Origin: Paramesorhizobium deserti
GTDB taxonomy: Bacteria > Pseudomonadota > Alphaproteobacteria > Rhizobiales > Rhizobiaceae
Length of the DNA: 64,000 nt
Assembly: GCF_001558695.1 (NCBI RefSeq)
Contig: NZ_LNTU01000012.1
Coordinates: 186,001 to 250,000, forward strand
Direction of reading: 5' to 3'
The translations under genes and the position numbers were made by a program. Under the pieces are notes generated by a model that was not told the DNA's origin, made no database searches, and was given only the letters and a program-made list of their open reading frames with translations. Below, in pieces: positions 1 to 64,000 of this stretch (position 1 is its first letter; every line of letters begins with the position of its first letter).

Positions 1-13
1 CCGATTGTTCTAA
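1..13 (+). CDS. possible 3' end of an upstream gene (partial)
   Basis: One forward frame reads Arg-Leu-Phe and then a TAA stop at 11-13, 33 bases before the tmk start. Relatives often have a D-alanyl-D-alanine carboxypeptidase gene just before tmk, so this may be its tail. Four codons cannot identify a protein, so this is only a placeholder. Confidence 0.25.
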
Positions 14-46
14 AAGCCATGCTTCATGTAGGAGAAAGCGCGTTCC

Positions 47-727
47 GTGGCAGGATTGTTCATCACGTTCGAAGGCGGTGAGGGGGCCGGCAAGTCCACC
101 CAGATCAAGCGTCTTGCCGCGCATCTGGCGGAGGAAGGAATGGACGTGCTGGTCACCCGCGAACCGGGCGGTTCTCCGGGCGCTGAAGCGGTGCGCCATG
201 TCATTCTGAGCGGCGCAGCCGAAGCCTATGGTCCGGCGATGGAAGCCGTGCTTTTCGCCGCCGCCCGCAATGATCATGTGGAACAGTTGATCCGGCCGGC
301 GATCGCGGCCGGCAAGACCGTGCTCTGCGACCGTTTCATCGATTCGAGCCGGGTCTACCAGGGGGTGACCGGCGGCCTTGATCCATCCTTGATAAGCGCG
401 CTCGAACGCGTGGCGATCGACGGGATGATGCCGGATTTGACCATCATCCTGGACCTGCCGGCGGAAAAGGGGCTGGCGCGCGCCCTGCACAGGCGAGGGG
501 AGGAGGCCGCAGACCGATTCGAGAAGGAGACGCTTGTCGTCCACCAAGCGCGGCGCGAGGCGTTTCTCGCGATCGCCGCGGCGGAGCCTGGGCGCTGCAG
601 GGTTGTCAATGCGGACCGGCCGATGGAAGAAGTGAGCGCGGAAATCATCGAAATCGTCGGGAAACCGATCAAAGATCAATCAAAAACTCCAGAAAAAACC
701 GAGAAGAAATTGGCCAAACCAGCATGA
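47..727 (+). CDS. tmk: thymidylate kinase
   Basis: Thymidylate (dTMP) kinase, 226 aa. It phosphorylates dTMP to dTDP with ATP in the cytoplasm, the step that feeds dTTP synthesis. The P-loop GGEGAGKST lies at residues 10-18, and a CDRF segment about 90 residues on matches the substrate-binding DR motif of the family. The start is a GTG with AGGAG at 30-34; the conserved N-terminus ([12 protein letters not shown]) supports it. The last four bases, ATGA, are shared with holB, so the two are translationally coupled. The C-terminal 20 residues are lysine-rich and lie beyond the usual domain. Confidence 0.97.
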
Positions 728-1797
728 TCGGCGAACTGGCGACGCAGGAAACCCATGACGCGATTGACGGCGCTCCGACGCCATCGGCGAACGCCTTTCT
801 CGCGGGGCATGAGGATATCCGCGCTTTTCTCGCCCGTGCCTATCGCACGGGGAAGATGCATCATGCGCTGCTGTTCGAGGGACCGCGCGGTGTAGGCAAG
901 GCGACGCTGGCGTTCCATCTGGCCGGCCATATGCTCAGCCATGCCGACAGCGCCCAGGCACCGGCGGACATAGCCTCTCCGGATTTCGGAAAGCCGCTTT
1001 TTCGGCAGATCGCCGGCGGCACGCATCCGGCCATCCTGCATGTCGACCGCCCACTTGATCAGAAATCCGGAAAGTTCAAGACCGGCATCACGGTGGAGGA
1101 AATCCGCCGGGTGACGCATTTCCTGACCCGCACCTCGCATGACGGTGCCTGGCGGATCGTTATTGTCGACCCGGCCGACGACATGAACCGCAATGCGGCC
1201 AACGCGCTTCTGAAAACGCTGGAGGAACCGCCGGCGCGCGCGCTTTTCATCCTGATCTCGCATTCGGCCGGGCGTTTGCTACCGACGATCCGCTCGCGCT
1301 GCCAGACGCTGCAGTTCAAGCCGCTGGAAAGAGCGGCGATGCAAAGGGCGTTGGCTGCGATCGGTCCGGGTATCGGCTTCGATACGAGCGACGGGGAGGG
1401 GGCGGCGGCCCTGATCGAGCGCTCGGAAGGCAGCGTGCGCAAGGCGGCGCTGCTGATCGCCCATGGCGGCCTCGAAATAGCGCAAACCACGGATGCGATC
1501 CTGGAGACGGCGCATTTCGATCTGCCGAAGGCGCAGGCGCTCGCCGCGGCCATAGGCGGGCGCGAGGCGGAGATCCAGTACGACCTCTTTTTCGATCATG
1601 TTCTCCAGCGCATCGCCGATCGCGCGCGCCGTCATGCGGGCGAGGGGGCAGTAGTGCTTGCCAATGCCTGGTCGGCCTTCTGGGACAGGGTCCGCCGGGA
1701 GGCGATCGAGACGCAGGCTTTCAATCTCGACAAGAAGCAGGCGGTTCTTATTCTTCTGGAGAAAACCCAGCGCGCTTTCCAGAACGGCATTCGGTGA
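724..1797 (+). CDS. holB: DNA polymerase III subunit delta prime
   Basis: Delta prime subunit of the clamp loader, 357 aa. With delta and gamma/tau it opens the beta clamp and loads it on primed DNA. It is an AAA+ protein with a Walker A-like loop GPRGVGKAT at about residues 53-61, a LLKTLEEPP segment near residue 160, and the SRC arginine-finger motif near residues 191-193. The start ATG overlaps the tmk stop (ATGA), the tmk-holB pairing common in proteobacteria. metG follows about 100 bases on. Confidence 0.95.
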
Positions 1798-1897
1798 TAG
1801 GCGAACGCCCTCACAATTCCGTACGCCCGTAGCTTTCGCCACCGACATGGGGTATGTCACCGCTCGAACGGAAATTCGACTTAAAGTCAGGTCACGC

Positions 1898-3442
1898 ATG
1901 AGCCGCGAAAAATTCTATATCACCACGCCGATCTTCTATCCCAACGGGCAGCCGCATATTGGCCATGCCTATACGGCCATCGCCACGGATGCGCTCGCCC
2001 GTTTCCAGCGGCTGGACGGAAAAGATGTCTTCTTCCTGTCGGGCACGGACGAGCATGGCCTGAAGATGCAGCAGACGGCCGAGAAGGAAGGGGTTACTCC
2101 CAAAGCGCTGGCCGACCGCAATTCGGCGATATTCCGGACCATGCTCGAGACGCTCGACTGCTCGAACGACGATTTCATCCGCACGACCGAAGAGCGCCAC
2201 TACAAGGCCTGTCAGGCCATCTGGCAGCGCATGGCCGAGAATGGCGACATCTATCTCGACCGCTATGCCGGCTGGTATTCGGTGCGCCAGGAAGCCTATT
2301 TCGACGAGAGCGAGACGACGGTCGGCGAGGATGGCGTGCGCCGCGAACCCCTGGGTTCTCCTGTCGAGTGGAACGAGGAGGAGAGCTATTTCTTCCGCCT
2401 TTCCGCCTATCAGGAAAAGCTGCTAGCGCTCTATGAGAGCAATCCCGAGTTTATCGGCCCGGCCGAGCGGCGCAACGAGGTCATCAGCTTCGTGAAGTCG
2501 GGCCTGCGCGATCTCTCGATCTCGCGCACGACCTTCGATTGGGGCGTTCCGGTTCCCGGCAATGAGAAGCATGTGATGTATGTGTGGGTCGATGCGCTCA
2601 CCAACTATCTGACCGCCGCCGGCTATCCCGATGCGAATGCCGAAAAATGGGGCTATTGGCCCGCAACGCACATTATCGGCAAGGATATCGTACGCTTCCA
2701 TGCCGTCTACTGGCCGGCTTTCCTGATGTCGGCGGGCATTGAACTGCCGTGCCGCGTCTTCGCGCATGGCTTTCTCTTCAACCGCGGCGAGAAGATGTCG
2801 AAATCGGTCGGCAATGTGATCGATCCCTTCACTATGGTTGATCATTACGGGCTCGATCAGGTGCGCTATTTCTTCCTGCGCGAGGTTCCGTTCGGCCAGG
2901 ACGGCAGCTACAGCCATGACGCGATAGTCAACCGCACCAATGCCGATCTCGCCAATGATCTCGGCAATCTGGCGCAGCGCTCGCTCTCGATGATCGCCAA
3001 GAATTGCGACGGCAAGGTGCCGCAGCCCGGCACCTTCACCGATGCCGACAAAGCCATCCTCGACCAGGCCAATGCGGCGCTCACGACGGCGCGCAAGGCG
3101 ATGAGCGAGCAGGCGCTGCACCATGCGCTTGCCGCGATCTTCGCGGTCGTTGCCGAGGCGAACCGCTATTTCGCGGCCCAGGAGCCGTGGGCGCTGCGCA
3201 AGACAGATCCGGAGCGTATGGCAACCGTACTCTACGTTACGGCCGAGGTGCTGCGCCGCGTCGCCATCCTCGCGCAGCCCTTCATTCCGGGCTCTGCCGC
3301 CAAGCTGCTCGATATTCTGGCGGTTCCGGCAGATCGACGCAATTTCGCCGATCTGAGCGGCGGCGAACTGCAGGGCGGCGCGCCGCTGCCGGCGCCGCAG
3401 CCGGTCTTCCCGCGCTATGTGGAAGCCGACAAGCAGGGCTGA
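1898..3442 (+). CDS. metG: methionyl-tRNA synthetase
   Basis: Methionyl-tRNA synthetase, 514 aa, class I. It charges tRNA-Met for both initiation and elongation. HIGH is at residues 20-23 and KMSKS at 299-303. The connective-peptide region, where many MetRS have cysteine zinc ligands, reads [11 protein letters not shown] with no cysteines, so this is the zinc-free form. The C-terminal tRNA-binding (EMAP-like) domain found in longer MetRS is missing, and the length fits the short form. The frame is open upstream from 1658, with another ATG at 1847, but the family N-terminus ([16 protein letters not shown]) places the start at 1898. tatD begins 5 bases after the stop. Confidence 0.96.
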
Positions 3443-3447
3443 AACGC

Positions 3448-4251
3448 ATGACGATGCTTGTCGACAGCCACTGCCATCTGGATTTTCCGGATTTCGCCGA
3501 GGAGCGCGATGCGATCGTCAAGCGCGCCCTCGACGCCGGGGTTCGCCGCATGGTGACGATCTCCACCCGCGTGCGCCGCTTCGACCAGATCCGCGAAATC
3601 GCCGAAAGCTACGACGAGGTCTATTGCTCCGTCGGCACGCATCCCAACAATGCGCATGAAGAACCGGACGTTACGCCCGACGAACTGATCCGGTTTTCGG
3701 AGCACCCGAAAGTGGTGGCGATCGGCGAGGCCGGTCTCGACTATCACTATGATTACGCGCCGCCGGAGGTGCAGGCGAAAAGTTTCCGTGCACATATCGA
3801 GGCGGCGCGCCAGACGAGATTGCCGCTGGTCATCCATGCGCGCAGCGCCGATGCGGATATGGCTGATATCCTGACGGAGGAAACGGGGAAGGGGGCCTTC
3901 CCCTTCATCCTGCATTGCTTTTCCTCCGGGCGAGCACTTGCCGAAACGGGCATCGCGCTTGGCGGGTATGTCTCCTTCTCCGGCATTCTGACTTTCAAGA
4001 ACTCGACCGAGCTGCGCGATATCGCACGGATCGTGCCGCATGATCGGCTGCTCGTCGAGACCGACGCGCCATATCTGGCACCGGTGCCTTATCGCGGAAA
4101 GCGCAACGAGCCGTGCTTCGTTCGCCATACGGCTGCGGTTCTGGCCGAAACCATCGGCCTCGACGAGGCGGAGCTGGCTGATATCACGACGCGGAATGTC
4201 TTCCGGCTGTTCTCCAAGATGCCGAAGCCGGCGGAGGCCGAAATTGGCTGA
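3448..4251 (+). CDS. tatD: TatD-family metal-dependent hydrolase (DNase)
   Basis: TatD/YcfH-type hydrolase, 267 aa, a TIM-barrel metallo-DNase family. Metal-binding motifs are present: HCH at residues 8-10, GEAGLDYHYD from residue 93, HARSAD, HCFSSG and VETDAPYLAP. The start is ATG 3448, five bases after metG; a second in-frame ATG at 3454 is possible. Its stop lies inside the start of the next gene. The cellular role of such proteins is only partly known (DNA fragmentation and repair are reported for E. coli TatD). Confidence 0.92.
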   Translation: MTMLVDSHCHLDFPDFAEERDAIVKRALDAGVRRMVTISTRVRRFDQIREIAESYDEVYCSVGTHPNNAHEEPDVTPDELIRFSEHPKVVAIGEAGLDYHYDYAPPEVQAKSFRAHIEAARQTRLPLVIHARSADADMADILTEETGKGAFPFILHCFSSGRALAETGIALGGYVSFSGILTFKNSTELRDIARIVPHDRLLVETDAPYLAPVPYRGKRNEPCFVRHTAAVLAETIGLDEAELADITTRNVFRLFSKMPKPAEAEIG

Positions 4252-5071
4252 CCGCTTCCGCTTCACGATTCTCGGCTGCGGTTCTTCGCCCGGCGTGCCG
4301 CGCATCAATGGCGACTGGGGCAATTGCGACCCGAAGAATCCAAGGAACCGCCGCCGTCGCGCGGCGATGCTGGTCGAGCGCATTGCGGAAAACGGGGCGA
4401 CGACGACCGTCGTCATCGATACGGGTCCGGATTTTCGGGCGCAGATGATCGATGCCGGGGCAGGGCTGCTCGATGCGGCGGTCTATACCCATCCCCATGC
4501 CGACCATATTCACGGCCTGGACGATCTGCGCACCTATGTGGTCGAAAAGCGGCGGCTGATGGATATCTATGCCGATCGCGTGACGCTGGCACGGCTCGAT
4601 GATGCCTTTGCCTATTGCTTCGAGACGCCGCCCGGATCGAAATATCCGCCGATCGTGCAGGCGCACCAGATCGACGAGGATACGCCGTTCAAGATCGACG
4701 GCGCCGGCGGGCCGATCCCGTTCCTGCCGCTGCCGCAGGTGCATGGCGACATCATGTCTCTCGGCTACCGCATCGGCAATGTCGCTTACTGCTCCGATGT
4801 CAGTGCTTTTCCGGAGAAGACCGTCGAGCGGCTCCAGGACCTCGATGTGCTCATCATCGACGCGCTGCAATATCGCCCGCATCCGAGCCATTTCTCGATC
4901 GGCGAGGCGCTGGAATGGATCGAACGGCTGAAGCCGGGACGCGCAATCCTGACGCACATGCACGTGCCGCTCGATTACGAGACAGTCAGGCGCGAAACGC
5001 CGGAACATGTGGAGCCGGCCTATGACGGCATGCGCTTCGAGGTGGGTGTGCCGAAGAATACGATCGGCTGA
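4244..5071 (+). CDS. MBL-fold metal hydrolase (PhnP-like)
   Basis: Metallo-beta-lactamase-fold hydrolase, 275 aa. The zinc motif HPHADH is at residues 83-88, and further conserved His/Asp positions occur near PLPQVHGD and the C-terminal THMHVPLD. The overall type resembles PhnP-like phosphodiesterases. The preferred start is TTG at 4244, overlapping the tatD stop by 8 bases, because it gives the family N-terminus (ADRFRFTILGCGSSPGVPR). An ATG at 4196 would add 16 residues read through tatD sequence. It is the last gene of the tmk operon. The substrate is unknown. Confidence 0.88.
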   Translation: MADRFRFTILGCGSSPGVPRINGDWGNCDPKNPRNRRRRAAMLVERIAENGATTTVVIDTGPDFRAQMIDAGAGLLDAAVYTHPHADHIHGLDDLRTYVVEKRRLMDIYADRVTLARLDDAFAYCFETPPGSKYPPIVQAHQIDEDTPFKIDGAGGPIPFLPLPQVHGDIMSLGYRIGNVAYCSDVSAFPEKTVERLQDLDVLIIDALQYRPHPSHFSIGEALEWIERLKPGRAILTHMHVPLDYETVRRETPEHVEPAYDGMRFEVGVPKNTIG

Positions 5072-5465
5072 CTGGCCGGAATTCGCCAGGGCTATCCACC
5101 TTGACCCGAACAAGGAGTGTCGATCGATGCCACTCAGACCAGGCAAAGACGGTATGGGAGCAGGGGCGTTTCATTGGGGCTCCTTGCGAGTGATAAACCC
5201 GTTGGTATCATTCGCAAGTCGCACTTCATCCTTGAACCCATTCCGGCTATATCATTTGTCAAAGCTGGATAGAGATGTGCGGGTCTGGCCAGTTAGAAAT
5301 ACGACAGTGGATGTTCGGCTGGCACAGAGGAGCGCCCGGCCAGGCGGAGCTGGTCAGGGTTGCGCAGCCTGGACGGGCGCGGGCCTTGGCTAAGAGAATT
5401 GGCTTGCTCACGATTGCCCGAGCGATGCTATGCTTTTTTTGGAGCAAACTGAGGGAGAACGCCAC
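5072..5465. other. gap without a recognised gene
   Basis: Open frames run through this stretch on both strands, but none resembles a protein family known to me, and their codon choice differs from the flanking core genes. The area near 5330-5400 is GC-rich but does not fold as a tRNA. No terminator hairpin with a T tract was seen after the MBL gene. Confidence 0.5.
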
Positions 5466-5774
5466 TTGCGTCGCGTGGAAAAACGCCTTTGGCCGGACGG
5501 GTTTCAGAGAGTTCTGGACGGTGTAAAAACATATGAACTCCGCCTCGGTGATTTTGATATCGCAGAGGGAGACGTATTGGTGCTGAAAGAGTGGGACCCC
5601 ACTACCGCCGCTTACACCGGACGTATCCTGGAGCGGACTGTGGGGCATGTCGGTAAATGGACCGACGCCGACCTAGAAATGTATTGGAAGCCGGAGCAGA
5701 TTAAGCAGCACGGTCTACAAGCTATCTCATTGCTTCCACACAGCGCGCCGCCTAGATCCGGCGACAAACGATAA
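5466..5774 (+). CDS. DUF3850/ASCH-like small protein
   Basis: Small protein of 102 aa that looks like the DUF3850/ASCH (PUA-like, RNA-binding fold) group. Its signature is KTYELRLGDFDIAEGD, then EWDP and YTGR with a following R-x-V strand. The preferred start is TTG 5466 because GAGGGAG sits just upstream; an in-frame ATG at 5430 would add 12 unconserved residues. ASCH-type proteins are thought to bind RNA or nucleotides, but no function can be assigned here. The last dozen residues are Pro/Ser/Arg-rich and lie outside the domain. It is isolated in a loose, gene-poor stretch, which suggests an acquired gene. Confidence 0.7.
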   Translation: MRRVEKRLWPDGFQRVLDGVKTYELRLGDFDIAEGDVLVLKEWDPTTAAYTGRILERTVGHVGKWTDADLEMYWKPEQIKQHGLQAISLLPHSAPPRSGDKR

Positions 5775-6138
5775 GCAGCGTTTGCTCATCATTAGGCGGA
5801 TCAGATCCAGCGCCGCATTGCGAAACTCCTCGCTATGGCGTCGATTGCTCGGCCGCAGCCGATGGAGACGACTCCGACCGCTCATGGTCTCGACCAGTTG
5901 ATCACATAAGATAGGTTATGGAACTAAGGTCTATGGAAATTTGGCCGGATTTGCGGGGTTTCCCGTTGATTTCGTCGCTAATGACGCTTTTGGTCAATGG
6001 CCCTGAAGATTTGCAGGTCGACCGCTCGGTTGGAATTGGCGGGTTTTGCGATGACTGTAGGCTCCGGCATGCCTATGCGTTTTCTCAGAAGCCTCATAGC
6101 GCTTGATGCCATCGATGTTTCATTCCACATTGGCCGCC
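5775..6138. other. gap without a recognised gene
   Basis: About 360 bases with only short, unconvincing open frames. It is less GC-rich by eye than the flanks. No hairpin terminator, tRNA or intact transposase was found. It must hold the promoter of the DUF930 gene, but no clear -35/-10 pair could be chosen. Confidence 0.45.
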
Positions 6139-7035
6139 ATGAAGGATGACATACGCGATCACCGCTGGATGTTCGGAGCGGCTTTGCCTGTCTCCCTTGT
6201 CCTGCATTCGGCTCTTGCCGCTTTTATAATATTCGACTTGTCGATATCGCTGCCGCAGCCCAAGGAGGAACAGGCCATAGCGGTGGATCTCGTGCCGCCC
6301 GAACCGCCGGAGCAAGCCGAAGCTGAACCTCCGCCACCTGCCGAAGAGCCGAAATCCGAAAAACCGCCGGAACCGGAAGTCGAGACGCCGCCGGCGCGCA
6401 ATGATGCCGGGCGGCAGGCATCCTTGCCTGCGTTGAGGCCCGTCTTCCAGTTCGGCGAGACGGATATGGGACCACGGGAGGCTCCGCGCGGCAACAGTGC
6501 GGAAGACGGATCGGCCGCACCGACGGCACGACATGATCCAGACAAGCAAGACCTTGCGGAACCGCAGGCCTTGGCGGCGGCCGAGCCGTCGAACGAAGGC
6601 CGGCAGCCACGGGCATCCGAAACGCCGGCGGTCGAACCGGCGGATACCGCCAAAGCGCAAGAATCCGAGGAAGAGCTTCAGGAAGCGACGGTGTTGTTTT
6701 CGCAAAGAGCCACCGGGGATCCGACGTCGGCAACCGCGATGGACGACGTGCCGCGCGACGTGCGAGCGGGGCGCCTATGCGTAACGGAGTTGCGCGAACA
6801 ATTGCTTCACGCCCTGCCCCCTTATTTCCCAGAGCTCCTGCCTTCCCATCGGCTGGAAGACGGCACCGTCATCGAGATCACCCGAACGGCCTTCCGCGCC
6901 AGCCGGCAGTGGTACAATCTGAGCTATCGCTGCGCGGTCGATCCAGACGTGACGAAAGTCATAGCTTTCGCCTTCCAGGTCGGAGAGCCGGTCCCGCGCA
7001 GCGAATGGCAGCGCCGCGGGCTGCCTTCGGAATAG
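6139..7035 (+). CDS. DUF930 protein with TonB-like N-terminus
   Basis: Membrane-anchored protein of 298 aa from ATG 6139; ATGs at 6103 and 6115 are in frame and none has a clear ribosome site. A short basic N-terminus and one hydrophobic segment (about residues 12-33) are followed by a long Pro/Glu-rich stretch like the periplasmic arm of TonB. The C-terminal 90 residues, with LCVTELREQL and RQWYNLSYRC, match DUF930, a domain of unknown function common in Hyphomicrobiales. The two cysteines may pair in the periplasm. It converges on the S9 peptidase, with 28 bases between the stops. Function is unknown. Confidence 0.8.
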   Translation: MKDDIRDHRWMFGAALPVSLVLHSALAAFIIFDLSISLPQPKEEQAIAVDLVPPEPPEQAEAEPPPPAEEPKSEKPPEPEVETPPARNDAGRQASLPALRPVFQFGETDMGPREAPRGNSAEDGSAAPTARHDPDKQDLAEPQALAAAEPSNEGRQPRASETPAVEPADTAKAQESEEELQEATVLFSQRATGDPTSATAMDDVPRDVRAGRLCVTELREQLLHALPPYFPELLPSHRLEDGTVIEITRTAFRASRQWYNLSYRCAVDPDVTKVIAFAFQVGEPVPRSEWQRRGLPSE

Positions 7036-7063
7036 GATTTTTGCCGAAGGATCGCATAAATCG

Positions 7064-9007
7064 CTATGTCGGCGAACTGTTGTTCAGGCCGGTGATCAGC
7101 TCGCGACCCGCCTTGAATTCTATCGATGAGTCAGCGAAATCGTCTCCAACGGGCTCGCATCGGCCGCCAAGATGCGCGGCCAGGAATGCCTCCACGACGG
7201 CAAAATAGGAACGCCGGTTCTCTGCACGTTCAACGCCGTGTCCTTCGTCCGGATACAAGATGTATGTCACCGGGATACCGTGCCCCTGCATGGCAGCGAC
7301 GATCTGATCCGACTCCGAAACCTTCACCCGGACGTCATTGGCTCCCTGCGTGATGAGGAGTGGCCGCACGATCCGGTCGATATAGTTCAGGGGCGAGCGC
7401 TCCTCAAGGAAGCGCTTCCCCTCCTCTGTGGTGAAGTCGCCCATGCGAACCTTCCATTGCGACTGCCAGGTGCGCCAGTATTCCGGAATTGTGTTGATGA
7501 ATGTCACGAGGTTGGAGATGCCGACCAGATCGACGGCACAGGCAAACTTCTGGGGCGTGAATGTGAGGCCGACCAGCGCGGCATAGCCGCCATAGCTCCC
7601 GCCCATGATCGCCACACGACCGGGATCAGCAATGCCTTGGGAAATCGCCCAGTCCACGGCGTCGATGAGATCGTCATGCATCTTGCCGCCCCATTCTCTG
7701 TTGGCGGCGTTGATGAACGCTTTTCCGAAGCCGGTCGAGCCGCGGAAATTGACGTTCAAGACGGCATATCCGCGATTGGCGAGCCATTGGTGAACCGGAT
7801 TGAGGCCCCACATGTCCCTTCCCCACGGGCCTCCATGAACGACAAGCACCATGGGTACTGGCCCTTTTTCGCTCTCTGCCGGGCGTGAGAGATAACAGAG
7901 AAGGCTGAGTCCGTCGCGTGTGCGTATAACTACGGGCTCCATTGGCACCAATGGCACATTCTCAAGCCTTGGCTGCGCAGAAAAGAGCCTTCTGGATTGC
8001 CGTGTTGTTCGGTCGTAGCAGAAATATTCGAGCGGATGTGTATCCTGCAGATGGGCGATGATGATCTTGCGCCGGTCGTCCGACATACCCGTGAAGGCTA
8101 TATCACCGGGAAAGACCGCGGCAAGCGTATCAAAATCCTTCTGGTAATCGGGATCCAGGACGTCCCATCGTGTGCGATCGAAATAGCTGGCTGCAGCGAT
8201 CGGGCGCATCGTTACGGGGCCGAAAAATACCGAAGTGATATCCGACCGGATGTCTTCGGCAAGGATGCGGACCGCTCCCGTTCTTAGATCTTCAGCCATC
8301 AAGGCCGCGGTGTTGCGGTCACGGCTGTCCATCCAGAACAACTCTTTTCCATCGTCGCTATATTCGATTGGCCATGTCGTCAGATTATCTTCGGCCGAAA
8401 TGCGGGTAAAGACTTTTGACCAAGCCCCTTCCTCGTCGCGGCCGAGATGTTCTATTGCACCGTCGTCGGCATATCGCTTCGCCTGACGCACCTGGAATTG
8501 TTGGTCGGTGAAGAAGCCGAAGAAACAGTCATTCCTCTCCAGCAAGAAACCCGTGCCAGTGGCGATATTGATGCGGTAGATATCGAAATAACGCTTATCG
8601 CGCTCGTTATGCGCGATCAGAACCTCTTCCGGAAAATGCTGCGAGGTCTGCTGAATGTAGGCCTGCACGCCGCTTTTGGGCGTGAGTGCCCTCTCCTCTC
8701 CAGTCTCGATGTCGATGCTCCAGACGCACCAGTTTTCATCCCCGGCATTGTCGCGGATGATCAGGATGTGGCGGTTGTCGTAAGCCCATATGAGCGCCGG
8801 ACCGATATTGCGATCTCTGTCGCTGGTGAGTGGCCGCGCCTTCTCCGGTTCGTCGACAGGAGCAATCCAGAGATTAAGAACCCCGTCGATCGGCGCCTGA
8901 AAAGCGATCCGCCTGCCGTCGGGACTGATCCGCACCAGCCGTTTCTCCGGTGGATCGAAGAGAAGCCTTCGGGGCAGCAGCTTGCTCTGCACAGGTCGGC
9001 TCATCAT
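7064..9007 (-). CDS. S9-family prolyl oligopeptidase-type peptidase
   Basis: Serine peptidase of clan SC, family S9 (acylaminoacyl-peptidase type), 647 aa. The first two-thirds is a beta-propeller with WD40/TolB-like repeats (ISPDGRRIAF, LFWMDSRDRN). The C-terminal alpha/beta hydrolase carries the catalytic triad: Ser471 in GGSYGGY, Asp558 in GANDVRV and His590 in DEGHGV. HGGPWGRDMWG supplies the oxyanion-hole region. No signal peptide is seen, so it is probably cytoplasmic and degrades peptides. AAGGAGA lies just upstream of two tandem ATGs at 9007 and 9004. It is likely transcribed with or just after the MocR gene, 50 bases upstream. Confidence 0.93.
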   Translation of the reverse strand: MMSRPVQSKLLPRRLLFDPPEKRLVRISPDGRRIAFQAPIDGVLNLWIAPVDEPEKARPLTSDRDRNIGPALIWAYDNRHILIIRDNAGDENWCVWSIDIETGEERALTPKSGVQAYIQQTSQHFPEEVLIAHNERDKRYFDIYRINIATGTGFLLERNDCFFGFFTDQQFQVRQAKRYADDGAIEHLGRDEEGAWSKVFTRISAEDNLTTWPIEYSDDGKELFWMDSRDRNTAALMAEDLRTGAVRILAEDIRSDITSVFFGPVTMRPIAAASYFDRTRWDVLDPDYQKDFDTLAAVFPGDIAFTGMSDDRRKIIIAHLQDTHPLEYFCYDRTTRQSRRLFSAQPRLENVPLVPMEPVVIRTRDGLSLLCYLSRPAESEKGPVPMVLVVHGGPWGRDMWGLNPVHQWLANRGYAVLNVNFRGSTGFGKAFINAANREWGGKMHDDLIDAVDWAISQGIADPGRVAIMGGSYGGYAALVGLTFTPQKFACAVDLVGISNLVTFINTIPEYWRTWQSQWKVRMGDFTTEEGKRFLEERSPLNYIDRIVRPLLITQGANDVRVKVSESDQIVAAMQGHGIPVTYILYPDEGHGVERAENRRSYFAVVEAFLAAHLGGRCEPVGDDFADSSIEFKAGRELITGLNNSSPT

Positions 9008-9057
9008 TGGTCTCCTTGGCTGGGAAAGAGCAAACTATGATGGCGGAACGTCAATTC

Positions 9058-10434
9058 TCAGACAAGTGCGGTTGTCGGTGTGGTTGGCGCTTGCAGCGTG
9101 GTCATGAAGCTGCGCAGGGCCTCCTCCAGCCTGCTTCGCGTCGCCACCGCGCCGAGCGCGATCCTGATGCCATCCGGCGCATCGTCGGAGACGGCGAAGT
9201 CCGTTCCCGCACTGACCGCAAGGCCGCGTCGGCGGGCGGCATGAACGATAGGCGCGGCTTTCTGATCGTGCTGCAACGGCAGCCAGACGTGCAGGCCGCA
9301 CGGATGCCCCTGCGCCTGAGGCGGGAGGATTCCGGCGGCAAGGGCATGGCGGGCTTCCATCTCCTGCCGGATTCCCCCGACGACCTCCGCGGCGGTTCCG
9401 TTGCGGATCCAATCGGCCGCCAGTCCGGTCATCAGCGGCGGAGCCATCAGGGCGATGCTGCGCAGTCTCTGCGCGACCGCATCGATGCCTTCTGCGTCGG
9501 GCGCCGCGAGGAACGCTGTCCGTAGGAATGGCGAGATGCATTTCGCCAACGTCGCCACGTGAAATGTGAGGTCCGGCGCCAGGGCTAGGAATGTCGGCTC
9601 GCCTGACGGCAGGAGCCGGCTATAGGGATCGTCCTCGATGATGACGAGATTTCGACGCCGCGCCACATCGATCAGCTCCCGGCGGCGGCGAGCCGGCATG
9701 ATCAGCGTCGTCGGGTTGTGCAGCGTCGGATTGAGGTAGACGAGACGGGCGCCGGTGGCGCCTGCAAGCGCCTCGAGAGCATCCGGGCGCATCCCCTCCC
9801 CGTCCGCCGCCACGCCGGCGATCCTGCGCTGGAGCGTTGCCGCCAGGGAAATGAAGCCCGGATAGGTGAGGCTGTCGGCCAGCACTACGTCTTCCGGCGC
9901 GCTCATGGTCATCATCACCGCGCATAGCAAGGCCTGGGCGCCGGGGCCGACGGCGACCCGCCCGACGGGCAGGCGATCCCCCTCCCCGCCCAGCCATTCG
10001 GCTCCCGCCGCCCTTTCGGCCGGCGAGCCGGGGTCGGGATGATAGGACAGAAGCGCATCGGCGCTCGAACGCCGCAGCAGGCCGTCGATGCCGCTGCGGA
10101 TGAGGCCGGGCAGGTTCACCCCCGCCGGTGATGGCGGAATGATCATGCCGAGGTCCAGAATGGGCTCCTCCGCTCCGCCCGATGTGACGAAAGAGCCGCG
10201 TCCCGGCGCCGCATCGATCAGGTTGCGGCGGCGCGCCTCGGAGAAGGCGCGGGTCACGGTCGTCAGGTCGACACCGAGTTGCTGCGCCAGATCGCGTTGG
10301 GCCGGCAGGCGATCGCCGGGCTGAAGGGTGCCCGCAGCCCTTGCCTCGGCAAGCGCATCGACGATGCTGAGATAGATCGGTCCCGTACGGGTTCGAATGT
10401 TTGCGGCCCATTCGGGTGCGGCACTATCGCCCAT
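9058..10434 (-). CDS. MocR-type GntR regulator with aminotransferase domain
   Basis: PLP-dependent transcription factor of the MocR/GabR family, 458 aa. The N-terminal winged helix of GntR type spans about residues 15-75 (PGDRLPAQRDLAQQLGVD). The rest is a fold-type I aminotransferase domain with the PLP lysine at Lys298 (TLAKCIS) and IIEDDPYSRLL. The start ATG 10434 is chosen for GGGGAGAG directly upstream; an ATG at 10455 would put the palindromic operator inside the gene. Members sense an amine or vitamer through PLP and act on their own and a divergent promoter. The divergent gene here is a DUF983 protein, so the effector cannot be guessed. Confidence 0.9.
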   Translation of the reverse strand: MGDSAAPEWAANIRTRTGPIYLSIVDALAEARAAGTLQPGDRLPAQRDLAQQLGVDLTTVTRAFSEARRRNLIDAAPGRGSFVTSGGAEEPILDLGMIIPPSPAGVNLPGLIRSGIDGLLRRSSADALLSYHPDPGSPAERAAGAEWLGGEGDRLPVGRVAVGPGAQALLCAVMMTMSAPEDVVLADSLTYPGFISLAATLQRRIAGVAADGEGMRPDALEALAGATGARLVYLNPTLHNPTTLIMPARRRRELIDVARRRNLVIIEDDPYSRLLPSGEPTFLALAPDLTFHVATLAKCISPFLRTAFLAAPDAEGIDAVAQRLRSIALMAPPLMTGLAADWIRNGTAAEVVGGIRQEMEARHALAAGILPPQAQGHPCGLHVWLPLQHDQKAAPIVHAARRRGLAVSAGTDFAVSDDAPDGIRIALGAVATRSRLEEALRSFMTTLQAPTTPTTALV

Positions 10435-10446
10435 GCTCTCCCCTTG

Positions 10447-10481
10447 TGTATGCATACATTAAAGAGATATGTATGGATACA
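10447..10481. promoter_or_regulatory. tandem palindromic operator upstream of the MocR gene
   Basis: A perfect 12-base palindrome TGTATGCATACA at 10447-10458 is followed by the same motif with one central change, TGTATGGATACA, at 10470-10481. The centres are 23 bp apart, about two DNA turns, which suits a dimeric regulator binding two sites. The pair lies 12 bases before the MocR start and 95 before the DUF983 start, so it most likely carries MocR autoregulation and perhaps control of the divergent gene. Confidence 0.6.
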
Positions 10482-10575
10482 TTGAAATGAATAGAAATGC
10501 AAAGCCTGCAGGACCGAAGGGCTGTGAAGCAGCGTTATCCGACACTGGCGGGCTGGTCAGGAAGGACGAAATCAG

Positions 10576-10971
10576 ATGGACGACAACGCGTGGCCGCCTC
10601 TTGAGCCCTGGCGTGTCGGCATTCATGGAAAATGCCCGCGCTGCGGCCAGGGCAAACTCTTTGACGGTTTCCTGAAGCTTGCGCCCCGGTGCGATGTTTG
10701 CAGGCTCGACTATTCATTCGCCGATCCGGCTGATGGGCCGGCGTTTTTCGTGATCTGCTTCGCCTGTGTTCCCTCCGTTCTGTTCGCCGTATGGATGGAA
10801 GTCACCTTTGAGCCATCGGTCTGGTGGCACGTGTTCGTGTCCCTGCCGCTCGTGCTCCTGACTTGCATCCTGCCGCTGCGCCCGCTGAAGGGATGGCTGG
10901 TGGCCAGCCAGTTCTACTTCAAGGCCGAGGAAGGAAAGCTCGACCGGCCAGGAAGCAAAACAGCGGATTAA
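10576..10971 (+). CDS. DUF983 membrane protein
   Basis: DUF983 family protein, 131 aa. A cytoplasmic zinc-ribbon-like N-terminus (CPRCGQGKLFDGFLKLAPRC, then DVC) is followed by two hydrophobic segments at about residues 55-75 and 80-100. AGGAAGGA lies 10-17 bases before the ATG. It is divergent from the MocR gene and shares its operator region. The family is conserved in alphaproteobacteria but has no established function. It converges on the methyltransferase gene with 7 bases between. Confidence 0.85.
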   Translation: MDDNAWPPLEPWRVGIHGKCPRCGQGKLFDGFLKLAPRCDVCRLDYSFADPADGPAFFVICFACVPSVLFAVWMEVTFEPSVWWHVFVSLPLVLLTCILPLRPLKGWLVASQFYFKAEEGKLDRPGSKTAD

Positions 10972-10978
10972 CAAGGTG

Positions 10979-11800
10979 TTACAGCGCTCTTTTGACGGCG
11001 AGCATCAGATGCCCCGGCACCGGCTGGCCCTGCTCCTGACGCACGACGATATCCGCGCATTCGAGACGTTCCATGCCGTTCTTTTCAAGCATCTGGCTGA
11101 TATAAGCCGCCGAATGCGCAAAGCGCTGATAGGGGCCGACAATGAACGGCCTACCGTTGAAAGCCTCATCGCTGAGCGTTTCGCTCGAGAATGCGAATGT
11201 TCCGCCTGATGTGAGATGCCGGGCGACGCCCGCGAAGAACGCATCGAGCTCGCCCATATAGGGCAAGACGTCCGTCGCCACGATCAGGTCCCAGGCTGGC
11301 CCCTCCGCCGTCTCCAGGAAGCGGACGGCCTCACCGACGAAGAGGGCGTCATAATCACCCTTTTCATAGGCGATCTCGACCATGTTCTCCGAGATATCGA
11401 CGCCGGTTTTGTGATCGGCCATGTCGTGCAGCGCGTCGGCCGAAAGCCCCGTGCCGCAGCCGAGATCAAGCATGCGCGTGAAATGCACAGAAGGATCGTG
11501 CTCAAGCAGCATGTCGCGCAATTGCAGCGGCACGTCATAGCCCAGCTGGTCGACAAGAATGGTGTCGAACATTTCGGCGTGCTGGTCGAAGAGCGTCTGC
11601 ACATAGGCGTCCGGCGCTTTCGGCGGCACCTGGCCGCGGCCGATGCTGGCGAGCCGGACCGCCGCGCCGCCATGATCGTCGGGGTCGATCCGCAGCACCT
11701 CCGCATAGGCCTTCGCGGCGCCATCGAGATCACCGGCCTTTTCCAGCTTCAATGCGCGGTTATAGGCCTTCGCCAGCGCTTTCTCATCGAATTCAGTCAT
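10979..11800 (-). CDS. TPR-containing class I SAM methyltransferase
   Basis: Predicted methyltransferase of 273 aa. The first 45 residues form a TPR-like helical hairpin (KAYNRALKLEKAGDLDGAA). The SAM-binding motif I, LDLGCGTGLSADAL, is at residues 111-124, followed by the motif II acid (GVDISENMVEIA) and the Asp-rich motif IV (DLIVATDVLPYMG). The substrate is unknown. It is the last gene of a likely galE-transporter-methyltransferase operon, 15 bases after the transporter. Confidence 0.85.
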   Translation of the reverse strand: MTEFDEKALAKAYNRALKLEKAGDLDGAAKAYAEVLRIDPDDHGGAAVRLASIGRGQVPPKAPDAYVQTLFDQHAEMFDTILVDQLGYDVPLQLRDMLLEHDPSVHFTRMLDLGCGTGLSADALHDMADHKTGVDISENMVEIAYEKGDYDALFVGEAVRFLETAEGPAWDLIVATDVLPYMGELDAFFAGVARHLTSGGTFAFSSETLSDEAFNGRPFIVGPYQRFAHSAAYISQMLEKNGMERLECADIVVRQEQGQPVPGHLMLAVKRAL

Positions 11801-11815
11801 TCATGTTCCGCCTGA

Positions 11816-12811
11816 TCAAACCTTTACTGGCGCTTTTGCGGCTTCATTCTTTTCGAATTGGCGCTTTTTCTCGGCATATCTTCGCGCCAGAACCGCGCAG
11901 ACCATCAGCTGGATCTGGTGGAACAGCATCAATGGCAGGACGATGCCACCGACATTCTGGCCCGCGAAAATGGCATTCGCCATGGGCGCGCCGCTGGCGA
12001 GGCTCTTCTTCGATCCGCAGAACATGATGGTGATCTGATCCTCGCGCGAAAAGCCGAGCCATTTGCTGCCATAGGCGGTGATCAGCAGGACCAGCGCCAG
12101 CAGAACCATGTCGACACCCGTCATGACGGCGAGGTCGCTCCACGAGACGGTATGCCACAATCCGGCAACGACCGCCTCGCTGAAGGCGAGATAGACCACC
12201 ATCAGGATGGAACCCCTGTCGACGAGGCCGAGCGCCTTGTGATGGCGACGCATGAAATTGCCGATTAACGGCTGCAGCAATTGCCCGAGCACGAAGGGCG
12301 CCAGCAATTGCAGGAGGATCGATTCCAGCGCATGGAACGATATGCCATTGCCGCGCACGGCGAAGAGAAGGCCGACCAGAGCCGGCGTCAGGAACATGCC
12401 GAGAATGTTTGAAGCGGAAGCCGAGACGACGGCGGCCGAAACATTGCCGCCCGCGATCGAGGTGAATGCGATGGAGGACTGCACGGTCGAGGGCAGAACG
12501 CACAGGAACAGGATGCCGGTGTAGAAGACGGATTCCTTCAGCCCCGGCACGACCCAACCCGCCGCTAGTCCCAGCAGCGGGAAAAGAACGAAAGTCGAGG
12601 CAAGGACGAAGATATGCAGCCGCCAATGCACCAGCCCCGCCACCACCGCCTCGCGCGACAGGCGCGCGCCATGCAGGAAGAACAGGAGCCCCACCGCTAT
12701 TTTGGTGGCGATGCCGAACCAATCGGCATATTGCCCCTGCACCGGCAGGACCGAGGCGATGAGGATCGCAACGATGAGCGCGATGGTGAATTTGTCGAGG
12801 AAAAACCGCAT
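11816..12811 (-). CDS. SBF-like (bile acid:sodium symporter family) transporter
   Basis: Integral membrane protein, 331 aa from ATG 12811, with about nine or ten hydrophobic segments. It matches the SBF-like/YfeH/SLC10A7 type, with the conserved GSKKSLASGAPMA segment in the C-terminal half. The frame is open upstream to 12892, but that overlaps galE and is not conserved-looking. The substrate is unknown; SLC10A7-type proteins are linked to anion or calcium handling in eukaryotes. It follows galE by 29 bases in the same direction. Confidence 0.85.
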   Translation of the reverse strand: MRFFLDKFTIALIVAILIASVLPVQGQYADWFGIATKIAVGLLFFLHGARLSREAVVAGLVHWRLHIFVLASTFVLFPLLGLAAGWVVPGLKESVFYTGILFLCVLPSTVQSSIAFTSIAGGNVSAAVVSASASNILGMFLTPALVGLLFAVRGNGISFHALESILLQLLAPFVLGQLLQPLIGNFMRRHHKALGLVDRGSILMVVYLAFSEAVVAGLWHTVSWSDLAVMTGVDMVLLALVLLITAYGSKWLGFSREDQITIMFCGSKKSLASGAPMANAIFAGQNVGGIVLPLMLFHQIQLMVCAVLARRYAEKKRQFEKNEAAKAPVKV

Positions 12812-12840
12812 GGGATGCTCAGTTACGGGAAACGAGGTGG

Positions 12841-13848
12841 CTATTCGTAGCCATTCGGGTTCTTCACCTGCCAGTTCCACATATCCTGGCACATGTCACG
12901 CAGATTTCTGCCGGCCGACCAGCCTAGAAATTCCCTCGCATGCGAGGGATCGGAATAACAGACGGCCACATCGCCGGCGCGGCGCGGCGCTACCTCATAG
13001 GTGATCTTGCGGTTCGAGACATGCTCGAAAGCCCTGATCACCTCCATGACGCTATAGCCCTGCCCTGTTCCGAGGTTAACCGCGAAGCATTGCGGCTGGT
13101 CCAGTTTTTCCAACGCCTTCAGATGTCCCTGGGCGAGATCGACCACATGGATATAGTCGCGGATGCCGGTGCCGTCGGGTGTGGGGTAGTCATTGCCCCA
13201 GACATTGAGCTTTTCGCGGCGTCCGCTGGCAACCTGTGCGATGATCGGCATCAGATTGTTGGGAATGCCTTTCGGGTCCTCTCCGATGAGGCCGCTTTCA
13301 TGAGCGCCTACCGGATTGAAATAGCGCAGGATGGCGATGTGCCAGGTGGGATCGCTGTTATGGAAATCGCGCAGCATGTCCTCGATCACCAGCTTTGTCC
13401 GGCCGTAGGGATTGGTGGCCGAGAGCGGGTGGTCTTCTTCGAGCGGCAGTTTCTGCGGCTCGCCATAAACAGTGGCGGAGGACGAGAAGACGAGCTTGCG
13501 CACGCCGACAGCCTGCATGGCCTGCAAGAGGCGCAGGGTGCCGACCACGTTACAATCATAATAGGTAAGCGGCTTCTCGCCGGATTCGCCGACGGCTTTC
13601 AGCCCCGCGAAATGGATGACCGAGGTGCAGCCATGGCGTCGCAGGATGTCTTCGAGAAAGGCCTGATCGCGTATGTCGCCCGATTCGCTCGCCGGTGCTC
13701 TCCCCGCAATTTTCGTAATGCGGTTCAAAGCTTCCGGATGGCTGTTGTCGAAATTGTCGACAACGACTACATCATGGCCGGCCTGCAGCAGTTCGACACA
13801 GGTATGGGAGCCGATATAGCCGGCGCCGCCGGTCACGAGAATGGTCAT
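12841..13848 (-). CDS. galE: UDP-glucose 4-epimerase
   Basis: UDP-glucose/UDP-galactose 4-epimerase, 335 aa, an extended short-chain dehydrogenase that uses tightly bound NAD. The Rossmann motif GGAGYIGSH is at residues 7-15, SSSATVYG carries the catalytic Ser region, and Tyr148/Lys152 form the YxxxK motif (YGRTK). It interconverts UDP-Glc and UDP-Gal for surface polysaccharide and galactose use. The start is ATG 13848 with AAAGG upstream; the frame is open 30 codons further but without conserved sequence. It is the first gene of the three-gene minus operon, divergent from mazG. Confidence 0.95.
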   Translation of the reverse strand: MTILVTGGAGYIGSHTCVELLQAGHDVVVVDNFDNSHPEALNRITKIAGRAPASESGDIRDQAFLEDILRRHGCTSVIHFAGLKAVGESGEKPLTYYDCNVVGTLRLLQAMQAVGVRKLVFSSSATVYGEPQKLPLEEDHPLSATNPYGRTKLVIEDMLRDFHNSDPTWHIAILRYFNPVGAHESGLIGEDPKGIPNNLMPIIAQVASGRREKLNVWGNDYPTPDGTGIRDYIHVVDLAQGHLKALEKLDQPQCFAVNLGTGQGYSVMEVIRAFEHVSNRKITYEVAPRRAGDVAVCYSDPSHAREFLGWSAGRNLRDMCQDMWNWQVKNPNGYE

Positions 13849-13988
13849 TGGGTTCTGCCTTTCGCTGCAATGCAACATCCACCCGCTGTGGGGACTTATG
13901 CAAAATGTCCCGCGCGCCGCAAGCCTGCACTGCAGCATATCCGAGAATCAGCTAGCATTTCACATTCCTCCAATCACGGATTTCCGCC

Positions 13989-14813
13989 ATGAAGCCTTCC
14001 CGCGACATCGACCGCCTGCTCGAGATCATGGCTGCCCTCAGGACGCCGGTCACCGGATGCCCATGGGATCTGGAGCAGGATTTCCGCTCCATCGCGCCCT
14101 ATACGCTTGAAGAGGCTTTCGAGGTCATCGATGCGATCGAGCGCGATGATCTGGACGATCTCAGGGAAGAATTGGGCGATCTGCTCCTGCAGGTCGTGTT
14201 TCATGCCCGGATGGCCGAGGAGAGGCGAGCCTTCGACTTCGGCGATGTCGTGGATGCCATCACGACGAAGATGATCCGCCGTCACCCGCACGTCTTTGGC
14301 GATGAGGATGCGCGCGAGGCGGGCATGGCGAAAGGCGCCTGGAACCGCATCAAGGCCGAGGAAAAGGCCGAGCGGGCAAAACGCCGGGCGGAACTGGGGC
14401 TAGGCGGTGGCGAGAAGAACAGCTTCCTCGATGACGTGCCGCAGGCGCTGCCGGCGCTGATGCGGGCTCTGAAATTGCAGCAGAAGGCGGCCAAGGTCGG
14501 TTTCGACTGGTCGGAAGCCGAGCCCATCCTGGACAAGATCGCCGAAGAGACGGTGGAACTGCGAGAGGCGCTGCAAAGCGGCCGGAAATCAGAAATCGCC
14601 GAAGAATATGGCGATCTCCTCTTCGCCATCGTCAATCTCGGCCGCCATCTCGACATCGAGCCGGAAAGCGCGCTGCGGGCGACGAACGAAAAGTTCCGCT
14701 CGCGTTTCCACTTCATCGAGAAATCGTTGAATGAGCAAAAGCGCTCGCTCGATGAGGCTTCGCTGGAGGAGATGGAAGAACTCTGGCAGAAAGCCAAAAA
14801 GCCAAGAAAATAA
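13989..14813 (+). CDS. mazG: nucleoside triphosphate pyrophosphohydrolase
   Basis: MazG, 274 aa. It hydrolyses NTPs and dNTPs to monophosphates and pyrophosphate, a house-cleaning and stress role. Two MazG repeats are visible: the first with EEAFEVIDAI and the acidic ELGD helix at about residues 40-70, the second with ETVELREAL and EYGDLLFAIVNLGRH near residues 190-225. CPWD near the N-terminus is typical. It converges on hflX with only 5 bases between the stop codons. Confidence 0.95.
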   Translation: MKPSRDIDRLLEIMAALRTPVTGCPWDLEQDFRSIAPYTLEEAFEVIDAIERDDLDDLREELGDLLLQVVFHARMAEERRAFDFGDVVDAITTKMIRRHPHVFGDEDAREAGMAKGAWNRIKAEEKAERAKRRAELGLGGGEKNSFLDDVPQALPALMRALKLQQKAAKVGFDWSEAEPILDKIAEETVELREALQSGRKSEIAEEYGDLLFAIVNLGRHLDIEPESALRATNEKFRSRFHFIEKSLNEQKRSLDEASLEEMEELWQKAKKPRK

Positions 14814-14818
14814 AGCTT

Positions 14819-16213
14819 TTATTTCTCGTTCTTCATCCGCTCGCGAAGGGTCTTGCGCGCCGAAACGGTCATGTCAGCTTTGATTCGCAGGGATCCATCC
14901 TCTAGATCATTGCGGCGGATATTGCTAGCGTGCTGGTAGATCCAGTCGAGCAAGTGCAGATCGTTCGGCGCGAGCTCAAGTTCGACATGTTCGAGAGCGC
15001 CGGAAATGCGGCTTTCGATGACGGACAGGAGATGGTCTACGCCCTCCCCCGTCGCCGCCGAAATGGCAATCGGGCGTGCATCTTCCGGCGCAGCCGCGCT
15101 TAAGCGCAGGGCCGCCTCGCGTCCCGCTTCGTCGAGCAGGTCGATCTTGTTCCAGACCTCCAATATCCGCCTGACGTCGCCGCGCTCGATGTCGAGGCTC
15201 TCGAGGATGCTTTCGACATCCTCGGCCTGCGCGGCATTGTCAGGGTCCGAAATATCGCGCACATGGAGGATCAGGTCCGCTTCCACCACTTCTTCCAGCG
15301 TCGCCCGGAAGGCGGCCACGAGATGGGTCGGCAGGTTGGAAATGAAACCGACGGTATCCGACAGGATCACCGTCTCGCCATGCGGCAGGCGGATTCGTCG
15401 CAAGGTCGGATCGAGCGTGGCGAAGAGCATATCCTCGGCGAGCACGTCCGAACCGGTCAGGCGGTTGAACAGGGTCGATTTTCCGGCATTGGTGTAGCCG
15501 ACGAGGGCAACGATCGGATGCGGCACCTTCCTGCGCTTCTGGCGGTGCAGCGTGCGGGTGCGCACCACCGTTTCAAGCTCGCGGCGGATGCGCAGAATCT
15601 TCTCCTGCAGGATGCGCCGGTCGGCCTCGATCTGCGTTTCACCGGGACCACCGAGGAACCCGCCGCCGCCGCGCTGGCGCTCAAGGTGCGTCCAGCTTCT
15701 GACTAGACGGCCTTTCTGATAGTTCAGATGCGCCAGTTCGACCTGCAGCGCGCCTTCCTTCGTCTGGGCGCGACGGCCGAATATCTCGAGAATCAATCCG
15801 GTCCGGTCGATGACCTTCGCGTTCCATTCCTTTTCGAGATTGCGCTGCTGCACCGGCGTGAGCGCATGATCGACGATGACGAGCTCGGCTTCTTCCCTCT
15901 TGATGATCTCGGCGATGGCCTCGACCTTGCCCGAACCGATCAGGGTTGCGGGCCGCGGATTGGCCACCGTGACGACATCGCAATAAACGAGATCGAGATC
16001 GATCGCGCGCGCCAACCCTATGGCTTCTTCGAGCCGGGCCTCGTTGCTGCGGCGGAATTGCGGGCGATAGACATCGTCCGCTTGACCCGCATCCTGCAGG
16101 CGCTCGGGCAATATCGGAACGATGACGACGGCGCGCGTCGGGCCTTTCGCGGAGGTGCCAAAGCCGGCATCCGCATCCCCCTCATGCGTCGTGCGCCCTT
16201 TTGATCTGCTCAA
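14819..16213 (-). CDS. hflX: ribosome-associated GTPase HflX
   Basis: HflX, 464 aa, a GTPase that splits stalled or heat-damaged ribosomes. The N-terminal HflX domain includes the glycine-rich GGGGFLGGPGE. The G domain starts with GYTNAGKST at residues 239-247, followed by DTVGF (G3) and NKID (G4). The start is TTG 16213: a stop codon lies two codons upstream in frame, no other start codon is near, and AAGGAT sits about 8 bases before it. It follows hfq by 55 bases, the classical hfq-hflX pairing. Confidence 0.94.
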   Translation of the reverse strand: MSRSKGRTTHEGDADAGFGTSAKGPTRAVVIVPILPERLQDAGQADDVYRPQFRRSNEARLEEAIGLARAIDLDLVYCDVVTVANPRPATLIGSGKVEAIAEIIKREEAELVIVDHALTPVQQRNLEKEWNAKVIDRTGLILEIFGRRAQTKEGALQVELAHLNYQKGRLVRSWTHLERQRGGGGFLGGPGETQIEADRRILQEKILRIRRELETVVRTRTLHRQKRRKVPHPIVALVGYTNAGKSTLFNRLTGSDVLAEDMLFATLDPTLRRIRLPHGETVILSDTVGFISNLPTHLVAAFRATLEEVVEADLILHVRDISDPDNAAQAEDVESILESLDIERGDVRRILEVWNKIDLLDEAGREAALRLSAAAPEDARPIAISAATGEGVDHLLSVIESRISGALEHVELELAPNDLHLLDWIYQHASNIRRNDLEDGSLRIKADMTVSARKTLRERMKNEK

Positions 16214-16268
16214 TATTCAATCCTTGGGGCAACCGTCACCATGCGAGGAAATGCGCATGCGAGGCGGA

Positions 16269-16508
16269 TTATTGCCCTTCTTCGCCTTCGAACATCTGCA
16301 CCGGCTGGCTTGGCATGATGGTCGAGATCGCGTGCTTATAGACCAGCTGCGAATGACCATCCCGCCTGAGCAACACGCAGAAATTGTCGAAGGAGGTTAC
16401 AATTCCGGTCAGTTTGACGCCGTTGATGAGAAAGATCGTCAATGAAATCTTTTGCTTCCGGACGGAATTAAGGAAAAGATCCTGAAGATTTTGCGATCGC
16501 TCAGCCAT
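16269..16508 (-). CDS. hfq: RNA chaperone Hfq
   Basis: Hfq, 79 aa. This Sm-fold hexamer pairs small RNAs with mRNAs. The Sm1 segment ([19 protein letters not shown]) and the Sm2 signature (YKHAISTI) are present, and the C-terminal tail is short, as usual in alphaproteobacteria. AAAGGAA precedes the ATG by about 8 bases. It lies upstream of hflX on the same strand and 417 bases after trkA, so it probably has its own promoter in that gap. Confidence 0.97.
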
Positions 16509-16925
16509 TGTTTTTATTCCTTTAATTCGATCAGCAACTCACAGCACCTGATCAAAATCAAGCGCCCCGACGAACAGTCGAACCGGCTAGTGGCAAAAGA
16601 TGCGGAAGCCAAATCTAACCTTCAATTATTCCGGTTAACAGGATGGCGTTTTTTCTGCAATCGCAAAAATGTCTTGTGCAGCGAAAGTGCTGCCGAATAC
16701 CGCCAATCTGAAAGCAACGCCACGTTCTCCAGGCTGCGCGGTTCATGCAGGTGACCGCGGGATTTGGAATGCCCTTCACCGCCCAATCGTAGAAACATCC
16801 CCCTCCCGCGACAAGAACGACGGAATGCTTCTTGTGAATATGGAAACCTATGCAATTCGGGTGATGACCGCCTGGGCTGGTCACCCATAGAGCAGACACC
16901 TTCCCGGAGCGGCATGCAGGGCTTG
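16509..16925. other. 417-base gap between trkA and hfq
   Basis: No protein-coding frame here looks real; the overlapping 94- and 97-codon frames on the minus strand have no family resemblance. An imperfect inverted repeat (GGGTGATGACC against GGTCACCC, about 16859-16887) may help end trkA transcription. The hfq promoter should be here, but no convincing pair of hexamers was found. As I recall, rhizobial relatives carry a D-amino-acid aminotransferase gene at this place; none is left. Confidence 0.5.
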
Positions 16926-18302
16926 TCAGAAGAACTCCAGGCTCACCCGGAACATCTGCTCGACGTGCCGCACGGCTTCTGAGGTGGCCAGGATAACCAC
17001 CCGGTCCTTCGGCTTGATCCGCATCGACCCGTCGGGTTTCAGCACCTTGCCGTCGCGGTATATCGCCCCGATCCTCAGGCCGTCAGGCAGATCGAGCTCA
17101 CGCATCGGCGGCCCGACAAGCGGCGACGTTTCCAGAGCTTCCGCCTCGATGACCTCCGCAAGACCGCGATGTACGCTTTGCACCGCACGGATTCGTCCGC
17201 GGCGGACATGCTGCAGAACGCGCGAGATCGTCACCGTGCGCGGGTTGATATGGGCGTCGATGCCGACGGTGCGGGTGAAACCCTGATAGGCGGGATCGTT
17301 GATGAGCGCCAGATTAGCCTTGCAGCCGAGGCGCTTGGCCATGATGCTCGCCAGAATATTGACCTGATCCTGATTGGTGAGCGTGACCATCAGATCGGCA
17401 TCCTGAACATCCGCTTCCCGCAGGATGGTCTGATCGAGCGCGCTGCCATGCAGCACCATCGTGCGATTGAGCTGATCGGCGATGGCCATGGCGCGGCTGC
17501 GGTCGGCCTCGATGATTTTCATCTTGGTGCGCGGCTGACGTTCCTCGATGGCCTTGGCGACATAAAGGCCGATATTGCCGCCGCCGGCGATCAGGATACG
17601 GGTTGCCTCCGGCTTTTCATGACCGAACAGCGCCAATGTACGGCGCACCTGCTCGCGCGTCGTCACCACATAGGCGAGATCGCCCGCGATAAGCTGATCT
17701 GTCGAATGCGGGATGAAGAGCTGCTCGTTGCGGACCACGCCGACGACCGTTGACGGCAGGTCCGGAAAAAGATCACTCAACTGCGCCAGAGGCGTGTTGA
17801 TGACGGGGCATTCCTCCAGACATTCGATGGCAAGCACCACCACCTTGTCATCGGCAAAGCGCAGAACGTCCATCGCGCCGGGCAGCGCGATGCGGCGCAG
17901 CACCATCTCGCCCACTTCGAGCTCCGGCGAGATGACGACGTCGATCGGCATGTGCTCGCGCGAGAACAGGTCCTGGTAGTGCGGCTGGAGATAGGACTGG
18001 GCGCGGATGCGGGCGATCTTGGTCGGCACGTTGAACAGCGAATGCGCCACCTGACAGGCCACCATATTGACCTCGTCATAGAGCGTGACGGCGATGATCA
18101 TATCCGCCTCGTCGGCGCCCGCTGCGGCCAGCACGTCCGGCTGCGAGCCATGGCCGACGAAGCCGCGCACGTCGAGCGTGTCGTGGATCCGCTGAACGAG
18201 ATCGGCCGAGGTGTCGATCACGGAGACGTTGTTGTGCTCCGCGGCCAGACGTTCGGCAATGCCGTAGCCGACCTGGCCCGCGCCGCAGATGATAACGCGC
18301 AT
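16926..18302 (-). CDS. trkA: Trk potassium uptake regulator TrkA
   Basis: TrkA, 458 aa, the peripheral NAD(H)-binding subunit that gates the Trk potassium channel. It is built as two repeats, each a Rossmann RCK-N domain followed by an RCK-C domain. GAGQVGYGIAERLA is at residues 6-19 and the second GGGNIGLYVAKAI is near residue 240. The start ATG 18302 lies one base after the ntrX stop. The upstream in-frame codons to 18356 overlap ntrX and are not conserved-looking. Placement behind ntrYX is usual in this order. Confidence 0.95.
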   Translation of the reverse strand: MRVIICGAGQVGYGIAERLAAEHNNVSVIDTSADLVQRIHDTLDVRGFVGHGSQPDVLAAAGADEADMIIAVTLYDEVNMVACQVAHSLFNVPTKIARIRAQSYLQPHYQDLFSREHMPIDVVISPELEVGEMVLRRIALPGAMDVLRFADDKVVVLAIECLEECPVINTPLAQLSDLFPDLPSTVVGVVRNEQLFIPHSTDQLIAGDLAYVVTTREQVRRTLALFGHEKPEATRILIAGGGNIGLYVAKAIEERQPRTKMKIIEADRSRAMAIADQLNRTMVLHGSALDQTILREADVQDADLMVTLTNQDQVNILASIMAKRLGCKANLALINDPAYQGFTRTVGIDAHINPRTVTISRVLQHVRRGRIRAVQSVHRGLAEVIEAEALETSPLVGPPMRELDLPDGLRIGAIYRDGKVLKPDGSMRIKPKDRVVILATSEAVRHVEQMFRVSLEFF

Positions 18303-18303
18303 A

Positions 18304-19665
18304 TCATACCCCGAGGGATTTGAGCTTCCGATGCAATGCGGAGCGTTCCATACCAACGAATTCCGCGGTACGCGAGATATTTCCTCCGAAGCGGTTTATC
18401 TGCGCGATCAGATATTCCTTTTCAAAGAGTTCCCGCGCTTCGCGCAAGGGAAGCGCCATGATGTGCTGATCGGATTCTGTCGGCGCCCGCGGCAGCGCGT
18501 CGCCGATTTCAGCCGGCAGAAGGTCGGCGGTGACGACGGCATCGGGATCGTCGCCGCGCGCCAGAATCATCAGGCGCTCCACATTGTTGCGCAGCTGGCG
18601 CACATTGCCCGGCCAGCTGTGCGCCTGCAGGACGGCCATTGCATCGGGGCCGATCTTGCGCGGCTTGATGCCGGCCTGGGCGGCGATCTGCTGCATGAAG
18701 ACCTCGACAAGCACCGGAACATCCTCGCGCCGCGAGGCAAGCGCGGGAACCAGGACCGGAACGACGGCAAGGCGATGGAAAAGGTCTTCGCGGAAACGGC
18801 CTTCGGCGATCATGGCTTCCAGGTTCTGGGCCGTCGACGAGATGATTCTCACATCGACCTTGACCCGTTTCGTCCCGCCGACGCGTTCGAACTGCTGATC
18901 AACGAGAACGCGCAGGATTTTGTTCTGCGTCTCGCGCGGCATATCGGCCACTTCATCGAGATAAAGGATGCCGCCATGCGCCTCCTCCAACGCCCCGACC
19001 TTGCGTTCGCCGCCATCCATCTCGGTGCCGAACAGCTCAATCTCCATGCGCTCCGGCGTGATCGTCGCCGCGTTCAGCGTGACGAAGGGGCCGTGTGCAC
19101 GGCTCGAAAGGGCGTGGATGGCGCGCGCGACCAGTTCCTTGCCGGAGCCGGACGGGCCTGTGATCATGATACGGCTGTTGGTGGGAGCCACACGTTCAAT
19201 GGTCTGACGCAGATGGTTCATGGCAAGCGAATTGCCATGCAGCTCGAGGCTGTCGCCGCTGCGCTTGCGCAGGTCCGAGACCTCGCGCCTCAACTTCGAA
19301 TTCTCGAGCGCCCTTTCGGCGATGAGGATCAGGCGGTCGGCTTTGAACGGCTTTTCGATGAAATCATAGGCGCCGCGCCGGATGGCGGAAACGGCTGTCT
19401 CGATATTGCCGTGACCGGAAATCATCACCACCGGAAGTTCCGGATGGCGGCTCTTGATCTCGTCGAGCAGCGCCAGGCCATCGAGCCGACTGCCCTGCAT
19501 CCATATGTCGAGAAAAACCAGTCGTGGCACCCGGTCGCCGATCGCGGCCAGGGCACTGTCCGCGTCATGAGCCGTTCGCGCCTCATGGCCCTCGTCGCTC
19601 AAGATACCGGCAACGAGTTCGCGTATATCAGCTTCATCGTCCACTACCAGAATATCAGCCGCCAT
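18304..19665 (-). CDS. ntrX: nitrogen response regulator NtrX
   Basis: NtrX, 453 aa, response regulator partner of NtrY. The receiver domain has the phospho-acceptor Asp53 (VFLDIWMQG) and the KPF lysine. The AAA+ domain has Walker A GPSGSGKE at residues 170-177. The GAFTGA loop that contacts sigma-54 is absent (the position reads EMDGGERKVGALEEA), as is usual for alphaproteobacterial NtrX, so it probably acts without sigma-54. A Fis-type helix-turn-helix closes the protein (NISRTAEFVGMERSALHRKL). ntrY overlaps it by one base. Confidence 0.95.
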   Translation of the reverse strand: MAADILVVDDEADIRELVAGILSDEGHEARTAHDADSALAAIGDRVPRLVFLDIWMQGSRLDGLALLDEIKSRHPELPVVMISGHGNIETAVSAIRRGAYDFIEKPFKADRLILIAERALENSKLRREVSDLRKRSGDSLELHGNSLAMNHLRQTIERVAPTNSRIMITGPSGSGKELVARAIHALSSRAHGPFVTLNAATITPERMEIELFGTEMDGGERKVGALEEAHGGILYLDEVADMPRETQNKILRVLVDQQFERVGGTKRVKVDVRIISSTAQNLEAMIAEGRFREDLFHRLAVVPVLVPALASRREDVPVLVEVFMQQIAAQAGIKPRKIGPDAMAVLQAHSWPGNVRQLRNNVERLMILARGDDPDAVVTADLLPAEIGDALPRAPTESDQHIMALPLREARELFEKEYLIAQINRFGGNISRTAEFVGMERSALHRKLKSLGV

Positions 19666-21920
19666 CAGTTCACCTGCCCTACCTTCGTATGGGGTTTCTC
19701 ACCGCTCTCTTCCGCCGCGGGGAAGATCATGCGGATCATTGCTCCCTTGCCGCCATGAAAATCTGACGGTGCGTCGTGCAATTCCATGTGGCCGCCATGC
19801 TCCTCGACGATCTTCTTGACGATGGCGAGGCCGAGCCCGGTCCCTTTTTCGCGCGTCGTCATATAGGGTTCGAGAAGCCGCTGCCGGTTCTCTCCCGGCA
19901 AGCCCTTGCCGTTGTCGATCACGTCGACAACAAGCGAATCACCTTCGCGGAATGTGCGGACGAGGATGTGGCCGTCGCCCCTCTCCTCCTTCGGCACGGC
20001 ATCGATCGCCTCGCTGGCGTTCTTGATGACATTGCCGAATGCCTGCCCCAGCAGGCGGCTGTCGAAATCGCCGATCAGTGGCTCGTTGCTGAATGCGTGC
20101 TCGAAACGGATATCGTTGCGGCTCACCTCTATCAGGAAGGATGCCTCGCGTAGCGCCTCGCGCAGATCCATCGATTTTATCTCAGGCTTCGGCATGCGCG
20201 CGAATGCCGAGAATTCATCGACCATGCGGCCTATGTCGCCCACCTGGCGGATGATGGTGTCGGTGCACTGATCGAACACCTCGCGATCCTCGGTGATGAC
20301 CTTGCCGTAACGCCGGCGTATGCGCTCCGCAGAAAGCTGGATCGGTGTCAGCGGGTTCTTGATCTCGTGGGCGATGCGTCGCGCTACGTCCGCCCAGGCG
20401 GAGGAACGCTGCGCCTGGACGAGATCGGTGATGTCGTCCACCGTCACGACGTAGGAATGTTCATCTGATTCAGCATCTTCCACGGTGGTCTGAACGTTGA
20501 ATGTACGCGAGGCGCCGCCGCGCGTCATCGTGACCTGCTCACGATGGACTGGACGCCGCGTTGCGCGCGCGATCTCGAAGACCTGTCCGATCTCCGGTAC
20601 CACCCCGGTCAAATTCTTGCCGATGGTCTGGTTCGGATCGATGCCGAACATATGCTCTGCGGAGCGGTTGACGATGCTGACCAGCCCGTCCGTATCGATG
20701 CCGATAACGCCGGCGGTGACGCCGGAGAGAACGGCTTCGGAGAACCGGCGGCGTTCATCGATCTGGTCCTTCGCGGCGATCAGCTCGTTTCGCTGGCTCT
20801 TAAGCTCCGCCACCATGTTGTTGAACGTGCCGGACAGGGCGCCGACATCGCCATCGGAGCTTCTCACCGGCACAGATGCATCAAGATTGCCCGAAGCCAC
20901 GTCATCGGCGGCTCCGATCAGCAGGCGGATGGGACGCACCAGCCTGTCGGCAACGGCGATGCCGGTCCAGATTGCGGAAAGGAGCACGACCAGCGTCAGG
21001 CCGAAGTAGAGCAATGCGAAGGCGATCTGCGTCGGCACGCGGTTCGCTTCCATATCCTGATAACGTTTCGTATTGGCTTCCATCAGCCGCATGGAATCGA
21101 GGATATTGGGCTCGACCGCCCGGACGGTATAGAGATAGGCGTCGGGTATCTGGCGCAACTTGATGATGGCACCAACGAAATGACTGTTGCCAGGTGGAAT
21201 TACCACGGGTTTTCCGTCTTGCGCCGTATCCAATGCTTCTTGCGGCGGCGACGGCAGCGTGCTCTCGGTGCCGAGATCGCTTTTCAGGATGATATCGCCA
21301 TTGTCACGCACGAGAAAAGCGCCGAGCAGATCACGTCCGCGTGCCTGTAGCGACATCAGCCTGACAAAGCCCGTGCGGTCGAGGCTGTAGAGCGTGCGCT
21401 GCGCGTCAAGATCCTGCAACATCGAATAGGTCGTGCCCTGCAGGTTGCGCGCCGTCTCGTTGATATAGGCCTGGGCGAGGCTGATGGAGGAATTGACGAT
21501 CGTCCTGGTATTCGTCTCAAACCAGCGGTCGAGGCCGAGATTGAGCGTGACGGATGCAACGATCGCCACGATGATGGCCGGCACAGCGGCAATGAGGCAG
21601 AAAAGGGCGACGATGCGCACATGCAGCCGCGCCGCGGCCCTGCCGTGCCGCCTCGCCTGGACGATGCGGTAGATCTCCCGGCAGATCAGGAGAATCATGA
21701 ACAGGATCAACGCTATGTTGATGGTGGTCAGCACCAGCGTGACGTTGCGGTCGGGCGTGATCGGCGTGAGGCCGATAAGGATCACAAAAGAGACGGCGGC
21801 TGTTACCAGCGCCGTGACAACGGTAATGATGCCCGGCAGGGCAAGCAGCCGACGCCCCTCGCCATTCTGCGAGGCCCCGCTCGATTGTCCGAAGAGACTC
21901 ACCGGGTTCAATATCGCCAT
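19665..21920 (-). CDS. ntrY: sensor histidine kinase NtrY
   Basis: NtrY, 751 aa from ATG 21920 (a GTG at 21929 is also in frame). Membrane segments near the N-terminus (about residues 25-50, 57-77 and 95-120) and another near 300-320 bound a periplasmic sensor region. A HAMP domain, a PAS domain (GVIGIDTDGLVSIVNRSAE) and a kinase core follow. The phospho-acceptor is His518 in [12 protein letters not shown]. The ATP-binding boxes are VIKNASEAID, DNGKGLP and GTGLGLAIVKK. In Brucella and Rhodobacter, NtrY is linked to redox and nitrogen signalling. Candidate NtrX sites lie just upstream. Confidence 0.95.
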   Translation of the reverse strand: MAILNPVSLFGQSSGASQNGEGRRLLALPGIITVVTALVTAAVSFVILIGLTPITPDRNVTLVLTTINIALILFMILLICREIYRIVQARRHGRAAARLHVRIVALFCLIAAVPAIIVAIVASVTLNLGLDRWFETNTRTIVNSSISLAQAYINETARNLQGTTYSMLQDLDAQRTLYSLDRTGFVRLMSLQARGRDLLGAFLVRDNGDIILKSDLGTESTLPSPPQEALDTAQDGKPVVIPPGNSHFVGAIIKLRQIPDAYLYTVRAVEPNILDSMRLMEANTKRYQDMEANRVPTQIAFALLYFGLTLVVLLSAIWTGIAVADRLVRPIRLLIGAADDVASGNLDASVPVRSSDGDVGALSGTFNNMVAELKSQRNELIAAKDQIDERRRFSEAVLSGVTAGVIGIDTDGLVSIVNRSAEHMFGIDPNQTIGKNLTGVVPEIGQVFEIARATRRPVHREQVTMTRGGASRTFNVQTTVEDAESDEHSYVVTVDDITDLVQAQRSSAWADVARRIAHEIKNPLTPIQLSAERIRRRYGKVITEDREVFDQCTDTIIRQVGDIGRMVDEFSAFARMPKPEIKSMDLREALREASFLIEVSRNDIRFEHAFSNEPLIGDFDSRLLGQAFGNVIKNASEAIDAVPKEERGDGHILVRTFREGDSLVVDVIDNGKGLPGENRQRLLEPYMTTREKGTGLGLAIVKKIVEEHGGHMELHDAPSDFHGGKGAMIRMIFPAAEESGEKPHTKVGQVN

Positions 21921-21941
21921 GATCACCACGCTAAACGAATG

Positions 21942-21986
21942 CGTTGCACTGATGCAACGTATTGTGGCGAAAATGCAACGCTGTTG
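21942..21986. promoter_or_regulatory. candidate NtrX binding sites before ntrY
   Basis: The ntrC-ntrY gap holds a CGTTGCA/TGCAACG inverted repeat (21942-21948 and 21953-21959) and a second TGCAACG at 21974-21980, 21 bases on. Read with their flanks they give two CAA-N(4 or 5)-TTG motifs, at 21955-21964 and 21976-21986, the form I recall for NtrX sites in rhizobia and Brucella. They sit 22-66 bases before the ntrY start, so NtrX autoregulation is likely. No promoter hexamers are clear. Confidence 0.45.
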
Positions 21987-22016
21987 GCGGCGTCAGGCCT
22001 TTTTCACAGTTGAAAT

Positions 22017-23471
22017 CTAGCTGGCCTTCGAACCGCGATAGATATTCACGCCAAGCTCGCGGATTTTCTTGCGCAACGTATTGCGGTTCAAGCCCAGAAG
22101 ATCGGCTGCCTTGATCTGATTGCCGCGCGTTGCGGTGAGGCAGGCCAGAATCAGCGGATATTCCACTTCGGTCAGCACGCGCTGGTAAAGGCCGGGAGGC
22201 GGCAGGTCGGAGCCGAAAGAGGTGAAATAGCGCTGCATGTTGAGTTCGACGGCCTGGGCGATCGTCAGATCCTCCGAGACAAGCGATCCGCCGACCGGGT
22301 CGGGACTGTGCAGGTCGGATTTCAGTTCGGCTTCGATCACTTCCGGCGTGATCTCTTCCTGCGGATAAAGCGCCGCCAGACGGCGCACCATGTTCTCCAG
22401 TTCTCGGACATTGCCGGGCCAGGGGTATCGGCGCATGAGGTCGAGCCCCGCCGCTGTTATGCGTTTCTCCGGCAGGCCGTCCTTCACCGCCTGCTTGAAG
22501 AAATGGCGGACGAGATCCGGGATATCCTCGCTGCGCTCGCGCAGCGGCGGCAGTCGGAGCGGCACCACGTTCAAACGGTAATAGAGGTCTTCGCGGAACA
22601 GCCCCTGATTGATCAGGATGCGCAGGTCCTTATTGGTCGCCGCTACGATACGCACATCGGTCTTGATCGGCGTGCGCCCGCCAACGGTCATGTACTCACC
22701 CTGCTGGAGTACGCGCAGGAGTCGCGTCTGGGCTTCCATCGGCATATCGCCGATCTCATCGAGAAACAGCGTGCCGCCATCCGCCTGCTCGAATCGCCCG
22801 CTCGACCGGTTCTGCGCGCCGGTGAAGGCGCCCTTCTCATGGCCGAAGAGCTCCGATTCGATCAGATCGCGCGGGATTGCCGCCATGTTGATGGCGACGA
22901 ACGGTCCCTTGCGGCGGCGGCCATATTCATGCAGCGCGCGGGCGACGAGCTCCTTGCCGGTACCGGACTCGCCGGTGATCATCACGGTCAGATCCGTCTG
23001 CATCATCCGCGCCAGGACACGATAGATGTCCTGCATCGCAGGCGAGCGGCCGACGAGCGGCATATTCTCTGCCTGCTCTTCCCCGCGCGCTTCGGGCTTC
23101 TTCTTGGGCTCGGCCAGGGCCCTGCCGACGATGCTGACCAGCTCCGTCAGGTCGAAGGGCTTGGGCAGATATTCGTAAGCGCCGGCTTCGGAAGCCTTGA
23201 TCGCGGTCATAAAGGTGTTCTGCGCGCTCATGACGACGACGGGCAGATCGGGCCGCGATTTCTTGATTCGCGGCAGGAGATCGAAAGCGTTTTCATCCGG
23301 CATCACCACGTCGGTGATGACCAGATCGCCATCGCCGCCGGAAATCCACCGCCAGAGCGTCGCCGCATTGGAGGTGACACGAACATCGTAGCCGGCGCGC
23401 GACAGCGCCTGGTTCAACACCGTGCGGATTGCGGCATCGTCATCGGCGACAAGTATGCTGCCAAGGCTCAT
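22017..23471 (-). CDS. ntrC: nitrogen regulator NtrC (NR-I)
   Basis: NtrC, 484 aa, sigma-54-dependent activator of nitrogen assimilation genes. The receiver acceptor is Asp54 ([10 protein letters not shown]). The AAA+ domain has Walker A GESGTGKE and an intact GAFTGA loop at residues 214-219, unlike NtrX in the same cluster. The C-terminal Fis helix-turn-helix reads [20 protein letters not shown]. The ATG overlaps the ntrB stop as ATGA, so translation is coupled. Confidence 0.97.
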
Positions 23472-24625
23472 TCATCAGTTCCTGTCGTGTTGAGGGAAGG
23501 AAACGCTGCGGTATCGTTCTCGGATTCCTGGCCGCGCCATGCCGGCATGAGTATGCGAAAGGTGGTGCGCCGGGGCTGCGAATCACACTCGATCACACCG
23601 CCATGGTCGCCGACGATCTTGGCGACGAGGGCGAGACCCAGGCCGGAACCATTGGGCTTGGTGGTGACGAACGGATCGAACAGATGCGGTAATATATCGG
23701 ATGGCACGCCCGGTCCGGTGTCATGCACGCAGAATTCGAGCGGCAGCGCCACCCGGTCGCGCACCCCCGGCACGGAAAGCCGGATGCCGGGGCGGTAGGC
23801 GGTGGAGAGCGTGATCTCGCCTGGCTCCTCGTGGCCGATGGATTCGGCCGCATTTTTCACCAGGTTAAGAAATATCTGAACCAGCTGGTCCCGGTTGGCA
23901 AAGACCGGCGGCAGCGATGGATCGTAATCCTCGTTGAACTTGATGCGGCTGGCGAAGCCGTTGCGGGCGATGGCCTTCACATGGTCGAGAACGACATGGA
24001 TGTTGACCGCCTCGCGGTCGATCGGCCTTTCGTCGGAAAAGACCTCCATGCGGTCGACGAGCGAAACGATCCTGTCCGTCTCGTCGGTGATAAGTCGCGT
24101 CAGTGAACGATCCTCGTCGCCAACGACGGTTTCGAGAAGCTGCGCCGCACCCCGGATGCCGGAGAGCGGGTTCTTGATCTCATGCGCCAGCATCGAGGCA
24201 AGCCCGGTGACCGAACGTGCGGCGCCGCGATGGGTCATCTGCCGGTCGAGCTTTTCCGCCATCGACTTTTCCTTGAAGAGGATGACGACCGACCCGGGAA
24301 ATTCGCTCACCGGCGTGACATAGATATCGACGACACGGTCATTTCCGAGCCGCGGCGAGGAAATGTCGACGCGATATTCGTTCACCGGCGAGGGATGCGC
24401 CCTCACCTGCTCGACGAGCGCCTGAAGCGGGCTGCCGAACGGCAGGAAAGACTCCAGCTTGTTGCGCGCCAGAATGTTGGAGCTCGACCGGAAGAACTGC
24501 TCCGCATCCGCATTGGCGAAGGAGATATAGCCTTGCGCGTCGACCATGATGACGGGATGGCTGATCGTGTTGAGGACGATCGAAGCCATCGTCTCGGGCA
24601 GCACGGAGTTTTCACGTGCGTTCAT
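23468..24625 (-). CDS. ntrB: nitrogen sensor kinase NtrB (NR-II)
   Basis: NtrB, 385 aa, soluble histidine kinase/phosphatase that controls NtrC under PII protein. A PAS domain covers about residues 12-110 ([17 protein letters not shown]). The H box has His148 ([11 protein letters not shown]). The ATP-binding part shows [16 protein letters not shown] and [11 protein letters not shown]. No membrane segment is seen. The start abuts the dusB stop with no gap, and the stop overlaps ntrC, giving the standard dusB-ntrB-ntrC operon. Confidence 0.96.
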
Positions 24626-25630
24626 TCACGCCACCTTCTTCAGTTCGGTTGTCTGCGAGCCACCGGAAAGGGCCTGCCGCAGTTTCTTGATGACAATGGC
24701 CGGATCGGTTTCGGTCATGATCGCGGCCCGCGTCTCCGCCGGGAGATCGCCGGCATGGCGGTCGAGATACCAGCCAAGATGCTTGCGCGCATGGCGGGTG
24801 CCGGTGGATGGGCCATAATGCTCCAGCATCGCTTCATAATGCGCGATCACATAATCGCAGATTATGTCCGGTCTTGCGGTGTGTTCAGTCAATCCACAGG
24901 CAATCATGCCGGGGAGCCAGGGCTGGCCGTAGCAGCCGCGACCAATCATCACGGCATCCGCGCCGGAGCGGCGAAGGATCTCTTCGGCATCCTCTGACGA
25001 GAGGACATCGCCATTGGCGACGAGCGGAATGTTGACCGCCTCACGCACGGCGCGGATGGCATCCCAATCGGCCTTGCCTTCATAGAACTGGCAGCGCGTG
25101 CGGCCATGCACCGTAACCATGCGTACGCCTGCCTCTTCGGCGCGGCGCGCCAGTTCCGGCGCGTTGATGCTGTGCTCGTCCCAGCCGAGCCGCATCTTCA
25201 GGGTGACGGGTACGTCAACCGCCGCGACTGTCGCTTCGATCAGCGCCATCGCGTGGTCGAGATCGCGCATCAGCGCCGATCCGGAATAGCCGCCGGTCAC
25301 CTTCTTGGCGGGGCAGCCCATGTTGATATCGATGATATGCGCACCCTCGGCTTCGGCAATGCGGGCGGCCTCGCCCATCCAGCGGGCGTCGCGCCCGGCG
25401 AGCTGCACCACATGGGTTTCAAGCCCCTCGCCTTTCATACGCATCAGGCTTTCGCGATCGCGCGAACATAGCTCCGCGCTCGCCACCATTTCGGAAACTA
25501 CCATGCCAGCGCCGGCAGCCCATGCCAGCTTGCGAAACGGCAGATCGGAGACGCCGGACATCGGCGCCAGAAACACCCGGTTGCGCAAACGGACATCACC
25601 TACGTATAAAGCCTCGCCTAGTATAGTCAC
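24626..25630 (-). CDS. dusB: tRNA-dihydrouridine synthase DusB (NifR3)
   Basis: DusB, 334 aa, an FMN enzyme that reduces uridines in the D-loop of tRNAs. The TIM-barrel start LAPMSGVSDLPFR and the catalytic Cys106 in NMGCPAKKV are present; HGRTRCQFY and ANGDVLS bind FMN and tRNA. It was historically named nifR3 because it heads the ntrBC operon, as here. It is divergent from ispDF across about 170 bases. Confidence 0.95.
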   Translation of the reverse strand: MTILGEALYVGDVRLRNRVFLAPMSGVSDLPFRKLAWAAGAGMVVSEMVASAELCSRDRESLMRMKGEGLETHVVQLAGRDARWMGEAARIAEAEGAHIIDINMGCPAKKVTGGYSGSALMRDLDHAMALIEATVAAVDVPVTLKMRLGWDEHSINAPELARRAEEAGVRMVTVHGRTRCQFYEGKADWDAIRAVREAVNIPLVANGDVLSSEDAEEILRRSGADAVMIGRGCYGQPWLPGMIACGLTEHTARPDIICDYVIAHYEAMLEHYGPSTGTRHARKHLGWYLDRHAGDLPAETRAAIMTETDPAIVIKKLRQALSGGSQTTELKKVA

Positions 25631-25802
25631 GCTAGTGGTATGCCTGTTTCATGTGCATTTTTCCCGTCGCACAGTCTTTAGACAGGATGAGGTCTTTCCG
25701 CAAGGAAAAGCAGCGTTATCAATGAAGGATATTGATTCCCGTCTGGCGTTTGGACGTGACAGGCTTTAGAGCGGAAAATATGACACAGAAGGCAGTAAAA
25801 CC

Positions 25803-26996
25803 ATAAAAGTAGCAGCCGTAATTGTCGCAGCCGGCCGCGGGGAACGGGCGGGACAGAGCACCGAGGGGCCGAAGCAATATCGGCGGATCGGCGGCGAAGC
25901 CGTGCTCTCGCGCACGCTGCGGGCGTTTCTCGATTGTCCGCATATCGACCGGATCGTCTCGGTGATCCATCCGGAAGACCGGCATCTCTATGAACAGGCG
26001 ACTGGCGCGCTGGGCGCGAAGACGATCACCGTCATCGGCGGTCCTACCAGGCAGGAATCGACCAGGCTCGGCCTGCTGGCGTTGATCGAGCACGAACCCG
26101 ATTACGTCATGATCCATGACGGCGTGCGTCCGTTCATCGCGCAGGAGCTTCTGCAGCGCATCGTCCACACGCTGCATCCGGCCATCGGCGTGCTTCCGGC
26201 GCTCGCCGTTTCCGATACGCTGAAGCAGGCAGGACCGGATGCGCATGTGACCGCCACCGTGCCGCGCGCGGGTCTTTATGCGGCGCAGACGCCGCAGGCC
26301 TTTCCGTTCGCCCCGATTCTCCATGCGCATGAGGCCGCCTTCCGCGCCGGCCGCTCGGATTTCACCGATGACGCGGCGATCGCCGAATGGCACGGTCTCG
26401 CCGTGCGCGTCGTGGAAGGGTCCGCTGACAACACCAAACTCACCTGGGCGAAGGATATCGAAATGGCCGACAAGCGTTTTGCTCAGGGTTCAGGCGGCTT
26501 TCCCGACATCAGGACCGGCAACGGCTATGACGTCCACGCCTTCGAACCGGGCGATCATGTGACGCTGTGCGGCGTGGAAATACCGTATACGCTGAAACTC
26601 TCCGGCCATTCGGACGCCGATGTGGGATTGCACGCGTTGACCGACGCGCTGCTCGCGACGCGGGGCGCCGGGGATATTGGCACGCATTTCCCTCCCTCAG
26701 ACCCGCAATGGAAAGGGGCGCCCTCCCGCATTTTCGTCGAGCATGCGGTTAAACTCGTCCGGGAGGCGGGTGGCCGCATTGCCAATGCGGACATCACGCT
26801 GATCTGCGAAGCGCCGAAGATCGGTCCGCATCGCGAGGCGATGACCGCCGCCCTGTCGGATATGCTGGGCATCGCTCTGGATCGCGTCTCGATCAAGGCG
26901 ACGACGAACGAGAAGCTGGGCTTCGTCGGGCGTGGTGAAGGCATTGCCGCAATCGCCACAGCCACCGTCATCTATCCCGGCGAGGTGCCGGAATGA
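25803..26996 (+). CDS. ispDF: bifunctional IspD-IspF isoprenoid enzyme (start abnormal)
   Basis: Fusion of IspD (2-C-methyl-D-erythritol 4-phosphate cytidylyltransferase, about residues 1-225) and IspF (MECDP synthase, about 236-397) of the non-mevalonate isoprenoid pathway. IspD shows [13 protein letters not shown] and IHDGVRPF; IspF has the metal ligands Asp243, His245 and His277. The open frame begins after a stop at 25767-25769 and has no ATG, GTG or TTG before a GTG at 25902, which would remove the nucleotide-binding loop. I place the start at ATA 25803 (AGAAGG 10 bases upstream); alternatively, the real start is ATG 25780 with one base missing in the A run at 25797-25800. cinA overlaps by ATGA. 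Confidence 0.85.
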
Positions 26997-27526
26997 GCAT
27001 GATAGCGGAGGAGAAGGCGACCGCCGTGCTCGACGCCTGCCGCCGGGCGGGCATCATGCTCACCACTGCCGAATCCTGCACCGGCGGCCTGATCGCGGCG
27101 GCGCTGACTGACATAGCGGGATCGTCCGACGTGGTCGATCGCGGCTTCGTCACCTATTCCAACGAGGCGAAGCAGGAGATGATCGGCGTCCCTGCCCTGC
27201 TCATCGCCAGGGTTGGCGCGGTGTCGAAAGAAGTGGCGCTCGCCATGGCCGAGGGGGCACTTGCGCATTCGCGCGCGGGGGTTTCGGTCGCGGTCACCGG
27301 CATCGCCGGGCCGGGCGGCGGCTCTGAGGAAAAGCCGGTAGGCCTCGTCCACATCGCGGCGATGCGGAAGGATGGCGCGACACTTCACCGCGAATGCCGG
27401 TTTGGGGATATCGGGCGCGACGGCATCCGCCATGCGACAGTGTTGGCGGCGCTGGAGCTTGTGCTGAAATCCCTCCCAGCGTCATCCTCGGGCTTGACCC
27501 GAGGATCCACGGCTGAGGAGCGCTGA
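26993..27526 (+). CDS. cinA: CinA-family nicotinamide-nucleotide amidohydrolase
   Basis: Stand-alone CinA C-terminal domain (PncC type), 177 aa. Such enzymes deamidate nicotinamide mononucleotide to nicotinate mononucleotide in NAD recycling. [15 protein letters not shown] at residues 26-40 and [16 protein letters not shown] are the family motifs. The ATG overlaps the ispDF stop. The last 15 or so codons are read through a palindromic repeat (27481-27513), so the C-terminus ([14 protein letters not shown]) is repeat-derived and not conserved. Confidence 0.92.
27481..27513. repeat. palindromic repeat A, copy 1 (inverted)
   Basis: 33-base repeat with perfect 9-bp arms ATCCTCGGG (27484-27492) and CCCGAGGAT (27498-27506) around CTTGA. 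It is the reverse complement of copies 2 and 3, with one base different from copy 3. It lies inside the 3' end of cinA. This type is scattered between genes in many alphaproteobacteria. Confidence 0.85.
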
Positions 27527-27627
27527 CCTTTTCACCGCATCAACGCATTCCAGCAAGCAAAACCATCAATATCCAGTGTGAAGATTCACGAACCTGTTGT
27601 TGATGATAAGAGCGTTTGTGCCCCCTT

Positions 27628-27660
27628 GCCATGGATCCTCGGGTCAAGCCCCAGGATGAC
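27628..27660. repeat. palindromic repeat A, copy 2
   Basis: Same 33-base repeat in the opposite orientation to copy 1, arms at 27635-27643 and 27649-27657 with one mismatch (CCCCAGGAT). The shared sequence extends upstream (GCCCCCTTGCC) as in copy 3. The ratA stop codon lies inside it. Together with copy 1 it brackets the 114 bases between the convergent cinA and ratA ends. Confidence 0.85.
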
Positions 27661-28114
27661 TGTCGGGTGAATAAATCTCATCCGCCCGCCGCTCAAACGC
27701 TTCCGAGAACTTGCGAAACGCGATGTCGAACATCGTGCCCATCAGCAGGCTGAGCGTGCGGCTCTTGAACTCATAATCGATGAAGAACTCGATCTCGCAG
27801 GACGAGCCGTCACCGACAGGCCGGAAACCCCAGCGATTGTCGAGATAGCGGAACGGGCCGTTGATATATTTGACGTCGATGATGCTCTCTTCCGGGTTGA
27901 GAAAGACCTGGCTGGTGAAAGTTTCCCGGATGAGCTTGTAACCGACGGTCATGTCGGCGACGAGCAGGGTCCTATCGCCACGTTCCTTGCGCGAGCGCAC
28001 GGTGAGGGCCTCGCACATGGGCAGGAATTCCGGATATTTCTCGACATCGGCAACGAGCGCGAACATTTCCTCTGCCCGGTGTCGGACCTGCCGTGTCGTG
28101 GTGAACTGAGGCAT
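27644..28114 (-). CDS. ratA: RatA/COQ10-type START-domain protein
   Basis: START/SRPBCC-fold protein of the COQ10/RatA family, 156 aa. The homologues are a coenzyme Q chaperone in mitochondria and a reported ribosome-association inhibitor in E. coli; which role applies is not decided by sequence. Motifs are FALVADVEKYPEFLPMCEA near the N-terminus and FEFKSRTL-like YEFKSRTLSLLMG near the C-terminus. The final residues SHPGA and the stop come from repeat A copy 2. It starts 6 bases after lipA, in the same operon. Confidence 0.88.
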   Translation of the reverse strand: MPQFTTTRQVRHRAEEMFALVADVEKYPEFLPMCEALTVRSRKERGDRTLLVADMTVGYKLIRETFTSQVFLNPEESIIDVKYINGPFRYLDNRWGFRPVGDGSSCEIEFFIDYEFKSRTLSLLMGTMFDIAFRKFSEAFERRADEIYSPDSHPGA

Positions 28115-28120
28115 GCGGTA

Positions 28121-29089
28121 TCAGCGTCCCGAGATCTGCGCTTCGCGTGCCGCCCTGAGCCTTGCGAAATCCTCGCCCGCGTGATGCGAGGAACGGGTCA
28201 GCGGGCTCGACGCCACCAGGAGGAAACCCTTGGTCCGCCCGATTGTTTCATAGGACTTGAATTCATCCGGCGGGACGAAGCGGATGACGGGGTGATGCTT
28301 GCGCGAGGGCTGGAGATATTGGCCGATGGTCATGAAATCCACTTCGGCCGAGCGCAGGTCATCCATAAGCTGCAGCACTTCGTTGCGCTCTTCGCCAAGG
28401 CCCAGCATGATGCCTGATTTGGTGAAGATCGTCGGATCGAGTTCCTTGACCCGCTGCAACAGCCGGATGGAATGGAAATAGCGCGCGCCCGGGCGAACCT
28501 TCAGATAGTTCGACGGCACGGTTTCCAGATTGTGGTTGAACACGTCAGGCTTCGCCTTGACCACGATTTCGAGCGCGCCGTCCTTGCGCAGGAAATCGGG
28601 CGTCAGGATTTCGATCGTCGTCGCCGGCGATGTCGCGCGGATCGCATGGATGACGTCGGCGAAATGCTGCGCGCCGCCATCGTCGAGATCATCGCGGTCG
28701 ACGGAGGTGATGACCACATGGGTGAGGCCCATCTGCTTCACCGCCTTCGCGACATTCTCCGGCTCGTTCGGGTCGAGCGCCGTCGGAATGCCGGTTGCGA
28801 CATTGCAGAAGGCGCAGGCGCGGGTGCAGATCTCGCCCATGATCATGAAGGTGGCGTGCTTCTTGTCCCAGCACTCGCCGATATTGGGGCAGCCGGCCTC
28901 CTCGCAGACGGTGACGAGCTTGTTCGAGCGCACGATCTCGCGCGTCTCGCTATAGCCCTTGGAGGTCGGCGCCTTCACCCGGATCCAGTCCGGCTTCTTC
29001 AGGATTTCGGAATCCGGCCGGTGCGCCTTTTCGGGGTGGCGAAGGCGCTTTTCAGCGGGAAGGATCGTCCTGTCGAGAATGGTGACCAT
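28121..29089 (-). CDS. lipA: lipoyl synthase
   Basis: Lipoyl synthase, 322 aa, a radical SAM enzyme that inserts two sulfurs into octanoyl groups on E2-type proteins. The auxiliary cluster ligands are Cys62, Cys67 and Cys73; the radical SAM cluster ligands are Cys88, Cys92 and Cys95 (CTRACAFC). The start ATG 29089 gives the family N-terminus; an ATG at 29128 would run into the repeat upstream. Its neighbours are the pyruvate dehydrogenase genes whose PdhB and PdhC lipoyl domains are its substrates. Confidence 0.96.
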
Positions 29090-29106
29090 CAAAAACCTGC
29101 TTTCCG

Positions 29107-29180
29107 CCGGAGCTAAGCATGATCCCAAAAAATTGAAGGCTTTTTGGATAAGATCATGCGATTGAAACCATTAGCTCCGG
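29107..29180. repeat. palindromic repeat B with outer inverted ends
   Basis: 74-base element. The outer arms are CCGGAGCTAA (29107-29116) and TTAGCTCCGG (29171-29180); inside are GCATGATC (29117-29124) and GATCATGC (29152-29159), and CCAAAAA/TTTTTGG. It fills the space between GlsB and lipA, and its end supplies the GlsB stop codon. The core resembles copies at 38018 and 58815. The nested symmetry suggests a small mobile palindromic element; the mRNA would fold strongly here. Confidence 0.75.
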
Positions 29181-29410
29181 ACGAGTTTGGCGATGAATAG
29201 CAAAATGCAGGAGCCCACGAAACCCTGCACCAGATAGCCGAGCCATCCGGCCGCGACATGGATATTGGCGGCATCGAAGATGGCATTGGCGAGCATGGCG
29301 CCAATGATGCCGATCACGATGTTCATGAAGACGCCGAAGCGGAGGTCCATCAGGATACCGGCGAGCCAGCCTGCCAGGCCACCAACGATGATCGTTGCAA
29401 TCCAACCCAT
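29171..29410 (-). CDS. GlsB/YeaQ/YmgE-family membrane protein
   Basis: Small membrane protein, 79 aa, of the GlsB/YeaQ/YmgE (transglycosylase-associated) stress family. Three hydrophobic segments cover about residues 4-22, 27-46 and 54-74, with the glycine patterns GGLAGWLAG and GIIGAMLAN typical of the family. The family is often induced by envelope or osmotic stress; the molecular role is unknown. Its last codons are part of repeat B. Confidence 0.88.
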   Translation of the reverse strand: MGWIATIIVGGLAGWLAGILMDLRFGVFMNIVIGIIGAMLANAIFDAANIHVAAGWLGYLVQGFVGSCILLFIAKLVRS

Positions 29411-29511
29411 TTGAATACCTCGCCCGAATGAATGTTACGAAAGATATGGGCGGTTATGCGCCCGTTGGCAATGCTTCATGGAAGGCAGCGTCCCCGCCTT
29501 TCCGCCCCCTT

Positions 29512-29544
29512 GCCATGGATCCTCGGGTCAAGCCCGAGGATGAC
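29512..29544. repeat. palindromic repeat A, copy 3
   Basis: Third copy of the 33-base repeat with perfect arms ATCCTCGGG (29519-29527) and CCCGAGGAT (29533-29541) around TCAAG, and the same GCCCCCTTGCC upstream as copy 2. It lies 20 bases after the lpdA stop, where it could act as a transcript end. Confidence 0.85.
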
Positions 29545-29564
29545 GGCTGGTGGGAGTAAACACC

Positions 29565-31010
29565 TTAAGCGTTCAACACCCGCCCATACGCATCCAGCAC
29601 GCTCTCCTTCATCATCTCCGAAAGCGTTGGGTGCGGGAAGATCGTGTGGATCAGCTCTTCTTCCGTCGTTTCCAGATTCATGGCGATGACGAAGCCCTGG
29701 ATCAATTCGGTGACTTCCGCGCCCACCATATGGGCGCCGATGAGCTCGCCGGTCTTCTTGTCGAAGATGGTCTTGACCAGACCTTGATCCTCGCCCAGCG
29801 CGACGGCCTTGCCATTGGCCGAGAACGGGAAACGGCCGACGCGGATGTCACGCCCCTGCTCCTTGGCCTTGGCTTCGGTCAGACCGACCGAGGCGACCTG
29901 CGGGTTGCAATAGGTGCAGCCTGGGATCTTCAGCTTGTCCATCGGGTGAACATTCGGCAGGCCGGCGATCTTTTCCACGCAGATGACCGCCTCATGCTCC
30001 GCCTTGTGTGCGAGCAGCGGCGGGCCGGCCACGTCGCCGATGGCGTAGATGCCCGGCACGTTGGTTTTGCCGTAGCCGTCGATGACGATGAAGCCGCGAT
30101 CGGTCTTCACCCCCACCGCCTCCAGCCCGATGCCCTCGACATTGGCCTGCACGCCGACGGCCGAGATCATCCGGTCGGCGGTGATTTTCTCGCTCGTGCC
30201 GTCCTTCTTCTCGATGGTGGCGGTGATGGAATTGGCGCCCTTCTCCACCTTGGCGACCTTGGCCTCCAGATGGATATTCATGCCCTGCTTCTCGAACTGC
30301 TTCTTGGCGAGAGCAGAAATCTCGGCATCCTCAACAGGCATCACCTGGCTCATGATCTCGACAACGGTGACCTCGACGCCCATGGCGCGGTAGAAGCTGG
30401 CGAATTCGATGCCGATCGCGCCCGATCCCATGACGAGAAGCGATTTCGGCATTTCTTCCGGTTTCATCGCCTCGAAATAAGTCCAGATCAGCTTGCCATC
30501 CGGCTCGATGCCCGGCAGCGCGCGCGGGCGGGCACCGGTGGCGATGATGATGTGCTTGGCGGTGTAGGTGCCCTCGCCCAGCGTGTTCTTCGGCACCGGT
30601 CCCATCGGCTCGACCGGCTTCTTGGAGGGTTTTCCGACAACGATCTCGCCGGGTTTCGTGATCTTCGCCTCGCCCCAGATGATATCGACCTTGTTCTTCT
30701 TGAACAGGAAGCCGACGCCATTGTTCATGCGGTGCGCGATGCCGCGGGAACGGGCGACGATTGCCTTGATATCGGGCGTGATCGAGCCTTCCAGCGTAAG
30801 GCCGTAATCCTTGCCGTGCTGGGCCGTGTGCAGCACATCGGCCGAGCGCAACAGCGCCTTGGTCGGGATGCAGCCCCAGTTGGAGCAGATGCCGGCCAAG
30901 TGCTCGCGCTCAACGACCGCCACCTTTAGTCCAAGTTGAGCGGCGCGGATGGCGGCGATATAGCCTCCGGGACCGGAGCCGATAACGATGACGTCGTAGG
31001 ATTGAGCCAT
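29565..31010 (-). CDS. lpdA: dihydrolipoamide dehydrogenase (E3)
   Basis: Dihydrolipoamide dehydrogenase, 481 aa, the flavoprotein that reoxidises lipoyl groups of the pyruvate dehydrogenase complex with NAD. The FAD motif GSGPGG is at residues 11-16, the redox disulfide is Cys42/Cys47 (CSNWGC), the NAD motif is VMGSGAIGIEFA, and the C-terminal HPTLSE carries the active-site His/Glu. It belongs to the pdh gene group, three genes after pdhC, so it probably serves PDH. Confidence 0.95.
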   Translation of the reverse strand: MAQSYDVIVIGSGPGGYIAAIRAAQLGLKVAVVEREHLAGICSNWGCIPTKALLRSADVLHTAQHGKDYGLTLEGSITPDIKAIVARSRGIAHRMNNGVGFLFKKNKVDIIWGEAKITKPGEIVVGKPSKKPVEPMGPVPKNTLGEGTYTAKHIIIATGARPRALPGIEPDGKLIWTYFEAMKPEEMPKSLLVMGSGAIGIEFASFYRAMGVEVTVVEIMSQVMPVEDAEISALAKKQFEKQGMNIHLEAKVAKVEKGANSITATIEKKDGTSEKITADRMISAVGVQANVEGIGLEAVGVKTDRGFIVIDGYGKTNVPGIYAIGDVAGPPLLAHKAEHEAVICVEKIAGLPNVHPMDKLKIPGCTYCNPQVASVGLTEAKAKEQGRDIRVGRFPFSANGKAVALGEDQGLVKTIFDKKTGELIGAHMVGAEVTELIQGFVIAMNLETTEEELIHTIFPHPTLSEMMKESVLDAYGRVLNA

Positions 31011-31025
31011 TGCTTTCCTGCCTTC

Positions 31026-31607
31026 TTAGCCGACCTCACGGGTGAACAGCACCCATTCGTGTCTTGTTCCGTTCTCATGAAGCGGTACGGCTTCGCGCCG
31101 CGCCACTTCCCTAAATCCTGCGCCCTTATACAGCGCCTGGGCCCGCTCGTTATAGCTCTCCGTGATCAGGCTGACGGGCCTGTCGCCGCCACGGGCTATT
31201 TCATTCTCCAGAAGCCGGCGGCCTATGCCGAGGCCGCGGAAGCGGCGATAGACGCCGAGGCTGTCGATGAACCAATTCCCGATCACCTGCTTCTGCAGCA
31301 CTAGGAGCGGTTCGTAAACCGGATGCGCCGGCTCTTCTTCGAGGGTGGACGGCACGATCGGCCAGCCCATGGAGAGCCCGGCGATTTCGCCGTCCTTCTC
31401 CGCGATGATCGATTCCTTCCATCCGCCCAGATGACTTTCGTCGAGCATCTGGAGGAGCCCGTATTCGAACGCCGTGTCCGTCTCGTCGCGGAGCACGCCG
31501 ATATACCAGTTCCAGGAAGACAGGCCGTGCGAAGCGATCTCGAGCAGGATCGCCAGTTCGGCCGCGTCTTTCCGCTCCGCCGGCCGCAGCCGGATGCCTT
31601 CCACCAT
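31026..31607 (-). CDS. GNAT-family N-acetyltransferase
   Basis: GNAT acetyltransferase, 193 aa. The acetyl-CoA loop is RGLGIGRRLL and the C-terminal NERAQALYKGAGF matches the family motif B. Strong acidic-aromatic patches in the first half probably form the acceptor site. The substrate is unknown. It sits between the SGNH hydrolase (2 bases) and lpdA (15 bases), so it is co-transcribed with the pyruvate dehydrogenase genes. Confidence 0.88.
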   Translation of the reverse strand: MVEGIRLRPAERKDAAELAILLEIASHGLSSWNWYIGVLRDETDTAFEYGLLQMLDESHLGGWKESIIAEKDGEIAGLSMGWPIVPSTLEEEPAHPVYEPLLVLQKQVIGNWFIDSLGVYRRFRGLGIGRRLLENEIARGGDRPVSLITESYNERAQALYKGAGFREVARREAVPLHENGTRHEWVLFTREVG

Positions 31608-31609
31608 CG

Positions 31610-32248
31610 CTACAGCCCCAGCATCACCCGGACGATGGGTTCGAGCCCCCGTCCGATGGCACGGGTGTTTTCAGCCGTCAGATGCACCCCGTCGATCGGG
31701 CTCGTCCTGGCCACCGACCCGGCATTGTAGAAACCGCAGCCGAGATCGTCCGCCAGGTCGCGATAGAGCGGAGCGAGCATCGAGGATTGCTCGATGCCCC
31801 CTTGAAAGGTCGCCGAAAAGACCGGATCGGCCGTCTCGCAAAGCGGCGGCGGCGAGACGATCAGGACTTCCGGGGCCTCGTAATCAAAAGAGTAATCGTG
31901 CCGGTGAATAAGCCCGGCGAGCCGCTGCATCCCGCCGCGCGCCGCATTTGCCGTGCCGGCGATGGCGGGCTTCATGTCGTTGGAGCCGAGCATGATGATC
32001 ACCAGATCAAGCGGCATGTGGGTGTGCAGCGCAGTCGGCAGGGTCTTCACGCCATTGCGGTCGCAATCGGCGAGATGATCGTCATAGGCGGTCGTGCGGC
32101 CGTTCAAGCCATCGGCGATAACTGTCACCTCAGGACCCAAGGCCGCCGCGAGAACGCTTGGCCAGCGGTCCTCGAAGGCGTGGCGCGCGGGCCCTTCCGG
32201 GTTATAGCCCCAGGTAAGCGAATCGCCGTAGCAGAGAACGGTTTTCAT
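31610..32248 (-). CDS. SGNH/GDSL hydrolase (arylesterase type)
   Basis: SGNH hydrolase, 212 aa. Block I GDSLTWGY (Ser10), block II Gly in GLNGRTT, block III GSNDMK and block V DGVHL provide the Ser, oxyanion-hole and Asp-His residues. The pattern is close to the arylesterase/acyltransferase AcT of Mycobacterium smegmatis and to rhizobial arylesterases, which act on short acyl esters. No signal peptide is seen. It lies between pdhC and the GNAT gene with small gaps; a link to acyl metabolism is possible but unproved. Confidence 0.88.
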   Translation of the reverse strand: MKTVLCYGDSLTWGYNPEGPARHAFEDRWPSVLAAALGPEVTVIADGLNGRTTAYDDHLADCDRNGVKTLPTALHTHMPLDLVIIMLGSNDMKPAIAGTANAARGGMQRLAGLIHRHDYSFDYEAPEVLIVSPPPLCETADPVFSATFQGGIEQSSMLAPLYRDLADDLGCGFYNAGSVARTSPIDGVHLTAENTRAIGRGLEPIVRVMLGL

Positions 32249-32264
32249 GCAACCGTCCTCCGGC

Positions 32265-33617
32265 TTAGACCAGCATCGCCATCGGGTTTTCGATGTAGCG
32301 CTTGAAGGCGGAGGCCAGTTCCGCGCCGAGCGCGCCGTCGATGACGCGGTGGTCGAAGGCGAAGGTCGCCGTCATCACCGTGCCAACCTTGAGTTCGCCA
32401 TTCTTCACCACCGGCTTCTCGATGCCTGCTCCGATGGAAACGATGGAGGCGTGCGGCGGATTGATGATCGAAGTGAAGTTCGAGACGCCGAACATGCCGA
32501 GATTCGAGACAGCCGTGGTGCCGCCCTGATATTCGGCGGGCTTTAACTTCTTGTCACGGGCGCGCTTGGCAAGGTCCTTCATCTCGGTGGAGATGACCGA
32601 GAGCGTCTTCGTTTCCGCATGCCGAATGATCGGGGTGATCAGGCCGTCGGGGATCGCCACGGCGACGCCGATATCCGAATGCTTGTGGAGCACGCGGGCG
32701 GTCGAGGTCCAGGAGGCGTTCGCCATCGGCACATCGCGGAGCGCCAGCGCCATCGCCTTGATGACGAAGTCGTTGACCGACAGCTTGAAGGCCGGAACCT
32801 CGCCCTTCTCCGTTTTCGTCACCGGTGCGGAGGCATTGATCTCGGCGCGCAGCTTCAGAAGTGCGTCGATCTCGCAATCCATGGAGACGAAATAGGACGG
32901 GACGGTCTGGTGCGATTCGGTCAGGCGGGCGGCGATCGTCTTGCGCATGCCGTCATGCGGCAGGAGTTCGTAGGAGCCTTCCTCGAACAGCTTGAGGACG
33001 GTATCGTCCGACGGCCCCTTGGCCATGGCCGGTGCCGGAGCACCAGCAGGTGCAGCCTGCGGAGCGGCCTTGCCGGTGCCGGAAGCGATAGCTTTCTCGA
33101 TATCGGCCTTCACGACACGGCCATGCGGGCCGGAGCCGGTGACGGCGGAAATGTCGAGGCCGGCTTCCTTCGCCAGACGACGGGCAAGCGGTGATGAAAA
33201 GACGCGCGCGCCATTTGCCTGCGCAGCGGGCGCGGGAGCGGCCTCGGGTTGCTCCTGCTTCGCAGGTTCGGCAGCTTTTGCCTCGGCTGCCGGTGCCGGC
33301 TCCTCCTCTGCCTTCGGCGCTTCGGCTCCAGCCGGAGCCGCGCCATCGCCCTTGGCGGCGGCCGCAACGTCCTCGCCCTCTTCGGCCAGGACAGCGATCA
33401 GCGCATTGACCTTCACCCCTTCCGTACCGGCGGGGACGACGATCTTGGCGACTGTGCCCTCGTCCACGGCTTCGACTTCCATCGTCGCCTTATCGGTTTC
33501 GATCTCGGCGATCACATCGCCGGGGGCGACTTTATCGCCCTCCTTGACCAGCCATTTGGCAAGATTGCCCTCCTCCATCGTCGGGGAAAGGGCCGGCATG
33601 GTGATATTGATCGGCAT
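32265..33617 (-). CDS. pdhC: pyruvate dehydrogenase E2 (dihydrolipoyl acetyltransferase)
   Basis: E2 core of the pyruvate dehydrogenase complex, 450 aa, moving acetyl from lipoyl to CoA. There is one lipoyl domain with Lys43 (ETDKATME), an Ala/Pro/Glu-rich linker, and the E1/E3-binding domain with [14 protein letters not shown] near residue 145. The catalytic domain ends with His423 and Asp427 (HRVIDG). The gene follows pdhB by 15 bases. LipA, encoded nearby, makes its cofactor. Confidence 0.96.
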
Positions 33618-33632
33618 GTCCTGATCCTCCCC

Positions 33633-35051
33633 TTAGGCGGTGTAGGTTACGGCTTTCACCGCCTCGACGACTTCCGCCACGCTCGGCAGCGCCAGCTTTT
33701 CGAGATTGGCGGCATAGGGCATCGGCACGTCCTTGCCCGCCACCGTGATCACCGGAGCATCGAGATAATCGAACGCCTGCTGCATGACGCGCGTCGCGAT
33801 CTCGGTTCCGACGGAAGACTGCGGGTAGCCTTCCTCGACCGTCACGCAACGTCCTGTCTTTTTAACAGATTCGATGATCGTCGGCAGATCCATCGGGCGG
33901 ATCGTCCGGAGATCGATGATCTCGGCGTCGATGCCGAGGCCGGCGAGTTCCTCGGCCGCCTTGACCGCATAGGTCATGCCGATGCCGAAGGAAACGAGCG
34001 TGACGTCCTTGCCTGTCTTGTGAATACGCGCCTTGCCGATCGGCAGGACGAAATCATCGAGATTCGGCACATCGAAGGAATGACCGTAAAGGATCTCGTT
34101 TTCGAGGAAAATGACCGGGTTTGGATCGCGGATCGCGGCCTTGAGCAGCCCCTTGGCGTCCGCGGCGGTGTAAGGCATCACCACCTTGAGGCCTGGAATG
34201 TGGCTGTACCACGCGGCATAGCACTGTGAGTGCTGGGCCGCGACGCGCGCCGCAGCGCCGCTCGGGCCACGGAACACGATCGGCGCGCCCATCTGGCCGC
34301 CCGACATATAAAGCGTCTTCGCGGCCGAGTTGATGATCTGGTCGATCGCCTGCATGGCGAAATTGAAGGTCATGAATTCGACGATGGGGCGCAGGCCCGC
34401 CATTGCCGCGCCGACGCCGACGCCGGCAAAACCGTGCTCGGTGATCGGCGTGTCGACCACGCGGCGCGGGCCGAATTCGTCCAGCAGCCCCTGCGTGATC
34501 TTGTAGGCGCCCTGATATTCGGCGACTTCCTCACCCATGACGAAGACATCGGGATCGCGGCGCATTTCCTCGGCCATAGCGTCGCGCAGTGCTTCGCGGA
34601 CCGTGGTCTTGACCATCTCCGTACCTGCGGGGATGTCCGGATCGGAAGCGACATCCACCTTCGGCTGAGCCGGGATTTTGCTATCGGTGGCAGCTGATAG
34701 CTCTTCGCTCGACTGACGGGCCTTGCCGCCTGCAGCATCGGATGTGGCGGCAGGCGTGTCTGCATCCGCCTTCGGTCCGGAAGAGGAGGCGATGGAATCA
34801 GCACTCTCGCCATCGGCAACGAGCACGGCAATCGGCGTGTTCACCTTCACATTGTCGGTGCCTTCGGCCACCAGGATCTTGCCGAGGGTGCCCTCGTCGA
34901 CGGCTTCCACTTCCATGGTCGCCTTGTCGGTCTCGATCTCGGCAATCACATCACCGGAAGTGACCGCGTCCCCTTCCTTCTTCAGCCATTTCGACAGTTT
35001 GCCCTCTTCCATCGTCGGCGAGAGCGCAGGCATGAGAATCTCTACAGGCAT
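33633..35051 (-). CDS. pdhB: pyruvate dehydrogenase E1 beta with lipoyl domain
   Basis: E1 beta subunit, 472 aa, with a fused N-terminal lipoyl domain (Lys43 in ETDKATME) and a 70-residue Ser/Ala/Asp-rich linker before the transketolase-like domain. This fusion is typical of rhizobia and relatives. The catalytic region shows [16 protein letters not shown] and the C-terminal domain [19 protein letters not shown] ends just before a GTG at 35057, too close to serve it, but is 8 bases from ATG 35051, so that is the chosen start. Confidence 0.96.
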
Positions 35052-35065
35052 GTCCACACCCTCCC

Positions 35066-36106
35066 TTAGAGCAAGATATCGGTATAAAGTTCGGACGGAT
35101 CCGGCTCCGGATCCGATTGAGCAAAATCCGCCGAATCGGCGACGATATCGCGAACCTCCTTATCGATGGCCTTCAATTCATCCTCGCTCGACCAGCCCTT
35201 TTCGATCAACCGGTTCTTCACCTGCTCGATCGGGTCGTGCTCGGAACGCATCTTCTGCACTTCGTCCTTCGTGCGGTATTTCGCCGGATCGGACATGGAG
35301 TGACCGCGATAGCGATAGGTCAGCATTTCCAGGATGATCGGGCCCTTGCCGGAGCGCGCCCATTCGGCCGCCTCGTCACCCGCGGCCTTCACCGCGCGCA
35401 CATCCATGCCGTCGACCTGAATGCCGGGGATGTTGAAGGAAAGGCCGCGACGCGAGAAATCCGTCTCGGCGGAAGCGCGCGAAACCGAGGTGCCCATCGC
35501 ATAACGATTGTTCTCGATGATATAGACGACCGGCAGCTTCCACAGCGAAGCCATATTGAAGCTCTCGTAGACCTGACCCTGATTGGCCGCACCGTCGCCG
35601 AAATAGGTGAGCGAGATATTATCGTTGCCGCGGTATTTATTGGCGAAAGCAAGGCCGGTGCCGAGCGGAACCTGCGCGCCGACGATGCCATGACCGCCAT
35701 AGAAGTGCTTCTCTTTGGAGAACATGTGCATCGAGCCGCCCTTTCCCTTGGAAAGGCCGCCGCGCCGTCCGGTCAGCTCCGCCATGACGCCGCGCGCGCT
35801 CATGCCGGTGGCCAGCATATGGCCATGGTCACGATAGCCTGTGATGACCTCATCACCCGGCTTCAGCGCAAGCTGCATGCCGACGACGACGGCTTCCTGG
35901 CCGATGTAAAGATGGCAGAAACCGCCGATCAGGCCCATGCCGTAGAGCTGTCCCGCCTTTTCCTCGAAACGCCGGATCAGCAGCATTTCGCGATAGGCTT
36001 CGAGTTCCTGGTCCTTGGTGAAGTCGGCCGGCTTGGGTGCCTTGGGTGCGCCTGATGAAGCCGCCTGCGTTTTGGACGCAGGGGCTTTTTTTGCCCTCGG
36101 TGCCAT
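35066..36106 (-). CDS. pdhA: pyruvate dehydrogenase E1 alpha
   Basis: E1 alpha subunit, 346 aa. With E1 beta it decarboxylates pyruvate using thiamine diphosphate. The thiamine diphosphate motif, from GDGAANQG to IIENN, covers residues 170-200. [15 protein letters not shown] is the phosphorylation-loop equivalent. The first 28 residues are a Lys/Ala-rich extension. GGGAG precedes the ATG by 7 bases, and a promoter candidate lies at 36135-36163. It is the first gene of the pdh operon. Confidence 0.96.
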
Positions 36107-36134
36107 ATCTCACTCCCTGTTATGGTTGGGTGCA

Positions 36135-36163
36135 AGGATAGACGCGCGTCGCGCAAGATACAA
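36135..36163 (-). promoter_or_regulatory. candidate promoter of pdhA
   Basis: On the minus strand, TTGTAT and TATCCT are separated by 17 bases, 29 bases before the pdhA start. The spacing and -10 match a housekeeping promoter moderately well. Transcription would start near 36128, giving a leader of about 22 bases with its ribosome site. Confidence 0.4.
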
Positions 36164-36254
36164 TATGCACGAGGAGCATAGCTGCTATGAGAATAAGTTC
36201 TTAAAAACGCTCGATAAAAACGATATTAACCGGAATCCGATTAATCTTCGTCGG

Positions 36255-36569
36255 CTAACGCGATAACATAATCGTCACTTCATCCGGACGGGAGAGATTC
36301 AACGCCTGGCGCGCCTGCTCGTCAAGCATATCCTTTTCGATTGAACCGTCCCGCACCAGTGCAACCTCGCGTTCCAATGCGATGCGTTGCCTGGTGAGCG
36401 CGGCAAGCTGATCGTCCATCTCCTTCACCTGTTCCTCAAGCCTCATGCGGGAATAGAGCCCATATTCACCATGATAGGCATGAAAGCCGAAATAGGAGAG
36501 GAATGCGGCGGCGAGAGCCGGCACGATCAATCGCCCGCGAATGGATTTGCGTTTCTGTTTTGTCCACAT
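36255..36569 (-). CDS. ftsB: septum formation protein FtsB/DivIC
   Basis: FtsB/DivIC family, 104 aa, a bitopic divisome protein. A basic N-terminus is followed by one membrane segment (about residues 14-31) and a coiled coil (LEEQVKEMDDQLAALTRQRIAL). AAGG lies 10 bases before the ATG. It follows eno, the gene order seen in many proteobacteria, but a terminator separates the two here. pdhA follows after 148 bases. Confidence 0.88.
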   Translation of the reverse strand: MWTKQKRKSIRGRLIVPALAAAFLSYFGFHAYHGEYGLYSRMRLEEQVKEMDDQLAALTRQRIALEREVALVRDGSIEKDMLDEQARQALNLSRPDEVTIMLSR

Positions 36570-36661
36570 GATTCCAGAACCTTGGAAACCAACAGAAACA
36601 TTGTTTTGCTTAACAGAGGCTTACATTCGCAATGCCTGATGGAAGTTTGACGAGGCATTGG

Positions 36662-36699
36662 AGAAAAAAGAAGCCGCGCGCCCAATCCGGACGCGCGGC
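36662..36699 (-). terminator. intrinsic terminator after eno
   Basis: GCCGCGCG (36673-36680) and CGCGCGGC (36692-36699) form an 8-bp GC stem, followed on the minus strand by CTTCTTTTTT. It begins 21 bases after the eno stop. Confidence 0.85.
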
Positions 36700-36719
36700 G
36701 AAGCAGAAGAAAGCAGATA

Positions 36720-38156
<1,437 letters not shown>

Positions 38157-38160
38157 TCAC

Positions 38161-38189
38161 AAAGAAAAACGGCTCCGTATCCGGAGCCG
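38161..38189 (-). terminator. intrinsic terminator after the PRC-barrel gene
   Basis: CGGCTCCG (38170-38177) and CGGAGCCG (38182-38189) pair with a 4-base loop. On the minus strand the stem is followed by TTTTTCTTT. It starts 27 bases after the stop of the PRC-barrel gene. Confidence 0.85.
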
Positions 38190-38215
38190 CTTTCGCCTCT
38201 TTCGGCAGATGCCGA

Positions 38216-38578
38216 TCACCAGTATTTCGGAACCTTGTAATAGTCGAAGGACAGGTTCCGGGCTTTCTGGCCATCGTCTTCGGACAGTTCACTGATGGAG
38301 TTTACCGGGGCGGCTTCGAGCTGCTCGCGCGTATAGGGAACGACGTAACCGCCCTGTTCGGGAACATAGTCGAGAACGGACCAGGGAATGGCGTGGAATT
38401 TCTCGCCAACGCTGAACACGCCGCCAAAGCCGATCACGGCGAACATGATGTGATCGGAGAGTTTATCGAGCATCAGATCCTCGATTTCACCGATCTTCTC
38501 GCCTTCCCTGTTATAGACATTGGTTCCGATAACGCGGCTGGCCCGAATGGCTGTGGTGTGACCGGAAGCTGTTGGCAT
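38216..38578 (-). CDS. PRC-barrel domain protein
   Basis: Small protein of 120 aa made mainly of a PRC-barrel fold (RVIGTNVYNREGEKIGEIEDL, then FHAIPWSVLDY). Such proteins are widespread in alphaproteobacteria and often stress-linked, but their role is not established. The C-terminal 35 residues (QLEAAPVNSISELSEDD) form an acidic tail. A strong terminator ends it. The gene stands alone between kdsA and eno. Confidence 0.85.
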   Translation of the reverse strand: MPTASGHTTAIRASRVIGTNVYNREGEKIGEIEDLMLDKLSDHIMFAVIGFGGVFSVGEKFHAIPWSVLDYVPEQGGYVVPYTREQLEAAPVNSISELSEDDGQKARNLSFDYYKVPKYW

Positions 38579-38669
38579 GACGCGACCTCCTCATTGGTTT
38601 AATTTTCAACTCAATGGGCGAATGCGGCAGAGGTTCCCTAGCTGGAACAAACCTGATGACAATATGCGA

Positions 38670-39503
38670 TCAGGCTTTGGCCTTGGTGATGCGGTCGAAG
38701 GCCATGAGCGTCTCGAGAAGGCGCGGCATTTGATCGAGCGGAACCATATTCGGCCCGTCGGAAGGCGCGTTGTCCGGATCCTCATGGGTTTCGATGAACA
38801 CGCCAGCGACGCCGACGGCAACCGCGGCGCGCGCCAGGGTTTCGACAAACTCGCGCTGTCCGCCGGATGAGGCGCCCTGCCCGCCCGGCTGCTGCACCGA
38901 ATGGGTCGCATCGAAGACAACAGGTGCGCCGAAGCCGGCCATGATCGGCAGAGCGCGCATGTCGGAGACGAGCGTGTTATAGCCGAAGGAGACGCCGCGC
39001 TCGGTCGCCAGCACGTTCGGATTGCCGCTCTCCGTCACCTTGGCGATGACGTTCTTCATGTCCCAGGGCGCGAGGAACTGGCCCTTCTTGATGTTGATGA
39101 CCCGCCCGGTCTTCGCCGCCGCGATCAAAAGATCGGTCTGGCGACAGAGGAAAGCCGGGATCTGCAGGATGTCGACCACCTCGCCGACGATGGCGCATTG
39201 CTCTTCGGTATGGATATCGGTCAGCATTGGCAGGCCGAACTCATTTTTCAGATCAGCGAAAACCTCGAGCGAGGCTTCCAGCCCCATGCCGCGCTTGCCG
39301 GTCAATGAGGTGCGGTTGGCCTTGTCGAAGCTGGACTTGTAGACGAGGCCGATGCCGAGCTTTTCCGTCAGCTCCTTCAGCGCTCCCGCCATGTCGAAGG
39401 CATGCTGCCGGCTTTCCATCTGGCATGGGCCCGCGATGAGAGACAGGGGACCGGAATTCGAAAACGAGACCGAGCCTGCGGAAACTGTGGAGTTGAGTGT
39501 CAT
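38670..39503 (-). CDS. kdsA: KDO-8-phosphate synthase
   Basis: 3-deoxy-8-phosphooctulonate synthase, 277 aa, condensing phosphoenolpyruvate with arabinose 5-phosphate for the lipopolysaccharide inner core. [22 protein letters not shown] and [11 protein letters not shown] are the family motifs. ATG 39503 is chosen with GAGG 10 bases upstream; a TTG at 39512, overlapping the previous stop, would add three residues. It ends the pyrG-VOC-kdsA operon. Confidence 0.96.
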
Positions 39504-39508
39504 GTTGT

Positions 39509-40402
39509 TCAAGCCTCGAATGCGAATGTTGCGCCCTGCCCTTCGGCGGGATGGACGATGATGCGCGCGCTGCGTTTTTCAAATGCGACGCCATTGGCGG
39601 AAAGCAGCCCTTCGACCTTTTCCAGATCGTGCACGGCAAAGACAACGCCCTGCAGGCGCAATCCGCGTCCTTGCGGAGCTTCTGCACCCAAAAATGCTTT
39701 GAGGCCCGCAGGAGTCAGAACCGCTATATTGGCGTTGGCGGCGCGAATATCCATACCGAAGGAATGCGCGTTCACGTCCCGCTCGTTGACGATTTCCTGC
39801 ATGAGATACTGAAAATCGGTCGGATTCGTCTCGCTCAGCACCACTTCGCGAATGGCGATCGCGCCGTTTTCATGACGCTGCAATGCGCTGCGGTCGACGG
39901 CAGGCACACGGACGCGCTGAACGGCGAAAAAAAAGACATCCGGCGCGCGTAGGTCCGCGGCAAAGGCGAGCCTGAACGCGGCCTTATCCCGCGTACCATC
40001 CGGGGTGACGAAGGCACGCGAGAAATTCAGGATTTTGCCGGCGGATATGCCTGCCTTGACGAAGGCCGAGTGATCAGCCTTCGCATCCTCCGTGCCCATA
40101 ACCAATGCGGAAAAGCCCTCTTCACCGTTACGGAAACGGTATGCCTGGTCACGGGTGACGAAGACATTGCCCCTGATCGCGGCGTGCTCGCAGGTCTCGC
40201 GCTGTCCGATAGCCAATGCTTCGAGAAACGTCCCATCGGCCAGATAGGTGCAGACATTGACCGTCCCGAACGGGTGTTTGCCCTCCGGCGCGACGGTGAA
40301 GCCCAGCTTCCGCAGCCGCTCCCGCGCCGCGTCGAGGCTCGCTGTCGGCAGCACCAGATGGTCGACCGGACGCGCCTGACGCGGGGAGACGGAGGCCGGC
40401 AT
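39509..40402 (-). CDS. VOC-superfamily (glyoxalase-like) protein
   Basis: Protein of 297 aa with paired vicinal-oxygen-chelate modules. The first begins [19 protein letters not shown] and matches the Glyoxalase_3-type domain; a second, weaker unit with [16 protein letters not shown] lies at the C-terminus. The substrate is unknown. ATG 40402 begins 4 bases after the pyrG stop; the frame continues upstream inside pyrG without conserved sequence. Translation is probably coupled to pyrG and kdsA. Confidence 0.82.
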
Positions 40403-40406
40403 CGCG

Positions 40407-42047
<1,641 letters not shown>

Positions 42048-42074
42048 TTAGACCCTCCTGATTGATTCCGCCAC

Positions 42075-42112
42075 AAAAAAATCGGGGCCGGGGGAATTTT
42101 CCCCCAACCGAT
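42075..42112 (-). terminator. terminator-like hairpin in the pyrG leader
   Basis: Plus-strand GGGGG (42090-42094) pairs with CCCCC (42101-42105) and outer ATCGG with CCGAT (42081-42085, 42108-42112). On the minus strand the stem is followed by a run of seven T. It ends 40 bases before the pyrG start. It could be a second terminator for the upstream gene or an attenuator of pyrG. Confidence 0.65.
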
Positions 42113-42160
42113 CCTGCGGATTGGGTTTGAATTGTTTGTTCAATGCGCCAAGGCGCAGCA

Positions 42161-42187
42161 AAAAAGCCGGGCTGAACCCGGCTTTTT
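42161..42187 (-). terminator. intrinsic terminator after the L,D-transpeptidase
   Basis: GCCGGG (42166-42171) and CCCGGC (42177-42182) form a stem with A5 before and T5 after, so it can work on both strands. It lies 23 bases after the stop of the L,D-transpeptidase gene. Confidence 0.85.
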
Positions 42188-42209
42188 CACCGATTTGATA
42201 TGCTGCGGA

Positions 42210-42902
42210 TCAGCGAACGACGACTTCCGTGCCGACGCTGACGCGGTTGTAGAGATCCATCACGTGCTCGTTGACCATGCGGAAGCAGCCGTTCGATGCG
42301 GAGCTGCCGATGGTCCAGGGCTGCGTGGTACCGTGGATACGGATATAGGTATCCTTGTTGCCCTGGGAGAGATAGAGCGCGCGGGCGCCGAGCGGATTGC
42401 CGGGGCCGCCGTCCATGCCGTCTTTGTAGCGGCCATACTTGACCGGCTCACGCTGGATCATCTCCTTGGTCGGAATCCAGCGCGGCCATTCACGCTTGGT
42501 TCCGATCGTCGCGGTGCCCTTCCATTCCAGCCCTTCCTTGCCGACGGCGATGCCATAGCGGCGCGCGGTGGTCGGCGTCTCGACCAAATAGAGGAAGCGC
42601 TGCTTCGGATCGATCACGATCGTGCCGGGCTTATAGCCCGAGAATGCGACGTCCTGCGGCATATATTTGGGGTCGATATTGTATTTGTTGTGCCTTTGAG
42701 CCGTCTGCTTTTTCGTGACCGTCTTCTTGCTCGCCTGCTGCTTGGTCGGCGATTTCTTGCTCTCGGTCACGAGCGAGACCTGCTGGACCCGGGCATCGGC
42801 GTCGGAAATCGAGGCGGCGCCCTGGGCGGCGGATTGCGCCGATACTGGAACGGTCAGATACAGCCCCGCAACGCTGGCGAGAAGAATACGGCGTGAAAAC
42901 AT
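42210..42902 (-). CDS. L,D-transpeptidase (YkuD domain)
   Basis: Periplasmic L,D-transpeptidase, 230 aa. A signal peptide covers about residues 1-22 (ending VSAQS). A Lys/Thr/Gln-rich linker (about 45-72) follows, then the YkuD domain. The catalytic site has His190 and Cys206 in SNGC. In Hyphomicrobiales such enzymes cross-link peptidoglycan or attach outer-membrane beta-barrels to it. The basic linker may help bind the wall. A terminator follows; the gene stands alone between secG and pyrG. Confidence 0.9.
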   Translation of the reverse strand: MFSRRILLASVAGLYLTVPVSAQSAAQGAASISDADARVQQVSLVTESKKSPTKQQASKKTVTKKQTAQRHNKYNIDPKYMPQDVAFSGYKPGTIVIDPKQRFLYLVETPTTARRYGIAVGKEGLEWKGTATIGTKREWPRWIPTKEMIQREPVKYGRYKDGMDGGPGNPLGARALYLSQGNKDTYIRIHGTTQPWTIGSSASNGCFRMVNEHVMDLYNRVSVGTEVVVR

Positions 42903-43101
42903 GGGTTTGTCCCCGAAAAGTAGATCCTCGTATGCCGGTGCGGATCGCCAAATCCAAGCTCCGGCCCTTTCATTTCAGATACGCGAAACCTGATTTCCGC
43001 TCAACGCACAATATTGCGAGTGAAAGGAAATCGATTCGATGTATTGCTCTGTTGCAACACTTTCTGCAGCGCCGAAAAAAGCAATATCAAGCCACGACAA
43101 C

Positions 43102-43129
43102 AAAGCTCTCCAATGGAATGGAGAGCTTT
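43102..43129 (-). terminator. hairpin after secG
   Basis: Perfect 10-bp stem AAAGCTCTCC (43102-43111) and GGAGAGCTTT (43120-43129) with an 8-base loop, 35 bases after the secG stop. The T run is short (TTTGTT), so it is a moderate terminator. The remaining gap to the L,D-transpeptidase (42903-43101) shows no gene. Confidence 0.65.
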
Positions 43130-43164
43130 GGATGCTTGCAATCGATAAGCCGAAACTTGCCGTT

Positions 43165-43590
43165 TTACTGCGAATTCGGAACCGGGCTGGCAGGTGCAGC
43201 GGGCGCGGTCTGCTCCGGCTGTTGCGGGGTGGTTTCCGCAGGCGCCGTCTCTGCCGGCGGTTTCTGCGATGACGAACCGCCGAGCTGGTTGAGCACGCCA
43301 CCCGAGCCGGGGGTCTGTGTCTGCGTGCCGGTCGCGGCCGGGATGCGGTTCAGGATATCGGTCGGCCGTTCGCCGTAGCGCGCCAGGATGGTGAGCGCGA
43401 TCGAAGTGGCGAAAAAGGCCGCCGCCAGGATTGCCGTCGTCCGGGTCAGAGCGTTTGCCGCACCACGCGCCGTCATGAAACCGGAACCGCCGCCGATACC
43501 GAGGCCACCACCTTCGGAGCGCTGAATAAGCACCACGCCAACCAGGGCGAGGACGATCAGGAGATGAACGACGATGAGAACGGTTTGCAT
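43165..43590 (-). CDS. secG: preprotein translocase subunit SecG
   Basis: SecG, 141 aa, an auxiliary subunit of the SecYEG channel. Two membrane segments (residues 3-22 and 52-72) flank the conserved QRSEGGGLGIGGG loop. The C-terminal 60 residues are Pro/Ala/Thr/Gln-rich, longer than in E. coli but common in this order. The start is ATG 43590; the longer upstream frame is unlikely. tpiA lies upstream in the same direction, the usual pairing. Confidence 0.93.
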   Translation of the reverse strand: MQTVLIVVHLLIVLALVGVVLIQRSEGGGLGIGGGSGFMTARGAANALTRTTAILAAAFFATSIALTILARYGERPTDILNRIPAATGTQTQTPGSGGVLNQLGGSSSQKPPAETAPAETTPQQPEQTAPAAPASPVPNSQ

Positions 43591-43708
43591 GGATTCTGGT
43601 CTGCTTTCTAGCTTTGGACGCGGCTCTTTACACCCTATTGCGCCATAATCCAAGTCGGCGGCGCATGGAAAATCCACTTAGCCGCAGCAATGCAGCGTAT
43701 TGGCAGCT

Positions 43709-44473
43709 TTACAGGGTTCTGTAAGCCTCACAGATGGCGAGGAAGTCGGTCGCTTTCAAGCTCGCGCCACCGACAAGCGCTCCATCCACGTTAGAGATGC
43801 CGAGAAGCTCGACAGCATTCGCGGACTTCACCGACCCGCCATAGAGCAGGCGCAGCTTTGCCCCTTCCGAACCGAAACGGGCGATCAGCTCGCTGCGCAT
43901 GAAGGCATGCGCCTTCTCGACGTCTTCGGCCGTTGGTGTCTGGCCCGTGCCGATGGCCCATACGGGTTCATAGGCGATAATCGTCGTATCACTCTTCACA
44001 TTGTCCGGGAGCGAGCCCAGCAATTGCCTGCCGATCACATCGAGCGTCCGCCCTTCCTGCCGTTCCGTCGCCGTCTCGCCGACGCAGATAATGGCCGCAA
44101 GGCCGGCTTTCCAAGCGGCTTCCGTCTTCGCTCTGACGAGTTCGTCGGTTTCATGATGATCGGTTCGGCGTTCCGAATGACCAAGGATCACATAATCCGC
44201 ACCGGCTTCCTTCAGCATGGCGGCGGAGATATCGCCGGTATGGGCGCCTATTTCCTTCACATGGCAATCCTGCCCACCAAGACGGACCGTTTCGGAGACC
44301 AGCGTTTCGGCAGCGCGGGAAAGCAGTGTCGCGGGAACACAGATCACCGCGTCCAGTTTTTGCCCGAGATCGGAACTCAGGCCGGTGGCGATCGCCCGCA
44401 ATTCGGCAAGGGATTCCCCCATGCCGTTCATTTTCCAGTTGCCTGCGACCAATGGACGGATAGCTGGGGTCAT
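43709..44473 (-). CDS. tpiA: triosephosphate isomerase
   Basis: Triosephosphate isomerase, 254 aa, interconverting dihydroxyacetone phosphate and glyceraldehyde 3-phosphate. The catalytic Lys14 (GNWKMN), the His in ILGHSERR and the Glu in [10 protein letters not shown] are present, with GGSVK for phosphate. AGGAG lies 6 bases before ATG 44473. The leader holds a GC hairpin (CCGGCC at 44495-44500, GGCCGG at 44505-44510). It is divergent from the PpiD-like gene. Confidence 0.96.
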
Positions 44474-44643
44474 CTTCTGCTCCTCGTCTGTTTGCCGGCC
44501 GCGTGGCCGGTCAATTCGCCCCTGACTAGCAAATCCGGATTGTAAAGCAAACGCCGCGACCGCAATGAATCCTTGCATCCCGCCCCTGCTTGAGGCTATC
44601 CCCGGTTTCTAAAAGAGAAACCTTGCTCAACGACGGAATTCCT

Positions 44644-46533
44644 ATGCTCGACAGTTTGCGTGATGCCGCCCGTTCATGGGTTGCCAAACTCCTCCTCGGC
44701 GTTCTGGTGCTGAGTTTCGCCGTCTGGGGGATCGCGGATGTCTTCAGAGGCGGGCTCAGCAGCAATGCCGTTCTATCCGCCGGGCGTTCCGAGGTCTCGA
44801 CGACGGAATTCCGTCTCGCCTATGACCGGCAATTGCAGTTCCTCTCGCAGCGGTTCAACCAGCGGCTTACGCGCGAACAGGCGCAAGCGCTCGGGATCAC
44901 CAATCAGGTTCTCTCCCAGCTGGTAGCCGGGGTCGTCCTCGACGAGGAGGCACGGCATATGAACCTTGGGCTCTCCAAGGATCGGCTCGCGCGTCTGACC
45001 GCGGAGGACCCGGCCTTCCACGACGCCAGCGGCCGTTTCAATCCGTCCCGGTTCAGCGACGTCTTGCGCCAGGTCGGCATGCGCCCACAGGATTATCTGC
45101 AGAACCGTGCCCAGGTCGCCCGTCGCCAGCAGATCGTCGAAGCCGTGACGGATGGCATCAAGGCGCCCGATACGCTCCTCAAAGCACTGGCGCTCTATCA
45201 AGGCGAAAGCCGAACCATCGATTATATCACCCTGCCGCTTTCCAGCGCCGGCGAGATCCCCAACCCGTCCGACAGCGATCTCAAGGCCTATTTCGACGCT
45301 CATCTGGCCGAGTACAAGGCGCCGGAATATCGCAAGATCACCTATGTGAAGCTCGAGCCGGAGGATATCGCCGATCTCTCCTCCGTTACCCCGGAAGAGA
45401 TCAAGGACTATTACGACAAGAACATTTCGCGCTACACCACGCAGGAAACCCGGGCCGTGGAGCAGCTGAGCTTCCCCGACGCGGATGCCGCGAAGGCGGC
45501 GCATGAGAAGATCCTTGCCGGAAGCTCCTTTGACGATATCGTCAAGGAACAGGGCAAGACGCTCGATGACGTCAAGCTTGGTACGTTGGAGAAGGGCAGC
45601 CTTCTCGACCAGCCGATCGCCGATGCCGCGTTCGCTCTGGCGCAAGGCGGGGTGAGCGACGTGGTGAATGGCGCATTCGGGCCAGTCATCCTGCGTGTCA
45701 CGGCCATTACGCCGCGGACGGTCAAGCCGCTTTCCGAGGTGGAGGCGGAAATCCGCAAAACCATCGCCGTCACCCAGGCGGCAAGCGCGGTTCTCGGCGT
45801 TCACGATAATTACGAGGACGAGCGCTCGTCCGGCGCGACGATGGCGGAAGCTGCGGCCAAGCTGAAGCTCAAAGCCGTTACCGTGGATGCCGTGGACAGC
45901 AGCGGCAATGGTCCGGATGGAAAACCCGTTGCCGACATCCCCGATCAGGCGCGGCTCCTGCCGGCCGCCTTCCAGACGGATCCCGGTCTCGACAACGATC
46001 CCCTGCCGATCGGCACCAACGGCTATCTCTGGTATCAGGTCGACGGTGTGACCCCTGCCCGCGATCGCACGCTCGACGAGGTCAAGGACAAGGTCGTGGA
46101 GCAATGGAAGGCGGAGGAAGCGCAAAAGCGGCTCATGGCCAAGGCCGAAGAACTGAAAAAGCGCCTAGACGATGGTACGACGCTGGATGCGCTTGCCTCC
46201 GAGCTCTCTCTCGACAAACAGACCAAGCGCGGCATCACCCGCAGCAGCACCGATACCGAACTGTCGGCCCAGGCCGTTGCGCAGGTTTTCGGCGGTCCGG
46301 ACGGCATGTCGGGCATTGCGCCCGCGGCTTCCGATAATGCGCAGATCGTTTTCAAAGTGGTCGAATCGGTTGAGCCGGCCGGCGTGGGGCCCGATACGAT
46401 CCCCGAGGATCAGCGCCAGGGCTTTGCCGCGCGCCTTTCCGACGATCTGCTGGATCAGCTCGTTGCGAAATTGCAGACCGAGTTCCCCGTCACCGTCAAT
46501 CAGGCCGCCATCGATCAGGCGCTGGCTTATTGA
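44644..46533 (+). CDS. PpiD-like periplasmic folding protein
   Basis: Membrane-anchored chaperone/peptidyl-prolyl isomerase of the PpiD/SurA-N type, 629 aa. One membrane segment (about residues 14-32) is followed by a periplasmic SurA N-like region and a parvulin-like module around residues 230-370. It probably helps folding of exported and outer-membrane proteins. The start is ATG 44644; a TTG at 44590 is also in frame. A small hairpin (GGTTTCT/AGAAACC at 44604-44622) precedes it. trpD starts 8 bases after the stop. Confidence 0.88.
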
Positions 46534-46541
46534 GAAACGTC

Positions 46542-47561
46542 ATGGCTGATTTGAAAACCCATATAGGCAAGGCTGCTTCCGGCGTTCCGCTTTCGCGGAC
46601 GGAAGCCGAGGAGGCCTTTGGCATCATGATGTCGGGCGAGGCGACGCCGTCGCAGATCGGCGGCTTCCTGATGGCGCTCAGGGTGCGGGGCGAAACGGTG
46701 GACGAGATCGCCGGCGCCGTCGCATCGATGCGCGCCAAGATGCTGCCGGTGGAGGCGCCGGCCGATGCCATCGATATCGTCGGCACCGGCGGCGACCAGT
46801 CCGGCTCCTACAATGTCTCGACCTGCTCCGCCTTTGTGGTGGCGGGCGCCGGCGTTCCGGTGGCCAAGCACGGCAACCGGGCGCTTTCATCGAAATCAGG
46901 CGCGGCCGATACACTTGCCGCTCTCGGCATCAATATCGAGGCTGGCCCCGAGCTGATCTCCGAATGCATCCGGGAGACAGGGCTGGGCTTCATGTTCGCC
47001 CCCTCGCATCATTCGGCGATGCGCCATGTCGGCCCCAGCCGCGTCGAGCTCGGCACGCGCACGATTTTCAACCTGCTTGGTCCGCTCTCCAATCCGGCAG
47101 GGGTGAAGCGTCAGCTCGTCGGCGTCTTCGCGCGCCAGTGGGTGGAGCCGATCGCGCATGTGCTGAAGGAACTGGGGTCGGAATCGGTCTGGGTCGTGCA
47201 TGGCGACGGGCTTGACGAGATGACGACGGCGGGCACGACCCATGTCGCAGCACTCGAAAATGGCGAGATACGCACATTCGAGGTGACGCCGGAAAGCGTG
47301 GGCTTGAGGCGGGCCGATCCGGGCGAACTGAAGGGTGGCGACGCCATGTATAATGCCGAGGCTCTGCGTGGCGTGCTCGACGGCGTCAAGGGCGCCTTCC
47401 GCGATATCACGGTGCTCAATTCAGGCGCGGCGCTGGTCATCGCCGGCAAGGCAGCAAATCTTGACGAAGGGATTGCACTTGCCGCCCATTCGATCGACAG
47501 CGGTGCCGCAGATGCGGTATTGAAGAAGCTTATCGTTGTTTCCAATCGCGAAAGCGTCTAA
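46542..47561 (+). CDS. trpD: anthranilate phosphoribosyltransferase
   Basis: TrpD, 339 aa, transferring phosphoribosyl from PRPP to anthranilate in tryptophan synthesis. The PRPP loop [14 protein letters not shown] and [15 protein letters not shown] are clear. ATG 46542 is chosen; a TTG at 46530, overlapping the previous stop, is the alternative. It is unfused, as in Brucella and rhizobia, and is followed by trpC after 3 bases. Confidence 0.96.
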
Positions 47562-47564
47562 GCC

Positions 47565-48383
47565 ATGGCCGATATTCTCAAGAAGATCGAAGCCTACAAG
47601 CGCGAGGAAATCGCTGATGCCAAGGCGCGTCTGCCGCTTGCCGAAATCAAGGCTCGAGCAGCGGATCAGCCGCCGCCTCGCGGCTTCCTCAAAGCCTTGG
47701 AGAGCAAACGTGCCGAGGGCGATTTCGCGCTGATCGCCGAGATCAAGAAGGCCAGCCCCTCCAAGGGGCTGATCCGGCCGGATTTCGACCCGCCGGCGCT
47801 GGCGAAGGCCTACGAGCTCGGCGGCGCAGCCTGCCTTTCGGTGCTGACCGACACACCCTCCTTTCAGGGCGCGCCGGAATTCCTCGTGGCGGCCCGCGCA
47901 GCATGTTCCCTGCCCGCATTGCGCAAGGATTTCCTGTTCGACACCTATCAGGTTCATGAGGCCCGCAGCTGGGGCGCGGACTGCATCCTGATCATCATGG
48001 CGAGCGTCAGCGATGATCTCGCCCGTGATCTGGAGGAGACCGCCCTTTCGCTTGGCATGGATGCGCTGGTCGAAGTCCATGACGAGGCGGAAATGGAGCG
48101 CGCGCTGAAGCTCTCCTCTCCTCTCCTTGGCATCAACAACCGCAATCTGCGGACCTTCGAGGTGGATCTCGCTGTCGCCGAACGGCTCGCCACAATGGTG
48201 CCCGACGACCGGCTGCTGGTCGGCGAAAGCGGCATCTTCACGCATGCGGACTGCCTGCGACTGCAGAAATCGGGGATCGGCACTTTTCTCATCGGCGAAA
48301 GCCTGATGCGGCAGGAGGATGTCGCCGCGGCCACCCGGGCGCTTCTTCATGGCGACGTGGAAACGCGCCGCGCGACAGGCTGA
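47565..48383 (+). CDS. trpC: indole-3-glycerol phosphate synthase
   Basis: TrpC, 272 aa, closing the indole ring in tryptophan synthesis. Motifs [33 protein letters not shown] and [10 protein letters not shown] carry the catalytic and phosphate-binding residues. It is a stand-alone TIM barrel, not fused to TrpF. moaC begins 5 bases after its stop. Confidence 0.97.
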
Positions 48384-48388
48384 GCGTC

Positions 48389-48883
48389 ATGACCGGCAAG
48401 CTTACCCATCTCGACGAGACCGGTGCGGCCCATATGGTCGATGTCGGGGCGAAGGGCGAGACCGAGCGCGTCGCCGTCGCCGAAGGTTTCGTGACCATGC
48501 TTCCCGAAACCTTGCAACGTATCCTTGAAGGCAATGCCGCCAAGGGCGATGTGATCGGCGCCGCGCGCATCGCCGGCATCATGGCTGCCAAGAAAACAGC
48601 CGAACTGATACCGCTCTGCCACCCGCTGATGCTGACCAATGTCTCCGTCGAGATCGAGGCGGATGACGCGCTGCCCGGTCTGCGGGTGCAGGCGACAGCC
48701 AAATTGACAGGTAAGACCGGTGTGGAGATGGAGGCGTTGACCGCCGTGTCCATTGCCTGCCTCACCATATACGACATGGCGAAGGCCGCAGACAAAGCCA
48801 TGGTCATCGGCAATATCCGGCTTCTTTCGAAGAGTGGCGGCAAGTCGGGGGATTGGACCGCACCACTGCAGGGGAAGGTCTGA
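48389..48883 (+). CDS. moaC: cyclic pyranopterin monophosphate synthase MoaC
   Basis: MoaC, 164 aa, second half of the first step of molybdenum cofactor synthesis. LCHPL and [13 protein letters not shown] are the active-site motifs, with the conserved Asp-Met at YDMAKA. It is paired with moeA 3 bases downstream and follows the trp genes, a linkage usual in this group. Confidence 0.97.
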
Positions 48884-48886
48884 CAT

Positions 48887-50095
48887 ATGGCGCTGTTGCC
48901 CGTGGATGAAGCGCTGGCGCGGCTTTTGGCCGGCGCGGAGCCGCTTGGCGAGGAAATCCTGCCCATCGCCCAGGCCGGCCGTCGGGTACTTGCCCGGCCC
49001 GTCGAAGCATATCACACCCAGCCGCCCTTCGATGCCTCGGCGATGGATGGCTATGCGATCCGTGCGGACGATGTCCTTTCTGTGCCGGCCCAATTGAAGG
49101 TTATCGGCGAATCAGCCGCCGGCCGCCGCTTTGCCGGGGCCGTTGCAGCCGGAGAAGCCGTGCGTATCTTCACCGGCGCTCCGGTTCCGCCAGGCGCGGA
49201 TACGGTGCTAATTCAGGAAAACACAGAGCGGCTCGAGGATGGCGCGGTCCGCGTCCTGCAGACCGTTTCAAAGGGTCGGAATATCCGCCGCGCCGGTCTC
49301 GATTTCAGCAAGAGCGACGTCCTTCTCCAGCCGGGCCGCGTTCTCGATCCGGCCGCGCTTTCGCTCGCAGCGGCCGCGAACAACGCCGCGCTTCATGTCG
49401 TGCGCCGGCCCAAAGTAGCGATCATCGCCACCGGTGACGAATTGGTCGCTCCGGGCGAAGTGCCGGGTCCCGACCAGATCATCTCCTCCAACGATCTCGG
49501 CATCGCCGAGATCATCCGCATCCGTGGCGGCGAGGTGCTCGATCTCGGCATCGTCGGCGACCGCATCGAACATATCGAGGCGGCCATCGCCACGGCGATC
49601 GAGAAGGGCGCGGATGTTCTGGTCACGCTCGGCGGCGCTTCGGTCGGCGATCACGATCTGGTTCATGCGGCACTGACCCGGCGCGGCATGGAACTCGATT
49701 TCTGGAAGATCGCCATGCGGCCAGGCAAGCCACTGATGTTCGGAAGACTGCAAGGCTTGTGCGTTCTCGGGCTGCCGGGCAATCCGGTGTCGAGCCTGGT
49801 ATGCGGCCACCTTTTTCTGGCCCCGCTCGTCTCGGCGCTGGCGGGCAGGCCCTATCGACCGGATATCCGCAGAGCGCGCCTCGGCGCCGACATGCCGGCC
49901 AATGATCAGAGGCGCGATCATATCCGCGCGGAAATCCACCCCAATGAGCATGGCGAACTCATCGCCACCCCCCTGCCCCTGCAGGATTCCTCCATGCTGA
50001 GCGCGCTCGCCCGCGCGAACGGGCTCATCATTCGTGAGCCGCATGCGGAGCCGGCGCGCGCGGGAGATCCATGCGAGGTGTTGATGCTGCGCTGA
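48887..50095 (+). CDS. moeA: molybdopterin molybdenumtransferase MoeA
   Basis: MoeA, 402 aa, inserting molybdate into adenylated molybdopterin. The N-terminal FDASAMDGYAIR and GAPVPPGADTV, the GPDQIISSND segment, the LGGASVGDHD loop and the C-terminal MRPGKPLMFG and GLPGNPVSS are all present. The final beta domain is complete. It follows moaC by 3 bases. The next gene starts about 85 bases on. Confidence 0.96.
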   Translation: MALLPVDEALARLLAGAEPLGEEILPIAQAGRRVLARPVEAYHTQPPFDASAMDGYAIRADDVLSVPAQLKVIGESAAGRRFAGAVAAGEAVRIFTGAPVPPGADTVLIQENTERLEDGAVRVLQTVSKGRNIRRAGLDFSKSDVLLQPGRVLDPAALSLAAAANNAALHVVRRPKVAIIATGDELVAPGEVPGPDQIISSNDLGIAEIIRIRGGEVLDLGIVGDRIEHIEAAIATAIEKGADVLVTLGGASVGDHDLVHAALTRRGMELDFWKIAMRPGKPLMFGRLQGLCVLGLPGNPVSSLVCGHLFLAPLVSALAGRPYRPDIRRARLGADMPANDQRRDHIRAEIHPNEHGELIATPLPLQDSSMLSALARANGLIIREPHAEPARAGDPCEVLMLR

Positions 50096-50180
50096 TTGCG
50101 GGCGGAAAGCACTTGCAATTTCGCCATCAGCCATTTGTATGTCGGCATCTCATTTTCGTTTTGGCGGCAAGGATTTGAAT

Positions 50181-51035
50181 ATGCAGCGCATTGTCTATGT
50201 CAATGGCGAGTGGCTTCCTGAAAGCGAGGCCAAGGTTTCCGTCTTCGACCGCGGCTTTCTCTTTGCCGACGCCGTTTATGAAGTCACTGCCGTCATCGGC
50301 GGAAAGCTCATCGATTATGCCGGCCATGCCGCGCGGCTGAAACGCTCGCTGGGCGAACTGCGAATCCCCTCTCCGACCGATCCCGACAGCCTGCTCGAAA
50401 TCCATCGTGAGATCGTCGCCCGCAACAATCTCGACGAAGGGCTGATCTACCTCCAGATATCGCGCGGCCCGGCCGACCGCGATTTCGCTTTTCCGAAAAA
50501 TCCCGCTCCCACCATCGTGCTTTTCACCCAGGCGAAGGCCATTCTGGCCAATCCGAAGGTGGAAACCGGCATTTCCGTCATCACGATACCTGATCTGCGC
50601 TGGGCGCGGCGCGACATCAAGACGGTGCAACTTCTCTATCCCTCCATTGCGAAGATGGAAGCCATGCGCCGCAACGCCGACGATGCCTGGCTGGTGGAGG
50701 ATGGTTTCATCACCGAAGCCAGCTCTGCCAACGCCCATATCGTCACCACCGAAGGCAAGCTCGTAACCCGCAGCCTCAGCAGCGCCATCCTGCATGGCAT
50801 CACACGCGCCTCTGTGCTGGATCTCGCGCGCAGCGTCGGCGTGACGGTCGAGGAACGGGCATTCACTCCCGAGGAAGCGAAGAATGCAGCGGAAGCCTTC
50901 ATCACATCTGCCTCAAGCTTCGTGATGCCGGTAACGCGGATCGACGACGGGCCTGTCGGCGACGGCCTGCCCGGCCCGGTTACACAGCGGCTTCGGGCCG
51001 CCTATATCGAGGACAGGCTCTCCGGCGCCATCTGA
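50181..51035 (+). CDS. D-amino-acid aminotransferase (class IV)
   Basis: Fold-type IV aminotransferase, 284 aa, of the D-alanine aminotransferase type. The PLP lysine is Lys147 in [10 protein letters not shown], the [16 protein letters not shown] start is typical, and [10 protein letters not shown] contacts PLP. It interconverts D-alanine and D-glutamate for wall synthesis. AAGGA lies 9 bases before ATG 50181. As I recall, relatives have this gene between trkA and hfq; here it lies between moeA and lexA. Confidence 0.88.
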
Positions 51036-51105
51036 GCTGCGTGCAGGCTTCCGGCAGGAAATACGTCAGAACTGTAACATCGTTAACGAAATTAAAACAG
51101 TTGCA

Positions 51106-51120
51106 GAACAAGACTGGAAC
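51106..51120. promoter_or_regulatory. LexA box (SOS operator)
   Basis: GAAC-N7-GAAC at 51106-51120 is the alphaproteobacterial SOS box, 56 bases before the lexA start. Weaker half-matching sites follow: GTTC-N7-GTTT at 51132-51146 and GTTT-N7-GTTC at 51138-51152. A possible -10 (TATAGT, 51122-51127) lies between them. The arrangement fits LexA autorepression. Confidence 0.85.
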
Positions 51121-51175
51121 ATATAGTGTTCGTTCTGGTTTTGTTTTTGTTCCGATTCCCGCGAAGGAACCTGCC

Positions 51176-51895
51176 ATGCTGACGCGTAAGCAACATGAGC
51201 TTCTGCTTTTCATCCACGAGCGGTTGAAGGAAACCGGAATCCCCCCTTCTTTCGATGAAATGAAGGAAGCGCTTGATCTGGCTTCGAAATCGGGCATCCA
51301 CCGGCTGATCACGGCGCTGGAAGAGCGCGGCTTCATCCGCCGCCTGCCGAACCGGGCCCGCGCGCTCGAGGTGGTGCGCCTTCCCGATTCCATCGCGCCG
51401 GGGCTGAATGCGCAGAAGAAATTCGCCCCGAGCGTCATCGAGGGCAGCCTGGGACGGAATGTGGCGCCGGTTTCGTCCCGCCCCCGGGTCGCCAATGATG
51501 ACGATGCGGTGGCTCCTGTCAGCGTGCCGGTAATGGGACGCATCGCGGCCGGTGTTCCGATCGCCGCCATCCAGAACCAGACGCATATGATCAGCCTGCC
51601 GCCGGAGATGATCGGGCCGGGCGACCATTATGCGCTTGAAGTCAAAGGCGATTCGATGATCGAGGCCGGCATATTCGACGGCGATACGGTTGTCATCAAG
51701 CGTGGCGAAACGGCCAATCCCGGCGAAATCGTGGTAGCGCTCGTCGATGACGAAGAGGCAACGCTCAAGCGCTTCCGTCGCAAGGGCGCCTCGATTGCGC
51801 TTGAAGCGGCCAATCCGGCCTATGAAACGCGCATCTTCGGGCCGGACCGGGTTCGCGTGCAAGGCAAGCTGGTCGGGCTCATCCGCCGCTATTGA
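51176..51895 (+). CDS. lexA: SOS repressor LexA
   Basis: LexA, 239 aa, repressor of DNA-damage genes that self-cleaves when RecA is activated. The N-terminal winged helix covers about residues 1-65. The cleavage bond is Ala125-Gly126 (RIAAGVP), and the catalytic pair is Ser160 (KGDSMIEAG) and Lys198 (ATLKRF). The linker is long, as in other alphaproteobacterial LexA. The start is ATG 51176. The 3' end overlaps the convergent comEC by 7 bases. Confidence 0.97.
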
Positions 51896-54552
51896 TCGAC
51901 GTGCGGATGCGTTTTGGCCGGTTTGGCGGCCCATTTTCTGGGTTGTTTCTGCCCGGCTTTGGAACTGTTGTTCGGCCGGGTTTTCTCCGGCAGGCCGCGG
52001 GCGGCGCGTGAGAAGAGCCGATGCTGGTTCCACGGTCGCTCCGGCGGACCGATTGCATAAGTCAGGATCGCCTGTTGCGCGCTTGGCGCGCCATCAGAAG
52101 CATTTTGCTGATCTTCAGTGCCTCCGCTCGCCTGAGCCTGGGGAGCGGTGGCTATTCTCACGAGGCCGGGCGGCGGCTCCGGCTCTCCGCTCCCATCCAG
52201 GGAAAAATCAGTTTCCGCTTCATTCGGATAAGCCGGTTCTTCCTGAACCAGTCCCGCACGAGCACGAGGGGCTGGTGCGGCCTGCCCTGCTTCGCCAAGC
52301 CTTACTTCAAGCGCTCCCTTTACCGCCAGATCGCGCAGGGTGATCACGATTTTCTCGTCCCGACCACAGGAGAGGTTCTTGCCGGGAAATGCAAGGATGA
52401 CCATGTCGCCTATCGCACAGGCGGCGCTTCGGCCTTCCGCGACGTCGGTATAAGCCAGCATCCGCTCGTCGCGCATTTCGGCAAGGCAGATGCCTTCCTC
52501 GCAAATGAAGCCTTTTTGCTCGTTATCCTGACCGGCCTGCGGTTTGATGATATCAGGTGCATTATAGGCCTTCTGCCAGTTCTCGATGGTGAAGCGCGAG
52601 GGGCGGCTTCGGTTGACCGCCAGCGCGCCATCCCCGATGCGCATCGCCACCAGCCGGCCATCTTCCGATATGATCAGATCCGGACCGCCTTCGCGGATGA
52701 AAAGGATCAGGCCTGTCGCAAAGAACAGGAGCGAAACGGCGCGCAGCCAGGTCTTCAGGAAGATGACAAGCACCAATCCCGCGGACCACAACAGCAGCGT
52801 CGCAATGGGCATGATGCCCGGATTGGTGTTCGGCGAGATCGCGGCCACTTCGCGGGCCACCCATTTGACCATTTCGATGCCCGTCCCCATCACCTGCAGG
52901 GGCAGCCATTCGAGATCCAAAGGCATCATCAACAGGCTGAGGACGGCAAAAGGCATGACGCAGATCGAAATGACCGGAACCGCAAGCACATTTCCAAGAA
53001 GGCCGAGCGGCGCGGTGTTGTTGAAATGATAGAGTGCAAAAATGCCGCTCGCCGTTCCGGCGATCACCGCTGTGGCGGCCGTTGCCCCGACCGACATGAC
53101 GATTTTGCCGACAAAGCCTTTCGCCGCGGACGCGGGAACCAGTCCCTGTTCGTAGCGACTGCGCTTCCTGCCCGTCCACCAGGCGAAAGCCGCTATCAGC
53201 GCGGCCGTCGCGGAAAAGGACATCTGGAAGCTGGGGCCAAGCAGCTCATGCGGAACAAGAATGATGGCGATCAGTGCGGCCAGAGCGAGATTGCGCATGG
53301 TGATGGCGGCGCGATCCATCATGACGGCGATGAGCATCACCGCGAGCATGATGAAGCTGCGCTGAGCCGCGATCGCGGAACCCGACAGCATGAGATAGAA
53401 GGCCGACCCCAGCAGAGCCGCCCCTGCCGCATATTTCTTTACGGGATGGCGCATGGCGAAGCCGGGGAACAGGGCGATCAGCGCACGCACCACCAGCATG
53501 ACGAGCCCGCCGGCGAGCGCCATGTGAAGGCCGGATATGGAAAGAATATGCGCAAGGCCACTCAGGCGTAGTGCTTCATTCGTTTCCTCGCTGATCCCTT
53601 CCCTGTGCCCGGTGATGAGTGCCGCGGCGATCGCGCCTTTCTCCCCTTCGAGGCTCGATGCGATGCTCTCGGTAATGCCCTGCCTGAGGTTGGCGATCCA
53701 CAACATGAGACGCGTGCCGATTTCGTCCGGCGGAGAAACCGCAACGCTCTGGGGCGTTCCCAGGAAAAAACCATTCGCGCCGATGCCGTTGAAATAGCCA
53801 TGGAAGGCAAAATCGTAGTTTGCGGGCCGGACGGGGCCGGATTGGGCGCGCAGGCGCACCAGACCGGACAAGCCCGAGCCGATATCGGCGGAAGCTGGAA
53901 GATCGCGGGCCGAAACGCGGATGCGATCGGGCGCATAGCGAAGCGTCGGCCGCACGGTCGAAAGCACCTCCAGCGTCACGCGCCATCCGCCCTTGTCGTT
54001 CTGCTCCATGGCGAGGATGCGCCCGGTGACGCGCGTGGTTATGTCACCGCCGAGCATCGGCGTCGAAAGCCGCATCGTTTCCGTTTTTGCCGTCAGCATG
54101 CCCGCCAGGACGGCGATCGCGAATGTCAGCGCCATGGCCATGAGCTGACGCCTGTGCGCGAGAATGCGGATCGTGATGAGCACGGTCAGACCGGAAAGCA
54201 GGGGTTGCCATCGCGGTTCGGAGGGAAGCGAGAAATAGAGAATTGCGCCTATGGCCGCAAAGACCGGCAGGAAGAGGAAATAGGTGCCGTGTTCCTGCTC
54301 CTCCGAAAGGAGCCTGGCAACAGATCCGCCGAACGACTGGACGCGAGCAACTATATGCTGACGCGCTGGGAACAGTGCCTCGCGGCGCTCGGGCAGAAAT
54401 GTGGTGGCCTGTATCCGCTCCGGCAATGCTTCGGCAGGCGGCACGGCAAAGCCCGGCCGCTTCAGAAGCAGCCGTTCATCGACCTCGTCCGTGTCGTGCA
54501 CTCCCCTCATTGGCCCCCGCTGCGGTGCCAGCACACTTGCACCGTCAGCCAC
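51889..54552 (-). CDS. comEC: ComEC/Rec2-type DNA uptake membrane protein
   Basis: ComEC/Rec2 family protein, 887 aa from GTG 54552; ATG 54510 (873 aa) is also possible and has GGGGG three bases before it. An N-terminal DUF4131-type region is followed by the Competence domain with about nine membrane segments and the [12 protein letters not shown] signature. The C-terminal part retains only a remnant of the metallo-beta-lactamase domain, with no HxHxDH motif, then a long Pro/Ala/Gln-rich tail of about 130 residues. In naturally competent bacteria ComEC moves DNA across the membrane; here activity is uncertain. Confidence 0.88.
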
Positions 54553-54622
54553 CTATGCTACATGAACGCCAACCGAAATCGAGTGGGGTCTTCAACCAGG
54601 CCCCGCACTCACCGGAGTTGTC

Positions 54623-56044
54623 ATGTCCTCACCCGTGATTACCCGCTTTGCGCCCTCGCCCACCGGCTTTCTGCATATCGGCGGCGCGCGCACGGCGCTC
54701 TTCAACTGGCTCTATGCGAAACATACCGGCGGCAAGATGCTGCTGCGCATCGAGGATACAGACCGGGAGCGCTCGTCTGAGGCCGCGGTCAGGGCCATTC
54801 TCGACGGCTTGCGTTGGCTCGGCCTTGATTGGGACGGCGATGCGATCTCGCAATATGAGCGCGCGCCGCGTCATCGCGAGGTCGCGGAAGAGCTCGTTGC
54901 CAAGGGCAAGGCCTATTATTGCTATGCGACGCCCCAGGAGCTCGACGAGATGCGCGAAAAGGCCCGCGCCGAGGGCCGCCCTCCCCGCTACGACGGGCGT
55001 TGGCGCGACCGCGATCAATCCGAGGCGCCGGCGGGCGTGAAGCCGGTCATTCGCATCAAGGCGCCGCAGAGCGGCGAGACTGTGGTGCATGACGAGGTAC
55101 AGGGCGAGGTCCGCTTTCCGAACAAGGATCTCGACGATTTCATCATCCTGCGCTCCGACGGCAACCCGACCTATATGCATGCCGTCGTGGTCGACGATCA
55201 CGACATGGGCGTGACGCATATCATTCGCGGCGACGATCACCTGACCAATGCCGCGCGCCAGACGATTATCTATGACGCCATGGGCTGGCCGGTACCCTTG
55301 ATGTCTCACATCCCGCTGATCCATGGTCCCGATGGCGCGAAGCTTTCCAAGCGGCACGGCGCGCTCGGTGTCGAGGCCTATCGCGCCATGGGCTATCTGC
55401 CGGCGGCGCTGCGCAATTATCTCGTCCGCCTCGGCTGGAGCCATGGCGACGACGAGATCATGTCGACCGATGAGATGATCGAATGGTTCGATGTCAGCGG
55501 CATCAATAAGGGCGCGGCGCGTTTCGACTTCCAGAAGCTGGAGGCAATCAACGGCCATTACATGCGTTCAAGCGACGACCACGCGCTTCTCGACGCGCTC
55601 ATTGCCGTACTGCCGGAAATCGACGGCGGGCCGGAATTGCTTGCATCTCTCGATGGCGGGCGTCGCGGCCAGCTTCTTGCCGCCATGCCGGGTTTGAAGG
55701 AGCGCGCCAAGACGCTTGTCGAGCTCGCCGATGGCGCGAAATTCATCTTCGCCGCGCGTCCGCTGACCCTGGACGAGAAAGCTGCTTCGCTGCTTGGCGA
55801 TGAGGGCCGGGCAATCCTCAAGGGCGCGTTGCCGGCGCTGGAGCAGGCAAGCGACTGGACGCCGGAAAGCCTTGACGCCGCCATTCGCGCCTATGCGGAA
55901 TCGGTCGGCCTGAAGCTCGGCAAGATCGCGCAGCCGTTGCGTGCCGCCCTGACGGGCCGCGTAACCTCTCCTGGCGTATTCGATGTGCTGGCTGTTCTCG
56001 GCAGAGAGGAATCTCTCGCAAGAATTAGGGATCAGATCGATTAA
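54623..56044 (+). CDS. gltX: glutamyl-tRNA synthetase
   Basis: Glutamyl-tRNA synthetase, 473 aa, class I. The HIGH-type motif HIGG is at residues 18-21 and KLSKR at 240-244. The anticodon-binding C-terminal half is complete. Alphaproteobacteria often carry two GltX, one charging tRNA-Gln with Glu; sequence alone does not say which this is. GGAG precedes the ATG. It is divergent from comEC and leads into gltA after 195 bases. Confidence 0.96.
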
Positions 56045-56239
56045 ATCCGGGGCGACTCAAGGTGCATCACGGGGTCGTTACAAAAGCTGGCCCCGGAGGT
56101 GAAATTCCGCATTGCAACATTGGAGGTTTGGGATAGTTTGACGTGCGAAATCTCGGGATGGTTCAGCACGAAAAAAGATAAGGGCTATTTCGATCTCACC
56201 GCGTGAATGGCGGTGACGGAGGATTTGAAAGGAACGATT

Positions 56240-57532
56240 ATGTCTACTAATACAGCGAGTATCACCCTTGACGGCAATACCTTCGATCTGCCTGTCCGCA
56301 AGGGCACTGTTGGACCAGACGTCGTCGACATCGGCCCGCTCTACAAGAATGCCCACGCCTTTACCTACGATCCCGGCTTCACCTCGACGGCCTCGTGCGA
56401 ATCGAAGATCACCTATATCGATGGCGACGAGGGCATGCTTCTTTACCGTGGCTATCCGATCGATCAGCTCGCCGAGCATGGCGATTTCCTGGAGACCTGC
56501 TATCTCCTGCTTTACGGTGAGCTGCCGACCAAGGCGCAGAAGGCGGATTTCGATTATCGCGTGACACACCACACCATGGTGCACGAGCAGATGACCCGCT
56601 TCTTCACCGGGTTCCGCCGCGATGCGCATCCGATGGCCGTCATGGTCGGCTGCGTCGGCGCCATGTCCGCCTTCTATCACGACTCGACCGACATCACCGA
56701 TCCGCATCAGCGCATGGTCGCCTCGATCCGGCTGATCGCCAAGATGCCGACGCTTGCCGCGATGGCCTATAAATACCATGTCGGCCAGCCCTTCGTTTAT
56801 CCGAAGAACGACCTGGATCTCGCCTCGAATTTCCTGCGCATGTGCTTCGCTGTGCCTTGCGAGGAATACAAGGTCAATCCGGTGTTGGCGCGCGCCATGG
56901 ACCGCATCTTCATCCTGCACGCCGACCACGAGCAGAACGCCTCCACCTCTACCGTGCGTCTGGCCGGCTCTTCCGGCGCCAATCCCTTCGCCTGCATTGC
57001 AGCGGGCGTCGCCTGCCTCTGGGGCCCGGCGCATGGCGGCGCCAATGAGGCCGCCCTCAACATGCTTTCGGAGATCGGCACGGTCGACCGCATTCCCGAA
57101 TTCATCGCCAAGGCGAAGGACAAGAACGATCCGTTCCGTCTCATGGGCTTCGGCCACCGCGTCTACAAGAACTACGATCCACGCGCCAAGATCATGCAGA
57201 AGACGACGCATGAGGTTCTCGGCGAGCTCGGCATCAAGGACGATCCGCTGCTCGACGTGGCGATGGAATTGGAAAAGATCGCCCTCACCGACGAGTATTT
57301 CATCGAAAAGAAGCTCTATCCGAATATCGACTTCTATTCGGGCATCACGCTGAAGGCGCTGGGCTTCCCGACAGAGATGTTCACGGTGCTCTTCGCCGTC
57401 GCCCGTACTGTCGGCTGGATCGCCCAGTGGAAGGAGATGATCGAGGATCCGCAGCAGAAGATCGGCCGTCCGCGCCAGCTTTACACTGGCGAGCCGCTGC
57501 GCGATTTCGTGCCGCTGGCCAAGCGGAAATAA
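56240..57532 (+). CDS. gltA: citrate synthase
   Basis: Citrate synthase, 430 aa, the hexameric type II enzyme opening the TCA cycle. The catalytic His306 is in [13 protein letters not shown], with [11 protein letters not shown] before it. AAAGGAA lies 8 bases before ATG 56240; an upstream in-frame ATG at 56207 is less likely. The leader (56045-56239) has a 7-bp hairpin (TCACCGC/GCGGTGA, 56196-56216) and a TTGACG at 56138 without a clear -10. A strong terminator follows. Confidence 0.97.
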
Positions 57533-57553
57533 CGCAAAACGGCCAGAAACGAC

Positions 57554-57582
57554 AAAAAAAGGCGCTTGGGGCGCCTTTTTTT
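57554..57582. terminator. bidirectional terminator between gltA and lpxB
   Basis: GGCGC (57561-57565) and GCGCC (57571-57575) with a TTGGG loop, flanked by A7 on the left and T7 on the right. It serves gltA on the plus strand and the lpx operon, ending at 57603, on the minus strand. Confidence 0.92.
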
Positions 57583-57602
57583 ATGAACAGAATAATCGGG
57601 CT

Positions 57603-58787
57603 TTATCGGGATTTTGCGGTGTCGACCAGATCGAGTACGGTCTTGGCCGCGATTTCCCCCGCCGGTCTGTCCGTCGTCATGAGGTCGGCGATGTGCCTGA
57701 ACCCTGAGATCTGAGCTTCTCGCGCGGGACCTGGCCGCATCAGCCGGTCAAGTTGGCGGGCCAGCAGTCCTGGCCGGACGAATTCGTTGAAATGCTCGGG
57801 GATGATGGCTTCATCGGCGATGATATTGGGCAGCGCCGCGCTCCAGGTGGTAATGCGCGGCATCAGGAACTGCTTGGCGAACCAGTCGACCTTGTAGGCG
57901 AGAACGGTGGGGACATGGGTCAGCGCCAGTTCAAGCGAGACGGTACCCGAGGCGGCAAGGGCTGCGTCCGCCTGCCCGAACGCCTTCCATTTGTCCTCCT
58001 CGCTCGTCACGATCAGTGGCTTTACAAGCCATTCGGCGGAGAGCGCCCGCACCATCGGTTCGATGGCGGCAAGGGTCGGAAGCACGACGTGCAGTGTCTC
58101 GATCCGCCCGGAGAGTTCGGCCACAGCCTTGCCGAAGGGCTCCATCAGCGTCTTGATCTCCGAGCGCCGTGATCCCGGCAGCACGAGCAGCGTCCGCTCT
58201 TTATCATCCATCCGCGATGTCTCGCGTTCCATGCGCGCCGCTCTCACATCCAGGATCGGCTTGTAGCTTGCCAGACGGTGTCCGGCATAGGTCGCCGGCG
58301 GTCCGCTCAGCCGTTTCAGCACATCCACCTCGAAAGGCAGGATGGTCAGGATATGGTCGACATAGGCGCGCATGGCCTTGGCGCGCTGCGGACGCCATGC
58401 CCAGACGGTGGGAGCGATATATTTGACGATCGGAATGGTGGGATCGGCAGCCCGAACCTTGCGGGCCACACGATGGGTGAAGTCCGGACTATCGATGATG
58501 ATGAGGCAGTCGGGCTTGGCCGCGACGACGGCCTTCGCCGCCTGCGAAATGCGCAGAACCAGCCTGGGCAGGTTCTGGAGCACCGCGCTCAAGCCCATCA
58601 GTGCGATCTCGCCCGGATCGAACAGGCTTTTCAGGCCGCGCTCCTGCAGATGCGTGCCACCGACGCCGACGAGATTGACCAGGCGGTCCGTCTGCCCGCG
58701 CAGCGCATCAATCAGATCCGCGCCGAGCAGATCACCGGATTCCTCCCCGGCGATGATCGCGATCTTCAGCGGCATTTTCCGCGCCAT
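57603..58787 (-). CDS. lpxB: lipid-A-disaccharide synthase
   Basis: LpxB, 394 aa, a family-19 glycosyltransferase joining UDP-diacylglucosamine and lipid X. GEESGDLLGADLI near the N-terminus, YIAPTVWAWRPQRAK in the middle and LPGSRRSEI are the conserved blocks. GGAGGAAAG precedes the ATG by 3 bases. It is the last gene of the bamA-lpx operon and is separated from lpxI by repeat B copy 3. Confidence 0.97.
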   Translation of the reverse strand: MARKMPLKIAIIAGEESGDLLGADLIDALRGQTDRLVNLVGVGGTHLQERGLKSLFDPGEIALMGLSAVLQNLPRLVLRISQAAKAVVAAKPDCLIIIDSPDFTHRVARKVRAADPTIPIVKYIAPTVWAWRPQRAKAMRAYVDHILTILPFEVDVLKRLSGPPATYAGHRLASYKPILDVRAARMERETSRMDDKERTLLVLPGSRRSEIKTLMEPFGKAVAELSGRIETLHVVLPTLAAIEPMVRALSAEWLVKPLIVTSEEDKWKAFGQADAALAASGTVSLELALTHVPTVLAYKVDWFAKQFLMPRITTWSAALPNIIADEAIIPEHFNEFVRPGLLARQLDRLMRPGPAREAQISGFRHIADLMTTDRPAGEIAAKTVLDLVDTAKSR

Positions 58788-58814
58788 CGGCTTTCCTCCG
58801 GTGTTTATTCAGCC

Positions 58815-58857
58815 GCATGATCCTGTCCGAAAAATCTGCAACTTTTCGGGATCATGC
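58815..58857. repeat. palindromic repeat B, copy 3
   Basis: GCATGATCC (58815-58823) and GGATCATGC (58849-58857) enclose CCGAAAA (58827-58833) and TTTTCGG (58843-58849). It lies in the 71-base gap between lpxI and lpxB, 2 bases after the lpxI stop, inside the operon. Confidence 0.8.
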
Positions 58858-58858
58858 T

Positions 58859-59740
58859 CTAATCCGAGTCGAACGTCTCTATGAAAACGCCTTTGTTGTT
58901 GGCTGCCGCCACGGTTTCCCCGAACCCCAGGATAAATGTCTTCCCGGCCTCGATCGCGATGCCGGAGAGCCCGGCCCGCGCCGCATTCTCGACCGTTGAC
59001 AGGCCGATCGCCGGCAGGTCGGCGCGCTCATCCTGCGTCGGCTTGGCGCATTTGACAAGAACGCCGCCTTTCGGCGGGATGCGCCTGGCATTGCGGAGTT
59101 GCGCGACACGCTCCAGCATGGCATCGGTGCCCTCGGCGCCCTCCAGCGCCACGACGCGGCCGCCGACGGCAACCGTCCCCTGCCCGATATCGAGAACGCC
59201 GATCATTCGCGCCGCCTCGCGGGCGATGGCAATATTGCGCTCATCCTCCCCGTCCGGTTTCCTGGTCGTCAAGCGGGTGGCGGGCGGCGCCAGCAGGTCG
59301 GGCACGATTTCATGGGCGCCGACAACTTTGAAACCATAGGATTCGACAAGATCGATGAAGGCGCGCAGCAGCGCATCGTCGCCCCGGCCCAGCGCCCCGA
59401 TCATTCGCGGTATCGCGGCAAGCGTCGGGCCATCGAGCCTCAGATCGGAAAAATGCGGGCGGCTGCGCACGCCGCCAGCCAATATCACATTGCGCACGCC
59501 GGCGGTCTTCATCGAACCAATCAGCTTGCGGAACTCCACCACGGAGATTTCCGCATGATCATAACGGTAAAGCGCAGGATCGGCTTCGTCCCGCATCGCG
59601 ACGATGAAAGGAGCCCTACCCTGCTTCTCAAGGCTTTCAGCCACTTTCAGTGGCAGAAGGCCATTACCGGCGATAATAGCCGTGCGGCCTGCGGCGTCGG
59701 CTCCGGGCGCCACGGCTCCAGCCTCAGCTCTCGTCGTCAT
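58859..59740 (-). CDS. lpxI: UDP-2,3-diacylglucosamine pyrophosphatase LpxI
   Basis: LpxI (DUF1009), 293 aa from ATG 59740. It hydrolyses UDP-2,3-diacylglucosamine to lipid X, the job LpxH does in enterics. AGNGLLPLKVAESL opens the protein, and the C-terminal KCAKPTQDERADLPAIG and GLSGIAIEAG are family blocks. The start overlaps lpxA by 17 bases; ATGs at 59749 and further up are also in frame. No LpxH gene is seen in the window. Confidence 0.92.
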   Translation of the reverse strand: MTTRAEAGAVAPGADAAGRTAIIAGNGLLPLKVAESLEKQGRAPFIVAMRDEADPALYRYDHAEISVVEFRKLIGSMKTAGVRNVILAGGVRSRPHFSDLRLDGPTLAAIPRMIGALGRGDDALLRAFIDLVESYGFKVVGAHEIVPDLLAPPATRLTTRKPDGEDERNIAIAREAARMIGVLDIGQGTVAVGGRVVALEGAEGTDAMLERVAQLRNARRIPPKGGVLVKCAKPTQDERADLPAIGLSTVENAARAGLSGIAIEAGKTFILGFGETVAAANNKGVFIETFDSD

Positions 59741-60554
59741 GCCCGCCATGGTCGGCGGCATCAAACAGCGGGGTACAATAGGCACGCTTGGTATCGACGG
59801 TGATGAAAGAGATCAGATCGGCAACGGCGGGCGAACCCGGCATGGCTTTCAGAACGTCCTCTGCGCGCGCCCTGATCGGCTTGGTGCGGTCGAACAGCAT
59901 GCGCGAGGCGCGGCGGATATTGTGGATCTCGGCGCGCGGCATGCCGGAGCGCTTCATGCCCACGATATTGAGGCCGCCCAGATGCGCCTGGACGCCGATC
60001 GCCATCCCATAGGGAATGAGATCATGGACAAGCGCGGCAAGGCCGCCGACGAAGGCATGATGGCCGACGCGGCAGAACTGGTGTATGCCCGCGCCGCCGC
60101 CGATGATGACATGATCGCCAATGACGCAATGGCCGCCGATCATCACGTTGTTGGAAAAGGTCACGTGATTGCCGACATCGCTGTCATGAGCGACATGGGC
60201 ATAGGCGAGAAAAGAGCAATTGTCGCCGACGGAGGTGTGGCCGCGGCTTGAATCAGATCCGCGATGCATGGTGACGCCTTCGCGGATGGTGCAGTTGACA
60301 CCGACCGTGAGCGTCGTCGGACCACCCTTGTGCTTGCCGTTCTGTGGGTCGCAGCCGAGGATCGCATGGGGATAGACCTTCGATCCGGCGCCGAGCGTGG
60401 TGGCATCCGTAATCACGACATGGCTCATCAGCTGGACGCCGTCGCCAAGCACCGCGCCCGCCTGAACATGGCAGAAAGGCCCGACCGAGACGCCGGCGCC
60501 CAGCTCAGCGCCTTTTTCAACCAGGGCTGTCGGATGAATGAAAGTTTCGCTCAT
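59724..60554 (-). CDS. lpxA: UDP-N-acetylglucosamine acyltransferase
   Basis: LpxA, 276 aa, the first lipid A step, moving a 3-hydroxyacyl chain from acyl carrier protein to UDP-GlcNAc. The left-handed beta helix is made of hexapeptide repeats; the catalytic His lies in AYAHVAHDSDVGNHV. The C-terminal helical part is normal. It lies 7 bases after fabZ. Confidence 0.97.
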   Translation of the reverse strand: MSETFIHPTALVEKGAELGAGVSVGPFCHVQAGAVLGDGVQLMSHVVITDATTLGAGSKVYPHAILGCDPQNGKHKGGPTTLTVGVNCTIREGVTMHRGSDSSRGHTSVGDNCSFLAYAHVAHDSDVGNHVTFSNNVMIGGHCVIGDHVIIGGGAGIHQFCRVGHHAFVGGLAALVHDLIPYGMAIGVQAHLGGLNIVGMKRSGMPRAEIHNIRRASRMLFDRTKPIRARAEDVLKAMPGSPAVADLISFITVDTKRAYCTPLFDAADHGGHDDES

Positions 60555-60561
60555 AAGAGAT

Positions 60562-61038
60562 TCACGCTTGGCTGTCTTCGGCAGTGCCGATCATCGCGGC
60601 CACTTCGGCTTCGGCCACGCGGACGCCGTCGACTTCCGCGATGCATTCGAACCTCGATATATTGGCACGCTGCTTGAGTTTCTTGACGTGGATCATCAGA
60701 CGGTCGCCGGGGACGACGGGGCGCCGGAATTTCGCATTGTCGATGGTGAGGAAATAAACGATGCCGGGCTTGTCGGCGCCGCGCTGCAGGAGCGAGATCG
60801 CCCCCGCCGTCTGGGCCATCGCCTCGATGATGAGAACACCCGGCATGATGGGATTATCCGGGAAATGTCCGGTGAAATGCGGCTCGTTGATGGTGACGTT
60901 CTTGATGCCAGTCGCCGACTGGTCGCCATCGATATCGACGATGCGATCGATCAGCAGAAAGGGATAGCGATGCGGCAACGTCGCCAGCAGCCTCTGAATG
61001 TCGGCTGCGTTCAAATTGGCCCGCCCGGTCTCATTCAT
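60562..61038 (-). CDS. fabZ: 3-hydroxyacyl-ACP dehydratase FabZ
   Basis: FabZ, 158 aa, dehydrating 3-hydroxyacyl-ACP in fatty acid synthesis and so sharing its substrate with LpxA and LpxD. The hot-dog signature [20 protein letters not shown] holds the catalytic His and Glu, with [12 protein letters not shown] before it. ATG 61038 overlaps the lpxD stop by 8 bases and has GGGAGAAG upstream; the open frame beyond it lies inside lpxD. Confidence 0.97.
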
Positions 61039-62086
61039 CCGAAGACTTCTCCCTCTTTGGCTGTCCGATGCTGCGAAGTGCCGCGACTTCCCGGAACCAT
61101 TGCTTGAACGGACGCGCGGGCAGACCGCCCCATTTCTCACCGTCCGGAATGTCGTTCATCACGCCGCTCGCCGCCGCGATCTGCACGCGTGAACCGATTG
61201 TCAGATGATCCGCCAGACCGACGCGACCGCCGAGCATGGTCATGTCCCCGATCGTGACGCTGCCTGAAATGCCGCAATGGGCGGCGATGACGCAATGTCG
61301 GCCGATATGCACATTGTGGGCGATCTGCACGAGATTGTCGATCTTGGTGCCCTCGCCGATGATCGTATCGGCGAGCGATCCGCGGTCCACGGTGGTGTTG
61401 GCGCCGATCTCGACATCGTCCTGGATGATAACGCGGCCGAGCTGCGGCACCTTCTCCATGCCGGCGGCACCTGGAATGTAGCCGAAGCCGTCCTGCCCGA
61501 TACGCGCACCGGGATGCAGATAAACGCGGTTGCCGATAAAGGCATATTGAATGGAAACGCCGGGGCCGACAAAGCTGTCGCGTCCGATCTGGCAATTTGC
61601 CCCGATGACGGCGGTGGCCGAAATAACGGTGCCCGCCCCGATCGCCACGCCCTTGCCGATGACCGCGCCCGCTTCCACCGTGGCGCCCGGCTCGATCTCG
61701 GCCGTGGGATGGATGCTTGCCTTCTTCGAAACGCCCGTTTCACCAAGCCAGGGCTCAGGGCGGGCCGAGGCAGGAAACAGCATTCTGCCGACGGCGGAGA
61801 AATCCCGGTGAGGCTTGCGCGTCAGAAGGACGGCGACGCCGGAAGGGATGCTGCCCTGCAGTTCCTCGGTACAAAGCACGCCCGCCGCTTTCAGATTGGC
61901 GAGATTGCCCGCATTCTTCTTGCCTTCCAGAAACACCAGGGCATCGGGATCGGAATCGGAAAGTGAGGCTAGGCGCATAACAGCACGCGACGCGAGCTCC
62001 GCATCGCGGAGCTTCGCACCCGTAAATTCGGCGATGTCGCCGATTGTCAATTGACGCGACGGCGTGAAAAAAATGGGATCTGCCAT
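61031..62086 (-). CDS. lpxD: UDP-3-O-(3-hydroxyacyl)glucosamine N-acyltransferase
   Basis: LpxD, 351 aa, third lipid A enzyme. An N-terminal uridine-binding domain (about residues 1-100) is followed by hexapeptide repeats forming a left-handed beta helix; the catalytic His is in [21 protein letters not shown] 62086 is preceded by GGGAGAAAG, which is also the right arm of a hairpin at 62098-62126. It follows bamA by 50 bases, the standard order. Confidence 0.95.
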
Positions 62087-62097
62087 CAAAGCACTTT

Positions 62098-62126
62098 CTC
62101 TCCCGGAACCATTAGCCCCGGGAGAA
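62098..62126. repeat. inverted repeat in the bamA-lpxD gap
   Basis: TTCTCCCGG (62098-62106) and CCGGGAGAA (62118-62126), a perfect 9-bp stem with an 11-base loop. The loop and right arm (ACCATTAGCCCCGG) match 13 of 14 bases with the end of repeat B at 29167-29180, so it may be a deleted relic. On the minus strand the stem covers the lpxD ribosome site. Confidence 0.65.
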
Positions 62127-62136
62127 GGCAAATCTA

Positions 62137-64000
62137 TCAGAACTTGCTCGAAATGCCGAAGTTGAAGTTCTGCACCTTGTCCGTGTCTTCTTTCTTGATC
62201 GGCCAAGCATAATCGAAACGCAGCGGACCGAAGGGCGAAGCCCACATCAGGCTGATACCAGCCGACGCACGCACAGCGCTGCCATCGCCTTCAACCGGAT
62301 TTTGGCCCGGACCCGGATCATACTCGGTTCCATAGAGCGTCGCCGCATCGGCAAAAACCGCGCCGCGAATACCGAGGCTTTCGGGAACGGCCGGCATCGG
62401 GAACTGCACTTCCGCGGTGGCGCTCATATAGGTCGTGCCGCCGAGATAGTAGCGCTCGCCATTGTTCGACCGCTGGAAAGCGCCGATACCGTTATATTTG
62501 AATCCGCGGATCATATCCGAATTGTTCTTGAACATATCGAATATGCGCGCGCCATCGTCCTCTAAGGCATGGATATAGCCGCCGCCGACACCGAGAAGGC
62601 CGACGATATCGGCTTCTTCGGAAATTGTCTTGTAGTAGCTGGCCTTGAAGGTCGACTTCAGGTATTTCGCGTCGCCGCCGACACCGGCATATTCCTGCGT
62701 GAAGCGTGCGAAAATACCGTCATGCGGGTTCTTGACGTCGTCGATCGAATTATAGGTCAGCGAATAGCTGAGCGACGACTTGATCCACGGGCTTTCTTCC
62801 GCAGCCTCGACAATGGCAGGAGCAACGCGGTCGAAGTTTGGCGTACCGTCGTCGTTCAGGACGTAATCATCGAGTTCATATTTCTCCTGCACGTAATTAT
62901 AGGCCACGCCTGCGGAGAAATTGTCGGTGATCGGCAGGCCGAAGCGGATCGTTCCGCCCGTCTGCTCGACGTCATAGCGATCCTTCAGCGAGTATGTCTT
63001 GCGGAAGACATCGAAGCCCGCCGAGATGCGCTGGCCGAGGAAATAGGGCTCGGTGAAGGAGAAGGAATAGTTGCGGGAGTTGTCCTGACCGCCGCCGGCG
63101 CCGATACGGACATACTGGCCGCGACCGAGGAAGTTACGCTCCGTGATCGATGCTTCCACCGACGCGCCCGGCGTTTCACCACCCGTGGTATAGCCACCGC
63201 CGATCGAGAACTCACCCGTGGGCTTCTCCACCACGTCGACGACCAGAATGACCTGGTCCGGCTCGGAACCGGGCACGGTCGAGATATTGACCGTCTGGAA
63301 GAAATCGAGCGCATCCAGGCGGCGCTTGGCGCGCTGGATCATCACCTGATTGAACGCATCGCCTTCGCTGACATCGAACTCACGGCGAATGACATAGTCG
63401 CGCGTCTTTTCGTTGCCGCGGATTTCGATGCGCTCGACATAGGCGCGCACGCCCTCATCGATGCTGTAGACCACCGAGATCGTATGGTTCTCGAAATCGC
63501 GGTCGCCGCGCGGCTCGACCTTGGCGAAGGGATAGCCATTGGCGGCAACCCGTTCCGTGATGTCGATGACGGAGCTTTCGATGTTCTTGGCGCTGTAGAC
63601 GGAGCCGGACTGCGTCTTGATCTCACCACGAACGGATTCCGTATCGATGCCGGGAACCGTGCTTTCGACCTGAATATCGCCGAAGGTGTATTTCTGCCCC
63701 TCTTCGACGGTGATGGTGACGGTGTATTCGTTCGTCGCCTCATCGAGGACGGCGTTGGACGAAACCACCTGGAAATCGGCATAGCCGCGATTGTAATAGA
63801 AGCGGCGCAGGGCCTCCTCGTCCGCACGCAGCTTGTCTTCGTCATAGATGTCGCCGCGCGTCAGCCAGGAAAGCGGGTTGGTCCGCTTGGTGGAGATGAC
63901 ATCGCGCAGACGGCGATCGCCAAAGGCCTGATTGCCGACGAAATTGATGGCGGAGATCTTGGTGCGACCGCCTTCATTGATCTCGAAGACCACGTTGACG
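62137..64000 (-). CDS. bamA: outer membrane assembly factor BamA (5' end missing)
   Basis: C-terminal 620 or so residues of BamA, cut by the window edge. Several POTRA domains ([17 protein letters not shown]-like [16 protein letters not shown] near the middle) are followed by the 16-strand barrel. The barrel shows the lid-type RGF segment ([13 protein letters not shown]) and the terminal strand ending in aromatic Phe (NFGISSKF). It inserts beta-barrel proteins into the outer membrane. It heads the visible lpx operon. Confidence 0.96.

Follow-up and report, generated by a model that had tools for sequence, protein, structure and literature searches.

The bifunctional ispDF gene of a Phyllobacterium-like genome probably starts at a non-standard AUH codon that is held in four related genera

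The ispDF gene, an essential bacterial gene of isoprenoid synthesis, appears to be intact in the window (the whole 64,000-nucleotide stretch of DNA that was analysed) and to start at a non-standard AUA codon, ATA 25803-25805 on the forward strand, a reading to which a probability of about 0.93 is assigned. It is drawn from sequence comparison: no standard start codon is available, coding constraint begins at this codon, an AUH codon (AUA, AUU or AUC) is held at the same site in four genera and a Shine-Dalgarno sequence lies upstream at a usable spacing. The arrangement thus has the look of a weak start kept over a long time, and not of an error in sequencing. The original prediction had proposed this ATA, with AGAAGG upstream, as one of two explanations, and comparison with relatives supports it well.

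The ispDF frame and its start in the window's genus

The ispDF frame opens after TAG 25767-25769 and is uninterrupted from 25770 to 26996; read from the ATA, the coding sequence (25803-26996, forward strand) comprises 397 residues including the initiator Met. The protein matches the bifunctional IspDF family NF006899 over its full length from the codon after the ATA, scoring 531.4 bits against a curated cut-off of 417, and contains both the IspD (PF01128) and the YgbB (PF02542) domains of Pfam, while in the relatives sampled beyond the four genera an ATG, GTG or TTG is available at the start. It is 93% identical to the IspDF of P. phragmitis (L009, from genus genome G003), and the window genome is Phyllobacterium-like. 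Solved structures of IspDF, IspD and IspF exist and are uninformative on the start. Re-reading of the frame bears out the observation that no ATG, GTG or TTG occurs between the stop at 25767 and GTG 25902-25904, which is followed by GTG 25962. GTG 25902 lies behind the conserved loop motif; a protein beginning there would lose this motif and score 167.3 bits against TIGR00453 (NCBIfam ispD), compared with 207.4 bits from the codon after the ATA and a cut-off of 181.3. It is therefore regarded as an internal Val codon and a false start, and the importance attributed to the region ahead of it is upheld. As in infC-type AUH genes, no ATG, GTG or TTG is available at the start of the protein, both in the window and in its genus.

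The alignment of this 5' region with close relatives, which had been suggested as a check, covered the six genomes of the genus including the window's own, and shows an ATH codon at the site in all six: ATA in four (the window's own genome, G005, G003 and G002), ATC in G004 and ATT in G001, with ATG in none. Over the 22 codons upstream all six lack a standard start, and in five the lack extends back to the in-frame stop, the exception being P. phragmitis (G003, L009) with an in-frame ATG 28 codons upstream. The Shine-Dalgarno-like AGAAGG is present at 25787-25792 on the forward strand, 10 nt before the ATA as previously described, and its AAGGC is kept in 6/6 genus genomes approximately 10 bases before the site. 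The mean pairing with the 16S tail across the genus is strongest for 8-mers ending 4-10 nt before the start, with a peak at 7, and in one of the six genomes the best single pairing window lies elsewhere.

The onset of coding constraint coincides with the AUH codon in the window's genus, in the Brucella genus and in Bartonella, the fourth genus (g96) showing too little variation for this comparison. In the window's genus pN/pS is 1.88 over the six codons upstream and 0.04 from after the site to motif codon +8; the corresponding values are 0.72 and 0.12 in the Brucella genus, and in Bartonella 0.63 and 0.20 for the 32 first sequences or 0.67 and 0.19 for all 61. Cells containing stops, which occurred solely in upstream codons, were omitted from these values. 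Behind the site in the window's genus third positions are variable and residues almost constant, whereas the indels that are not multiples of three are aligned before the site, where the frame also has stops. Judged by these alignments, the protein behind the site is under strong purifying selection and the frame ahead of it is not. A conserved internal Ile codon is likewise never ATG, so the lack of G at the site is by itself no proof of a start.

Conservation in four genera and control genes

Four sets of sequences were assembled by genus and not by codon, and distinct sequences were counted. The site is ATH in 77/77 of them, made up of six from the window's genus, 32 from the Brucella/Ochrobactrum/Falsochrobactrum genus (here the Brucella genus), seven from g96, possibly a Pseudochrobactrum-like genus, and 32 from Bartonella. 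All 32 Brucella-genus sequences have ATT, placed one codon further from the loop, all seven in g96 have ATT, and the first Bartonella set has ATT in 25 and ATA in seven. Matches were found in 60 genomes of the Bartonella genus, 30 of which were used as loci and one of which (G095) had been fetched earlier; the other 29 served as a held-out test, in which the site is ATH in 29/29 (28 ATT, one ATA), 28/29 have no standard start upstream and none duplicates the earlier set. Pooled, the distinct sites are ATH in 106/106 cases, comprising 93 ATT, 12 ATA and one ATC. The interval from the last in-frame stop to the site is free of standard starts in 5/6 sequences of the window's genus, 2/32 of the Brucella genus, 4/7 of g96 and 23/32 of Bartonella, and in four Bartonella loci (L273, L274, L338 and L345) an in-frame stop is found just one codon ahead of the ATT, which leaves hardly any room for another start. 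A Shine-Dalgarno sequence at usable spacing is found in all four genera, where the mean anti-Shine-Dalgarno pairing peaks 7, 5, 7 and 6 nt before the start codon.

A match was present in 194 family genomes, of which 30 entered as loci and 78 as 5' stretches; the stretches also include two from the Brucella genus. The short Brucella-genus loci L245 and L246 duplicate L018 and L022 and were counted once, giving the totals of 32 and 77; G203, G208 and G221, with broken or partial matches, are outside the Brucella-genus set, and Bartonella G273, which has no ispDF match, is outside its set. The ispDF matches of G203 and G208 come in several pieces with stops, and assembly quality is the likely cause given the lower completeness of these genomes (85 and 69). 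In the Bartonella-genus genome G291 (C1:433285-434468, with the 5' end in L345) ispDF appears as two matches covering residues 2-221 and 232-396, and IspD and IspF may be split there or their joint may be broken.

The neighbouring genes serve as controls at the same loci. Among 65 distinct non-Bartonella rows the cinA start is standard in 64/64 readable cases and the dusB start in 65/65, the cinA and dusB motifs being found in 0/32 Bartonella loci. Since the neighbours are always standard where readable and the odd codon of ispDF is conserved in the genus and beyond, the oddity of ispDF exceeds what chance would give. The standard example of an AUH start is infC, which in the window's own genome lies at C1:1193415-1193912 on the reverse strand (L166; other genus copies L346-L350). 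In 6/6 genus genomes a standard start is missing ahead of the conserved infC motif and GAGATAACGACC-ATT is retained, which fits the textbook AUU start. Two screens of 800 kb of the window's own genome for genes whose coding extends upstream of the first standard start placed ispDF at rank 20 by codon usage (693 ORFs) and at rank 7 by codon pairs (771 ORFs), an antisense ORF displacing infC in both. Several entries ranked above ispDF in the two screens resemble antisense ORFs by eye.

In the relatives sampled beyond the four genera a standard start codon is available to ispDF. Among 216 distinct 5' ends from the family and near relatives, without the later Bartonella sets, codons -30 to -6 contain ATG in 180, GTG in nine, TTG in 11 and none of these in 15, with one truncated, on a permissive count in which any such codon qualifies. 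All 15 ends lacking a standard codon belong to the four genera. The count omits L048 and L213, in which the motif was not found, and L021 was set aside as truncated; read by eye, L213 has an ATG nine codons before the motif. An order-wide sample of 61 genomes yielded 29 listed loci beyond the window's own, and of these L374 was not read and 28/28 readable loci, 26 of them from other families, have a standard start. It follows from the order sample and from the confinement of the 15 ends that the AUH start is likely derived inside the family, as far as these sequences indicate. In other Phyllobacterium (g63) a GGAGAG-like sequence is followed by GTG or TTG, some sixteen codons ahead of the loop and about nine codons ahead of the site homologous to that of the window (L148-L165, L016, L019, L052, L059 and L095), the homologous codon itself being ATG in 15/19 and otherwise CCG, GCG, CTG or TCG. 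Paenochrobactrum has TTG at the site. In a gene tree made by a quick method from 67 rows (the sets sampled at regular intervals, with 27 chosen outgroup rows) each multi-row group falls on one side of a branch and the branching order is mostly unsettled. The tree requires two or more switches between AUH and standard starts, and AUH may have arisen once and later given way again to a standard start.

Initiation at AUH and competing readings

Mismatched pairing allows the initiator tRNA to read AUU, AUA and AUC, and initiation at such codons is disfavoured by IF3. It is proposed that Shine-Dalgarno pairing would place the 30S subunit at the ispDF start, where initiator fMet-tRNA would read AUH with a third-position mismatch and IF3 would make the start weak, as it does at the AUU of infC. 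The protein would then begin fMet-Lys-Val-Ala-Ala-Val-Ile-Val-Ala-Ala-Gly. Our preferred reading is a start of ispDF at AUA, AUU or AUC that is probably weak and subject to IF3 discrimination. Folding of the RNA around the start gave no unusual stability in 4/4 sequences (window z -0.09), and thus no extra regulatory structure is seen.

The other explanation in the original prediction was a start at ATG 25780 that a missing A, a frameshift or slippage separates from the ispDF frame. The run of four A at 25797-25800 on the forward strand is present as it had been described, and the short frame of ATG 25780 (25780-25806, forward strand), which had been given as seven codons, in fact reads eight sense codons (MTQKAVKP) before TAA 25804-25806, overlapping the ATA. 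Neither is conserved, and yet the ATH is kept in 6/6 genus genomes: the four-A run and an ATG reading to the TAA at the site are common to the window's own genome, G005 and G002 only, whereas the ATG of G004 stops after five codons and G003 and G001 have no ATG there. A longer run would indeed bring ATG 25780 into the ispDF frame, but an assembly or base-calling error is hardly credible, since six genomes would need one shared error; the separate genomes G005 and G002 carry the identical run, and the three that differ still have no ATG joined to the frame at this position. A broken or frameshifted gene was likewise rejected, all six genomes sharing the arrangement with the frame open to its normal end and none reading through from a standard start at this position. 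As nothing is broken and the gene is intact, the compensation that had been invoked for a real lesion is unneeded. Programmed -1 slippage on the run could join ATG 25780 to ispDF through an in-frame AAA able to re-pair one base back in the window's own genome, G005 and G002, but in the other three, on a comparison that covered the window's genus, the ATG and the run are not both present in register, while the same ATH site is kept; a slippery run and an upstream start occur together in 3/6 genus genomes, and this reading is very improbable. More room is left for reinitiation, although it too is unlikely: in the window's own genome, G005 and G002 the TAA shares two bases with the ATA (ATAA), so that ribosomes finishing the short frame could restart at the ATA. 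G001 and G003 however lack the short frame and in G004 it is cut short, and reinitiation could add to the AUH start in three species but not replace it. The short frame is possibly a remnant or a mini-leader, and its ATG may be left over from an earlier start that made the protein longer, given that in many Mesorhizobium sequences the protein begins some 18-20 codons ahead of the motif.

The Brucella genus is the weakest case for initiation at AUH, because most of its sequences, taken alone, could start at an upstream TTG or ATG. In 29/32 distinct sequences the 22 codons upstream of the ATT include an in-frame ATG, GTG or TTG, with TTG at codon -14 in 25/32, and upstream pN/pS is lower than in the window's genus; a standard codon somewhere upstream also occurs in 3/7 sequences of g96 and 9/32 of the first Bartonella set. 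That the ATT of Brucella/Ochrobactrum is internal and the real start lies upstream is nevertheless improbable. Over those 22 codons three of the 32 sequences contain no standard start codon, the ATT is constant in 32/32 while the internal Ile codon at -1 varies (20 ATT, 12 ATC), and the purine-rich site suited to the ATT overlaps the stretch directly behind the TTG; the ATT invariance, these three sequences and the Shine-Dalgarno sequence together argue for a start at the ATT, and an upstream start here would leave the window's genus untouched. Why a weak start would persist is a separate matter. Selection for an enzyme level set by IF3 may have kept it in Bartonella, Brucella/Ochrobactrum, g96 and part of Phyllobacterium, a tentative proposal that we hold to be more probably wrong than right. 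The start may also be weak by drift only, AUH being good enough without selection for it, which is a substantial possibility short of even odds. Loss of an upstream ATG would leave the nearest AUH as the way out, and the strong Shine-Dalgarno sequence of Bartonella could make AUU sufficient. On the other hand, the one-base step to AUG is absent in 106/106 distinct sites (a count uncorrected for kinship) though it is present at the homologous codon in g63, which speaks for selection; the g63 relatives have a standard codon upstream. If IF3 control of ispDF by selection were true, ispDF would be a second ancient IF3-responsive gene beside infC, and the supply of undecaprenyl phosphate and quinone precursors would be linked to ribosome activity and the state of translation.

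Known AUH starts and neighbouring features

The closest parallel to the ispDF start is infC, the gene of IF3, which likewise has no standard start and a conserved AUH (AUU or AUC) behind a Shine-Dalgarno sequence, in the genus in 6/6 genomes. It differs in being autoregulated by its own product, while ispDF encodes a metabolic enzyme, and we know of no link of ispDF to IF3. In E. coli pcnB has an AUU start and so resembles ispDF in having such a start outside infC, although gene and class are different. Bacterial genes that prefer non-AUG starts are reportedly treated in an arXiv study. IF3 is reported to repress the non-canonical starts of infC and Streptomyces sigR (GTC), and experiments have so far characterised very few start codons of the non-canonical kind (PMC5472188). 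The sigR start is conserved in one clade, and its annotation had been placed at a nearby upstream standard codon, both of which recall ispDF; in contrast to ispDF, whose start is read from sequence, sigR uses GTC and not AUH, has been proven by mutation and serves the balance of sigma and anti-sigma factor (PMC5472188). In Xanthomonas, peptides pointed to an ATT start for infC (PMC5559785).

Searches for ispDF with start codon, and for AUU or ATT starts, infC, IF3, Bartonella and Brucella, gave no report on the ispDF start in titles and the beginnings of abstracts of a library with few subscription papers. The term ispDF was not found in the main text of a Brucella proteogenomic study (PMC5442703) or of a Sinorhizobium ribosome-profiling study (PMC10117765), nor was 'start codon' found by term in the main text of a Brucella proteomics review (PMC7355872). 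The infC type of start is known as a kind, and ispDF as the gene and the breadth over four genera look new; databases may carry some of these ispDF starts already. An AUH start conserved in more than 100 distinct sequences of four genera, and in a metabolic enzyme that is essential, would widen the possible range of IF3 control, and the four genera would offer a natural series of AUU, AUA and AUC starts for comparison. The N-termini of IspDF in these genera, some of which include pathogens, may be misannotated.

Downstream of ispDF lies a cinA-like gene (26993-27526, forward strand; Pfam CinA 173.5 bits) whose ATG falls within the ispDF stop at 26993-26996, an ATGA overlap which suggests that it is translationally coupled to ispDF. 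The weak start may, given this overlap, keep the cinA product low together with IspDF and tie both to the availability of IF3. Upstream, the divergent neighbour is a dusB-like tRNA dihydrouridine synthase gene (24626-25630, reverse strand; Pfam Dus 296.9 bits). A scan of 25560-25830 for sigma-70 promoters and terminators found nothing. Between dusB and ispDF, at 25695-25708, lies the inverted repeat TTTCCGCAAGGAAA, which is short and has GCAA as its loop; it sits in the stretch TTTCCGCAAGGAAAAGCA, which is identical in 6/6 genus genomes, and is possibly a regulatory or RNA element.
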